In this document: piece after piece, positions 1-47,946 of the stretch
Numbering within the stretch: the stretch's first letter is position 1
Layout of the letters: each line of letters starts with the position of its first letter
Made by a program: the position numbers and the translations under genes
Notes under the pieces: generated by a model
Database searches by the model: none
Seen by the model: the letters and a program-made list of their open reading frames with translations, nothing else
Told to the model about the DNA's origin: nothing
Assembly (NCBI GenBank): GCA_947589545.1
Contig: CANQBA010000026.1
Coordinates: 1 to 47,946, forward strand
Reading direction: 5' to 3'
Origin: an uncultured Oscillospiraceae bacterium
GTDB taxonomy: Bacteria > Bacillota > Clostridia > Oscillospirales > Oscillospiraceae
DNA length: 47,946 bases

Positions 1-2177
1 ACGATCGCGTAGGCCCAGGCGAGTATCGCGCCGCCGTGCGTTTCGCTGCGGTTGTTGGATATCTTGCCGCCGTTCATAGTGAACACGTCGTTATACGGCT
101 TCTTTTGATCTCCGACCACGTAAACAGCGCCGCCCTCACCGATGCTCCCGTATTTACCCTGACCTATACTTTCCGACGAATGATCGACAGCCGTGTTGTT
201 GGTAATCTCGCCGCCGTTCATGGTCATGGTTCCTGTTTCAACCAGTGCCACGCCGCCGCCGGTGCCAGCCTTGTTGCCGGTAATGACCGCGCCGTTGTTC
301 ATTTCGACGGAGCCGCTGACGACGCACAGCGCGCCGCCGGCTCCTGTGGGTGCCGTGTTGTTGTTGTTTTGCAGCACCGCGCCGTCGCCGAGAATCAGCT
401 TTGCGTCACTGCCCGAGGCAGCCTGAACAGCTATCATAGCGCGATTTGAGGTCAAGCCGTCCTCACTGCCGCCGTCAATTACGATGTTTTCCAGCGTCGT
501 TGTGCCGCCGGTAACCGCGAAAAGGTAGCCATGGTTGGCCGTCGGCTTGATCGTATAGGTGTTCCCATCCGCGCTGGTGATGGTTACGCTCTTTGTGATG
601 GGAGTGGATTTATAAGTACCGGCGTCTTTATCCGCCACCTCCGGAACGATTTGAACGTCCCTGAGCAGTTCGATGGTGTCGCCGTTCTGGGCGGCGGCGA
701 TGGCCTCCTTAACGGTAGAATAGCATGTAGTGCCTATCCTCGCCTCGGCGATTTTGCCGCAGTCGGGGCACGCGCCATCCGTGCCATATGTACAGGGCTT
801 GATCAACGCGTAAAGCGCCGTCCCGTCAAAGGTCTCGCCCTCGATCAGTTCCGCAGAATCCGCATCACTGCCTGTATAGGCGTGAACGCCCACAAGTACA
901 GGGTTGAAAATCGTTCGGAGGGCGTTTTCGCCGCTTACGGTCACTTCTACCGTACTGTTGTTCACCGTGACGGCGCCGGCCGCCTTGCTGTTCCAAAGGC
1001 CCACCTGTCCGGATTTCACAGTGACGTGAGCGCCGTTCTTCACGATGATCTTACCGTTGGGGTCAGAACTGTTGATGATACCGGCTGACTTGCAGGTAAT
1101 ATCCACAGTACCGCCGTCAATCGTGACATCTCCGTGGCAGAACCCGATTCCGAACGTGGAATCGGTTATGGTAATGTCTGCGTCAGGGCCGATGTATACA
1201 TTCCGGATATCCTCCAGATGGCTGACGCCCACCGAAATCGCGGCGGTGCTGTTGCCGCCGACGCCTATGCCGTCGCCGCCTGTGGTGAGCTTGCCGTCAG
1301 CGGAGAAATCGCCATAGAAAATATTGATGGCGGAGCTGTTGGGCGCTATAGCGGTCACGACAGTCCCCTTCCCCAGGGTGACGCCCTTATTGCCGGAGAG
1401 CGCGGAGGTGCTGGTGGTCTGCACATCCACCGTTGTCCCCTCGCCCTCGATGGTAAGGGTATTGTCGGCGTCGATGCCGTGCGGGCCTTTGATCGTGACC
1501 TGGGCGCCGCCCTTGATGATGATGTCGCCGTCTTTGCCGTCCTTTGCGGCGCTGGAAAGCACCGAGCCGGAGGAGGTATAATCCTCCGCCGTGGTAATGG
1601 TGGCTCCGTCGACGGTCAGGGTGTGGCCCTCCTTAACAGGAACTGTCCCTTTGACCAGTACGAGGGTCATATTGCTGATTGTCAGGTCACCCTTCATGCT
1701 GCTGAAAGCGCCCGATGACGCGTCAAGGGTCAGCTTGTCGGTTCTATTTTCGCCTGTCAACGTGAGAGAATTGTCTCCATTGTCCGCTTCGACCTGGATC
1801 CCCGAATTGATGATCTTATTGTTCTCACCCTTCACCACGAGTGTAGAGCCGCCCGGAACGTGGAACGTATCCTTGATATCCGCGTTCCAAATGGTCACGG
1901 TCAATTTCCCGGAGCTGTACCCTTCCACGTGGATGTTCCAGCTTGCCGGTGCGCCGCCATCTTCCACGGCGACCGCTGTCAGGGTCTTGCCGTCCGCGTC
2001 CAATTTATAATATCCATCTTTAGTACGGTCCAGCATCCCCTTTTCATTATTGCTGCCGATTCCCAAATAGGGTATGCCGGTGCCAATATCGGTCGCCAGC
2101 GCCCCGATTGGCATCAGCGCCGCCACCATGGCCACCGCCATCAGGACGGCCAGAAGCTTGTAAAAACGTCCTTTCAT
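1..2177 (-). CDS. Secreted beta-helix / carbohydrate-binding-type surface protein (3' end missing)
   Basis: An open frame of about 725 codons runs off the left edge, so the C-terminus is not seen. The start follows an AGGAGG ribosome site. Residues 1-29 form a classic signal peptide (KGRFYKLL, hydrophobic core, ALA cleavage site). The mature part is rich in T, V, G and N. It has many short strand-turn repeats such as TMNGGEITNN and TMNGGKISNN near residues 690-720 and repeated DGGTVDI / KNGAHVTV units. This is the pattern of right-handed parallel beta-helix adhesins and of cell-surface carbohydrate-binding domain proteins. A CPDC motif sits near residue 475. No enzyme motif is visible. It probably acts outside the cell, on the surface or on polysaccharide. 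Transcription appears to come from the promoter between the inverted repeats just upstream. Confidence 0.75.
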   Translation of the reverse strand, partial: MKGRFYKLLAVLMAVAMVAALMPIGALATDIGTGIPYLGIGSNNEKGMLDRTKDGYYKLDADGKTLTAVAVEDGGAPASWNIHVEGYSSGKLTVTIWNADIKDTFHVPGGSTLVVKGENNKIINSGIQVEADNGDNSLTLTGENRTDKLTLDASSGAFSSMKGDLTISNMTLVLVKGTVPVKEGHTLTVDGATITTAEDYTSSGSVLSSAAKDGKDGDIIIKGGAQVTIKGPHGIDADNTLTIEGEGTTVDVQTTSTSALSGNKGVTLGKGTVVTAIAPNSSAINIFYGDFSADGKLTTGGDGIGVGGNSTAAISVGVSHLEDIRNVYIGPDADITITDSTFGIGFCHGDVTIDGGTVDITCKSAGIINSSDPNGKIIVKNGAHVTVKSGQVGLWNSKAAGAVTVNNSTVEVTVSGENALRTIFNPVLVGVHAYTGSDADSAELIEGETFDGTALYALIKPCTYGTDGACPDCGKIAEARIGTTCYSTVKEAIAAAQNGDTIELLRDVQIVPEVADKDAGTYKSTPITKSVTITSADGNTYTIKPTANHGYLFAVTGGTTTLENIVIDGGSEDGLTSNRAMIAVQAASGSDAKLILGDGAVLQNNNNTAPTGAGGALCVVSGSVEMNNGAVITGNKAGTGGGVALVETGTMTMNGGEITNNTAVDHSSESIGQGKYGSIGEGGAVYVVGDQKKPYNDVFTMNGGKISNNRSETHGGAILAWAYAI

Positions 2178-2188
2178 TCGATAACCTC

Positions 2189-2332
2189 CTGTTTGAAAAT
2201 GTGTACTTTTTCAAAGTCCCATACAGGGTTTAAAAACAGTTTTAGTATATATCCTTTTCCGCGATTTTGCAAGATAAAAATACAGTTTTTTCTTTACTTT
2301 TTCACTTTGGAAAAGTACACCTTTTCAAACAG
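2189..2332. repeat. 29-bp inverted repeats bracketing the surface-protein promoter
   Basis: Arm 1 (2189-2217) and arm 2 (2304-2332) are reverse complements at 27 of 29 positions, separated by 86 bp that contain the promoter. Similarity stops abruptly at both arm ends. Each arm is also internally near-palindromic (TTTGAAAA, 8-bp centre, TTTTCAAA). The arms could be recombination sites of an invertible promoter or paired operators for a dimeric regulator that loops the DNA. No invertase gene is intact in the window. Confidence 0.7.
2244..2272 (-). promoter_or_regulatory. SigmaA-type promoter of the surface protein gene
   Basis: On the minus strand a TTGCAA -35 (2272-2267) and a TATACT -10 (2249-2244) are separated by exactly 17 bp and point at the surface-protein gene. 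The whole promoter lies between the two inverted repeat arms at 2189-2217 and 2304-2332. Confidence 0.6.
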
Positions 2333-2384
2333 AAAATCCCGCGCTTTTTCTGTCGAAAACGTTCGAAAATCCCTGTGAAATCAC

Positions 2385-2412
2385 ACACCGCCCGGCTTGC
2401 GCCGGGCGGTGT
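2385..2412 (-). terminator. Hairpin after the GH53 gene
   Basis: A 12-bp perfect GC-rich stem (ACACCGCCCGGC with its complement) with a TTGC loop lies 22 bp beyond the stop of the galactanase gene. There is no strong T run after it, so termination may be partial. Confidence 0.5.
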
Positions 2413-2433
2413 TCGTCTGATTATATCGGCTTT

Positions 2434-4542
2434 TTACTCGGCTTTTGTCAGGGTCCAGTCGTCGAAGGCGCCCCAGGCGCCGGCTCCGGCGGAGACGGAC
2501 ACGCCCAGGGTCACCTCGCACGTCTCCGTCACGGTGAAGGTGATCTCCGGCTGCTGCCAGTTCTGGTAGCCGTCCAGATCGAAGCTCTGCTTCTGCTCGC
2601 CCTGGGGCGTTCTCACGAAGATGTAGGTGTCGTGCTCGCCCATATCGCCGCCCTGGCCGTAGAGGTAGAAGGTGTACGTCCCCGGCTCCAGGGTCACGGT
2701 GGTGGTGGTCACGGCGTTTTCAAAGGCGGAGCTCTTCCAGAAGTGGAGGCACCAGCTGCCGCCGTGGACGTTCCCGGCGTTGGCGCTCTTGTTATTGATG
2801 CCGTCGCCGGGCCAGTTCTCCACGGTGTAGCCTCCGGCGCCTTCCTCAAAGCCGCCGTTGGCCAGCAGGGACGGGAGGGCGGGGCGCTCCACCTTCACAT
2901 AGGTGAACGTCCACACCTTGCCGTCGCCGTCGTCGATCCAGCCCTTGATGTACCACTCGCCGGGGGCGGAGGTGTCGATGGAATCGCCGTCCAGCCAGGT
3001 GACGGCCGCCGTCTCCCGCTTACCGCTGAGGCGTCCCACCTCCAGGGCGGCGGGCAGCTCCACCGGGTCGCCCACGGTCACGGTGAGGCTGGTGGTGGGC
3101 ACGTCCACGACGCGGTCGGGGTATCCGGCGGTGCCGGTGGTCATGTACTTGAACACGTTCAGGGACTCCAGGGGCTTGCCGTCAAAGTCGAACATGGCCT
3201 TGTTGTTCATATCCGGCCCGCCGTAGCCGCCGTTCGCGGCGTTGGGGTCGTAGTCCTGGGCGTAGCTGGAGGCCCAGCCGGAGCCGCACTCGTCCCAGAT
3301 GCGCTTATTTTCCTGAATGGCGGCCTCCCGCTCCGCGCCGGTGAGGCCGGAGATGTTCCGCACGGGGATCCAAGCGTTCTCCCAGTAGAAGAGGCCGATG
3401 CCGGCCGCGCCGATCCCATGGATGGCCTTGGCCACGGCGGCGTACTCGGTGGCCTGGCCCTGGGGGCTGATGGCGTACTCGGTGGGGGCGTTGGCATTGG
3501 AGCCGTCGCCGTCGTCGGCGGTGTAGGGGGCCCGGGTCTCGGCCACCATGACCTTCACGCCGTACTTGTCCGCCACGGATTTGAGCTTGGCGGCCATATT
3601 TTCAATAGAGCCGTGCCACTGGGGATAATAGGAGGTGGCGAACACGTCGAACTTGACGCCGCCGTCCGTCAGATGCTTGGCAATGCTGTCAAAGTCCGCG
3701 CTCTGAGGGGACTCCATGTGGACGCAGGTCAGGATGTCCCCCGCCGCGTGGACGGCGTCGCACCCGGCGTTATAGAGCCTCAGCATATTGGGCCATTCCT
3801 TCTCGCCGCAGATGCCCACGGTGGTCTCGTTGCCCACCTGCACCATGCCCACGTCCACGCCGGCGTCCAGCAGGGTCTTCAGGCTGTCGGCGGTGAACTG
3901 GCCCAGGGCCTCGGCCTTGGCGTCGATATCCATGCCCTCCCAGGCCTTGGGCACCAGCTGACGGGAGGGGTCGGCCCAGAAGTCGGAGTAGTGGAAGTCG
4001 ATGAGCACCCGGATCCCGGCGTCCGTGGCCCATTTGCCCATGGTCACGGCGGACGCAAGGTCGTTGTTGCCGCCGCCGTAGCCGTGGCCGTCCTTGTCAT
4101 AGGGGTCGTTCCAGACTCGCAGGCGGATCCAGTTGCAGCCGGCCTCGTGGAGCAGCTTCATAAATCCCGCGCCCTGCTCCTCCACGCTCTCCCCCAGGGA
4201 ATCGCCGTTCCAATCCTTGAACCGGGCCCCGGAGTTCAGCACCACCAGCAGGGAGGACACGTCGGTCCCCCGGATGAAGCTCTCGTCCGCCGTGACAAAG
4301 GGGACATAGAGGCCCGCATTCACGGGCTCCGGCGTCTCCTCCGGCGCGGTGTCCGGCGTTGTATCCGGCGCCGAGGTGTCCGGCCCCTGGGTGTCCGGCG
4401 TCTGGGTGTCGGACGCGGTGTCCGCCGGATCGCCGGTGTCCCCGGTGGTGTCCTGGCCTCCCCCGCCGCAGGCGGCTGTTCCCAGGCACAGGGAAAGCGC
4501 CAGCAGAAGGCACATGGCCGCGCGTATGCCTGTTCTCCTCAT
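2434..4542 (-). CDS. GH53 arabinogalactan endo-beta-1,4-galactanase lipoprotein
   Basis: Hydrolyses beta-1,4-galactan side chains of pectin outside the cell (GH53 family knowledge). Residues 1-25 are a lipoprotein signal peptide ending at C25, followed by a Thr/Asp/Pro linker (about 29-75) built on repeated PDT units. The GH53 barrel spans about 88-420. Visible motifs are GTDVSSL near 92, RLRVWNDPYD near 140, DFHYSDFWADP near 182, the acid/base E239 in VQVGNE and the nucleophile E335 in VAETR. A Big_4-like Ig domain (about 490-560) and a C-terminal galactose-binding-like module follow. Start chosen at the ATG after AAGGAGG. Its neighbour is a glycosyltransferase 86 bp upstream on the same strand. 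Diffusible galactan oligosaccharides would need an importer that is not in the window. Confidence 0.9.
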   Translation of the reverse strand: MRRTGIRAAMCLLLALSLCLGTAACGGGGQDTTGDTGDPADTASDTQTPDTQGPDTSAPDTTPDTAPEETPEPVNAGLYVPFVTADESFIRGTDVSSLLVVLNSGARFKDWNGDSLGESVEEQGAGFMKLLHEAGCNWIRLRVWNDPYDKDGHGYGGGNNDLASAVTMGKWATDAGIRVLIDFHYSDFWADPSRQLVPKAWEGMDIDAKAEALGQFTADSLKTLLDAGVDVGMVQVGNETTVGICGEKEWPNMLRLYNAGCDAVHAAGDILTCVHMESPQSADFDSIAKHLTDGGVKFDVFATSYYPQWHGSIENMAAKLKSVADKYGVKVMVAETRAPYTADDGDGSNANAPTEYAISPQGQATEYAAVAKAIHGIGAAGIGLFYWENAWIPVRNISGLTGAEREAAIQENKRIWDECGSGWASSYAQDYDPNAANGGYGGPDMNNKAMFDFDGKPLESLNVFKYMTTGTAGYPDRVVDVPTTSLTVTVGDPVELPAALEVGRLSGKRETAAVTWLDGDSIDTSAPGEWYIKGWIDDGDGKVWTFTYVKVERPALPSLLANGGFEEGAGGYTVENWPGDGINNKSANAGNVHGGSWCLHFWKSSAFENAVTTTTVTLEPGTYTFYLYGQGGDMGEHDTYIFVRTPQGEQKQSFDLDGYQNWQQPEITFTVTETCEVTLGVSVSAGAGAWGAFDDWTLTKAE

Positions 4543-4628
4543 TTTTCGCTCCTCCTTATTCTCTCTCCGGCCCGGTGGGGCCGCGTTCTCCCCTTATTAT
4601 CGCATTTTTTCCGCCGGATTGCAAGCCG

Positions 4629-5942
4629 TCAGATCATATTTTTCCGTTTTTCGCCAATTTTACAGGCCCCCGCCTCCAGCTCGGTCAGGGAGACGTCCCG
4701 GTCGTGGCGGATGGGCTTCCACCGGACGCGCATGAAGAGGGAGACGATGGAGACGGGCACCCCCGTCAGGGCGAAGAAGGGCCACAGGAGCACGTAGAGG
4801 ATCAGCCTGCCCGTGCCGCAGCGGATGTGGCGGCGCTCCCGGAGCACCACCACGGCTCCCTCGGCCGCGGTGCCCAGCCAGGACACCGCCAGGGCGGACA
4901 GGAGCCCCGGCACGGCGGCGAAGGGCGCGGTCAGCACCTCCAGCGGGGCCTGGGCCGTCAGGAGGCGGGAGACGAACATGGCCACGGTGTAGATAATGGA
5001 GCCCAGCGCCGAGATCAGCGAGTAGGGCAGTATGTAAAAGAACATGTCGTAGCAGGAGAACCGCCGCTCCCGGCAGGTGAAGATCCCCCGCAGGAGCTTG
5101 GGAAACAGCAGGAAGAAGCAGGCCAGCCGGCCCTTGGCCCAGCGCAGCCGCTGGTGGAGCATGACGCCCAGGGAGTGGGGCTGCTCGTCGAAAAACTCCG
5201 CCGCCTCGCAAAAGTCGATCTTAACGCCTTTGGCGATAGCCGAGAGGTAAAGCTGGGCGTCCTCCGTCAGGCACGTCCAGTGCCAGCCGTCCCGCAAAAG
5301 CCGGGAGGACATGGCGTAGCCCGTGCCGGCGATGTGGGTGCTCTGGCGGAAGAAGGCCCGGGGCCGGTGCATGGTCATGGTGGCCTCGTAAAAGTGGATC
5401 CCGTAGGCGGCGGAGATAAAATTGGTGTCAAAATTTTTCGTGTTCCGGTAGCCCACCACGATGTCCCCGCACCGGTCGAAGGCACGGTTCAGCTGGGTGA
5501 TGAAGTCCCGGGCCGGCAGATTGTCCGCGTCGAAAAAGAGGTAGGCGTCCACGCTCTCGATGCCGTAGTCCCGCCGGATCTGCTCAAAAAGCCACTCCAG
5601 CGCCCAGCCCTTCCGGGCCCTCATGGGGTCGTGGCGCTCGTAGACCACCGCGCCCTTCTCCCGGCAGATTCTGGCTGTGCCGTCGGTGCAGTTGTCCGCC
5701 ACCACGAAGACGCGCAGCAGGGACGGGTCGTAGTCCTGGAGGGCGATGGCGTCCAGCAGCTTGCCGATGACGCGCTCCTCGTTGCGGGCCGCAATGACGA
5801 TGCCGTAGGTGTGGTTTTTCCGGGCCGGCGGGTAAATTTTGGCTTTTGTAAAAAAGCCGGCCAGGGAGAAAACTACCCGGTAGGCGATGAGGATCGAATA
5901 GACCGTCAGCAGAACGGAGGCGGTCTTCTGTAAAAGCTCCAT
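4629..5942 (-). CDS. Membrane glycosyltransferase, family 2 (cellulose synthase-like)
   Basis: A processive-type GT2 enzyme of 437 residues. An N-terminal membrane segment (about 5-30) is followed by the GT-A domain with D83 (ADNCTDGT), the DAD motif at 138-140, TED at 226-228 and QRLRW at 264-268. Two or more membrane segments follow (about 285-395). The D, DxD, TED, QxxRW set is that of polysaccharide-forming GT2 enzymes. The sugar donor and product cannot be read from sequence. Related clostridial proteins are often called N-acetylglucosaminyltransferases. It lies upstream of the galactanase gene in the same direction and could be co-transcribed with it, which would place synthesis and breakdown of surface or dietary glycans side by side. 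Confidence 0.85.
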   Translation of the reverse strand: MELLQKTASVLLTVYSILIAYRVVFSLAGFFTKAKIYPPARKNHTYGIVIAARNEERVIGKLLDAIALQDYDPSLLRVFVVADNCTDGTARICREKGAVVYERHDPMRARKGWALEWLFEQIRRDYGIESVDAYLFFDADNLPARDFITQLNRAFDRCGDIVVGYRNTKNFDTNFISAAYGIHFYEATMTMHRPRAFFRQSTHIAGTGYAMSSRLLRDGWHWTCLTEDAQLYLSAIAKGVKIDFCEAAEFFDEQPHSLGVMLHQRLRWAKGRLACFFLLFPKLLRGIFTCRERRFSCYDMFFYILPYSLISALGSIIYTVAMFVSRLLTAQAPLEVLTAPFAAVPGLLSALAVSWLGTAAEGAVVVLRERRHIRCGTGRLILYVLLWPFFALTGVPVSIVSLFMRVRWKPIRHDRDVSLTELEAGACKIGEKRKNMI

Positions 5943-6068
5943 GGGACGAATCTCTCCTGTAAAAAGTACCGGAATTTTATATATGCGCGGTTATTCTACC
6001 ATACCGCGACATTCGGCGCAACAGGAGAAGCTTGAAAAACTTTTAAGATTGTCTTGAGATATTTAAAT

Positions 6069-7358
6069 TTATAATGTGGCCGTCAGGCCCAGGGTCAGAA
6101 TCCCCTCGTTTTCCCCGTAGATCTCCGGAAACTGCGAAAGGGGCAGGGGCGCGGCGCCGATCCCCGCCTCCACGGTGTAGCCGGGGCGGTCGTAGTCCTG
6201 GATGAACCAGTCCTTGTACCCGGCGTAGCCCGAGGCCGTGGGCGTCAGCTCCACCCGGTAACCGCTGACGGCGGCAAATTTTTGGGCGATCTCGTAGGAA
6301 TCCGGCGGCAGATAATCTAAATATTTCCAATAAATCACCCGTCCCTGGGTGTGATAGGAGAGGGTCAGGGAGAAATCCTGGCGGCGGGTCAGGTTATAGG
6401 CGGCGCGGCTCTCCGGGATCTCCAGGGGCGCGGCCCCCACATAATCCCGGGGTGCCGGGGAAACATAGCCCTGGGCGAACTTGATCTCCCGGGCCTCGCT
6501 CCACCCGGCGGGATATTGCAGATTGGGATCCACGCCGTTGATGTTGGCCTTCCAGCCCTCCGGGAAGGGGATGGCCGGGTACTCCGCCGCGATGGCCCGG
6601 GCGCCCTCGAAATAGGGGCCGCTGTCCGTCTCCCCGGTCACCAGCGCCACGCCGTCGGGGTTGACCATGGGCATCATATATAAGGTGGCCTGCCCGTAGA
6701 GGCTCCGGGCGTCCTGTCCGAACACGGTGCCGCCCAGGACATAGCTGTTGGCGTATTTTTCCAAAAACGTCATGAGCAGGGGGCTGGTGATCCACTCGTT
6801 GGCGTGGTGGGCGGCGTTGTAAAAGACCTGATTGCCGCCTGTGCCCAGGGTGAGCAGGTGCAGGGGCCGGCCCATGACGCTCCTGCCGGCGGTGGAGACG
6901 CCCAGGAATGGGTACCGGACGGCCAGGCCCCTGACGCACGCGTCCAGATACGCCGGGGTGAAGGGGATCCGGGCCGACACCACGTCAAAGGGCCGGGGGA
7001 TCACCACCCGGGAGCCCACGGTCAGGCGCAGGGGATCCACCTCCGGGTTGGCCGTCTCCACGGCGCGGACGGTGGCGCCGTAGGCCCGGGCCAGGGAATA
7101 GAGGGTGTCGCCGGGGCGCACGGTCCGCAGGAAGTACCCCGTGAGCCAGCTGTCCAGGGACGCCCAGGTGGCCGGCCCCGCCACGCCGTCGGGGGCCAGG
7201 CCGAAAGCGCTCTGGTACGCTCTCAGCGCCCGCTGGGCCTGGGGACCGAAGATCCCGTCCAGCGCCCCGGTGTACCGGCCCGCCCGGGACAGGGCCAGCT
7301 CCATCATGCTAACGTACGGCCCCACGGAGCCGCGCCGCAGTACCTTATATTCCGCCAT
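6069..7358 (-). CDS. M14 zinc peptidase with peptidoglycan-binding and LysM domains
   Basis: Domains in order: PG_binding_1 (about 5-70, with DGIFGPQAQRA), LysM (about 77-122, with VRPGDTLYSLA) and an M14 carboxypeptidase domain (about 130-429). Zinc ligands are H185 and E188 (HHANEW) and H336 (SYHTQG), with catalytic E397 in TVEAG. The layout matches gamma-D-glutamyl-diaminopimelate endopeptidase I of spore-formers, which trims peptide stems of peptidoglycan. No signal peptide is seen at the start chosen after an AGGAGG site, so it may act in the mother cell or be released by another route. It lies divergently from spoIVB, and a sporulation role is plausible but inferred. Confidence 0.88.
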   Translation of the reverse strand: MAEYKVLRRGSVGPYVSMMELALSRAGRYTGALDGIFGPQAQRALRAYQSAFGLAPDGVAGPATWASLDSWLTGYFLRTVRPGDTLYSLARAYGATVRAVETANPEVDPLRLTVGSRVVIPRPFDVVSARIPFTPAYLDACVRGLAVRYPFLGVSTAGRSVMGRPLHLLTLGTGGNQVFYNAAHHANEWITSPLLMTFLEKYANSYVLGGTVFGQDARSLYGQATLYMMPMVNPDGVALVTGETDSGPYFEGARAIAAEYPAIPFPEGWKANINGVDPNLQYPAGWSEAREIKFAQGYVSPAPRDYVGAAPLEIPESRAAYNLTRRQDFSLTLSYHTQGRVIYWKYLDYLPPDSYEIAQKFAAVSGYRVELTPTASGYAGYKDWFIQDYDRPGYTVEAGIGAAPLPLSQFPEIYGENEGILTLGLTATL

Positions 7359-7647
7359 AAAAGCCTCCTAATGGGAATTTGTGAGGATCGGTTTCTCCCC
7401 TATCCTATGCGCCCCAATTTTGGAAAATCCCGGCAAAGAACGTATTGCGAAAACGGGTCATATTTACCCCGTCCCGGCGGAAAAAGCCCGCGCCGCCCCG
7501 GCTGGCTTACGCGCCCAGTCCAAAACCGAAAACAATTTCTACACACGCCCCGAGCCGCGCGGGACATATTAAAGGGCGGCGGAGGTCCGGCGAAATGGGC
7601 TCTCGCGCCAAAATATTTCGGAAATACGCAAGGGAGAAAGGGTAAAT

Positions 7648-8652
7648 ATGGAAATGCTCGATTGGAAAAAACGGGCCGCCGGAGCCGTCACGGCCGCTCT
7701 GGCAGCCCTTCTTCTCTCCGCCCCGGCGCTGGCGGCGGAGCTGCCCGACCGGCTGGTGCCGGTGGGCGAGGCCGTGGGGATCTCCGTAAAGACCAGGGGC
7801 GTCATGGTGGCGGAGCTCTCGGAATTTGAGGAAAACGGCGTGGTCACTGCCCCCGCCAGGGACGCGGGCCTTCTGCCCGGGGACGTCATCACCAAAATCG
7901 ACGGCGTGGAGATCGACTCCGCCGCCGCCATGAGCCGGGCGCTGGCCGCCTGCGGCGACCGGGTCACCGTGGTCTTTGAGCGCGGCGGCAAGACGCTCCA
8001 GGCCACGCTCCGCCCCCACTCAGACGGGGAGGAGCGGTATCTGGGCGTCTGGGTGCGGGACGGCCTCACCGGCATCGGCACCGTCACCTATTACGATCCT
8101 GACACCGGCGGCTTCGGCGCTCTGGGCCACGCCATCGCCGACAGCGCCACCGGCGTCATTGTCCCCGTGCGGGAGGGCGTTCTCCTGGACGCCCAGGTCA
8201 CCGGCGTCACCAAGGGCCGCGCCGGGGATCCGGGCCAGCTGGGCGGGAGCTTCGACTTCTCCGCGCCCTTGGGGGACGTGCGGAAAAACTGCGGCTGCGG
8301 CATCTTCGGCTCCCTGACCGCCGGTCTTGACGTACAGGAGTCCGTCCCCGCCGCCCGGGCGGAGGAGGTGAAGCCCGGCCCCGCCGTGGTCATCTCCGAC
8401 GCCTCCGGCCAGCGCCGGGAATATGAGGTAGAGATCACCCGGGTCTACCGGGGCGAGCGCGACGGCCGGGACATGATGCTCCGGGTCACCGACCGGGATC
8501 TCCTGGAGCTCACCGGCGGCATCGTCCAGGGCATGTCCGGCAGCCCCATTCTCCAGGACGGCAAGCTGGTGGGCGCGGTCACCCACGTCCTCATCAACAA
8601 CCCTGAAAAGGGCTACGGCGTCTTTTTGGAAAATATGCTGAACGCCGCCTGA
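7648..8652 (+). CDS. spoIVB: SpoIVB serine peptidase (sporulation sigma-K checkpoint)
   Basis: In Bacillus, SpoIVB is secreted from the forespore into the intermembrane space, where it triggers SpoIVFB processing of pro-sigmaK. Here a signal or anchor segment (about 8-30) leads into a PDZ domain (about 45-125, GLLPGDVITKIDG) and an S55 catalytic domain with H161 (GALGHAI), D282 and S297 in GMSGSP. These match the B. subtilis triad by spacing. The length, 334 residues, is shorter than the roughly 425 of B. subtilis. Start chosen at the ATG following GGGAGAAAGG; another ATG two codons later is possible. It lies directly upstream of spo0A, the usual order in spore-formers, separated by a terminator. 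Confidence 0.93.
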   Translation: MEMLDWKKRAAGAVTAALAALLLSAPALAAELPDRLVPVGEAVGISVKTRGVMVAELSEFEENGVVTAPARDAGLLPGDVITKIDGVEIDSAAAMSRALAACGDRVTVVFERGGKTLQATLRPHSDGEERYLGVWVRDGLTGIGTVTYYDPDTGGFGALGHAIADSATGVIVPVREGVLLDAQVTGVTKGRAGDPGQLGGSFDFSAPLGDVRKNCGCGIFGSLTAGLDVQESVPAARAEEVKPGPAVVISDASGQRREYEVEITRVYRGERDGRDMMLRVTDRDLLELTGGIVQGMSGSPILQDGKLVGAVTHVLINNPEKGYGVFLENMLNAA

Positions 8653-8659
8653 CGGCGCA

Positions 8660-8696
8660 CTCCCGGGGCGAATTTTGTCGCTTCCGGGAGCTTTTT
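8660..8696 (+). terminator. Rho-independent terminator after spoIVB
   Basis: CTCCCGG and CCGGGAG arms, extended by GGCGA/TCGCT, close a hairpin 8 bp after the stop codon. It is followed by CTTTTT. Confidence 0.8.
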
Positions 8697-8791
8697 ATGT
8701 TAACACAACATTTAGTGGTGTTTTATGTATTAAATTCACTAAAAAGTTGGAAAAAGGGCGCAATTTTTTACAAAAAATGTTAAAAATGTGC

Positions 8792-8820
8792 TTGCAAAGT
8801 TTGTCCTGATATGGTAAATT
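8792..8820 (+). promoter_or_regulatory. Probable sigmaA promoter of spo0A
   Basis: TTGCAA at 8792-8797 and TAAATT at 8815-8820 with 17-bp spacing lie 52 bp before the spo0A start in an AT-rich stretch. I could not identify a convincing sigmaH promoter or 0A box nearby. Confidence 0.45.
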
Positions 8821-8872
8821 ATTCCTATCAAGAGAGAACACAAAACGATTTTGGAATATGGAGGAATACCCA

Positions 8873-9655
8873 ATGGATCAAAAGATCAGCATACTCATAG
8901 CGGACACCGGCGCCGATTTCAGGGCCCTGCTCACACAGACGCTGGAGGCCGAGGCGGACATGGAGGTGGTGGGCGGCACGGGCAGCGGGCTGGAGGCCAT
9001 GGAGCTGATCGCCGCCAAGCGGCCCCGCGTGCTTCTGACAGACGTGATCCTGGCCGGCATCGACGGGCTGGAGCTGATCGAACGCACCATGGAGCTGGAG
9101 GAGGGACGCCGGCCCATCACCATCGTACTGACCAGCTTTGTCAGCGACCGGACGCTGTCCGGCGCGGCCTCGGCGGGGGCGGCGTATTTTCTGCAAAAGC
9201 CCTGTGACCCGGAGTATCTCAAGTCCCGCATCCGCCGTCTGGCCGCGGAGCGTACATCGCCGGCCGTCAAGAAGGAGCTGGCGGAGAACGACCCAGAGCT
9301 GGAGGCGGTGGTCACCGAGATCATCCACGAGATCGGCATCCCCGCCCACATCAAGGGCTACCAGTATCTGCGGGAGGCCATTCTGCGCACGGTGGACAAC
9401 ATGGACATCATCAACGCCGTCACAAAGGTGCTCTACCCGGAGGTGGCGGAGAAATTCGGCACCACGCCCTCCCGCGTGGAGCGGGCCATCCGCCACGCCA
9501 TCGAGGTGGCCTGGGACAGGGGCAACGTGGAGACGCTCCAGCGCTTTTTCGGCTACACCGTCTCCGGCATCAAGGGCAAGCCCACCAACTCCGAGTTCAT
9601 CGCCATGATCGCGGACAGGCTGTACCTGCAAAAGAAGGGCGAGAAGGCGAAATAA
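8873..9655 (+). CDS. spo0A: Spo0A, sporulation master response regulator
   Basis: 260 residues: receiver domain (about 5-120) and Spo0A C-terminal DNA-binding domain (about 145-258). The C-terminal half is strongly conserved, for example [26 protein letters not shown] and [14 protein letters not shown]. The phosphoacceptor D57, T87 and K109 are present. The usual second acidic-pocket aspartate is a threonine (D11-T12 where B. subtilis has D10-D11), and the usual proline after the phosphosite loop is alanine. Start placed at 8873, 8 nt after GGAGG; an in-frame ATG at 8858 would overlap the ribosome site and is less likely. It acts in the cytoplasm and nucleoid as the phosphorylated switch for sporulation. 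Confidence 0.96.
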
Positions 9656-9675
9656 GGGAAAAGACCCATTTATTG

Positions 9676-9711
9676 AAAAAGCGGAAGCCCGGTTTCGGAC
9701 TCCCGCTTTTT
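9676..9711 (+). terminator. Terminator after spo0A
   Basis: AAAAAGCGG and CCGCTTTTT form the outer stem, with an inner CCGG/CCGG pairing. It starts 20 bp after the spo0A stop and may also serve the convergent gene. Confidence 0.75.
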
Positions 9712-9722
9712 CATAAGTCTGT

Positions 9723-10199
9723 TCAGCGCTCTTTCTCCTCTTCAATATCATTCAATTTTCTCCGTCTCTTCTTGTATATCAGCCGAAAAGCCTCCGTAAG
9801 CGCGAAGCACAGGATAAACACGCCAACGCACAGGACGGCCATTTGAACGGCGTCGCCAGGCTCGACCGGTTTCTTTAAGATAACAAAGGCCCTGACGGCG
9901 TTGAACCCCCCAAAAATCAGGGAAGCTACGGCGCTTGCAAGAAGGTTCGTTTTAAGCGTTGGGGTATATTTTCGTGTCCAAAGGCCGTTTTTCAGGCTGG
10001 AAAACGCGATATACACGCTTGCCGCCGCTAAAGCGGCGAGCTCACCGGCCAGCTCCTTCAGCGTCGTCCCCATCACGGTCTGCAAAAGAACGACGGCGAA
10101 CAAGACCCAGAACACCAGCCAAAAACCAAATTCCTCGATTTTCAGCAATTTCCTGTCCTGCATTTCATCGAGCATATTTTTCGCTTCTTTATCTTTCAA
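9723..10199 (-). CDS. Four-helix membrane protein paired with an XRE regulator (DUF6773-like)
   Basis: Unknown function. A basic/acidic N-terminus (about 25 residues) is followed by four hydrophobic segments: two around residues 22-64 and two around 80-140. It ends in a very charged tail (KKRRRKLNDIEEEKER). Start set at a TTG 1 nt after the stop of the upstream XRE gene and 9 nt after GGAGG, giving 158 residues. The longer frame would overlap the regulator, and the first ATG, 8 codons in, has no ribosome site. Small membrane proteins translated with such XRE regulators are common in Clostridia and often carry DUF numbers; the family name here is from memory and unverified. Confidence 0.7.
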   Translation of the reverse strand: MKDKEAKNMLDEMQDRKLLKIEEFGFWLVFWVLFAVVLLQTVMGTTLKELAGELAALAAASVYIAFSSLKNGLWTRKYTPTLKTNLLASAVASLIFGGFNAVRAFVILKKPVEPGDAVQMAVLCVGVFILCFALTEAFRLIYKKRRRKLNDIEEEKER

Positions 10200-10200
10200 C

Positions 10201-10413
10201 TTAATTCTCCTCCTCGCCAAACAGTTCATCCAGTGTTTTCCCCAGCACCCTGCAGATCGCGCGGCATAACTTGATGGTAGGATTATAATCCCCCTGCTCT
10301 ATGGCGTTCATCGTCTGCCGGGAAATGCCCACCGCCTCCGCAAGCGCCTTTTGCGTCATGTCCAATTCGGCCCTTGCCACTTTGATTTTTACATTTCTGC
10401 CGATCGTAACCAC
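10201..10413 (-). CDS. Small XRE-family HTH regulator
   Basis: A 70-residue single-domain HTH_3 protein of the Cro/CI type. The helix-turn-helix covers about residues 16-50, with TQKALAEAVGISRQTMNAIEQG. It probably represses its own operon with the downstream membrane protein, to which it is translationally coupled. The start is uncertain: the GTG at 10413 lies only 2 nt after GGAGG, and no better start codon is seen before the conserved KVARAELDMTQ region. Confidence 0.82.
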   Translation of the reverse strand: MVTIGRNVKIKVARAELDMTQKALAEAVGISRQTMNAIEQGDYNPTIKLCRAICRVLGKTLDELFGEEEN

Positions 10414-10423
10414 CTCCTCCTAT

Positions 10424-10452
10424 ACAGTAACATATATTTGAATAGAAGTCAA
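10424..10452 (-). promoter_or_regulatory. Promoter of the XRE/membrane protein pair
   Basis: On the minus strand TTGACT (10452-10447) and TACTGT (10429-10424) are spaced by 17 bp and lie just upstream of GGAGGAGG. Confidence 0.5.
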
Positions 10453-10485
10453 GTATATACGACAAATTTTTTGACCGGGAGCACT

Positions 10486-10522
10486 AAAAGCGGGAGCCCG
10501 TTTTCGGGCCCCCGACTTTTTT
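10486..10522. terminator. Terminator hairpin after the M3 peptidase gene
   Basis: A GCGGG/CCCG stem with inner GCCCG-TTTT-CGGGC lies just beyond the stop of the M3 peptidase gene. On the minus strand it is followed by CTTTTA and on the plus strand by CTTTTTT, so it could work both ways. Confidence 0.65.
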
Positions 10523-10528
10523 GTTCCT

Positions 10529-12247
10529 TTATTCGATCCCCGTCAGGTCGTAAGCCTCCAGCCACTCCGCCGCCTTTTGGCACACGCCGCGCAGGGTGTT
10601 CTCGTCGAAGGGGCTCTCCAGGCCGGCGTTTTCAAGAAGCTCGGTGAAGACCCGGCTGCCGCCCTGGCGGGTGTAGGCCATGTAACAGGCCCAGGCGTTT
10701 TTCGGATCCTCCTGCAACAGCGCCCAGAACTCCAGGGACACGGTCTGGGCCAGACAGTAGTCGATGTAATAGAAGGGGCTTTCGTAGATGTGGCTCTGCC
10801 GCTGCCAGCCCTCGCCGTCGGCGTAGAAGGGGATGTCCCCGTCCAGCCTCAGCCAGGGCTGATAGACGCCCAGGAGCCGCTTCCAGACGGCGTGGCGCTC
10901 CGCCGGGGTCATCTCCGGGTGCTCGTAGACCTCGTGCTGGAAGTGATCTACCAGGGTGCCGTAGGGGATGAAGGTGACGGCCTCCGCCAGGTGGCTGTAG
11001 CGGAACTTCCGGGCGTCCTCCCCGAAGAAGTCCTCCGCCCAGGGCCAGGCCATGAACTCCATGGACATGGAGTGTACCTCGCACCCCTCCATCCCCGGCC
11101 AGGCATAGCCGGCGGGCACCCGGTCCCGGTTCATCCAGTAGGCGAAGGCGTGGCCGGCCTCGTGGGTGACCACGGTGACGTCGCCGATGGTACCGTTGAA
11201 GTTGGCGAAGATGAAGGGCACCTTGTATTCCCCAAGGCTCGTGCAGTAGCCGCCGCCGGCCTTGCCCTCGGTGCTGAGCACGTCCATGAGCTCCCGGTCC
11301 AGCATGGTGTCGAAAAATTCCTTTGTCTCCGGGGACAGCTCGGCGTAAAATTTCCGGCCCGCCGCCAGGATGTCCTCCGCCGTGCCCCGGGGCTTGGGGT
11401 TGCCGGAGCGGAAGGCCAGAGCCTCGTCGGCGAAGCTCAGGGGGTAAGATACGCCCAGGCGCTGGGCCTGACGGCGGTAGATGGCGTCCGCCACGGGGAC
11501 AAGGTATTTTTGCACGGCGGCCCGGAATTTCTCCACGTCCTCCTGGCCATAGCAGTTGCGGCCCATCCGGTCGTAGCCCAGGGGGATGTAGTTTTTGTAC
11601 CCCAGATTCCGGCCCATCCGGTCCCGGAGCTTCACCAGCTCGTCGTAGATGCGGTCCAGCTCCGCCTGATTGTCCTTGAACCACTGCCCCTGGGCCCTCC
11701 AGGCGGCCAGGCGGCGCTTATCGTCCGGGTCGGTCTTGAAGGGCATCATCTGGGAGTGGGTATAGGTTCCGCCCTCAAAGGCGATCCGCGCCGAGGCCAG
11801 GAGCTTGGAATAGGCCGTGGTCAGCTGGTTCTCCTTCTGCATCAGGGGGATGTTTTTGGCATCGAAGGTGCGCAGGGAGATCTCCGTATTCAGGAACATG
11901 AGCCCGCCGTACTCCGCCTCAAATTGGGGCCGGAAGGGGCTCTCCAGCATGGCCTTGTTCCACTCCTGGGCCAGCTCGTCCAGCTCCGGACCGGCATCGT
12001 CCCAGAAGCTCACCTCCCCGTCGTAAAACGCGTCCCGGGTGTCGATGTCGTGGCGGATATGGGCCAGATCCGCCTGGGCGGACATCTTAGCGTCCGCCCG
12101 CTCGGAGTCCAGAAACACCGCCCGGGCCTCCTCGTAGGTCTTCGCCTCCCGCAGACGGGCGATAAGAGCCGCGTAGAGGGCCTTCATCTCCTCAAGCGCC
12201 GGCCGCTTGTAGGGCATATCCTTGAATTTCAGGTTCTTTTCAAGCAT
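10529..12247 (-). CDS. M3-family zinc oligoendopeptidase (PepF-like)
   Basis: 572 residues, a typical length for clostridial M3 oligoendopeptidases. The HEAGH zinc site is at 362-366 (THEAGHAF), and the third ligand is probably E390 in CEVHSMSMEF. There is no signal peptide, so it should cleave short peptides in the cytoplasm. A CTSLGEYKVPFIFANFNGT segment upstream of the zinc site is typical of the family. Start follows AAGGAGG by a normal distance. It is transcribed alone on the minus strand, divergently from the GntR operon. Confidence 0.92.
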   Translation of the reverse strand: MLEKNLKFKDMPYKRPALEEMKALYAALIARLREAKTYEEARAVFLDSERADAKMSAQADLAHIRHDIDTRDAFYDGEVSFWDDAGPELDELAQEWNKAMLESPFRPQFEAEYGGLMFLNTEISLRTFDAKNIPLMQKENQLTTAYSKLLASARIAFEGGTYTHSQMMPFKTDPDDKRRLAAWRAQGQWFKDNQAELDRIYDELVKLRDRMGRNLGYKNYIPLGYDRMGRNCYGQEDVEKFRAAVQKYLVPVADAIYRRQAQRLGVSYPLSFADEALAFRSGNPKPRGTAEDILAAGRKFYAELSPETKEFFDTMLDRELMDVLSTEGKAGGGYCTSLGEYKVPFIFANFNGTIGDVTVVTHEAGHAFAYWMNRDRVPAGYAWPGMEGCEVHSMSMEFMAWPWAEDFFGEDARKFRYSHLAEAVTFIPYGTLVDHFQHEVYEHPEMTPAERHAVWKRLLGVYQPWLRLDGDIPFYADGEGWQRQSHIYESPFYYIDYCLAQTVSLEFWALLQEDPKNAWACYMAYTRQGGSRVFTELLENAGLESPFDENTLRGVCQKAAEWLEAYDLTGIE

Positions 12248-12362
12248 CTGTCTGCCTCCTTGAAAAATACTGTTTTAATTATACAGCCTGCCCCTCAAAA
12301 GGTCAAGCGCCGCGTCGCAGCCGGCTCCCGTGCAGATTTTTTCAATTTTTTGATTTTTCCTC

Positions 12363-12390
12363 TTGACAATCCGTATATACTGTGTATACT
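12363..12390 (+). promoter_or_regulatory. Promoter of the GntR-ABC operon
   Basis: TTGACA at 12363-12368 and TATACT at 12385-12390 with a 16-bp spacer lie 30 bp ahead of the start codon. The -10 overlaps the palindromic operator. Confidence 0.7.
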
Positions 12391-12403
12391 GTATATATAC
12401 AGT
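12388..12403. promoter_or_regulatory. Perfect 16-bp palindromic operator, likely for the GntR regulator
   Basis: ACTGTATATATACAGT is a perfect palindrome that starts inside the -10 element. Related half sites (GTATATAC, GTATAC) lie just upstream at 12373-12389. Position and symmetry fit an autoregulatory site for the YtrA-type regulator encoded 18 bp downstream. Confidence 0.6.
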
Positions 12404-12420
12404 CGACTGTGAGGGAAACC

Positions 12421-12798
12421 ATGAACATCATTCTATCCAATTCCGACCCGCGGCCCATCTATCAGCAGGTGGGCGAGGCCATACGGGGGGCCGTCATCTC
12501 CGGGGAGCTCAGTCCGGGGGCGGCTCTGCCGTCCATACGGGGGCTTGCCAAGGATCTGCGCATCTCGGTCATCACCACGAAGCGCGCCTTTGAGGAGCTG
12601 GAGCGGGAGGGGTACATCAAGACTGTCCCCGGCAAGGGCTCCTTTGTGTCCGGCGCCAGCGGCGCTCTTTTGCGGGAGCGGCGGCTTTCGGAGATCGAGG
12701 AGCATCTGCGCCGGGCCCTGGAGCTGGGCCGCTCCTGCGGCGTGACCCCGGAGGAGCTGGAAACGATGCTGAAAACACTCAGCGAGGAGGACATATGA
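12421..12798 (+). CDS. GntR-family regulator, YtrA type
   Basis: 125 residues: an N-terminal winged HTH (about 10-78; PIYQQVGEAIRGAVISGEL, LPSIRGLAKDLRIS, VPGKGSFVS) and a short helical tail instead of a large effector domain, as in YtrA regulators. Such proteins control adjacent ABC transporters and often respond to cell-wall antibiotics. Start chosen at the ATG after GAGGGAAACC; the upstream in-frame ATG lies inside the promoter. The stop overlaps the ABC gene by 4 bases (ATGA). Confidence 0.9.
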   Translation: MNIILSNSDPRPIYQQVGEAIRGAVISGELSPGAALPSIRGLAKDLRISVITTKRAFEELEREGYIKTVPGKGSFVSGASGALLRERRLSEIEEHLRRALELGRSCGVTPEELETMLKTLSEEDI

Positions 12799-13643
12799 AC
12801 GCCATAGAGGTTCGCGATGTGAGCAAAAGCTACCCCGGCTTTACGCTGGGCAGTATCAGCTTCACCCTGCCGGAGGGGTGCATCATGGGGCTGGTGGGGG
12901 AAAACGGCGCCGGCAAATCCACCCTCATCCGTCTCCTCATGGGGGCGTCCGGGGCCGGCTCCGGGCAGATCCGGGTGCTGGGTGCCGATGTGACGGCCCC
13001 GGACTTCACAAAGACCAAGGACGACATCGGCGTGGTGCTGGACGAGGCCCACTTCCCCACGTCCCTGAACGCAAGGCAGCTGGGCCGGATCATGGCCGGC
13101 ACCTACTCCCGGTGGGATCAGGCCGTCTACGACGGGTATCTGAAGCGCCTGGATCTGGCGGAGAAAAAGCGGATAAAGGACTTCTCCCGGGGCATGCGCA
13201 TGAAGCTGGCCCTGGCCTGCGCCCTCAGTCACGACGCCAGGCTCCTGGTGCTGGACGAGCCCACCGGGGGGCTGGATCCCATGGTGCGGGACGAGATCCT
13301 GGACATTCTGGAGGACTTCACCCGCCGGGAGGACCGGTCGGTGCTGATCAGCTCCCACATCGTCAGCGATCTGGAGAAGCTGTGCGACTACATAGCCTTT
13401 CTGCACAAGGGGCGGCTGCTCCTTTTCGAGGAGAAGGACCGGCTGCTGGAGGATTACGCCATGGCCCGGGTCACCGAGGCGGAGCTGGAGGCCCTTCCGC
13501 AGGCCGCCGTCAAGGGCGAGCGCCGGGGAAAATACGGCGTGGAGGCCCTGGTAGACCGCCGTCTGGCTCCCGCCGGCGTCGCCCTGGAGAAGCCCGCGCT
13601 GGAGGATATCATCGTATTTTTTGCCAGGGGGGATAAGGAATGA
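12795..13643 (+). CDS. ABC transporter ATP-binding protein
   Basis: 282 residues. Walker A at 35-42 (GENGAGKS), a signature-like FSRGMRMK, and Walker B LLVLDEPTGGLDP with a downstream SSHIVSD switch. The C-terminal 60 residues are family-specific. It is the BcrA/YtrB-type subunit that energises the neighbouring permease. It overlaps both neighbours by 4 bases, indicating one translational unit with the GntR gene and the permease. Substrate unknown; efflux of, or sensing of stress from, peptide antibiotics is the usual role of this arrangement. Confidence 0.92.
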   Translation: MNAIEVRDVSKSYPGFTLGSISFTLPEGCIMGLVGENGAGKSTLIRLLMGASGAGSGQIRVLGADVTAPDFTKTKDDIGVVLDEAHFPTSLNARQLGRIMAGTYSRWDQAVYDGYLKRLDLAEKKRIKDFSRGMRMKLALACALSHDARLLVLDEPTGGLDPMVRDEILDILEDFTRREDRSVLISSHIVSDLEKLCDYIAFLHKGRLLLFEEKDRLLEDYAMARVTEAELEALPQAAVKGERRGKYGVEALVDRRLAPAGVALEKPALEDIIVFFARGDKE

Positions 13644-14260
13644 AAGCGCTTCTTCGAAAGGATATTTATCTGATGCTCACCCAATTCAGGGCGCTTTTCC
13701 TGGTGATGGTGGTTTTCAGCGCCATCCCCGGGGGCCTTTTGGTGCCCTTCACCTTTCTCTACGCCATGATGCTCACCTCCGTGTCGCTGATGAGCGTGGA
13801 CGAGCAGACCCAGTGGGAGGCCCTGGCCCTGATGCTCCCCTACTCCCGGCGGCAGCTGGTGGTGGCGAAATACGTGATGGGCTGGCTGGGCATCGCCGTG
13901 GCGTTTGTTATTTCCGCGGCGCTCCAGGGCCTCTGGGCGGTGACGGGCATAGATGAGCTGCAAAAGGGCCTCTTTGAGGCCATGTGCCTGTACGCCGCCG
14001 TCGCCGGCGTGGGGCTCGCCCTGATGCTCCCCGTGAATTTCCGCTTCGGCTACGCCAAGGGGCGGATCATGACCATCCTGTTTGCCGGGATCATCGGCGG
14101 CGCCGTAGGCGCGTCCATGGGCACGGGCGAGGCCGCCTTCACCTTCCTGTCCGCCGCCGCCCGCGTCCATCCTGCCGTCTATCTGCTCCTGTCCGCCGCC
14201 CTGTGCGCGGCCACTATCCCCCTCTCCGTGACGGGGTACAGAAAACGGGTGGAAAAATGA
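13640..14260 (+). CDS. ABC-2 type permease
   Basis: 206 residues with about six hydrophobic segments and the short N-terminal MKALLRKDIYLM start of ABC2_membrane_5-like permeases, including the DEQTQWEALALMLPYSRRQLVVAKY loop typical of that family (about residues 54-78). It forms the membrane part for the ATPase encoded just before it. It ends the operon 4 bp before a hairpin that also belongs to the facing RNA gene. Confidence 0.85.
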   Translation: MKALLRKDIYLMLTQFRALFLVMVVFSAIPGGLLVPFTFLYAMMLTSVSLMSVDEQTQWEALALMLPYSRRQLVVAKYVMGWLGIAVAFVISAALQGLWAVTGIDELQKGLFEAMCLYAAVAGVGLALMLPVNFRFGYAKGRIMTILFAGIIGGAVGASMGTGEAAFTFLSAAARVHPAVYLLLSAALCAATIPLSVTGYRKRVEK

Positions 14261-14264
14261 CAAA

Positions 14265-14292
14265 ACAGCCTCCGATTTTTGTCGGAGGCTGT
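14265..14292. terminator. Shared terminator hairpin at the 3' end of the RNA and the permease operon
   Basis: An 11-bp perfect stem (ACAGCCTCCGA with its complement) with a 6-nt loop. The minus strand continues TTTTGTCATTTTT, which suits the RNA; the plus strand has no T run. Confidence 0.75.
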
Positions 14293-14320
14293 TGACATAA
14301 AGTGAAGTGGGTCGTATAAT
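14292..14320 (+). promoter_or_regulatory. Second consensus promoter facing the RNA on the plus strand
   Basis: TTGACA at 14292-14297 and TATAAT at 14315-14320 with a 17-bp spacer. It would make an antisense transcript across the RNA locus that ends at the hairpin at 14515-14540. The -10 lies in a near-palindrome (CGTATAATACG), so a chance match to part of the RNA's own fold is possible. Confidence 0.5.
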
Positions 14321-14499
14321 ACGTTTCATTGGCGTGGATATAGACTTACGCTGAGGATAACTAAAGACAAGGCCGCCACTGGTCAAGAGTGACGGTCTGT
14401 CTTTTGCTATGATAGAAATATCGTAGCCTGAGACCCCATCGCACTTAGGATCAGGCCGCTGGTGAAGGTCACCGCCCACGGCGACCCACTTCTATTGTT

Positions 14500-14528
14500 A
14501 TTATACCCGCTTGCCGCTTGCCTGTCAA
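14500..14528 (-). promoter_or_regulatory. Consensus promoter of the structured RNA
   Basis: TTGACA at 14528-14523 and TATAAT at 14505-14500 on the minus strand, spacer exactly 17 bp: a perfect sigmaA consensus. Its -35 lies inside the facing terminator hairpin at 14515-14540. Confidence 0.75.
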
Positions 14529-14540
14529 GCGGTTTTTTTC
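14515..14540 (+). terminator. Strong plus-strand terminator
   Basis: CCGCTTG, CCTGT loop, CAAGCGG, then seven T residues. The T run overlaps the stop region of the convergent SLH gene, and no plus-strand gene ends here, so it would end only the antisense transcript of the RNA locus. Confidence 0.7.
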
Positions 14541-15582
14541 ATTCTTCCCCGTACCTCGTCAGCATATAGTCCGCGCTCTCCACCGTCTCCCGGGGAAGCT
14601 CGCGGCCCCAGTGGACGCGGCTGTTGTAGTTGCCCTCGGCCACGACGACGGAGCTCTCGCGCACCTCCAGGACGACGACGGAGTGGGTGTCCCCGTTCAC
14701 ACGCAGGATGTCCCCCACGCGCACGTCCTTAAGGCTCACGGGCCGCACCCTCCTGGCCGGCGCCTCCCCGAAGGCCGCGTCGCTGAGCAGGAACGCGAAG
14801 CCCGCGCAGCCGTACCCCACGTTAAAGAGGCCGCCCCGCCAGGCGTAGGAATTTTCGTTCGTCCAGCGCGTCCCCTCCGGGTATCTGGCCTTCATAGCGA
14901 TAACGGCCTCGTAGGCGGCCCTCTGCCGCTCATCCGTGTCCGGCGCCGGGGCCGGGAGTTCTCCCCCCAGCTCCACGCGGCTCATGCGCGTCAGCACCGT
15001 GGCGGCCTCGGCCCGGGTCATGCTCTCCGCGCCCCGGAACGTCCCCCGCCCGTCACAGCCCTCCATGACGCCCAGAGCGTACACCGTCCGGATGGCCGCG
15101 CGCTCCTCACCGCCGTACCTGTCCAGATCCGGCGCGTCCACAGCCGCCAGCTCCCGCTCCCCCGGCATCCGCGCTCCGGCGGTCTCCAGGGCGTTCCGAA
15201 CAGTCACGGCCAGGGCCGTCCTGGTCATCTCCGCGTCCCCGCCGGCCCCCAGATCCAGAGCCGTGCCGTCAAAGATCCCTTTTTTGGCGCATGCTTCCAG
15301 ATACGGCTCATACCAGACCCGGCCGCTCCCCCGCTCCGGCAGCTCCACCGGGAACAGCAGGCGCAGGAGCATGGCGGCAAATTCGCCGTAGGTGACCTGC
15401 TTCTCCGGCCGAAAGAGGCCGTCGCCGCAGCCCTCCACCCAGCCGCTTTCCGCCGCCGCGTCTATGTACCCGGCGGCCCAGTGCTCCGCCGGCACGTCCC
15501 GGAACCGGGCGGCCAGCGCCGTCACGGAGACGGGCAGCGCCACAGCGGTGGCCAACAGGCAGGAAATAATTCGTTTTTTCAT
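14539..15582 (-). CDS. S-layer-homology protein with a cysteine-peptidase-like (CHAP/NlpC) domain
   Basis: 347 residues. Signal peptide 1-25 (VTALAA), then three SLH repeats (about 27-80, 85-140 and 155-205; FRDVPAEHWAAGYI, VTYGEFAAMLLR, MTRAEAATVLTRM). The C-terminal domain (about 220-345) has C259 in GYGCAGFAF and H300 in GDTHSVVVLEV, the spacing and context of a papain-like CHAP or NlpC fold. A third polar residue is not certain. The SLH repeats would anchor it to secondary cell-wall polymer, and the C-terminal domain may cut peptidoglycan peptides. It lies 77 bp downstream of asnB. Its ribosome site is buried in a hairpin, described separately. Confidence 0.82.
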   Translation of the reverse strand: MKKRIISCLLATAVALPVSVTALAARFRDVPAEHWAAGYIDAAAESGWVEGCGDGLFRPEKQVTYGEFAAMLLRLLFPVELPERGSGRVWYEPYLEACAKKGIFDGTALDLGAGGDAEMTRTALAVTVRNALETAGARMPGERELAAVDAPDLDRYGGEERAAIRTVYALGVMEGCDGRGTFRGAESMTRAEAATVLTRMSRVELGGELPAPAPDTDERQRAAYEAVIAMKARYPEGTRWTNENSYAWRGGLFNVGYGCAGFAFLLSDAAFGEAPARRVRPVSLKDVRVGDILRVNGDTHSVVVLEVRESSVVVAEGNYNSRVHWGRELPRETVESADYMLTRYGEE

Positions 15583-15586
15583 AAAC

Positions 15587-15627
15587 GTCCCTCCTTCTGT
15601 ACGACACTTTAGTACAAAAGGAGGGAC
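15587..15627 (-). promoter_or_regulatory. RBS-sequestering hairpin of the SLH gene
   Basis: In the minus-strand RNA, 15627-15612 pairs with 15602-15587 over 16 bp, all Watson-Crick except one G-U, with a 9-nt loop. The 3' arm contains the Shine-Dalgarno sequence AAGGAGGG, 5 nt from the start codon, so the ribosome site is fully base-paired. The same DNA could instead be a protein operator. Confidence 0.65.
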
Positions 15628-15659
15628 ATTGCAAGATTAAGATTATGTAAGCTTCCCCA

Positions 15660-17240
15660 TCAAATCCCGCTGGCGCCGTAGTTTGCCAGCACCCGGGCGG
15701 AGGGGTCGTCCACGGCGCAGTTGGGCCAGGAGCGGTTGGGCATCCAGAAGTCCGCGATCATCTCCGCCTGGCCGGGGTAATACTTCTCAAAAATTTCCCG
15801 GTACAGCAGGCTCTCCTTGGTGAAGGGCGTGCAATAGGCGTACTTTTTCCGTTTCTCCTCATACTCGGCATCGGTATAGCGGGACTCGGCGTACTCCTTC
15901 AGATCGTCCACCATGGAGTGGCCCACGGCGTCGGAGAAGGCCGCCTTCTGCCGCCACAGGATCTGCCCTGGCAGGATCTCGTCGGCCTCGAAGGCGTGGC
16001 GCAGCAGGTACTTGCCCATATTATATTTGTTCAGCTTCAGCTCCGGGTCGATGCTCATGACGTACCGCACGAAATCCAGATCCCCGAAGGGCACCCGCGC
16101 CTCCAGGGAGTTGACGCTGATGCACCGGTCGGCCCGGAGGACGTCGTACATGTGCAGCTCCCGCACCCGCTTCTGGCTCTCCAGCTGGAATTCAGCCGCG
16201 CTGGGGGCGAAGTCCGTGTATTTGTAGCCGAAAAGCTCGTCGGAGATCTCCCCGGTGAGCAAAACGCGGATGTCCGTAGTCTCGTGGATGGCCTTGCACA
16301 CCAGATACATGCCCATGCTGGCCCGGACGGTGGTGATGTCCCAGGTGCCCAGGGCACGGATCACGTCCTCCAGATGCGCGATGACCTGATCCCGGGTCAT
16401 AAAGACCTCGGTGTGGTCGGCGCCGATGTAGTCCGCCACCTGCCGGGCGTACTTCAGGTCGATGGCGTCCTTGTCCATGCCGATGGCGAAGGTGCGTATC
16501 TTCCGGCCCAGGATCCTGGCGGCGACGGCGCACACCAGGGAGGAATCCAGCCCGCCGGACAGCAGGAAGCCCAGGGGCGCGTCGGCGTCCAGCCGCTTCT
16601 CCACGGCGGCGATGAGCCGTCCCCGGATCCCGGCGCAGACCCGGTAGGTGGAGCCGGAGATGTACTCTCCCTCCACCCGCGTCACATCCGCATAGCGGAC
16701 GAATTTTCCGCCCACCCAGTAGTGTCCCGGCGGGAAGGGCAGGATCTTTTTGCAAAAGGCCGTCAGGTTCTTAGGCTCGCTGGCAAAGACGGCGGAGCCG
16801 TCCTCCAGGTACCCGTAGTAAAGGGGCCTGATGCCGATGGGATCCCGGGCGGCCACCAGCCCCAGCTTCGCGTCATAGATAATCATGGCAAACTCCGCGT
16901 CCAGCCGCGCGAACATGCCCAGGCCCAGCTCCCGGTAGAGGGGCAGGATGATCTCACAGTCGGACTCGGACTTGAAGTCATATTTTTTGGCGATCCGCCG
17001 CCGCACCGGCCGGAAGCCGTAGAGCTCGCCGTTGCACACCACCATATTCCCGTCCAGGACGAAGGGCTGCATCCCCTCCGGCGTCAGGCCCATGATGGCC
17101 AGTCTGTGAAAGCCCAGCCAGCCCTCCCCCGCCTCCACGAACCGGGACATGTCCGGGCCCCGGGATACCGTCTCCTGAAAGCCCTTTCGCGCCAGCTCCA
17201 GGGGGATGGAGCGCTTTGTAAAGCCGATGATCGAGCACAT
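15660..17240 (-). CDS. asnB: Asparagine synthase B, glutamine-hydrolysing
   Basis: 526 residues. Makes asparagine from aspartate, ATP and glutamine in the cytoplasm. The glutaminase domain (1-200) begins MCSIIGF, so C2 becomes the N-terminal nucleophile after Met removal; it has RGPD and CNGELYG motifs. The synthetase domain carries the PP-loop SGGLDSS at 228-234 and GEISDELFGY near 330. E. coli AsnB is 554 residues, so the length is normal. Start set at the ATG after GGGAGGG; an 80-residue upstream extension in the same frame would displace the catalytic cysteine and is rejected. Upstream is a 500-bp intergenic region with a large imperfect palindrome. Confidence 0.95.
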   Translation of the reverse strand: MCSIIGFTKRSIPLELARKGFQETVSRGPDMSRFVEAGEGWLGFHRLAIMGLTPEGMQPFVLDGNMVVCNGELYGFRPVRRRIAKKYDFKSESDCEIILPLYRELGLGMFARLDAEFAMIIYDAKLGLVAARDPIGIRPLYYGYLEDGSAVFASEPKNLTAFCKKILPFPPGHYWVGGKFVRYADVTRVEGEYISGSTYRVCAGIRGRLIAAVEKRLDADAPLGFLLSGGLDSSLVCAVAARILGRKIRTFAIGMDKDAIDLKYARQVADYIGADHTEVFMTRDQVIAHLEDVIRALGTWDITTVRASMGMYLVCKAIHETTDIRVLLTGEISDELFGYKYTDFAPSAAEFQLESQKRVRELHMYDVLRADRCISVNSLEARVPFGDLDFVRYVMSIDPELKLNKYNMGKYLLRHAFEADEILPGQILWRQKAAFSDAVGHSMVDDLKEYAESRYTDAEYEEKRKKYAYCTPFTKESLLYREIFEKYYPGQAEMIADFWMPNRSWPNCAVDDPSARVLANYGASGI

Positions 17241-17314
17241 TTCGATCCCTCCCATGAAAAAAGGCGGAGCTGTCACCATAAAGAGCGACAAATCCCCGCC
17301 ATTGTGGATTATAA

Positions 17315-17536
17315 GGTGACGGCAGTCAAACCCGCGCCGGTTTTCGCCGGCTGATTTGTGCCAGTACTTTGTCAAAAGCCTTGACAATACACAAAGTATT
17401 CTCTGTGGCTTTTTCCGCGTCCTGACGCAAATCAGCTCGCCGAAAACTGCAAGGCACTCCACGGGTTCGCACTCCACGGGTTGCCATTTTCGAGGGATTT
17501 TCCGCGTGGAGCAGCGCGGGTTTAACTGCCGCCACC
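17315..17536. repeat. Nested imperfect palindrome between asnB and dapL (MITE-like or structured RNA)
   Basis: Three pairs of inverted arms are nested: outer 17315-17337 with 17514-17536 (21/23 identical), middle 17340-17364 with 17422-17447 (shared core GCTGATTTG, one gap) and inner TACTTTGT/ACAAAGTA at 17365-17372 and 17391-17398. A direct repeat CACTCCACGGGTT occurs twice near 17456-17485. The rest of the 17241-17737 gap holds the dapL promoter and no convincing gene. Confidence 0.55.
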
Positions 17537-17676
17537 TTCATTAACGAAGTGCATTTTACAACACTTATACCTTCTTTGTCAAGGCATATTTGCAGGATTT
17601 GGCACGCAAAATTGCATTTTGGAGTTTCGTACAAACAAAGCCCGGATTTTGGCGGGTTTTTGGGCTTTAAACAGCG

Positions 17677-17705
17677 TTGACAGCGGCCCGGTTTGCGCTT
17701 ATAAT
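17677..17705 (+). promoter_or_regulatory. Consensus promoter of dapL
   Basis: TTGACA at 17677-17682, 17-bp spacer, TATAAT at 17700-17705, about 32 bp ahead of the dapL start. Confidence 0.8.
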
Positions 17706-17737
17706 CTTTTTAAAATGGAGAAAAAGGGGCTGTTCAG

Positions 17738-18955
17738 ATGGTCAAAGTCAATACAAACTTCCAAAAACTCCCCGGCGGGTATCTCTTCCCGGAGATCGGC
17801 CGCCGCACCCGGGCCTTTCAGGCCGCGAATCCCCCTCTGCCCCTGATCCGCATGGGCATCGGCGACGTGACCCGCCCCCTGGCCCCGGCGGTGGTGGAGG
17901 CCATGGAGAAGGCAAGCCGTGAGATGGGCGCCCAGGAGACGTTCCGGGGCTACTGCGAGGAGACCTGCGGGGCCTACGACTTCCTCCGGTTCGCCATCCA
18001 GCGGGCCTACAAGCGTCAGGGCGTGGACATCGCCGACGACGAGATCTTCGTCTCCGACGGCGCCAAGTCCGACTGCGGCAACATCGGCGACATCTTCTCG
18101 GTGGACAACGTGGTGGCGGTCTGCGACCCGGTGTATCCCGTCTATGTGGACACCAACGCTATGGCCGGCCGCGCCGGAGACTACGACGGCGAGAAGTGGA
18201 CGAATCTGGTCTATCTGCCCTGCACGGCGGAAAACGGCTTCTTCCCCGCCCTGCCCGGCCGGGTCCCCGACATCATCTACATCTGCTCCCCCAACAATCC
18301 CACCGGCACGGCGGCCAATTATGACCAGCTCAAGACCTGGGTGGACTACGCAAACGAGCACGGCAGCGTGATCCTCTTCGATTCCGCCTACGAGGCGTTC
18401 ATCACCCAGCCCGGCATCCCCCACAGCATCTATGAGGTGGAGGGGGCCAAGACCTGCGCCATCGAATTCCGCTCCTTCTCCAAGTCCTCCGGCTTCACCG
18501 GCAACCGCTGCGCCTACACGGTGGTGCCCAAGGCCCTGACCCGGGGCGGCGTGAGCCTCCGGGACATGTGGAACCGGCGCATGGGCACCAAGTTCAACGG
18601 CGTGGCCTACGTCATCCAGCGGGCCGCCGAGGCGGCCCTCTCCGACGAGGGCTGGGAGCAGTCCATGGAGAACGTGCGGTATTACCTCAACAACGCCAAA
18701 ATCATCCGGGAGGCGCTGAGCGGGGCGGGCCTGCCCGTCTACGGCGGCGTCAACGCCCCCTACATCTGGTGCGGCACGCCGGACGGCATGGGCAGCTGGG
18801 AATTTTTCGACAAGCTCCTCCATGAGGCGTGCATCGTCACCACCCCCGGCGCGGGCTTCGGCCCCTCCGGCGAGGGCTATGTCCGCCTCACCGCCTTCGG
18901 CACCTGTGAGAACACCTGCGAGGCCATGGAGCGGATCCGGAAGCTGCTGCGGTGA
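17738..18955 (+). CDS. dapL: LL-diaminopimelate aminotransferase
   Basis: 405 residues, a fold-type I PLP enzyme that converts tetrahydrodipicolinate directly to LL-diaminopimelate for peptidoglycan and lysine synthesis, bypassing the acyl intermediates. PLP lysine is K249 in [21 protein letters not shown] (from 181), [11 protein letters not shown] (from 211) and the N-terminal [10 protein letters not shown] motif (from 39) are typical of DapL. Start is 8 nt after AAAGGGG. A perfect promoter precedes it. It lies ahead of carA, with only a GGGCCGCC/GGCGGCCC hairpin (18964-18985) between. DapL needs a DapF epimerase to reach meso-DAP; the only DapF-like sequence here is the fused, catalytically degenerate domain in carB. 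Confidence 0.95.
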
Positions 18956-18963
18956 CAAAACGC

Positions 18964-18985
18964 GGGCCGCCAGGAGCGGCGGCCC
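18964..18985 (+). terminator. GC hairpin between dapL and carA
   Basis: A perfect 8-bp stem GGGCCGCC/GGCGGCCC with an AGGAGC loop, 9 bp after the dapL stop. There is no T tail, so it may be an mRNA-stabilising or repeat-type element rather than a terminator. Confidence 0.4.
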
Positions 18986-19023
18986 CTACAGACACGGTGA
19001 TAACTACGATATACGGAGGAACT

Positions 19024-20090
19024 ATGGGAAAAACATACTTGATCCTGGAAAACGGGAAAAAATACGAGGGAGAAGCCTTTGGAAAGGCCGGCGAGAGCGT
19101 GGGGGAGCTTGTGTTCACCACGGGCATGACCGGTTGTGTGGAAAGTCTTACGGATCCCAGCTATTTCGGACAGCTGGTCGTTTTCACGTTCCCGATGTTC
19201 TGTAATTACGGTGTCGCCGACGCGGACATGGAAAGCTCGTCCATCCATGTCCGCGGAGCTATAGTCAGGGAGGTTTGCCGGGAGCCCAGCAATTTCCGGT
19301 GCGAGGAGGACATCCAGCACTTCATGGAGCGCATGGGCATCGTGGGCATCTCCGGCGTGGACACCCGGGAGCTGACGCAGCTTCTGCGGGACGGCGGCGT
19401 CATGAACGCCGTCATCACCCCGAACCCGGACTACGACTGGCAGAGCCTCAAGTCCTTCCGGGTGGAGGGCTCGGTGGAGGCCACCTCCACCCGCGAACCG
19501 GAGATCCTGACGCCCGACGGCCCCGTCTCCCACACCGTGGTGCTGATGGACTACGGCGCCAAGGGGAGCATCACCGAGAACCTTTTGAAGCGCCATTGCA
19601 GGGTCGTCATCCTCCCCTACAACGCCACGGCGGAGGAGATCCTGGGCTATGACCCCGACGGCGTCATGCTCTCCAACGGCCCCGGCGACCCCATGGACAA
19701 CGGGGGGTGCATTGAGGTCATCCGGGAGCTCTTCGGCAAGAAGCCCCTCTTCGGCATCTGCCTGGGGCACCAGATGATGGCGCTGGCCGCCGGTGGGAGC
19801 ACCGAGAAACTGAAATTCGGCCACCGGGGCGCCAACCAGCCCGTGAAGGATCTGGAGACGGGCCGGGTCTACATCACCTGCCAGAACCACGGCTACGCGG
19901 TGTCCGTGAAGGACATCGAGCGGGTGGGCGGCAAAATGCGCTTTGTGAACGTCAACGACGGCACCTGCGAGGGCGTGGATTACCCCGGCAAGCGGGCCTT
20001 CTCCATGCAGTTCCACCCCGAGGCCCACGGCGGCCCCCGGGATACCGAGTGGGCCTTTGACAGATTCATGGATATGATGGAGGTGCGGTA

Positions 20091-20091
<1 letters not shown>
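19024..20091 (+). CDS. carA: Carbamoyl-phosphate synthase small subunit
   Basis: 355 residues. Supplies ammonia from glutamine to CarB for arginine and pyrimidine synthesis. The N-terminal CPSase small-chain domain (about 1-140) is followed by a class I amidotransferase domain with C246 in GICLGHQM and H331/E333 in FHPE. Start taken at the ATG 3 nt after ATACGGAGGA; a longer in-frame reading from 18952 runs through the upstream hairpin and is rejected. The stop overlaps the carB start by one base, so the two subunits are translated together. Confidence 0.95.
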
Positions 20092-24122
<4,031 letters not shown>

Positions 24123-24141
24123 GCGCAAAAAAAGCATGTGT

Positions 24142-24175
24142 GAAAGGGCCGGACTGAAGTCAGTCCGGTTCTTTC
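24142..24175 (+). terminator. Terminator after carB
   Basis: CCGGACTG, AAGT loop, CAGTCCGG, extended outward by GAAAG/CTTTC. It begins 20 bp after the carB stop. Confidence 0.8.
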
Positions 24176-24209
24176 GCTGTTTTGCGGCAAAAAATATTTT
24201 AAAAACATA

Positions 24210-24240
24210 TTGACCTTACAGGGCGCTCTAATGATATAAA
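24210..24240 (+). promoter_or_regulatory. MerR-type promoter with 19-bp spacer
   Basis: TTGACC at 24210-24215 and TATAAA at 24235-24240 are 19 bp apart, the over-long spacing that MerR proteins untwist. The gene that follows 23 bp later is a MerR regulator, so autoregulation is likely. Confidence 0.6.
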
Positions 24241-24263
24241 GAACCTGAAAGGGGGGACATGAT

Positions 24264-25055
24264 ATGACGATCAGGGATTTTTCCCGGCTTTGCGGGTGCA
24301 ATCCCCAGACGCTGCGCTATTATGACAGCGTGGGGCTTCTTAAACCGGCGAGGGTAGACAGCTGGACAGGGTATCGGTTCTACGAACAGGAGCAGGCGCT
24401 CACCTTTGTGAAGATCAAAAATCTGCAAAAGGCCGGCTTCACCATCGCGGAGATCAAAAGCCTGCTGGATCGGGAGGATCCGGAGATCTTCAGGGCCTTT
24501 GAAATAAAAATCGCCGCGGCGGAGCAGAGGCTTTCGGAGATCAAACAAATTCAAAAGTCATATCAGACCGAAATGACAGACATGCAAAAGAAACTGAAAG
24601 AGGTGCGGGACGCGGTCACGAAGTCCATGCGGGGCTACGATCCGACGGAGGAGTTCGGCATCAGCCAGGAGACCTACGCAAAAATAACAGGCGCCGTAGA
24701 CAGCTTTTTTGAGGATCTCCTGATAGACGAGGACGCCCGGGTTCTTGAGGGAGCCGACGCCCCGGAGCCTCAAATCGCGGAGCTTTTGGGGGATCCGGAC
24801 TTTGAGCTTATCTTCGAGAAGCACGGGTGGAGATATATGAAGGACTTCTTCTCCCAGTGGTCTGACCTTCAGGCCGGCCGGGCGTACAGCCTCCTCTTCA
24901 GGCTCAAACCCGGCAAGGCCAACAATTCAGCCTTTGCCAATACGGTTCTGGGGATGCTGCACCTTTTCGATCCGGAAAAGGGCATGAAGCTGTGGTGCAA
25001 TATCACAGACTCAGAGGACGGCCTCAACCATTTCTGGCTCCTGCGTCGCCGCTGA
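24264..25055 (+). CDS. MerR-family transcriptional regulator
   Basis: 263 residues. N-terminal MerR winged HTH (1-70; FSRLCGCNPQTLRYYDSVGLL, VDSWTGYRFY), a long dimerisation coiled coil (about 75-125) and a C-terminal domain of about 130 residues with no metal-binding cysteines, ending FWLLRRR. The C-terminal part is not a recognised GyrI-like domain, so the effector is unknown. Start follows GGGGGGAC. It is a single-gene unit between carB and the aromatic operon, with its own promoter. Its target beyond itself cannot be inferred. Confidence 0.88.
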   Translation: MTIRDFSRLCGCNPQTLRYYDSVGLLKPARVDSWTGYRFYEQEQALTFVKIKNLQKAGFTIAEIKSLLDREDPEIFRAFEIKIAAAEQRLSEIKQIQKSYQTEMTDMQKKLKEVRDAVTKSMRGYDPTEEFGISQETYAKITGAVDSFFEDLLIDEDARVLEGADAPEPQIAELLGDPDFELIFEKHGWRYMKDFFSQWSDLQAGRAYSLLFRLKPGKANNSAFANTVLGMLHLFDPEKGMKLWCNITDSEDGLNHFWLLRRR

Positions 25056-25156
25056 ACAGCTCCGCACCCGGATGCCGCCTGGCCGCCCGGTCACGCACCA
25101 CGCGGTCAACTACCGGTTTTCCGCGAAAAAACCTCATCTTTGTGCAACTTGCCATA

Positions 25157-25185
25157 TTGTCTTTTGGATAATAAAGTGCTATGAT
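25157..25185 (+). promoter_or_regulatory. Promoter of the aromatic amino acid operon
   Basis: TTGTCT at 25157-25162 and TATGAT at 25180-25185, 17-bp spacer. A start point near 25192 leaves room for the leader peptide and attenuator. Confidence 0.65.
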
Positions 25186-25214
25186 ATGTCCAACATAGGC
25201 CCGCGAGGTGCGTC

Positions 25215-25304
25215 ATGAACACGAGAAACCTCCAAAACAGCTTTTTCGGCTATTCCTTCGGCTTTACCTATTTTTTTACGGTAAGGCTTAAGCGGTTTGG
25301 CTGA
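25215..25304 (+). CDS. Phe/Tyr leader peptide of the aromatic operon
   Basis: A 29-codon open frame after GAGGTG. It contains 7 Phe and 2 Tyr, clustered at residues 10-21 (SFFGYSFGF, TYFF) plus F28. This density of aromatic codons directly ahead of a terminator and the aroF gene is the hallmark of a translational attenuator of the PheL type. Slow decoding at Phe codons would favour an antiterminator. The peptide itself probably has no other function. It is unrelated in sequence to enterobacterial PheL as far as I can tell. Confidence 0.8.
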   Translation: MNTRNLQNSFFGYSFGFTYFFTVRLKRFG

Positions 25305-25335
25305 AAACGGTTGACGGGCAGAAAATCAACGCCTC

Positions 25336-25371
25336 AATTCCCACGGCCAGACCGGCTGTGGGAATTTTTTT
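25336..25371 (+). promoter_or_regulatory. Attenuator terminator of the aromatic operon
   Basis: AATTCCCAC and GTGGGAATT close a stem extended by GCC/GGC and one G-U, followed by seven T residues, 25 bp before the aroF start codon. Upstream helices that could compete are CTTTACC/GGTAAGG within the leader frame (near 25262-25286) and GTTGA/TCAAC (near 25310-25331). It is a textbook intrinsic terminator placed between leader peptide and first gene. Confidence 0.85.
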
Positions 25372-25396
25372 CGGGCAAAGGTAAGGAGAAAATACT

Positions 25397-26407
25397 ATGA
25401 TCGTCATACTCAAGGAAAACCCCAATCAGCTCCAGGTGGACTCCCTCATGAACTGGCTGCGCAGCAAGGACATCGAGATCCACACCTCCGTCGGCGAGCA
25501 TCAGACCGTCTTAGGACTTGTGGGCGACACCTCCAAGCTGGACATGGATCTGCTGCTGGCCCTGGACATCGTGGAGGATGTGAAGCGCATCCAGGAGCCC
25601 TATAAAAACGCCAACCGCAAATTCCACCCGGAGGACACGGTCATCGAGGTGGGCAATACCAAAATCGGCGGCGGGAACCTGACCCTCATCGCCGGCCCCT
25701 GCTCCGTGGAGAACGAGGCCCAGATCATCGAGGTGGCCCAGGCCGTCAAGGCCAGCGGCGCCACCATCCTGCGGGGCGGCGCCTTCAAGCCCCGCACCTC
25801 CCCCTACTCCTTCCAGGGCCTCCACGGCGAGGGTATCCGGCTCTTGAAGCTGGCCCGGGAGGTCACCGGCCTTCCCATCGTCACCGAGCTCATGGATGCC
25901 TCCCACCTGCCCCTTTTCGAGGACGTGGACATCATCCAGGTGGGCGCCCGGAACATGCAGAACTTCGAGCTTTTGAAAATTTTGGGCACCGTCGACAAGC
26001 CCATTTTGCTCAAGCGCGGCCTGGCCAACACCTACGAGGAGCTTCTCATGAGCGCCGAGTACATCATGGCCGGCGGCAACCACAAGGTGATCCTCTGCGA
26101 GCGGGGCATCCGCACCTTCGAGACGTACACCCGCAACACCCTGGACGTCTCCGCCGTTCCGGTGCTGAAAAAGCTCTCCCACCTGCCTGTGATCATCGAC
26201 CCCAGCCACTCCGCCGGCAAATGGGAGCTGGTGGATCCCCTGTCCTGCGCCGCCGTGGCGGCGGGGGCGGACGGCCTCATCATCGAGGTGCACAACGATC
26301 CGGCCCACGCCCTGTGCGACGGCCCCCAGTCCCTGAAGCCCTCCGTCTTCGACGCGCTGGCAAAGAAATTACAGGCAATCCACAACGTCGTCGCGGAACA
26401 GGCTTAA
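25397..26407 (+). CDS. aroF: 3-deoxy-7-phosphoheptulonate synthase (type I-beta, with N-terminal regulatory domain)
   Basis: First step of the shikimate pathway: PEP plus erythrose-4-phosphate to DAHP. 336 residues. A ferredoxin-like/ACT-type domain (1-70) precedes the barrel, as in the Thermotoga enzyme where it binds Tyr or Phe for feedback. Motifs: AGPCSVE at 99-105, RGGAFKPRTSPYSFQG from about 125, and DPSHSAGK near 274. Start follows AAGGAGA. It is the first structural gene behind the Phe/Tyr attenuator. A CCCCC/GGGGG hairpin (26456-26484) lies in the 122-bp gap before tyrA, the only sizeable gap within the operon. Confidence 0.96.
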   Translation: MIVILKENPNQLQVDSLMNWLRSKDIEIHTSVGEHQTVLGLVGDTSKLDMDLLLALDIVEDVKRIQEPYKNANRKFHPEDTVIEVGNTKIGGGNLTLIAGPCSVENEAQIIEVAQAVKASGATILRGGAFKPRTSPYSFQGLHGEGIRLLKLAREVTGLPIVTELMDASHLPLFEDVDIIQVGARNMQNFELLKILGTVDKPILLKRGLANTYEELLMSAEYIMAGGNHKVILCERGIRTFETYTRNTLDVSAVPVLKKLSHLPVIIDPSHSAGKWELVDPLSCAAVAAGADGLIIEVHNDPAHALCDGPQSLKPSVFDALAKKLQAIHNVVAEQA

Positions 26408-26455
26408 CCTCGCCCTCCAAGTATTCGGGCTCAGGCGCACTGTTCGCTCCTCCTT

Positions 26456-26484
26456 CCCCCATGCGATCTTCAATCGCACGGGGG
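26456..26484 (+). terminator. Hairpin between aroF and tyrA
   Basis: CCCCC-A-TGCGAT, 5-nt loop, ATCGCA-C-GGGGG. There is no T tail. It may set the ratio of aroF to downstream message by processing or partial termination. Confidence 0.4.
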
Positions 26485-26529
26485 CCCCATAAATCGCGGA
26501 ACAGAAATAACCGAAAAAGGCGGGATCCT

Positions 26530-27369
26530 ATGTCTACCATCGGCATCGTGGGTCTGGGGCTTATCGGCGGCTCCATGGCCAAGGCCATCAAATTTCACAC
26601 CGACCATACCGTCTACGGCGCGGACTTGAACACCGACACCATGGCCCTGGCCTTCGCCTCCGGGGCCATCGACAACACCCTGGATCCGCAGAGCATCGGC
26701 GAGTGCGACCTTCTTCTGGCCGCCCTGCCCCCCCAGGCGCTGCTCGCCTGGGCATCGGAGAACGCGCCGCTGATCGCCCCCTCCGCCGTCCTGGTGGATC
26801 TGTGCGGCGTCAAACGCCTGATCGCGGGCGCCCTCCGCCCCCTGGCGGACGAATACGGCTTTGCCTATGTGGGCGGCCACCCCATGGCGGGCAAGGAGCA
26901 CGGGGGCTTCAAAAACTCCACCGCCCTCCTGTTTGCCGGGGCGTCCATGATCCTGACCCCCGACGAGAAAACCGACGCGCCCCTTCTGGAGCGGCTCAGA
27001 GCCTTCTTCCTGTCCCTGGGCTTCGGGACCGTCACCTACTCCACCCCCGCCGAGCACGACCGCATCATCTCCTACACGTCGCAGCTGTGCCACATCACCT
27101 CCTCCGCCTTTGTCAAATCCCCCACGGCCCAGACCCACATGGGCTTCTCCGCCGGCTCCTTCCGGGATCTGACAAGAGTGGCGTATCTGGACGAGAACAT
27201 GTGGACGGAGCTGTTCCTGGCCGACGCGGACTTCCTCACCGGGGAGTTGGACACCCTGATCGGGCACCTTCAGGAGTACCGGGACGCCATCAGCGAGGGC
27301 GACAAGGACCGGCTCCGGGAGCTTCTGCGGGAGGGCCGGGAGCTGAAAATGACGGCGGGAGGTACCTGA
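26530..27369 (+). CDS. tyrA: Prephenate dehydrogenase
   Basis: 279 residues. Oxidises prephenate to 4-hydroxyphenylpyruvate for tyrosine. NAD-binding Rossmann motif GLGLIGGS at 8-15, HPMAGKE at 117-123 and the helical SQLCHITSSAF region near 180. There is no C-terminal ACT domain and no chorismate mutase fusion; mutase activity comes from the PheA of the same operon. Start chosen at ATG 26530, the first Met of the conserved fold; the frame is open far upstream into aroF but only as a shadow. The stop overlaps the aroB start by one base. Confidence 0.94.
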   Translation: MSTIGIVGLGLIGGSMAKAIKFHTDHTVYGADLNTDTMALAFASGAIDNTLDPQSIGECDLLLAALPPQALLAWASENAPLIAPSAVLVDLCGVKRLIAGALRPLADEYGFAYVGGHPMAGKEHGGFKNSTALLFAGASMILTPDEKTDAPLLERLRAFFLSLGFGTVTYSTPAEHDRIISYTSQLCHITSSAFVKSPTAQTHMGFSAGSFRDLTRVAYLDENMWTELFLADADFLTGELDTLIGHLQEYRDAISEGDKDRLRELLREGRELKMTAGGT

Positions 27370-28451
27370 TGGATACAAAGATTTTGCACGTGGACGCCGG
27401 CGCGGGCTACGATATCGTCATCAAGCCCGGCGTTCTGGACGACGCCGGGGCGCATATCCGAAAGGCCCTTCCCCGGGCAAAGCGCCTCTTCCTGGTCACC
27501 GATTCCAACGTCTCCCCCCTCTACGGGCCGCGCCTGGCGGCCTCTCTGGAGAAGCTGAGCTTTGAAGTTCACACCCGGGTGATCCCCGCCGGGGAGACCT
27601 CCAAATCCGCCGCGGAGCTGGTGAAGCTCTGGGAGTGGATGACGGCCCACGGCATCACCCGCACCGACGCGGTGGTGGCCCTGGGCGGCGGCGTGGTGGG
27701 GGATCTGGCGGGCTTTGCCGCCTCCACCGTCCTGCGAGGCGTGGACACGGTGCAGATCCCCACGACCCTGCTCTCCCAGGTGGACTCCTCCGTGGGGGGC
27801 AAGACCGCCATCGACCTGCCCGCCGGCAAGAACCTGGCCGGCACCTTCTGCCAGCCCAGGCTGGTGCTGATGGATCCCGACACCCTCGCCACCCTGCCCG
27901 AATCCGAATTCATGTCCGGTATGGCGGAGGTGGTGAAATACGGGTGCATATGGGACGCGGATTTCTTCGCCTTCCTGGCCCAGCGGCCCACCCGGGAGGC
28001 CCTGACGGCGGACATCGGTCATATCCTCTACACCTGCTGTGACATCAAGCGCCAGGTGGTGAACCGGGACGAGCACGACACCGGCCTTCGGATGATCTTG
28101 AATTTCGGTCACACTCTGGGCCACGCCTATGAGCTGGCGGGCCGTTATGAGACGTGGACCCACGGTCAGGCCGTGGCCGCCGGCATGGTGACCGCCGCGG
28201 AGCTTGGCCAGACGCTGGGGATCACCGAACCCGGCGCCGCCGGGAAGATCCGGGCCATCCTCACGCCCCTGGGCCTGCCCACCCACATCCCCTGCGCCTT
28301 CGGGTACATGGAAAAGGCCGTGGGCATCGACAAAAAGAGCGCCGGGGACAGCGTCACCCTGATTTTGCTGGAGAAGATCGGCGCCGTCCGGCCCCTGAAG
28401 CTCCCCAAGGCGGAGGTGCTGGACACCCTGCGCCGGATGACGGAGGCCTGA
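27369..28451 (+). CDS. aroB: 3-dehydroquinate synthase
   Basis: 360 residues. Cyclises DAHP to 3-dehydroquinate with catalytic NAD and a metal. GGGVVGD at 106-112 binds NAD. PTTLLSQVDSSVGGKTAID (131-149) and the metal ligands E187 (MAEVVK) and the two histidines in NFGHTLGHAYE (near 239-243) are intact. Start overlaps the tyrA stop, with GGGAGGTACC upstream as ribosome site. Ends 2 bp before aroA. Confidence 0.96.
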   Translation: MDTKILHVDAGAGYDIVIKPGVLDDAGAHIRKALPRAKRLFLVTDSNVSPLYGPRLAASLEKLSFEVHTRVIPAGETSKSAAELVKLWEWMTAHGITRTDAVVALGGGVVGDLAGFAASTVLRGVDTVQIPTTLLSQVDSSVGGKTAIDLPAGKNLAGTFCQPRLVLMDPDTLATLPESEFMSGMAEVVKYGCIWDADFFAFLAQRPTREALTADIGHILYTCCDIKRQVVNRDEHDTGLRMILNFGHTLGHAYELAGRYETWTHGQAVAAGMVTAAELGQTLGITEPGAAGKIRAILTPLGLPTHIPCAFGYMEKAVGIDKKSAGDSVTLILLEKIGAVRPLKLPKAEVLDTLRRMTEA

Positions 28452-28453
28452 CC

Positions 28454-29623
28454 ATGGACATACGCCTTACCCCGTCCACCCTCCGGGGCGCGGTGACCCC
28501 GCCGCCCTCCAAATCCCTGAGTCACCGGGCGCTGATTGCCGCCGCCCTGGCCCGCTCCACGGACGCCCTTTCCAATCTGGCGTCCTCCCAGGACATCGAC
28601 GCCACCCGCCGGTGCCTGGACGCGCTCTTTTCGCTGGACGACGGCTTCCCCACCCTGGACTGCGGGGAATCCGGCTCCACCCTCCGGTTCCTCATCCCCC
28701 TCTCTCTGGTTCTGCGGGGCGGGGCCCGGTTCACGGGCCGGGGGCGGCTGATGGAGCGGCCCCAGGAGCCGTATTTTGCCATCTTCCGTGAAAAGCGCAT
28801 CCACTTTGAAAAAACCGGCGGCGAGCTCTTTGTCACCGGCGCGCTGACCCCAGGCCGCTGCGCCCTCCCCGGCGACGTGTCCAGCCAGTTCGTCACGGGC
28901 CTTCTCTACGCCCTGCCCCTGTTGCAGGGGGACTCGGAGATCGAGATCACCTCCCCCTTAGAGAGCCGGGACTATGTGACCATGACCCTGGACGTGCTGA
29001 AAAAATACGGGATCTGCGTGGAAAATCAGGACTTCCGCCGGTTTACTGTCCCCGGCGGTCAGAAATACCTCCCCCGCTCTTACGCCGTGGAGGCCGACTG
29101 GTCCCAGGCGGGCTTCTGGTACGCCGCCAACTTTGCCGGTGCCAAAATCGTCCTCTCCGGACTGGATCCCGCCTCCCCCCAGGGGGACAAAGCCGTGGCG
29201 GCGCTGGCGGAGCGTCTGCGGGATCCGGGATGCGCGGACATCGACCTCTCCCAGATCCCCGATCTCCTGCCCCCGCTGGCGGCCATGGCGGCCCTCCGCC
29301 CCGGGGAAAAGACGGTCTTCTCCCACGCCGCCCGTCTGCGCATAAAGGAATCCGACCGCATCGCCTCCACCGCCGCCATGCTCCGGGCCTTCGGGGTACC
29401 CTGCCAGGAGGGGCCGGACTTTCTGACCGTCACGGGCCGGGAGACCCTCTCCGGCTGTACCGTGGACGGGGCGGGCGACCACCGGATCGTCATGGCCGCC
29501 GCCGTGCTGTCCTGCCGGGCCGGCGGGCCGGTGACGGTGCTGGGCGCCCAGGCCGTGAACAAATCCTACCCCACCTTCTTTGAGGAATTTAAACGCCTGG
29601 GAGGGATCGTCCATGTCCTCTGA
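28454..29623 (+). CDS. aroA: 5-enolpyruvylshikimate-3-phosphate synthase
   Basis: 389 residues, shorter than the roughly 427 of E. coli. Joins PEP to shikimate-3-phosphate. Substrate motifs: PPSKSLSHRALIAAALA (K20, S21, R25), GESGSTLR at 71-78 and RIKESDR (near 296). The loop corresponding to the E. coli glyphosate-contact segment (NAGTAMRP) reads ESGSTLRF, with the glycine kept and the proline replaced; herbicide sensitivity cannot be read from this alone. It follows aroB by 2 bp and overlaps aroC by 11 bases. Confidence 0.95.
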   Translation: MDIRLTPSTLRGAVTPPPSKSLSHRALIAAALARSTDALSNLASSQDIDATRRCLDALFSLDDGFPTLDCGESGSTLRFLIPLSLVLRGGARFTGRGRLMERPQEPYFAIFREKRIHFEKTGGELFVTGALTPGRCALPGDVSSQFVTGLLYALPLLQGDSEIEITSPLESRDYVTMTLDVLKKYGICVENQDFRRFTVPGGQKYLPRSYAVEADWSQAGFWYAANFAGAKIVLSGLDPASPQGDKAVAALAERLRDPGCADIDLSQIPDLLPPLAAMAALRPGEKTVFSHAARLRIKESDRIASTAAMLRAFGVPCQEGPDFLTVTGRETLSGCTVDGAGDHRIVMAAAVLSCRAGGPVTVLGAQAVNKSYPTFFEEFKRLGGIVHVL

Positions 29624-30710
29624 ATTGGGAAAACTCCTGAAAATGCAGGTCTTCGGCCAGTCCCACGGCAAAGCCGTCGGCGTGGTGGTGGACGGCCTGC
29701 CCGCCGGGCTCAAAATAGACGAGGAAGAATTATACAAATTTATGTCCCGCCGGAAACCCGGTACCTCGCGTCTCTCCACCCAGCGCAAGGAGGACGACAG
29801 GCCGGTGTTCCTCTCGGGCTTAGTTGACGGCGTCACCGCCGGGTCGCCCCTGTGCGCCGTCATTGAAAATACCGACACCCGCTCCGGCGACTACGCCGGT
29901 CTTACCGACCTGCCCCGGCCCTCCCATGCGGACTACACCGCCAGGATGCGCTACGGCATAGACGTGGATATGCGGGGCTCCGGCCACTTCTCCGGGCGGC
30001 TCACCGCCCCTCTTTGCGTCGCCGGGGGCATCGCCAAGCAGATTTTGGAAAAAGAAAATATTTACGTGGGGGCGCATCTGCTCTCCGTGGGGAACGCGTC
30101 CGACGAGCCCTTTCCCCTGCTGCCCACAGCCGGTCTTTTCCGTGAGATCGCCGCAAAGTCCCTGCCGGTCATCTCTGACGGGGCCGGGGCGCGGATGGCC
30201 GCCCAGATCGAGGCCGCCCGGGCGGAGGCGGACAGCGTGGGCGGCGTTATCGAGTGCGCCGTCACGGGCCTGCCGGCGGGGCTGGGCTCGCCCATGTTCG
30301 ACGGGATGGAGAACCGTCTGGCCGCCGCCCTCTTCGGGATCCCGGCGGTGAAAGGCGTGGAGTTCGGCGCGGGCTTTGCCGCCGCGAAAATGCGCGGAAG
30401 CGAGCATAACGACCCCTATATTCCCGGGGAAAACGGCCGGATTTTGACCTCGAAAAACGACGCCGGCGGCATCGTCGGCGGCATCACCACCGGGATGCCC
30501 GTGGTGGTAAAATGCGCCATGAAGCCCACCCCGTCCATTGGAAAGCCCCAGCGGAGCGTTCGTCTTTCCACCAAGGAGCCGGAGGAGCTTATCATCAAGG
30601 GCCGCCACGACCCATGCGTGGCCATCCGCGCCGTGCCGGTTGTGGAGGCCGTGACCGCCTTTACCGTTTTAGACATTTTTATGGAGGGGAAAACCTATGG
30701 AAATGACTGA
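29613..30710 (+). CDS. aroC: Chorismate synthase
   Basis: 365 residues. Makes chorismate from EPSP with reduced FMN. GQSHG near the N-terminus, RPSHADYT (near 101), RGSGHFSGR and GSEHNDPY are family signatures. Start placed at ATG 29613, 7 nt after GGAGGG inside the end of aroA; an upstream in-frame Met 11 codons earlier has no ribosome site. Overlaps pheA by 14 bases. Confidence 0.95.
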   Translation: MSSELGKLLKMQVFGQSHGKAVGVVVDGLPAGLKIDEEELYKFMSRRKPGTSRLSTQRKEDDRPVFLSGLVDGVTAGSPLCAVIENTDTRSGDYAGLTDLPRPSHADYTARMRYGIDVDMRGSGHFSGRLTAPLCVAGGIAKQILEKENIYVGAHLLSVGNASDEPFPLLPTAGLFREIAAKSLPVISDGAGARMAAQIEAARAEADSVGGVIECAVTGLPAGLGSPMFDGMENRLAAALFGIPAVKGVEFGAGFAAAKMRGSEHNDPYIPGENGRILTSKNDAGGIVGGITTGMPVVVKCAMKPTPSIGKPQRSVRLSTKEPEELIIKGRHDPCVAIRAVPVVEAVTAFTVLDIFMEGKTYGND

Positions 30711-31839
30711 GATCCGCGAAAAGATCGACAAGATCGACGACCAATTCCTGAAGCTCTTTTTGGAGCGCATGGAGCTTTCCAAAAGCATCGCCCAGATCAA
30801 GGCCCGGGACAACCTGCCCATCCTCAACCGGGAGCGGGAGCGGGAGATCCTGAAGGCGGTGTCGGACAAGTCCGGGGAGTTCGATCTCTATTCCCACCGG
30901 CTCTTTTCCACCGTCCTGGAGCTGAGCCGCACCTACCAGCGGGGCTTTTTAAAGACCGGCTCCGCGGTGCGTGACTACATCGGCAGATCCCTGACGGAGG
31001 TGCCGGAGCTCTTTCCCGAGAGCGGCCTCATTGCCTGCCAGGGCGTGGAGGGGGCCTACTCCCAGATGGCCGCCGACCGGATGTTCCCCCGGGGCCATAT
31101 CCTCTACGTCAAAACCTTTGAGGCGGTGTTCGACGCGGTGCAGAGCGGCCTTTGCTCCTTCGGCATCGTCCCCATCGAAAACAGCTCCAACGGCTCCGTC
31201 CGGGCGGTCTACGACCTTTTGCAGACCAAGGAGCTGACCATCGTCCGCTCCGAGCGCCTGTTCATCTCCCACGAGCTGCTGGTGAAGCCGGGGGTGAAGC
31301 TCTCGGAGGTGAAGAAGATCATCTCCCACGAGCAGGCCCTGGGCCAGTGCAGCGCGTTTTTGAAATCCCTGGGCGACAAGGTGGAGATCGAGAAGATGGA
31401 CAACACCGCCGTGGCCGCCAAATTCGTGGCCCAGTGCCCCGACCGCTCCGTGGCGGCCCTGTCCAGCTCCAACTGCGCAGAGCTCTACGGCCTGGAGGCC
31501 CTGAACTGCGGGCGGATCCAGAATTCCGACAACAACTACACCCGCTTCATCTGCCTGACCCGGAAGCCCGTGGTCTACCCCGGTGCCAACCGCATCTCCC
31601 TGGTGCTCTCCTGCGAGCACCGCCCCGGCGCCCTCTACGACGTGCTGAGCCACATCTCCGCCCTGGAGCTGAACCTCATTAAGCTGGAGTCCTGCCCCAT
31701 GGTGGGCCACGACTTCGAGTTCCTGTTCTTCCTGGACATCGAGGCCAGCGTCCGGGATCCCAAGGTGGTGGACATGCTGGAGAGTCTGGAGCACTCCTGC
31801 CGTTCCCTGCGGTATCTGGGAAATTACCAGGAGATATAA
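30697..31839 (+). CDS. pheA: Bifunctional chorismate mutase / prephenate dehydratase (P-protein)
   Basis: 380 residues. AroQ-type chorismate mutase (1-85), prephenate dehydratase (about 108-285; TRF motif at 282-284) and a C-terminal ACT domain (about 298-378) for phenylalanine feedback. GALYDVL at 311-317 matches the first ACT motif. The second motif, normally ESRP, reads ESCP at 331-334, a change in a loop known to affect Phe binding in E. coli. It delivers prephenate to TyrA and phenylpyruvate to a transaminase not in the operon. Ribosome site GGAGGGG lies inside aroC. Confidence 0.95.
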   Translation: MEMTEIREKIDKIDDQFLKLFLERMELSKSIAQIKARDNLPILNREREREILKAVSDKSGEFDLYSHRLFSTVLELSRTYQRGFLKTGSAVRDYIGRSLTEVPELFPESGLIACQGVEGAYSQMAADRMFPRGHILYVKTFEAVFDAVQSGLCSFGIVPIENSSNGSVRAVYDLLQTKELTIVRSERLFISHELLVKPGVKLSEVKKIISHEQALGQCSAFLKSLGDKVEIEKMDNTAVAAKFVAQCPDRSVAALSSSNCAELYGLEALNCGRIQNSDNNYTRFICLTRKPVVYPGANRISLVLSCEHRPGALYDVLSHISALELNLIKLESCPMVGHDFEFLFFLDIEASVRDPKVVDMLESLEHSCRSLRYLGNYQEI

Positions 31840-31869
31840 AAACCGACCGTTTTTGAAGGGGGGAGCGCC

Positions 31870-33114
31870 ATGCGCAGGATCTACGGTCTGCTGGGCCGGA
31901 AGCTGGGCCACAGCCACTCGCCCGCCATCCACGCCATGCTGGGGTGCCGGGGGTACAAGCTCTACGAGCTGGAGCCGGAGGCGCTGGGGGATTTCCTGCG
32001 CCGCCCGGATCTGGGGGCGGTGAACGTGACCATCCCCTACAAGCGGGAGGTGTTTCCCTATCTGGACGTGATCGACCCCGCCGCCTCTGAGATCGGCGCG
32101 GTGAACACCGTGGTCAACCGGGGCGGGAAGCTCTACGGCTACAACACCGACAAATACGGTCTGGAATACGCCCTCCGGCGGGCGGGGCTGGAGCTTTGTG
32201 GGAAAAAGACCGTCATTTTGGGCTCCGGCGGCACCTCCCACACCGCCGCCGCCGCGGCCAGGGCCCTGGGGGCCCGGGAGATCACCGTCATCTCCCGCTC
32301 CGGGGAGGATAATTACGGCAACCTGGAGAAAAACGCCGACGCGGACATCCTCATCAACACCACCCCCGTGGGCATGAGCCCCAACTGCCCCGCCCAGCCC
32401 CTGTCCCTCACCGCCTTTCCCAACCTCTCCGGGGTCATGGACGTGGTGTTCAACCCCCTGCGGACGGGCCTTCTCCAGGAGGCGGAGCGGCTGGGCATCC
32501 CCCACGCCGGGGGCCTGCCCATGCTGGTGGCCCAGGCCAAGCTGGCCGAGGAGCATTTCTTCGGCAAACAGCTGGAGGACCGGCGCATTGAGGAGGTCAC
32601 CCGGAAGCTCTGCCGGGACGTGACCAACATCGTGCTCATCGGTATGCCCGGCTGCGGCAAGACCACCGTGGGAAAATTCCTGGCCCGCCGCACCGGCCGG
32701 CCGCTGGTGGACGTGGACAGGGAGATCACCGCCCGCACCGGCTCCCGCCCCGGCGACATCATCACAGGCCAGGGGGAGGCGGCCTTCCGGAAGCTGGAGA
32801 CGGAGCTTCTGCGGGAGCTGTGCGCCGGAACGGGGCGGATCATCACCACCGGCGGCGGCTGCGTCACCGTCCCGGAGAACTACCCCATCCTCCACGAGTC
32901 AGGCCGCATCTACCGGCTCGACCGGGCCTTAGAGGCCCTCTCCACCCGGGGCCGGCCCCTCTCCGCCGGGGGCATCGAGGGTCTGCGGGCCCTCTTTGAA
33001 AAGCGGGATCCCCTGTACGCCCGCTTTGCCGACGCCACCATCCCCAACGACGGCACGCTGGACGAGGCCGCCCAAAAGATTTGGAGTGATTTTTGTGAAA
33101 ATACTGGTGCTTAA
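31870..33114 (+). CDS. Shikimate dehydrogenase / shikimate kinase fusion (AroE-AroK)
   Basis: 414 residues. Residues 1-245 are shikimate dehydrogenase: SHSP at 15-18, K58 in TIPYK, D94 in YNTD, NADP loop GSGGTSHTA near 118-126 and NTTPVGM near 163. Residues 252-414 are shikimate kinase with Walker A GMPGCGKTT at 258-266, DVDREI near 281 and the GGGC motif at 328-331. One polypeptide therefore takes 3-dehydroshikimate to shikimate-3-phosphate. Both halves look active. Separate AroE and AroK are the rule; this order of fusion is uncommon but occurs in Clostridia. It follows pheA by 30 bp with AAGGGGGGAG and overlaps aroQ. Confidence 0.93.
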   Translation: MRRIYGLLGRKLGHSHSPAIHAMLGCRGYKLYELEPEALGDFLRRPDLGAVNVTIPYKREVFPYLDVIDPAASEIGAVNTVVNRGGKLYGYNTDKYGLEYALRRAGLELCGKKTVILGSGGTSHTAAAAARALGAREITVISRSGEDNYGNLEKNADADILINTTPVGMSPNCPAQPLSLTAFPNLSGVMDVVFNPLRTGLLQEAERLGIPHAGGLPMLVAQAKLAEEHFFGKQLEDRRIEEVTRKLCRDVTNIVLIGMPGCGKTTVGKFLARRTGRPLVDVDREITARTGSRPGDIITGQGEAAFRKLETELLRELCAGTGRIITTGGGCVTVPENYPILHESGRIYRLDRALEALSTRGRPLSAGGIEGLRALFEKRDPLYARFADATIPNDGTLDEAAQKIWSDFCENTGA

Positions 33115-33526
33115 CGGCCCCAACCTCAACATGCTGGGCCTCCGGGAACCGGACATCTACGGGAAAAACACTTACGCCGATCTCCTCTCCCTCATCGCGT
33201 CCGAAGCGGACAGGCTTGGGGTGGCGGTAGAGTTTTTCCAGTCCAACCACGAGGGGGCCCTGGTGGACGCCATTCAGGGGGCCTACGGCCGGGTGGACGG
33301 CATCATCATCAACCCCGGCGCTTACACCCACACCAGCGTGGCCCTGCTGGACGCGGTGAAGGCCGTGTCCATCCCCACCGTGGAGGTGCACATCTCCGAC
33401 CCGGATACCCGGGACGAATTTCGGAAGATAAGCTACATCCGCCAGGCCTGCGTCAAGACCGTCAAGGGCCTGGGCTTTCAGGGGTATCTGGCGGCGCTGC
33501 GGTATCTGGCGGAGAGCCTGAAATAA
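33095..33526 (+). CDS. aroQ: 3-dehydroquinate dehydratase, type II
   Basis: 143 residues, the small dodecameric class. NGPNLNMLG at the N-terminus, catalytic Y22 in PDIYG, NPGAYTHTS near 70 and EVHISDPDTRDEFR near 92. Start is a GTG 7 nt after GGAGTG within the end of the aroE-aroK frame; no ATG is available in a suitable place. It is the last gene of the operon, ahead of a strong terminator. Confidence 0.94.
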   Translation: MKILVLNGPNLNMLGLREPDIYGKNTYADLLSLIASEADRLGVAVEFFQSNHEGALVDAIQGAYGRVDGIIINPGAYTHTSVALLDAVKAVSIPTVEVHISDPDTRDEFRKISYIRQACVKTVKGLGFQGYLAALRYLAESLK

Positions 33527-33630
33527 AGCTTTCCGTCCTGACATCGCGTATTATACCGCTAAGTTAAAGCTTTGTCAAGTAATCTTTTTAATTAATCCAA
33601 ACTTTGTATTAATAATAGTTGCTTTAAAAG

Positions 33631-33670
33631 CAAGACAGGGCGGCAGGCTATAGCCTGCCGCCCTGTCTTG
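33631..33670. terminator. Bidirectional terminator at the end of the aro operon
   Basis: A perfect 40-bp palindrome: an 18-bp stem (CAAGACAGGGCGGCAGGC and its complement) around TATA. It lies between the aro operon and the convergent SLH gene. Confidence 0.85.
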
Positions 33671-33681
33671 TTCTCCGTAAT

Positions 33682-34263
33682 TTATCGGAACATGATCGTG
33701 CAATTGTCAAACAGCGCGGCCAGCACCGTTTCCGCGGCATCCTGTCCCATGTGCCGGCGAAAATCGTCCCCCGTCTCGCCGTACCGGGCCCACCAGGCGG
33801 CGGGGATCCTTGCCCAATCGAGGGAGAACTCCGGCACAGGGCCATCGGGGAACCGAAGACCGGCGGCGGAGGCCAGACGGTAGGCCATGGTAACGGCCTC
33901 CATCAAGGTGATAGCCTTTTGCGGGGAAAAGTTTCCGTTTCCGGTGCCGTTGGTGATGCCGTGACGCTCCGCCCAGGCGCACGCGTAATAAAGGTCGGTG
34001 CCGGTGGGGACATCGCTAAAAACAAGGTAAGTACCCAGCCCGCCAGGCTCGACGGGCTGTCCGTCAGAGGCGCCGGGGCCCTGGAAGTCCTTCTCCTGCT
34101 CCACGGGGGTGCCGCCACGCTCAAGATACCCGTTATAGAGGGCTGTCACAAAATCGCCCCGGGTGAGCGTGTGGTCGTCCGCCGCGGCAGGGTGGGCGGA
34201 ACCGATGGGCAGCAGGATCAGCGCCAGAAGCAGGGAACACAGACATACGGCTTTCTTTTTCAT
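33682..34263 (-). CDS. Small secreted SLH-domain protein
   Basis: 193 residues. Signal peptide 1-28 (MKKKAVCLCSLLLALILL, cleavage near HPAAA). A short TRGDFVTALYNGY segment and a clearer SLH repeat (about 78-133; FSDVPTGTDLYYACAWAERHG, FSPQKAITLMEAVTMAY) follow. No catalytic motif is recognised. It is probably held at the cell wall. Its leader and signal peptide are near-copies of those of the next upstream gene, although the mature proteins are unrelated. It ends 12 bp before the bidirectional terminator. Confidence 0.75.
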   Translation of the reverse strand: MKKKAVCLCSLLLALILLPIGSAHPAAADDHTLTRGDFVTALYNGYLERGGTPVEQEKDFQGPGASDGQPVEPGGLGTYLVFSDVPTGTDLYYACAWAERHGITNGTGNGNFSPQKAITLMEAVTMAYRLASAAGLRFPDGPVPEFSLDWARIPAAWWARYGETGDDFRRHMGQDAAETVLAALFDNCTIMFR

Positions 34264-34333
34264 AAGGATCCCTCCGTTTTTTTCTGATGTTTGAAAAGGC
34301 GAAAAACCAGGGCGGATATGACGTTACAGGAAG

Positions 34334-35308
34334 TTATTCCTCCCGGGGGGTGTCGTCGTCACGCCGTACGGAGGGGGCTCTTCTGGTCCGGGCGCGGCGG
34401 CGGAGGAAAGCCAGGATCAGGACGGCGACGACGGCCAGGAGGGCGGCGATGAGCAGGAGGGCGGGCAGGTTCACCACGAACCATTTGAATAGGGCCTTGA
34501 AGAAGTCCCCGATGTTCTCCAGGGTATCCCGGAGGCCGTCGCCGATCTGCTGCCAGTAGGTGCGATGCGCCTCCACCACCCTTGTGTACTCCCGGACCTC
34601 GTTGACCGTCACGCGGACGGTGCTGTAATCCACCTGATTCTGCCAGTTGCGCAGGGTGGTCTCCAGGGCCTCCAGCTGGTAGCGCACCTCGGAGAGGCGG
34701 GACTCGATCTCCAGCATCTCGGAGACAGTCTCACATTTTTCCAGCATGGCCATGAGCCGCTCCTGCTCCACCCGGTAGGCGTCCAGCCGGGACTGGGTGT
34801 CGTAATAGCGTTCGGTGATGTTCTCGGTGTATACCCGGCGGCTTGTGATGTTGCCGGCGCTCTCCAGGGCGGCGGTCATGTCCCGGAAAGCGCCCACGGG
34901 CACACGGATGACAAACTCGGCGTGGCGGTAGACGGCCCGGTCGTAGTAGGCGTCCGACAGGCTCCTGCCGGAGACGCTGGAGGACTCCAGGAAGGCGCCG
35001 TACTGGGAGAGCAGGGCCTCCACGCCGGCCACGGCGCTGTCGAAGTCCACCGTCTCCAGGGTGATGTCGGCGGAGTAGATGATTTTCTCGGCGAGGCTGG
35101 TCTGGGGCCGCACCGCATCCCCCACCACGCCGTCCCAGCTCTCCTGATCCCATTTCTCAGTGCTGCCGGGGGCCTCCATATCCCCTGCCGCGCCGCCGGA
35201 GACGGCGCTGTTGACTCCCTCCAAGTCCATTTTTCTCCCCCCGCAGGAGGCCAGCAGCAATGTCAGTGCCAGGAGCAGGGCGCACAGGCACACGGTCTTC
35301 TTTTTCAT
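34334..35308 (-). CDS. DUF4349-type lipoprotein
   Basis: 324 residues. Lipoprotein signal with LLLASC, modified C22. The domain (about 68-290) has the DUF4349 pattern: II.SADITLETVDFDSAV..V at its start, VYTENITERYYDTQSRLDAYRVEQERL, then a coiled coil and a single membrane helix (about 275-297) followed by a basic tail. Function unknown; such proteins sit at the outer face of the membrane. Start at ATG 35308 after GGAGGG; the frame is open upstream through the hexamer repeat, which has no ribosome site and would bury the signal peptide. Confidence 0.82.
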   Translation of the reverse strand: MKKKTVCLCALLLALTLLLASCGGRKMDLEGVNSAVSGGAAGDMEAPGSTEKWDQESWDGVVGDAVRPQTSLAEKIIYSADITLETVDFDSAVAGVEALLSQYGAFLESSSVSGRSLSDAYYDRAVYRHAEFVIRVPVGAFRDMTAALESAGNITSRRVYTENITERYYDTQSRLDAYRVEQERLMAMLEKCETVSEMLEIESRLSEVRYQLEALETTLRNWQNQVDYSTVRVTVNEVREYTRVVEAHRTYWQQIGDGLRDTLENIGDFFKALFKWFVVNLPALLLIAALLAVVAVLILAFLRRRARTRRAPSVRRDDDTPREE

Positions 35309-35394
35309 AACGATCCCTCCGTTTTTGTCTGATACATGCAAAGACGACAAACAGGGGGGGATATGACGGCACATGCACATGCGCGCGTACTCTA

Positions 35395-35462
35395 TTTCCG
35401 TTTCTTTTCCCGTTTCTTTTCCCGTTTCTATTTCTATTTCTTTTTCTATTTCTGTTTCTATA
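35395..35462. repeat. Degenerate hexanucleotide tandem repeat
   Basis: About 68 bp of repeating pyrimidine-rich six-base units on the plus strand (TTTCTT, TTTCCC, TTTCTA variants), including a doubled 12-mer CGTTTCTTTTCC. It lies between enolase and the DUF4349 gene and might vary in length between strains. Confidence 0.7.
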
Positions 35463-35466
35463 GGCA

Positions 35467-35489
35467 ATCCCACGGCAATGCCGTGGGAT
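35467..35489 (-). terminator. Hairpin after eno
   Basis: A perfect 10-bp stem ATCCCACGGC with its complement and an AAT loop, 33 bp beyond the enolase stop. There is no clear T tail. Confidence 0.45.
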
Positions 35490-35521
35490 CACCCGTGGCA
35501 TCACCGGTCGATGTTTTTGGC

Positions 35522-36775
35522 TTACAGTCCGTAGAGAGCGGCGGGGCCCAGATCGGATTCGATCTTCATCAGGCGGTTATATTTGGCCGTCCGATCCGTG
35601 CGGCTGGGAGCGCCGGTCTTCACCAGGGGCGCGTTGACGGCCACGGAGAGATCCGCCAGGGTGGTGTCCTCCGTCTCGCCGGAGCGGTGGGAGATCACCG
35701 GCGTCATACCGGCCCCTCTGGCCGTCTCGATGGCAAACAGGGTGTCCGTCAGGGTGCCGATCTGGTTCATCTTGATGAGCACCGCGTTGCCCGCCTTCTC
35801 CGCTACGCCCTTTTGGATCCTGCCGGCGTTGGTGACAAAGAGGTCGTCGCCCACAAGCTTGATCTGGCCGCCCAGCTCCTCCGTCATGATCTGCCAGCCC
35901 TCCCAGTCCTCCTCGCCCAGGCCGTCCTCGATGGAAAAGATAGGGTATTTGTCACAGAAGCCGTGCCAGCGGTCGATGAGCTGGCGGGCGGTGAGCTTCT
36001 CCTTCCGCTTGGGCAGGAAGTAGCCCTCCCCCGTCTGCCACTGGGAGGCGGCGGCGTCCAGGGCAAAGAGGAAATCCCGGCCCGGCTCAAAGCCGGCGGC
36101 CCGCACCCCCTCGGTGAGCACCCGCAGAGCCGCCTCGTCGGATTCCAGCTCCGGCGCGTAACCGCCCTCGTCCCCCACGCCGGAGGAGCGGATCACCTTT
36201 CTGAGGGCGTGGAACACCTCGGCGCACCAGCGCACCGCCTCGGAAAAGCCCTCCGCCCCCACCGGTACCAGCATGAACTCCTGAATATCCACGTCGTTGC
36301 CGGCGTGAGCGCCGCCGTTTAAAACGTTCATCATGGGCACCGGGAGACGCCGCGCCCCCGCGCCGCCCAGATAGGCCCACAGGGGCAGGCCCCGGCTTAC
36401 GGCGGCGGCCCGGGCCACGGCCAGAGAGGCCGCCAGCACCGCGTTGGCCCCCAGACGGGAGAGGGTATCCGTTCCGTCCAGCTCGCGAAGCGTTATGTCA
36501 ACCCGTGACTGCTCCAGGGCGTTCCTGCCCCGAAGGGCCTCATTGATCTCCCCGGAGACGCTCTCCGCCGCCCCCAAAACGCCCTTGCCGCCGTAGCGCT
36601 CCCCGCCGTCCCGGCGCTCCCAGGCCTCATATGTCCCCGTGGACGCGCCCGACGGCACGGCCGCCGCGGCGCGGCGGCCGTCCTCCAGCACGCACATCGC
36701 CTCCACCGTGGGGGTGCCACGGGAGTCCAGGATCTCCCGGCCAGTCAGAGAAACGATCCCAACAAATTCGTCCAT
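35522..36775 (-). CDS. eno: Enolase
   Basis: 417 residues, slightly short of the usual 430. Interconverts 2-phosphoglycerate and PEP. DSRGTPTVEA at 15-24, PSGASTG at the first substrate loop, GDEGGYAP (catalytic acid), SIEDGLGEEDW (metal), KLVGDDLFVTN (metal), IKMNQIGTLT (catalytic lysine) and SHRSGETED are all present. Start at ATG 36775 after AGGAGG; the 40-codon upstream extension is not supported. Transcribed alone on the minus strand next to mobile-element debris. PEP made here feeds the aro pathway encoded nearby, but there is no sign of linked regulation. Confidence 0.95.
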   Translation of the reverse strand: MDEFVGIVSLTGREILDSRGTPTVEAMCVLEDGRRAAAAVPSGASTGTYEAWERRDGGERYGGKGVLGAAESVSGEINEALRGRNALEQSRVDITLRELDGTDTLSRLGANAVLAASLAVARAAAVSRGLPLWAYLGGAGARRLPVPMMNVLNGGAHAGNDVDIQEFMLVPVGAEGFSEAVRWCAEVFHALRKVIRSSGVGDEGGYAPELESDEAALRVLTEGVRAAGFEPGRDFLFALDAAASQWQTGEGYFLPKRKEKLTARQLIDRWHGFCDKYPIFSIEDGLGEEDWEGWQIMTEELGGQIKLVGDDLFVTNAGRIQKGVAEKAGNAVLIKMNQIGTLTDTLFAIETARGAGMTPVISHRSGETEDTTLADLSVAVNAPLVKTGAPSRTDRTAKYNRLMKIESDLGPAALYGL

Positions 36776-36922
36776 TGTATGCCTCCTGTCCGTTGATGAG
36801 ATCAGTATTCCCCCGGCGGGGGCAGGTATACGGGAAAAGGGAAAATTTAAGGGCCGCCTCTCCGGGGCGGTGCCGTAGGGAAACATTGTGAACACCCCTA
36901 TGTTAATTTATATTTTCCGGTC

Positions 36923-36950
36923 AGGAGCCTGTGATGATGCACAGGCTCCT
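36923..36950. terminator. Hairpin at the edge of the mobile-element remnant
   Basis: AGGAGCCTGTG, ATGATG loop, CACAGGCTCCT: a perfect 11-bp stem between enolase and the recombinase remnant. Confidence 0.5.
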
Positions 36951-36959
36951 TAGTTTGTA

Positions 36960-37582
36960 TCATGCTATTTCCAGATCCAGCTCAGCAACCTGTATGAGGA
37001 TGTCCTCCAGCTCCTGGGGCATGTCGTCCAGGATGCCAATGTCCCGGTAGTGAATGACGATGTCCTGTGGAGCGCTGTGGGAATACTTCTTGGCGCGCTC
37101 GCCGACTTCGATGCGCTTGATGAAGGTATGGAGAAGCTCCGGGGTCAGCTCGTTTATCTCCGTGTACATTCGGGCATTCTCCAGGAAACGGTCGAAGTTG
37201 GAGGTGGAGTCCTTTAGTTCCTGTAAGTGGGCGGTCAGCTCCGGGAAGGCATTTTTGATGTTCTCCTGCTCGGTTGTATAGGATTCTGTATTGCTCCTCG
37301 GGAATCCTGCCAAGGACGTTGTCCTCATAGAGACGCTTGAACAGGGACATAAGTTCGCTTTGACGCTTGGTCATAGCGGAAATCTGCTTTTCGAGGCTTC
37401 GTATCTCCTTTTGAGCCTCTTTTGTGCGTTTCATGCCGATGTACTCCGTCGGCGGCGTACTTCTCTAACAATAGTCTCTGGTTCTGGATGCTGTTGGAGT
37501 CGTCCTCCTTGCCGCTTCGCTTTTGCGTATCCTCCTGGCTCAGCCGGCCATAGAGGATGGTGTATTTTTCTTGGCTTGCCAT
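36960..37582 (-). pseudogene. Serine recombinase remnant (resolvase/TndX type)
   Basis: The N-terminal 35 residues (MASQEKYTILYGRLSQED, SNSIQNQRLLLEKYAAD) match the start of large serine recombinases. The frame then jumps to the C-terminal coiled coil and DUF4368-like tail (RTKEAQKEIRSLEKQISAMTKRQ; FDRFLENARMYTEINELTPELLHTFIKRIEVGE). The jump lies near 37440 and a further frameshift near 37290-37330. Most of the catalytic and zinc-ribbon regions are deleted, so it cannot be active. It marks an old Tn4451- or ICE-like insertion next to eno. Confidence 0.85.
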
Positions 37583-37640
37583 ATTTCCTCCGGGCAAGCC
37601 GGTACAGTAGTACAACAATACTGCAAGGCTTGCCCGAAGT

Positions 37641-37888
37641 CTATACTCTTTTCAAACTTTTTTGAGGTCGCTGTCTATGGATCTCGTTGCGCTTGGCGTC
37701 TGAGAGGACAGCGGATACGACAGTCATGTATTTTTATACCGTGGCCTCCTGAATGGGCTTGCCCCGATGGGTCTGTCTGCGAATCTCCGTTAGCATATTC
37801 TCCAGGACGATAGGGCGAATGTCCTTGATCTTGACCGCGCCAATGTACGGGTAGACCTTTCAGATTTTTTCACAATGCTTGCCATCAT
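37641..37888 (-). pseudogene. Tyrosine integrase remnant
   Basis: From an ATG after AAGGAGATAAAC the frame reads a few integrase-like residues, then after a shift continues GAVKIKDIRPIVLENMLTE and, past an in-frame TAA, KYMTVVSAVLSDAKRNEI. This is the SAM-like core-binding domain of phage/Tn916-type integrases. The catalytic domain is absent. It is a second recombinase remnant within 400 bp of the first. I see nothing convincing in 37889-38090. Confidence 0.75.
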
Positions 37889-38090
37889 GTTTATCTCCTT
37901 ATATGTTTTGGGCGTTCATCTTCGTTAGCGGGGCAGGCTGCTCGCTGGATCTTACTTTTTGAGCGGAGCGCCCTTGTCGGATTTTGTCAATATGGAATTG
38001 GCTTCATGGCGGCTGCCTCCTGTCAGCCGCCGTATCTATCAACGATCAGCCATTGCCTCGTCTGAGTGAAAAAAAGAACCAGCGGCTTAT

Positions 38091-38488
38091 TCAAAACCGC
38101 CGCTTGCCGTTGACTTTGAAATTTGAGCGTGGGAAATTACCTGCCCAGCAGCGGTTTTTTCTTTTCTGCCGCTGGGCAGATGGTCGATCTGTGAATAATA
38201 AGAGCCGATGTCCCGTGAGGTATCTCACAAAATCATCGGCTGTGCATCTGGCTCTATGCCTGTTTTCAGTTATCTCATCTTTCTTGGACTGCGTATCGCC
38301 ACTTTTCTCTCTCCTGCGCAGCCGACTGAAGAGTGTTGTCATGAGCACGGGCAGGGTGAGCAGCTTTGCGGGATGCGTCTCGGTGATAAAGCGGATGGGA
38401 CAGTTTTCCCCCAGGAGGATCCCGATAAGCACCAATCCCCAGAGGATCAAAAAAAATCCTCAAGGGCGGTATATATTTTAAGCTTCAT
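38091..38488 (-). pseudogene. Small membrane protein with a frameshift at a T8 run
   Basis: ATG at 38488 follows AAGGAGG and reads MKLKIYTALEDFF, then stops at TGA within a run of eight T (minus strand; 38456-38449). A one-base slip on the run joins it to an open frame beginning LILWGLVLIGILLGENCPI, a hydrophobic segment, and a charged tail of about 85 residues. It may be a broken gene, a phase-variable gene or a programmed -1 frameshift. It lies just downstream of an XRE regulator with a similar frameshift, which favours decay. Confidence 0.5.
38141..38179. terminator. Hairpin CTGCCCAGC/GCTGGGCAG
   Basis: A 9-bp perfect stem around a T-rich loop, inside the tail of the frameshifted membrane-protein frame. 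This suggests the true end of that gene lies upstream of it. Confidence 0.4.
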
Positions 38489-38641
38489 CAGAGTGCCCTC
38501 CTTGCGAAATGCGCTTCTATAAACGGAGCTTCGCGGCTCTTAACTTCGCACCGTAGCGGCTGGTACAGAGTACCGCAGTGATGAGCGCGCACGTCACAAG
38601 GCCCAGGACTCCGTTCGCGATCGCCTCGGCAGGCTGTGTAT

Positions 38642-39010
38642 CTATAGCCCTGAGAAATTAATTGCCACGTAAACCGCTATCCCCACAAGCCCCACAATAC
38701 AGACAATGTGCAATCTCTTTGCGAAGGATCTCTTTTCGGCATTGTTGTACTCTGCAATCTTCAGTAATGTTTCTTCTTCGTGTTTGTCCATGCTTCTGTC
38801 TTTCCTTTCGCCATCTAAAATTTCTCCGATTTTCACTTTGTAAATCTTCGACATCTGAATAAGCAAATCAAAGTCCGGCATTGTCACGCCGTTTTCCCAA
38901 CGGGAAACACTTCGATTGGATACGCCCAGCATCTCTGCAAGCTGCCCCTGCGTCAATGCTTTTTCACTGCGAAGCTCTTTAAGAAACTTTCCAACTTTTT
39001 GCTGATCCAT
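38642..39010 (-). CDS. XRE-family regulator with C-terminal membrane helix, tail frameshifted
   Basis: 122 residues. N-terminal HTH_3 (about 5-62; GKFLKELRSEKALTQGQLAEMLGVSNRSVSRWENG), linker, then a membrane helix (about 100-120). The frame ends at TAG, but a neighbouring frame continues with RAIDTQPAEAIANGVLG and a second hydrophobic helix, ending YGAKLRAAKLRL at 38517. XRE proteins of this kind normally carry two helices, so a frameshift near 38655 has probably clipped the second one. Start after AAAGGGGGTG. The DNA-binding part looks intact. Confidence 0.8.
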   Translation of the reverse strand: MDQQKVGKFLKELRSEKALTQGQLAEMLGVSNRSVSRWENGVTMPDFDLLIQMSKIYKVKIGEILDGERKDRSMDKHEEETLLKIAEYNNAEKRSFAKRLHIVCIVGLVGIAVYVAINFSGL

Positions 39011-39033
39011 GATGTGTTCACCCCCTTTCGCGT

Positions 39034-39120
39034 TCAGAATAGCGCATCGGGCGGGAAAAGTACAGGACAGAGACTGAGAATTATGCCAATTACATATTGA
39101 CAAAGCCTGTATTCAAACAT
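39034..39120 (-). CDS. Possible 28-residue hydrophobic peptide
   Basis: ATG 39120 is preceded by GGAGGACGGAGCA and followed by 28 codons with a hydrophobic middle (YVIGIILSLCPVLF). It lies between a promoter (39153-39182) and the XRE gene. It could be a toxin-like or leader peptide, or only a remnant. No homology is recognised. Confidence 0.3.
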   Translation of the reverse strand: MFEYRLCQYVIGIILSLCPVLFPPDALF

Positions 39121-39152
39121 TGCTCCGTCCTCCTTTGAAGTGCTTACTTCAT

Positions 39153-39182
39153 ATTATACTCGGTCAGCCGAATAAAAGGCAA
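39153..39182 (-). promoter_or_regulatory. Promoter ahead of the XRE regulator, with operator-like palindrome
   Basis: On the minus strand TTGCCT (39182-39177) and TATAAT (39158-39153) are 18 bp apart. A palindrome GAAGT-4-ACTTC at 39137-39150 begins 2 bp after the -10 and may be the regulator's own operator. The rest of 39183-39320 contains a GC-rich CCCCGC/GCGGGG hairpin and no gene I can support. Confidence 0.5.
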
Positions 39183-39320
39183 GGAATTAACGGTGCGGAT
39201 TAGATGGATTATTTACCCTGGCTGAGGTGAGCCTTCTTGGCCTCGGTTCGAATTCGGTTCGCTTCTCCTCCCCCCGCACGTCAGCGGACGCGCGGGGTGC
39301 GAGTTTTTGCGCGCCCGGTA

Positions 39321-40217
39321 TCACGATGCCACCTCCAAGCGTTCGTGGGTACCTGCGGCGACGTGTGCGGTCACAGGGTCGATGTTGGTGACCAACTCCA
39401 TGGGAGTGCCGATAAAATTTCCGCGGGCTTTCACGAACGCAGAGAGCAGAGAAATGAGGTTGTCGGATTTATTGACCGGCAGAAGCGTTTCCTCCACGTC
39501 CCAGACGTTGCACTCGCTCCTGACCAGAGACAGCTCCCGGTATTCTATGTCCCGCCCGATGCAGTAGAGCGTGGCTTGTCCGCTCCCACGTCCTTCCTCC
39601 ACCAGCGTAAAGCTGGAGTCCACCGCTCCGCTGATAGCCGTAGTGCCGGAGATGCGCTTGAACACATCATCGTCCGCGTTCTCCTTTCGCAGATGGTGGA
39701 TGAGCAGGATGGCGAAGCCGTGCGCATCGGCAATCTTCTTCAATGCCGACAGATCCGAGTAGCCGTTGGCGTAGGTGTTGTCCCGCTTTGTGCTTCTCAC
39801 CATCTGCAAGGTGTCGATAATGACCAGCGACGTGTCAGGGTGTTCGGTAAGGAACGTCTCCAACTGTTCCTCCAGACCCGCGCCCACCACCCGGCTCTCC
39901 GTGCAGAAGTGGACGTTGGCCGGGGCGTCCTCCGTAATCTCGAAGAGCCGGTTCTGGATTCGCAGCGTCGAGTCCTCGAGACAGAGATACAACGTCGTAC
40001 CCTGGCGAACAGCCATTCCCCACACCGGCTCTCCCTTCGCCACCGTCACCGCCAGCCATAGGGCCAACCAGGACTTCCCCACCTTCGGGGCGCCCGCCAA
40101 AATGTGCAGGCCTTGGGACAGCAGGGAGTCCACGATGAAGTTAGGCGGACGAATGGGTTCGTTCATCAGCTCCTCGCCGGTGACGGTTTTCAATCGTTGC
40201 GTGTTTGTTGGTTTCAT
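39321..40217 (-). CDS. RepA-like AAA/RecA-fold ATPase of mobile-element origin
   Basis: 298 residues. Walker A GAPKVGKSW near 48, a Walker B strand SLVIIDTLQM near 138 and the AILLIHHLRK sensor strand near 178 place it with AAA_25/RepA-type helicase-like ATPases of phages and ICEs. The end (LVTNIDPVTAHVAAGTHERLEVAS) does not look like the usual C-terminus and may be altered. Start at ATG 40217 after GGAGG; the frame upstream is a shadow of the divergent gene. A terminator-like hairpin lies directly ahead of the ribosome site. Confidence 0.82.
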   Translation of the reverse strand: MKPTNTQRLKTVTGEELMNEPIRPPNFIVDSLLSQGLHILAGAPKVGKSWLALWLAVTVAKGEPVWGMAVRQGTTLYLCLEDSTLRIQNRLFEITEDAPANVHFCTESRVVGAGLEEQLETFLTEHPDTSLVIIDTLQMVRSTKRDNTYANGYSDLSALKKIADAHGFAILLIHHLRKENADDDVFKRISGTTAISGAVDSSFTLVEEGRGSGQATLYCIGRDIEYRELSLVRSECNVWDVEETLLPVNKSDNLISLLSAFVKARGNFIGTPMELVTNIDPVTAHVAAGTHERLEVAS

Positions 40218-40234
40218 GTATGACCTCCATTCAT

Positions 40235-40269
40235 AAAAAATAAGGACGGGCCTCGCGGCACACGTCCTT
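40235..40269 (-). terminator. Terminator-like hairpin directly upstream of the RepA-like gene
   Basis: On the minus strand AAGGACG, a 14-nt loop, CGTCCTT, then ATTTTTT, ending about 12 nt before the GGAGG of the downstream gene. Nothing on the minus strand ends here now. It is either a leader attenuator or the scar of a lost upstream gene. Confidence 0.6.
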
Positions 40270-40307
40270 CTACTTGTATTTTGTGACAAAAAGAGTAAGA
40301 TTATAAA

Positions 40308-40961
40308 ATGGCAGGACAAACTATTTTTCAGGTGGGACAATTTATGGACGGCAGGATCATTTTCTACACCTACGGGACGACCATGGAGCTGAAAGGACAC
40401 CCCTTTTCCGCAGGTGAGCTGACGGAAAACCTGATCAATCTCACACCCGACGACTACGACGTCATCCGCACAAAGGCAGAGCGCGTCATTACCGACAGCT
40501 TGCAGGCCCTGATGAAGGCCGACTACATGCTGGCGCTGTCCAGCGGATACAACATCCGCCGGTGTCTCATATGTCACCGGTACTTCCCGGTGAAGTCCGG
40601 CGTCCACGCGCTCTACTGCGAGGGGGCCTGTCCCCACGCACCGCAGTACACCTGCCGTCAGTTCGGCTCCTATGAGAGGCAGAAGGAGCTGGCGCGGGAC
40701 ATTCCGAAGGTGCGGGTGAAGGTCACCGCCTTTGAGCGGATCACCAAAGACGCCAAGCGCGGGGCCATCTCCAAGGAGGACGAGCGGAGGGCCAGGGACT
40801 ACGTCCGGGACAAGCTCTATGAAGTCCTGCGCCGCAACGACATCTCCGTTGACGATTTCGAGTCCAGCGTATCATCCGAAAGGATATACTCCGTTCTGAA
40901 CATCACCCGCACGGCTAAGCCACGGGGCCGTCCGAGAAAGACTGGCGGTGAGGACACGTGA
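40308..40961 (+). CDS. DUF6076-like zinc-binding protein
   Basis: 217 residues, function unknown. A cluster C86-x2-C89, C104, C108, H110 and C116 (RRCLICHRYFPVKSG, YCEGACPHAPQYTCRQFG) is typical of the zinc-finger region of DUF6076 proteins on clostridial mobile elements. The C-terminus is basic (AKPRGRPRKTGGE) and resembles an AT-hook. The start is uncertain: ATG 40308 lacks a ribosome site, while ATG 40344 has AGGTGGG at a good distance. The protein may be an N-terminally shortened relic. It overlaps the sigma-like remnant by 4 bases. Confidence 0.7.
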   Translation: MAGQTIFQVGQFMDGRIIFYTYGTTMELKGHPFSAGELTENLINLTPDDYDVIRTKAERVITDSLQALMKADYMLALSSGYNIRRCLICHRYFPVKSGVHALYCEGACPHAPQYTCRQFGSYERQKELARDIPKVRVKVTAFERITKDAKRGAISKEDERRARDYVRDKLYEVLRRNDISVDDFESSVSSERIYSVLNITRTAKPRGRPRKTGGEDT

Positions 40962-41320
40962 CAAACGAGGGATCCCTTTCGGAGCTCTGCGAGAAGAACC
41001 GAGGGCTCATACACAGCCTCGCCCTGAAGACAGCGAAATTGTTCAACTGCCTGGGCCGGGGCGGGTACGCAGAAGAGACGCTGTCGGAGCTGGACAGCGT
41101 TGGATGGTGGCGTTTATTGAATGTGTGCGCGGTGGCAAATACGACCCGGCCCAGGGGCCGCTGACGGCGTTTGTCGCGCCATTCATCGAGTCAGCCATGC
41201 GCCGATACATGGAGAGCAGCCTGGGCGCTCTCTCCCTGGACCCGCGCAGTATGGCCCTGGTTCGAAAGGTCAAGCGGCTTCGGAATGTGGACGGTCTTTC
41301 CGATTGTGTTAGATACACTA
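40958..41320 (+). pseudogene. Sigma-70-like factor remnant, frameshifted and truncated
   Basis: Frame 1 from ATG 40958 reads LSELCEKNRGLIHSLALKTAK and ends ELDSVGW. The reading then continues in another frame as VAFIECVRGGKYDPAQGPLTAFVAPFIESAMRRYMESS, ending ALVRKVKRLRNVDG. Together they resemble sigma region 2 of mobile-element sigma factors. The shift lies near 41100, and the region 4 part is absent. It starts 4 bases inside the DUF6076-like gene, so the two were one operon. Confidence 0.65.
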
Positions 41321-41365
41321 ACGGCAGCATGGTAGTATGCATAATATTTCATTTCGGTATAGAAT

Positions 41366-41401
41366 CACAGCCATGTACCCTGAACCGCGTACATGGCTGT
41401 G
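41366..41401. terminator. 13-bp perfect inverted repeat at the right edge of the remnant region
   Basis: CACAGCCATGTAC, 10-nt loop, GTACATGGCTGTG, with no T run on either side. It separates the sigma-like remnant from the thioredoxin reductase gene. Confidence 0.5.
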
Positions 41402-41488
41402 TCCGTTCCAATCTTGTCTAACAGTGTTTTTTGTAATTTTGATCTAAACCCGATTTACGACTAATCGATAAAAACCTCGCGCTGTTTT

Positions 41489-42355
41489 TTAAACGTTTTC
41501 ATTCTTTTCCGCCAGGTACTCCACCACGCTGTGGGCGGCGACGTTGCCCTCGCCCACGGCCTTGGCGTACTGGTAGGGGCGGCCCGTGCAGTCCCCCGCG
41601 GCAAAGACACCGGGAAGGTTGGTGGCCATAGCCCTGTCCACGGCGATGTGGCCTTTTTCCGTTACAAGTCCGGGCAGGAGCGTGGAGAGGGCCACGGACT
41701 CCCGGAGGATGAAGACGCCGTCCACGGGGATCACATCGCCGGAGGCGGTGCGCACACCGGTGACGCGCTCATCGCCCAGGATGGCGGCGGGCGTCACACC
41801 CATCATCGTCACGTTCGTCAGATCCGCCCCGCAGTCCTTGTACCCGGCGAAGAGGACGGCGCTGCCGGAGAGGCCGGAGAGGTAGTCCGCCTCGTGCTCG
41901 AAGCGCCGGGAGCCCAGGACAATGGCGATCCTCCTGCCCCGGTAGAGCTCCCCGTCGCAGGTGGCGCAGTAGCTGACGCCCCGGCCCAGAAGCTCGCTCT
42001 CCCCCGGCAGTGTCTTCGTGTTGGCGGCCCCGGTGGTGAGGATCAGTGTTTTGGCCTCGTAAAAATCGTTATCCGCCATGACGGCAAAGCCGCGCCTCAT
42101 GCGGCTGACGGAGTTGACCATCTGCTCCGTGATTTCGATGCCCATGGCGTCTAAATGCCTGAGATACGCCTCCCGGAGCTGCGCCCCGGTGACGTCGGGG
42201 AGGCCGGGGTAGTTGCGCACCAGCTCCGCCTTTCCCACCTTGGCGCTGAGTTCCCGGCTTCCGAACCAGATAAAGCTCTTGCCCAAGATCTTCAGATTCA
42301 GCGCCGCCGACACGCCCGCCGGGCCGGCGCCGATAATCGCCGCGTCATAGATCAT
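41489..42355 (-). CDS. Thioredoxin reductase-like flavoprotein lacking NADPH motifs (FFTR-like)
   Basis: 288 residues. FAD-binding GAGPAGVSAA at 9-18 and ATNLPGVFAAGDC near the end; redox pair C130/C133 in CATCDG. In the domain that normally binds NADPH, the GGGxSAxEEA stretch reads LGSRRFEHEADYL (147-159) and the HRRxxxR motif is absent (VLFAGYKDCGAD). Clostridial ferredoxin-dependent flavin thioredoxin reductases (FFTR) lack exactly these motifs, so the electron donor may be ferredoxin; this is inference. It lies 14 bp downstream of a thioredoxin gene, its likely substrate. Confidence 0.85.
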   Translation of the reverse strand: MIYDAAIIGAGPAGVSAALNLKILGKSFIWFGSRELSAKVGKAELVRNYPGLPDVTGAQLREAYLRHLDAMGIEITEQMVNSVSRMRRGFAVMADNDFYEAKTLILTTGAANTKTLPGESELLGRGVSYCATCDGELYRGRRIAIVLGSRRFEHEADYLSGLSGSAVLFAGYKDCGADLTNVTMMGVTPAAILGDERVTGVRTASGDVIPVDGVFILRESVALSTLLPGLVTEKGHIAVDRAMATNLPGVFAAGDCTGRPYQYAKAVGEGNVAAHSVVEYLAEKNENV

Positions 42356-42369
42356 GACAGCTCCCCCGT

Positions 42370-42684
42370 TCAGCCGTAGTAATACTGACCGATTCTCTCC
42401 GTCAGCTCGTCGTAGTCTAAAAGCCCCACGACCCGCTCCTTCAGTTCGCCGTTCATGACAAACATCACCGTGGGGACGGCGTCGATGTGGTTATCGGCGC
42501 CCAGGCGCGGGTAGGCGGAGGTGTTGACCTTCACGATGTTGACGAAGGGCAGCTCGGCGGCGATGTCCTCCAAGTACCTTGCCAGCACCTTGCAGGGGCC
42601 GCAGGAGTCGGAGAAGAAGTCCACGATGACAAAACCGTCCCGGTAGAGCTGGTCGTAATTATCGTAATTTGCGTAATTGATCAT
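42370..42684 (-). CDS. Thioredoxin
   Basis: 104 residues with the CGPC active site (residues 28-31, SDSCGPCKVLARYL) and the cis-Pro motif AVPTVMFV. Reduces disulfides in cytoplasmic proteins. No signal peptide. It precedes the reductase gene, with which it probably forms a redox pair, and follows the PPIase-like gene in the same operon. Confidence 0.93.
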   Translation of the reverse strand: MINYANYDNYDQLYRDGFVIVDFFSDSCGPCKVLARYLEDIAAELPFVNIVKVNTSAYPRLGADNHIDAVPTVMFVMNGELKERVVGLLDYDELTERIGQYYYG

Positions 42685-42715
42685 GCTGATCGCTCCTTAT
42701 TTGAAAATATGGAAA

Positions 42716-43618
42716 TTAAAGGGTAACTCCCTCTTTGAGCCTTTGGAGGGCCAGCAATTCCAGCCCGTCCATATAGTTCCCGCCCACCTCGTTGAGCAGA
42801 TATTCCAGCGCCGGGTGGGCCTGACGGGCCTCGTCAGGGGTCTGGCCCCGGTCGGTAAAGCGACTGAGGTACGTCTCGTAGTCCTCCCGCGCGGGGGCTT
42901 TCCCACAGCGCTCCAGATCTGCCATCCCCAGGAGGGCGCACTGGAGTGAGAAGGTTCCGGCGTTGGCCATGCTCTCGCGGATAGCCCGGGCCGTCTCCTC
43001 GTCCAGATCCTCCGGGATGTGGAGATTTTTCTGGGTGAGGGCGTTGGCGAAGGCCACCTCGGTGGCGTCCAGTTCAAATTCCGAGGCGTTGATGATACCG
43101 CCCGCTAGGGCCGGATACGCCTCGTCGGCGGCCTCCTCCAGCTCCTCCTCAAACTGCTTTCCCCGGCAATAGGTCAGGATATCCGCACCGGTGCGAATGT
43201 AGGCAAGCCCACAGCGGGCGGCCAGCGCGTCGTCCGGCTCCGGCAGGCGCTCCCGGCGGACGGCCTCCACCGTCACGGTGACGCTCTGGCCCTTGACCGT
43301 CACCTCCCCGGTCTTCCCCACGGGCCAGCCCAGGAGGGCGTTTTCCAGCTCTTTGGAGAAAAGCCCCAATCCCGCCCGGAAGCTCACGTGCTCCCGATTG
43401 AAGCGGGGATTTTCGGACCGGCAGGTGACGGTCACCGTGTCGTGAGCGCCGATTTTCCCGGCATCCTCCGTCACGGCAAACCGGCGGAGGAAGTTTTCCA
43501 GGTCGCGCCTATACCGGGCCTCGTCGGCCTGAAGATGGGGCGTAAGCTCCGATAAGTCCACGCTCCAGGGGTCCCCGGCCCGCAAGAGCTTTGATTTCAG
43601 CGTCAGCTTTTCAGACAT
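42716..43618 (-). CDS. Trigger-factor-like / FKBP-type peptidyl-prolyl isomerase-like protein
   Basis: 300 residues. A beta-rich FKBP-type domain (about 45-130) has GAHDTVTVTC, GLGLFSKELENALLGWPVGK and VTVTVEAVRRERLPEPDD, which parallels the PPIase domain of trigger factor. The rest (130-300) is helical and acidic, like a substrate-binding arm. There is no N-terminal ribosome-binding domain and no signal peptide. It may be a cytoplasmic folding helper. Catalytic activity is uncertain because FKBP active-site aromatics are not clearly kept. It lies between the exporter genes and thioredoxin. Confidence 0.65.
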   Translation of the reverse strand: MSEKLTLKSKLLRAGDPWSVDLSELTPHLQADEARYRRDLENFLRRFAVTEDAGKIGAHDTVTVTCRSENPRFNREHVSFRAGLGLFSKELENALLGWPVGKTGEVTVKGQSVTVTVEAVRRERLPEPDDALAARCGLAYIRTGADILTYCRGKQFEEELEEAADEAYPALAGGIINASEFELDATEVAFANALTQKNLHIPEDLDEETARAIRESMANAGTFSLQCALLGMADLERCGKAPAREDYETYLSRFTDRGQTPDEARQAHPALEYLLNEVGGNYMDGLELLALQRLKEGVTL

Positions 43619-43642
43619 ATGTACCTCCTGTTTTATACGGTT

Positions 43643-45376
43643 TTATACCGCGGCCATCTGGCGGAAGAGGGCGCTGTCGCGCCGGACGGCGCCTAAGTCG
43701 CCGCTGGCCTCCACCGTGCCGTTATTTAAAACCACAATGTTGTCCGCTTTTTCAATGAGCTTCATATCGTGACTGACCAGAATCACGGTTTTCCCTGCCA
43801 TAGCGTCCCGCAGGCTCTCCAGAACCTTCTCCTCGTTCACCGCGTCGATACCGCTGGTGGCCTCGTCCATGATGAGGTAGTCGGGCCGTCGCAGTAAGAT
43901 CCGCGCCGCCGCCAGCCGCTGGAGCTCGCCGCCGGAGAACTTGCCGTCAAACTTGCTCAGGGGCTCGTCAAGCCCCTAGGGCCGCGCGTTGATGAATCCG
44001 TCGGCCTGGGCGAGACGGGCGCACTCCATAATCTCCCCGTCCGTGACCTCCCGCGTAAGGCCGTAGATCAGGTTCTCCCGAACCGTTCCCTTCACCATCT
44101 GATCCCCCTGGAAGAGATAGCCCAGATGGGAGCGCCACTGACTGAGATCCACGGCGTCCAGCCTGTCGTCCCCCAGCCGGATCTGGCCGGAATCGGGGTC
44201 GGCAAACCGCTCTAAGAGCTTGATGACCGTGGATTTTCCGCTGCCGTTCTCCCCCACGATGGCCGTCACGCGCCCGGCAGGGATGGTGAAGCTCACGTCC
44301 CGCAGCACGTCCGCGCCCTCATTGTAGGCGAAGCTCACGTTTTCAAAGACGATGTCCTGGTTCTCCGCGGGGACGTTCTCCCCGCCCTCCAGCTTCTCGT
44401 CCTCCATCTCCGAGAGCCGCGCGATGGTGGAGCAGGAGCCGTGGGCCTGCTTTAAGAGCTGCCACACGGCGGTAATCATGAAGGTATTGGACATGAAGAG
44501 CATGAAGTAGTTATAGAGGTTCACCATCTGCACCTGCTTCATGGTTCCCGCCCGGACCATGGCCGTGGCGACGAGCAACAGAATGATCTCGTTTACGTAC
44601 ATGGAGAAGGAGCCGATGGGGCCCTGGAAGATGAAGCGGTTTTCCCGGCGCACGTCGGCCCGGTACTTCTCCTGGCTGGCCCGGACGCCCTTCTCGTACT
44701 CCTCGTCCTCGGTGCGGCAGGTCTTGATGTGCAGGAGGTTGGGCAGCCGCTCCCCGAAGAAGCTGGTGATGGCGGCGTAGGCCGCGTTGGTGATGCGCTC
44801 CATGGTGAACTGCATCTTGCCGCAGGCCCAGGAGGTCAAAATGGTGATGGGAATGGCCGACAGCATGATGAGGGACAGGGATTTGTAGAGCTTATACATC
44901 TTGGCGAAGTTGGTGTAGATGCCGTAGACGATGGACCAGAACTGGATGAGCACCGCTAAAGCGGCGTAGGCCCCCGCCGTGTCCTGAGTGACGCGGGAGA
45001 CGAAGCGCTGGGGATCCTCCTTATCGTAGACCGACATGGGAAGGTGGATGAGCTTGCGCCAGACGGAGTGCTGGACGTTCCGGCGGGTCATCCGGGACGT
45101 CAGCTCATTGACGCTCCCCTGCAGGCCCTCAATAATTCCGTATAAGACGGTCATCACCAGATACCCCGCCAGCCAGCCGCCCTCGGTGACGGCGCCGGTC
45201 ATGATGGCGGAGGTGTAGGGCACCAGCCTGGACTCCGCCTCCTTTACCCCGAAGCTGAGAATAAAGACGATAATCAGCATGACCCAGGGGATCTTCACCC
45301 TGCGGTAGAATTTGAAAAGCGCCTTCCAGGAGGACTTGGCGTCCATTTTGTTGTCTTTTTTGACTTCTTTACGCAT
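43643..45376 (-). pseudogene. ABC exporter half-transporter interrupted by an in-frame amber codon
   Basis: The full reading is 577 codons: membrane domain (about 28-310, six helices), then the nucleotide-binding domain with Walker A GENGSGKST at 375-383. A TAG at 43978-43976 (codon 467) stops the frame after FINARP. The same frame continues with GLDEPLSKFDGKFSGGELQR, Walker B and the H-loop (LVSHDMKL) to 43643. A single G-to-T change of a GAG codon would explain it. If not read through, the protein lacks signature, Walker B and switch and could not hydrolyse ATP normally. Its start overlaps the partner gene by 8 bases. Confidence 0.85.
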
Positions 45377-47132
45377 TTTCGGCGCCCTCCTCCCCGCTCA
45401 TGAGCTTTGTGTAGAAGGGGCTCACGTCCCGAAGCTCCTCGGGCGCACCCTCCGCCGTGACCTTACCGGCCTCCATGACCACCACATGGCCGGCGGCACG
45501 CACCAGCGTGGGCTGGTGGGCGATCATCACCACGGTGGCCTTCCCCTCCAGGGACTTTACTGCCTCGGCCACCTCCTGGGCGGACAGGAGGTCGAGGCTG
45601 GCGGTGGGTTCATCCAGAATAAGCACGTCCGCGCGGGTCAAAATGGCCCTGGCCACGGAGATCTTCTGCCGCTGGCCGCCGGAGAGCTTGGAGCCGAACT
45701 GCCCCACCTCATGCTCCAGGCCGTCGGGACAGCTCTTGATGAAGTCCTCCAGGCGCACAAGCCGCGCCGCCTCCAGGATCTCCCCGTCCGTCACCTCCCG
45801 GCGGATGCCGTAGGTGATGTTCTCCCGGATGGTGCCGGAGATCATGGGCGCTGCCTGCGGGACGTAGGCGATGCGGGCCCGCCAGGCGTCCAGGCTGGTC
45901 TCCGCGAGCTCCTGCCCGCCCACTAAAATTCTACCCTCAGAGGGATCATACACTCGCTCTAAGAGCTTCAGCGCCGTGGACTTGCCCGCCCCGCTGAAGC
46001 CCACCAGGGCCGTGGCCCGGTTTTTGGGGATGCTGAAGGTCACCCCGTCCAGGGCCTTTTTTTCGCCGTAGCTGAAGGACACGTTGTCAAAGAGGATGTC
46101 CCCGGCCTCCACGATGTCCCTGACGTAGGGCTCTACCCCCTCCTCCGGCTCGTAGAGCACCTCGGAGATACGGTTGAGCTGTCCCTGGATGGACTTCACC
46201 GACTCCCACTGGCCGCCAAGGCCAGAGGCAAAGTTGAGAAGCGTCCCGGCGTAGATATAGAAGGTATACCATCCGGCGGCGTCCACGCTGTGGTCATTTA
46301 GCAGCTTGATGCCCATGGTGATAATCACCACCTCCGGCAGGAGCCCCACCACAGTGGACACAACGCCACGGGCAAAATCGAGACCGATCACGTTCCTGTC
46401 GGCCTTGTAGCTGTCGTCGATGACCTTCTTGCCGCGCATGGCCTCGCTTTTTTGCATGTTGAAGGCCTTGACGATGGGGAGGCTCGCCACCAGCTCGCTC
46501 AAGTAATCCGTAAGCCCGGAGAGGCGGTACTTGGCAGAGTTCTGGAACCGCATGTTGAGCCGTCCGGCCACGAAGTTGATGAGCAGGAAGAGGGGCACGA
46601 ACCCAAGGAGGATAAAGGACGCCCGCAGGCTGATGCCGCTCATCTCGTTGATGGTCAGGATCAGCATGTAGACCGAGGAGGCGATGCCCAGGATTACGTC
46701 GATGATAAAGGCGTTCAGGCTGTCCGCGTCCACGGTAATGCGGCTTAAGAGGGAGCTGGCGGAGACCTTGTCGTAGTAGGCTGGCTTCACGTCCAAAATC
46801 TTCCGCCACAGGGCGTTGCGCAGGTTCCTGTTGGTCTTGTAGCGGAAGATATGATTGAAGTAGAGCTCCACCTGCACCAGCACCGTGCTCAGAAGCTCCG
46901 CGCCGATGAACATGGAGACGGTTTTCACGCTCACGTCCCCGGTGAAGAAGTTGGCGTTGAGCTGGGGGATCTTCACCGCGAAAAGGGACCATATCGCCGT
47001 CAGGGCTATGTAGATGAGCAGGGTCCCGTAAGGGATGTGGGCCACCCGGCAGGTGTGGAAGAAGCGCCCCCAGATCCCCTGCTTTTGTACCGCGCCCGCG
47101 TCCACGGGGGCGGTCTTTGTTTTGACTGCCAT
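45369..47132 (-). CDS. ABC exporter half-transporter (membrane plus ATPase)
   Basis: 587 residues. Type IV exporter fold: six membrane helices (about 35-310) fused to an ATPase domain with Walker A GFSGAGKST at 378-386, signature LSGGQRQK, Walker B LILDEPTASLD and the H-loop IAHQPT. It should pair with the adjacent half as a heterodimer, the usual form of such gene pairs in Firmicutes. Substrate unknown. Start at ATG 47132, 8 nt after AAGGAG; a GTG three codons upstream is too close to the ribosome site. Confidence 0.93.
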   Translation of the reverse strand: MAVKTKTAPVDAGAVQKQGIWGRFFHTCRVAHIPYGTLLIYIALTAIWSLFAVKIPQLNANFFTGDVSVKTVSMFIGAELLSTVLVQVELYFNHIFRYKTNRNLRNALWRKILDVKPAYYDKVSASSLLSRITVDADSLNAFIIDVILGIASSVYMLILTINEMSGISLRASFILLGFVPLFLLINFVAGRLNMRFQNSAKYRLSGLTDYLSELVASLPIVKAFNMQKSEAMRGKKVIDDSYKADRNVIGLDFARGVVSTVVGLLPEVVIITMGIKLLNDHSVDAAGWYTFYIYAGTLLNFASGLGGQWESVKSIQGQLNRISEVLYEPEEGVEPYVRDIVEAGDILFDNVSFSYGEKKALDGVTFSIPKNRATALVGFSGAGKSTALKLLERVYDPSEGRILVGGQELAETSLDAWRARIAYVPQAAPMISGTIRENITYGIRREVTDGEILEAARLVRLEDFIKSCPDGLEHEVGQFGSKLSGGQRQKISVARAILTRADVLILDEPTASLDLLSAQEVAEAVKSLEGKATVVMIAHQPTLVRAAGHVVVMEAGKVTAEGAPEELRDVSPFYTKLMSGEEGAENA

Positions 47133-47160
47133 TTGCGTCACTCCTTATTCTTCGGCGCGC

Positions 47161-47805
47161 TCACCCTCGGGCCCGCTTGATTTTTGAAATATATCTGTAG
47201 ATGCTCTGGGGCGAGACGGCCAGAAGCTGGGCGCACCGGGCCACCGCCCCCTTGAGCTCAAAAACACCGTCGTCCATCAGGTCGCAGATCAGCTCCAGCC
47301 GCTCCTCCTGGGAGGCTCTGTCCGGCTCGATGCCCAGCTCCGCCACCGCCCGGTCGATGGCCTCTAAGGTGGGCTCGCCGCTCAGGGGTGCGCTTTCCAA
47401 AGGCTCCATCGCCTCGTCCTCCAGCTCCTCGTTGTCGAAATTCAGCATCTCCGCCGCCAGGGGCATCATCCGCATGAAGACGCCGCACCGGGTCACCAGA
47501 CACAGCGCCCCTACAGCCTCCCCGTCCTCGCCGGGAAGGAGCAGGGCGGAGACCTTCAGCAGATTCCCGAACTCCGCGATCACCTGCCTGTTGAGGCACA
47601 TCCCGCGGGCCCGCACCCGGCGCAGAGGGCAAACCTCCCGCAAAAATTCCCGCACCGCGTCCTGGTGGTCTTGCGGCATGTTGATGGCGGAAACAGCGGG
47701 GAGCTCCGAGTCCGTCAGATCGAACAGCGCCGTCTCAAAGGTGGAGCCAAGCGTCCCGGAGAGAAATTCCGTCATCTTCTGATATTGTTTCAGCTCACTG
47801 TGCAT
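47161..47805 (-). CDS. YheO-like PAS/HTH transcriptional regulator
   Basis: 214 residues. An N-terminal YheO-like PAS domain (about 8-115) and a C-terminal HTH_22 domain (about 165-212; DGVFELKGAVARCAQLLAVSPQSIYRYISKIKR in outline). An acidic linker lies between them. It probably controls the exporter genes that follow 28 bp downstream; the ligand is unknown. Start after GGGAGGGAACGGT. The 141 bp upstream (47806-47946) hold no gene; a weak TATTAT -10 near 47822 is possible. Confidence 0.82.
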   Translation of the reverse strand: MHSELKQYQKMTEFLSGTLGSTFETALFDLTDSELPAVSAINMPQDHQDAVREFLREVCPLRRVRARGMCLNRQVIAEFGNLLKVSALLLPGEDGEAVGALCLVTRCGVFMRMMPLAAEMLNFDNEELEDEAMEPLESAPLSGEPTLEAIDRAVAELGIEPDRASQEERLELICDLMDDGVFELKGAVARCAQLLAVSPQSIYRYISKIKRARG

Positions 47806-47946
47806 ACCGTTCCCTCCCTCGTATAATAAGATTTGACAGGAATTTTGTAAGTGTTATCTGTCATTCACACCGGAAAAACCAGCAGGCAAAGGGATGCCCG
47901 TGGTACAATAGCTGTAGGACAGCAGGGACAAGTTCTTTTCCCTCCC

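Follow-up and report, generated by a model that had tools for sequence, protein, structure and literature searches.

A predicted RNA with a perfect promoter opposite a truncated peptide gene in an Oscillospiraceae genome, probably the orphaned antisense half of a type I toxin-antitoxin-like module

The toxin mRNAs of the hok/sok and aapA/isoA systems, as these are generally described, bury their Shine-Dalgarno (SD) sequence and pair their 5′ and 3′ regions over a long distance, and both properties are also predicted for the units analyzed here. A second point of comparison is the Fst/par locus of pAD1, for which passages of PMC7472228 describe convergent promoters, a short peptide-encoding mRNA in which the 5′ end and the SD are sequestered, and a small antisense RNA, with a hairpin terminator in the overlap; the units described below share this general layout. 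They differ from Fst/par in having a hairpin over the end of the open reading frame (ORF), and where par has direct repeats they have outer inverted repeats predicted to tie the mRNA ends together. The passage of PMC8309996 that deals with Fst calls it a helical membrane peptide, whereas a beta-hairpin is predicted for the peptide here. Section 2 of that article gives all the membrane type I toxins it lists an alpha-helical transmembrane domain (a table legend in the same article mentions beta-sheet marks), and the predicted beta-hairpin would depart from the rule of section 2. The peptide is also unlike the hydrophobic helical type I toxins in its mean hydrophobicity, which is near zero in seven members.

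The units further resemble Ibs/Sib and Zor/Orz, multi-copy loci whose antisense RNAs recognize their targets by short regions. Target recognition domains of the Sib antisense RNAs of E. coli are described in a section of PMC4147584, and the V1 recognition region of the Orz antisense RNA is given as 3 nt in the relevant part of PMC3919570, compared to a divergent segment of about 26 nt here. The peptides and the lineages are different in the two cases.

The window analyzed in this study is a stretch of 47,946 nt from an uncultured Oscillospiraceae bacterium (contig CANQBA010000026.1 of assembly GCA_947589545.1). A promoter scan of positions 13900-14900 returned two promoter-like sites, where shuffled sequences averaged 0.2. 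The first, on the minus strand, is the perfect promoter that a sequence-only reading of this locus had pointed out (TTGACA-17-TATAAT, 12/12, 14528-14500). It is of the sigma-70 type and is predicted to drive an RNA with putative ends at 14494 and 14264, about 230 nt long if it reaches a distal terminator-like stem of 12 bp with a T-rich tail (14293-14264), the terminator of that reading. The 11-bp pairing between the two ends that it had also claimed is exact, joining a 5′ arm at 14482-14492 to a 3′ arm at 14304-14314. The minus strand folds with a minimum free energy of -93 kcal/mol (z -7.34), a value equaled or bettered by 0 of 200 shuffles; the plus strand folded alone is less striking (z -3.26).

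The second site, missed by the sequence-only reading, is an equally perfect promoter on the plus strand (TTGACA-17-TATAAT, 12/12, 14292-14320) that faces the first. A plus-strand terminator-like stem at 14513-14533 overlaps the minus promoter, and the plus promoter likewise overlaps the terminator-like stem of the minus strand. Together, the second 12/12 promoter and this stem suggest that both strands are set up for transcription. The 3′ arm of the closing stem sits in the spacer of the plus promoter, and thus outside the expected plus transcript.

Directly downstream of the plus promoter lies the remnant of a small peptide gene (14321-14392, plus strand; profile match E 2.6e-8), without a ribosome-binding site or start codon; the only in-frame remainder is TFHWRGYRLTLRITKDKAATGQE followed by a stop codon. 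About 109 nt directly upstream of the remnant are missing from the window and present in two related loci, L008 and L009, where the stretch measures 109. The earlier claim that the unit has no ORF is therefore true of the minus strand, which carries no plausible gene (a mechanical frame of 341 aa starts at 14479 and runs back over a permease gene), and not of the plus strand, which carries the 3′ end of this peptide gene. A structured, promoter-driven minus-strand RNA is supported at the level of sequence and has relatives in which the structure is conserved, while its description as an orphan of unknown kind gives way to that of an antisense RNA over a peptide gene.

Compared to canonical units, the remnant is read through the hairpin over its end in another frame, ending in TATGQE rather than NRHSAK. 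The core of this hairpin, CCGCCAC...GTGACGG (14373-14395), is kept despite the changed peptide frame, which points to selection on the RNA. One of its inner positions is a C.A mismatch on the plus strand and a G.U pair on the minus strand. Next to it lies a copy-specific, variable segment (14402-14449), which is alike in L008 and L009 and unlike in a third relative, L014.

In L008, L009, L014 and a fourth relative, L003, extra bases right after the plus promoter provide a ribosome-binding site and the beginning of a 33-codon ORF (e.g. MLRSILPLSITFHWRGYRFTLRITKDKAATGQE). The distal terminator-like stem is found in L008 and L009 too, and in altered forms in L003 and L014. As to covariation among homologues, which the sequence-only reading had raised, the closing stem has compensatory changes in L003 (GAAAAGGGTCG/CGACCCTTTTC) and minus-strand G.U pairs in L008, L009 and L014. 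In units of this genus type the outer 11-bp stem fits the minus RNA only, and its maintenance in all four relatives argues for a full-length minus RNA, made by read-through, at these loci.

By DNA search, similarity to the unit was found in 9 of 34 genomes of the genus, including the source genome, although in two of the 9 it extended over 42 bases only. A covariance model of the antisense half (R1) gave 42 matches in 15 of the 34 genomes, again including the source genome. Two matches on the opposite strand over other matches were dropped, leaving 40, and two more (G325:C25 and G321:C60) were judged false, having neither ORF nor promoter, which leaves 38 accepted units. A profile of the peptide built from 16 sequences detected it in 65 of 300 genomes and 37 of 106 genera of a family-level sample (E up to 0.01). 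In a class-level sample the matches were 3 of 245, the source genome and two others (L096 and L097) that were discarded because they lack the architecture. A phylum-level sample gave 5 of 348, including the source genome (E up to 0.001); three of the four others keep the SD and the facing promoters, and the fourth (G857) has no peptide-side promoter of 9 or more. Four loci in two genomes (L222, L223, L225 and L226 in G881 and G992) form a divergent branch outside the family (e.g. MPIRITFHIGNFTITIIVKRMHKKNRHSAQ); they share the two-promoter layout, and their stop codon within the hairpin is TAG or TAA.

Units are often multiple: the profile matches six times in each of four genomes, and several of the copies stand in tandem. 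The source genome itself has a second, intact-looking copy with a GTG start (G000:C3:62797-62877); near it, on the minus strand of L132 (10-248), is a T-box-like match of 66.4 bits, under the gathering score of 93. The peptide also occurs in the phage contig MT835905 (E 8e-6), where the antisense-side promoter scores 11 and none on the peptide side reaches 10, and at four places of a large Vescimonas replicon (E 7e-4), the best of which was examined; the PLSDB table, incomplete by its own description, lists no gene over the unit at this single Vescimonas fastidiosa place. Weaker matches came from a further phage entry (E 0.02) and from Microviridae (one record, E 8). A phage or plasmid origin was considered and rejected, the peptide being present in this one phage contig and this one large replicon. 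Among the titles and abstract openings listed by searches of open-licence PMC papers, none described the peptide family, and strings from the peptide matched no paper there.

The plus-strand ORF of intact units mostly encodes 26-33 aa, and in most of the 93 units listed it is preceded by an SD match of 5 or 6 out of 6. Across 91 ORF cores (415 non-independent pairs, with RNA-level constraint possibly contributing), dN/dS was 0.19 in frame, while the two shifted frames gave 1.13 and 2.97; this is the coding constraint expected of the peptide gene in a type I toxin-antitoxin system. The peptides are cationic (net charge +3 to +5 in the seven members). A single-sequence AlphaFold model of one 33-aa member, the L024 peptide, has strands at residues 8-14 and 17-23, with a mean pLDDT of 72 that rises to 90 over residues 11-20, and predicts an amphipathic beta-hairpin. 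With sets of three and five members, no Pfam or NCBIfam family, Fst and Ldr included, was matched at its cut-off, and PHROG matches had E values of 0.033 or weaker.

To compare the two promoters, we used 88 units with both flanks available; shuffled flanks never scored above 10. On the antisense side the score was 12/12 in 58 units, 11 in 21 and 10 in 4 (at least 10 in 83, and 9 or less in the remaining 5 of this peptide-based set), vs. 12/12 in 8, 11 in 36 and 10 in 19 on the peptide side (at least 10 in 63). Unit by unit, the antisense promoter was the stronger in 60, equal in 20 and the weaker in 8.

The RNA structures were examined in 73 canonical units, all chosen because their antisense promoter scores 10/12 or more. 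Consensus structures are alike on both strands (-81.3 for the mRNA and -74.0 for the antisense RNA). In the 72 of the 73 that were folded, the SD had a mean unpaired probability of 0.038, and a long-distance stem was predicted in the mRNA of 69. We considered the 3′ arm of the mRNA as a control of SD exposure and rejected it, since folding gave 0.038 with the arm and 0.034 without. Because an A.C mismatch on the mRNA strand is a G.U pair on the antisense strand, these non-canonical pairs can tell which strand folds. Among pairs present in both folds of the long-distance stem and the SD hairpin, the mRNA strand had 162 G.U vs. 70 A.C (summed by hand), and this excess suggests that the mRNA is the favored folded molecule in these two elements. 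The hairpin at the end of the ORF has one position that is a C.A mismatch in the mRNA, and hence a G.U pair in the antisense RNA, in 73/73 units, and its remaining pairs (12 G.U, 14 A.C) favor neither strand; in three units beyond the 73 (L048, L100 and L105) the hairpin differs in sequence. A hairpin was recognized in 80 of 93 units, and in these the run that follows it has on average 4.8 T in 8 on the antisense side, compared to 3.7 on the mRNA side. The richer antisense run would fit a proximal antisense terminator, though the tails are short.

The peptide half of the unit has been lost repeatedly. A peptide gene was counted as intact if its ORF had the core motif and its SD matched at 4 or more positions; by this rule, 29 of the 38 accepted genus units look intact and 9 are broken. 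Five are truncated (the window copy, G117:C1:182985, G319:C2, G318:C39 and G322:C9) and four carry an insertion in the ORF (one in G317, two in G117 and G313:C54). The antisense promoter scores at least 11/12 in 38/38 units, four of which were checked separately because the model start was misplaced. It should be noted that units lacking the antisense half could not be seen in this search, since the model was built on that half.

In L010 (G317:C1, about 46160-46560), the peptide gene is interrupted by some 390 nt with inverted ends that, on visual inspection, look like the acceptor end and T-arm of a tRNA or tmRNA; ARAGORN found no such gene in L010, and the insertion is possibly a MITE derived from such an end. 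In L058, L061 and L210 (G117:C1, G117:C5 and G313:C54), the ORF contains a short element with ends like TACTAATAT.../...ATATTAGTA, which looks like a MITE family. Outside the genus, one of two tandem units (L059/L044, G395:C1:501544) has apparently lost its start codon, with both promoters at 11/12, and is a further broken peptide gene.

We think it probable that the RNA on the minus strand belongs to a type I toxin-antitoxin-like module as its antisense RNA, and that the window copy is an orphaned antitoxin-like RNA. The peptide need not be a toxin: the same coding and promoter evidence, together with a hydrophobicity that is not strong, fits a regulatory or membrane-associated microprotein whose dose is tuned by the antisense RNA. 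We consider this rather unlikely. The 9 of 38 units in which a broken peptide half is accompanied by a retained antisense promoter are more typical of addiction-like modules, as are the tandem and multiple copies and the divergent antisense segments.

The divergence lies in the variable segment, which separates the hairpin from the 3′ arm and is about 26 nt long and 65% A+T. A recognizable segment of 15-40 nt was present in 98 of 131 units, which provided 12 same-genome pairs with a core identity of at least 0.90. Segment identity was 0.48-0.62 in nine of these pairs and complete in the other three; the sequences are related, so that counts of pairs and units are not independent events. For comparison, the median over all unit pairs is 0.48 and the 95th percentile 0.60 (0.45 and 0.56 for shuffled segments). 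The nine pairs thus come close to the divergence of unrelated units, being slightly more identical. The segment flanks are 92-100% identical in four same-genome pairs, and in a tandem pair on a single contig (G395) the core is 0.98 identical, the 3′ arm 1.00 and the segment 0.58. Judged by sequence, the segment behaves as a specificity tag would. The segment diverges as well in the five between-genome pairs whose core reaches 0.90 (0.46-0.64), which suggests that its fast evolution is general and not necessarily driven by paralogy. Some segments are conserved, namely those of G095 and G163 (1.0 at a core identity of 0.85-0.86) and, in the genus type, of G311 and G325:58495 (0.91 at 0.89); the two G325 copies have a segment identity of 0.65 at a core of 0.91.

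In the type I toxin-antitoxin-like module that we favor, an intact unit would produce a plus-strand mRNA for the cationic, putatively toxic peptide, with its SD hidden in a small hairpin and its 5′ end tied to its 3′ region. The convergent antisense RNA, usually transcribed from the stronger promoter, would be complementary to the 3′ part of the mRNA, or to the whole of it upon read-through. The two RNAs would form a duplex, with copies told apart by the variable segment, and pairing would repress the peptide by a block of translation or by RNase III cleavage. In the window, loss of the roughly 109 nt with the ribosome-binding site and the peptide start would have left the antisense RNA behind, under its perfect promoter.

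Alternatively, the minus RNA could be a structured riboregulator in its own right, acting in trans by way of its variable segment, with the peptide mRNA as a by-product or as one target among others. The flanking of a variable stretch of about 26 nt by conserved, structured parts would suit such a role, as would the closing stem of the genus type and the persistence of antisense-only units, two of which lie beside an intact unit (G318:C39 and G322:C9). We nevertheless find this improbable, as the segment falls within the overlap between mRNA and antisense RNA, and a 20-mer from the window segment had no second match with up to 3 mismatches in its own genome (one segment in one genome).

A known RNA family, such as raiA, 6S, tmRNA or SRP RNA, could be suspected from the compact fold, the end pairing and the strong promoter, and can be dismissed with near certainty, being contradicted by Rfam 15 (no family at its gathering threshold in the window, and no match of gathering score on the unit in 12 related loci) and by ARAGORN (no tRNA or tmRNA in the window). 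Over positions 14100-14650, relaxing the cut-off to E 10 gave four Rfam matches, none of them relevant. The sequence-only reading was right to set aside 6S, tmRNA and SRP RNA; its suggestion of a raiA motif fails, raiA being absent from these four matches as well.

A broader version of the toxin-antitoxin interpretation is speculative, and we hold it doubtful as a whole. It would make these units a new class of type I-like modules of the Oscillospiraceae, with cationic beta-hairpin peptides and, where sense and antisense RNAs overlap, a hypervariable 'barcode' of about 26 nt. Some diversifying process would replace the barcode as a block between otherwise near-identical copies, so that every copy has an antisense RNA of its own; barcoded RNAs left orphaned, such as that of the window, would persist and may silence incoming or neighboring copies with the same barcode.

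If the type I-like interpretation is correct, there are unannotated toxin-antitoxin-like loci in many gut bacteria of a single family, and the fold of their peptide may differ from that of the known membrane type I toxins. The copies of the unit would then constitute a natural set for studying the specificity of antisense RNAs.
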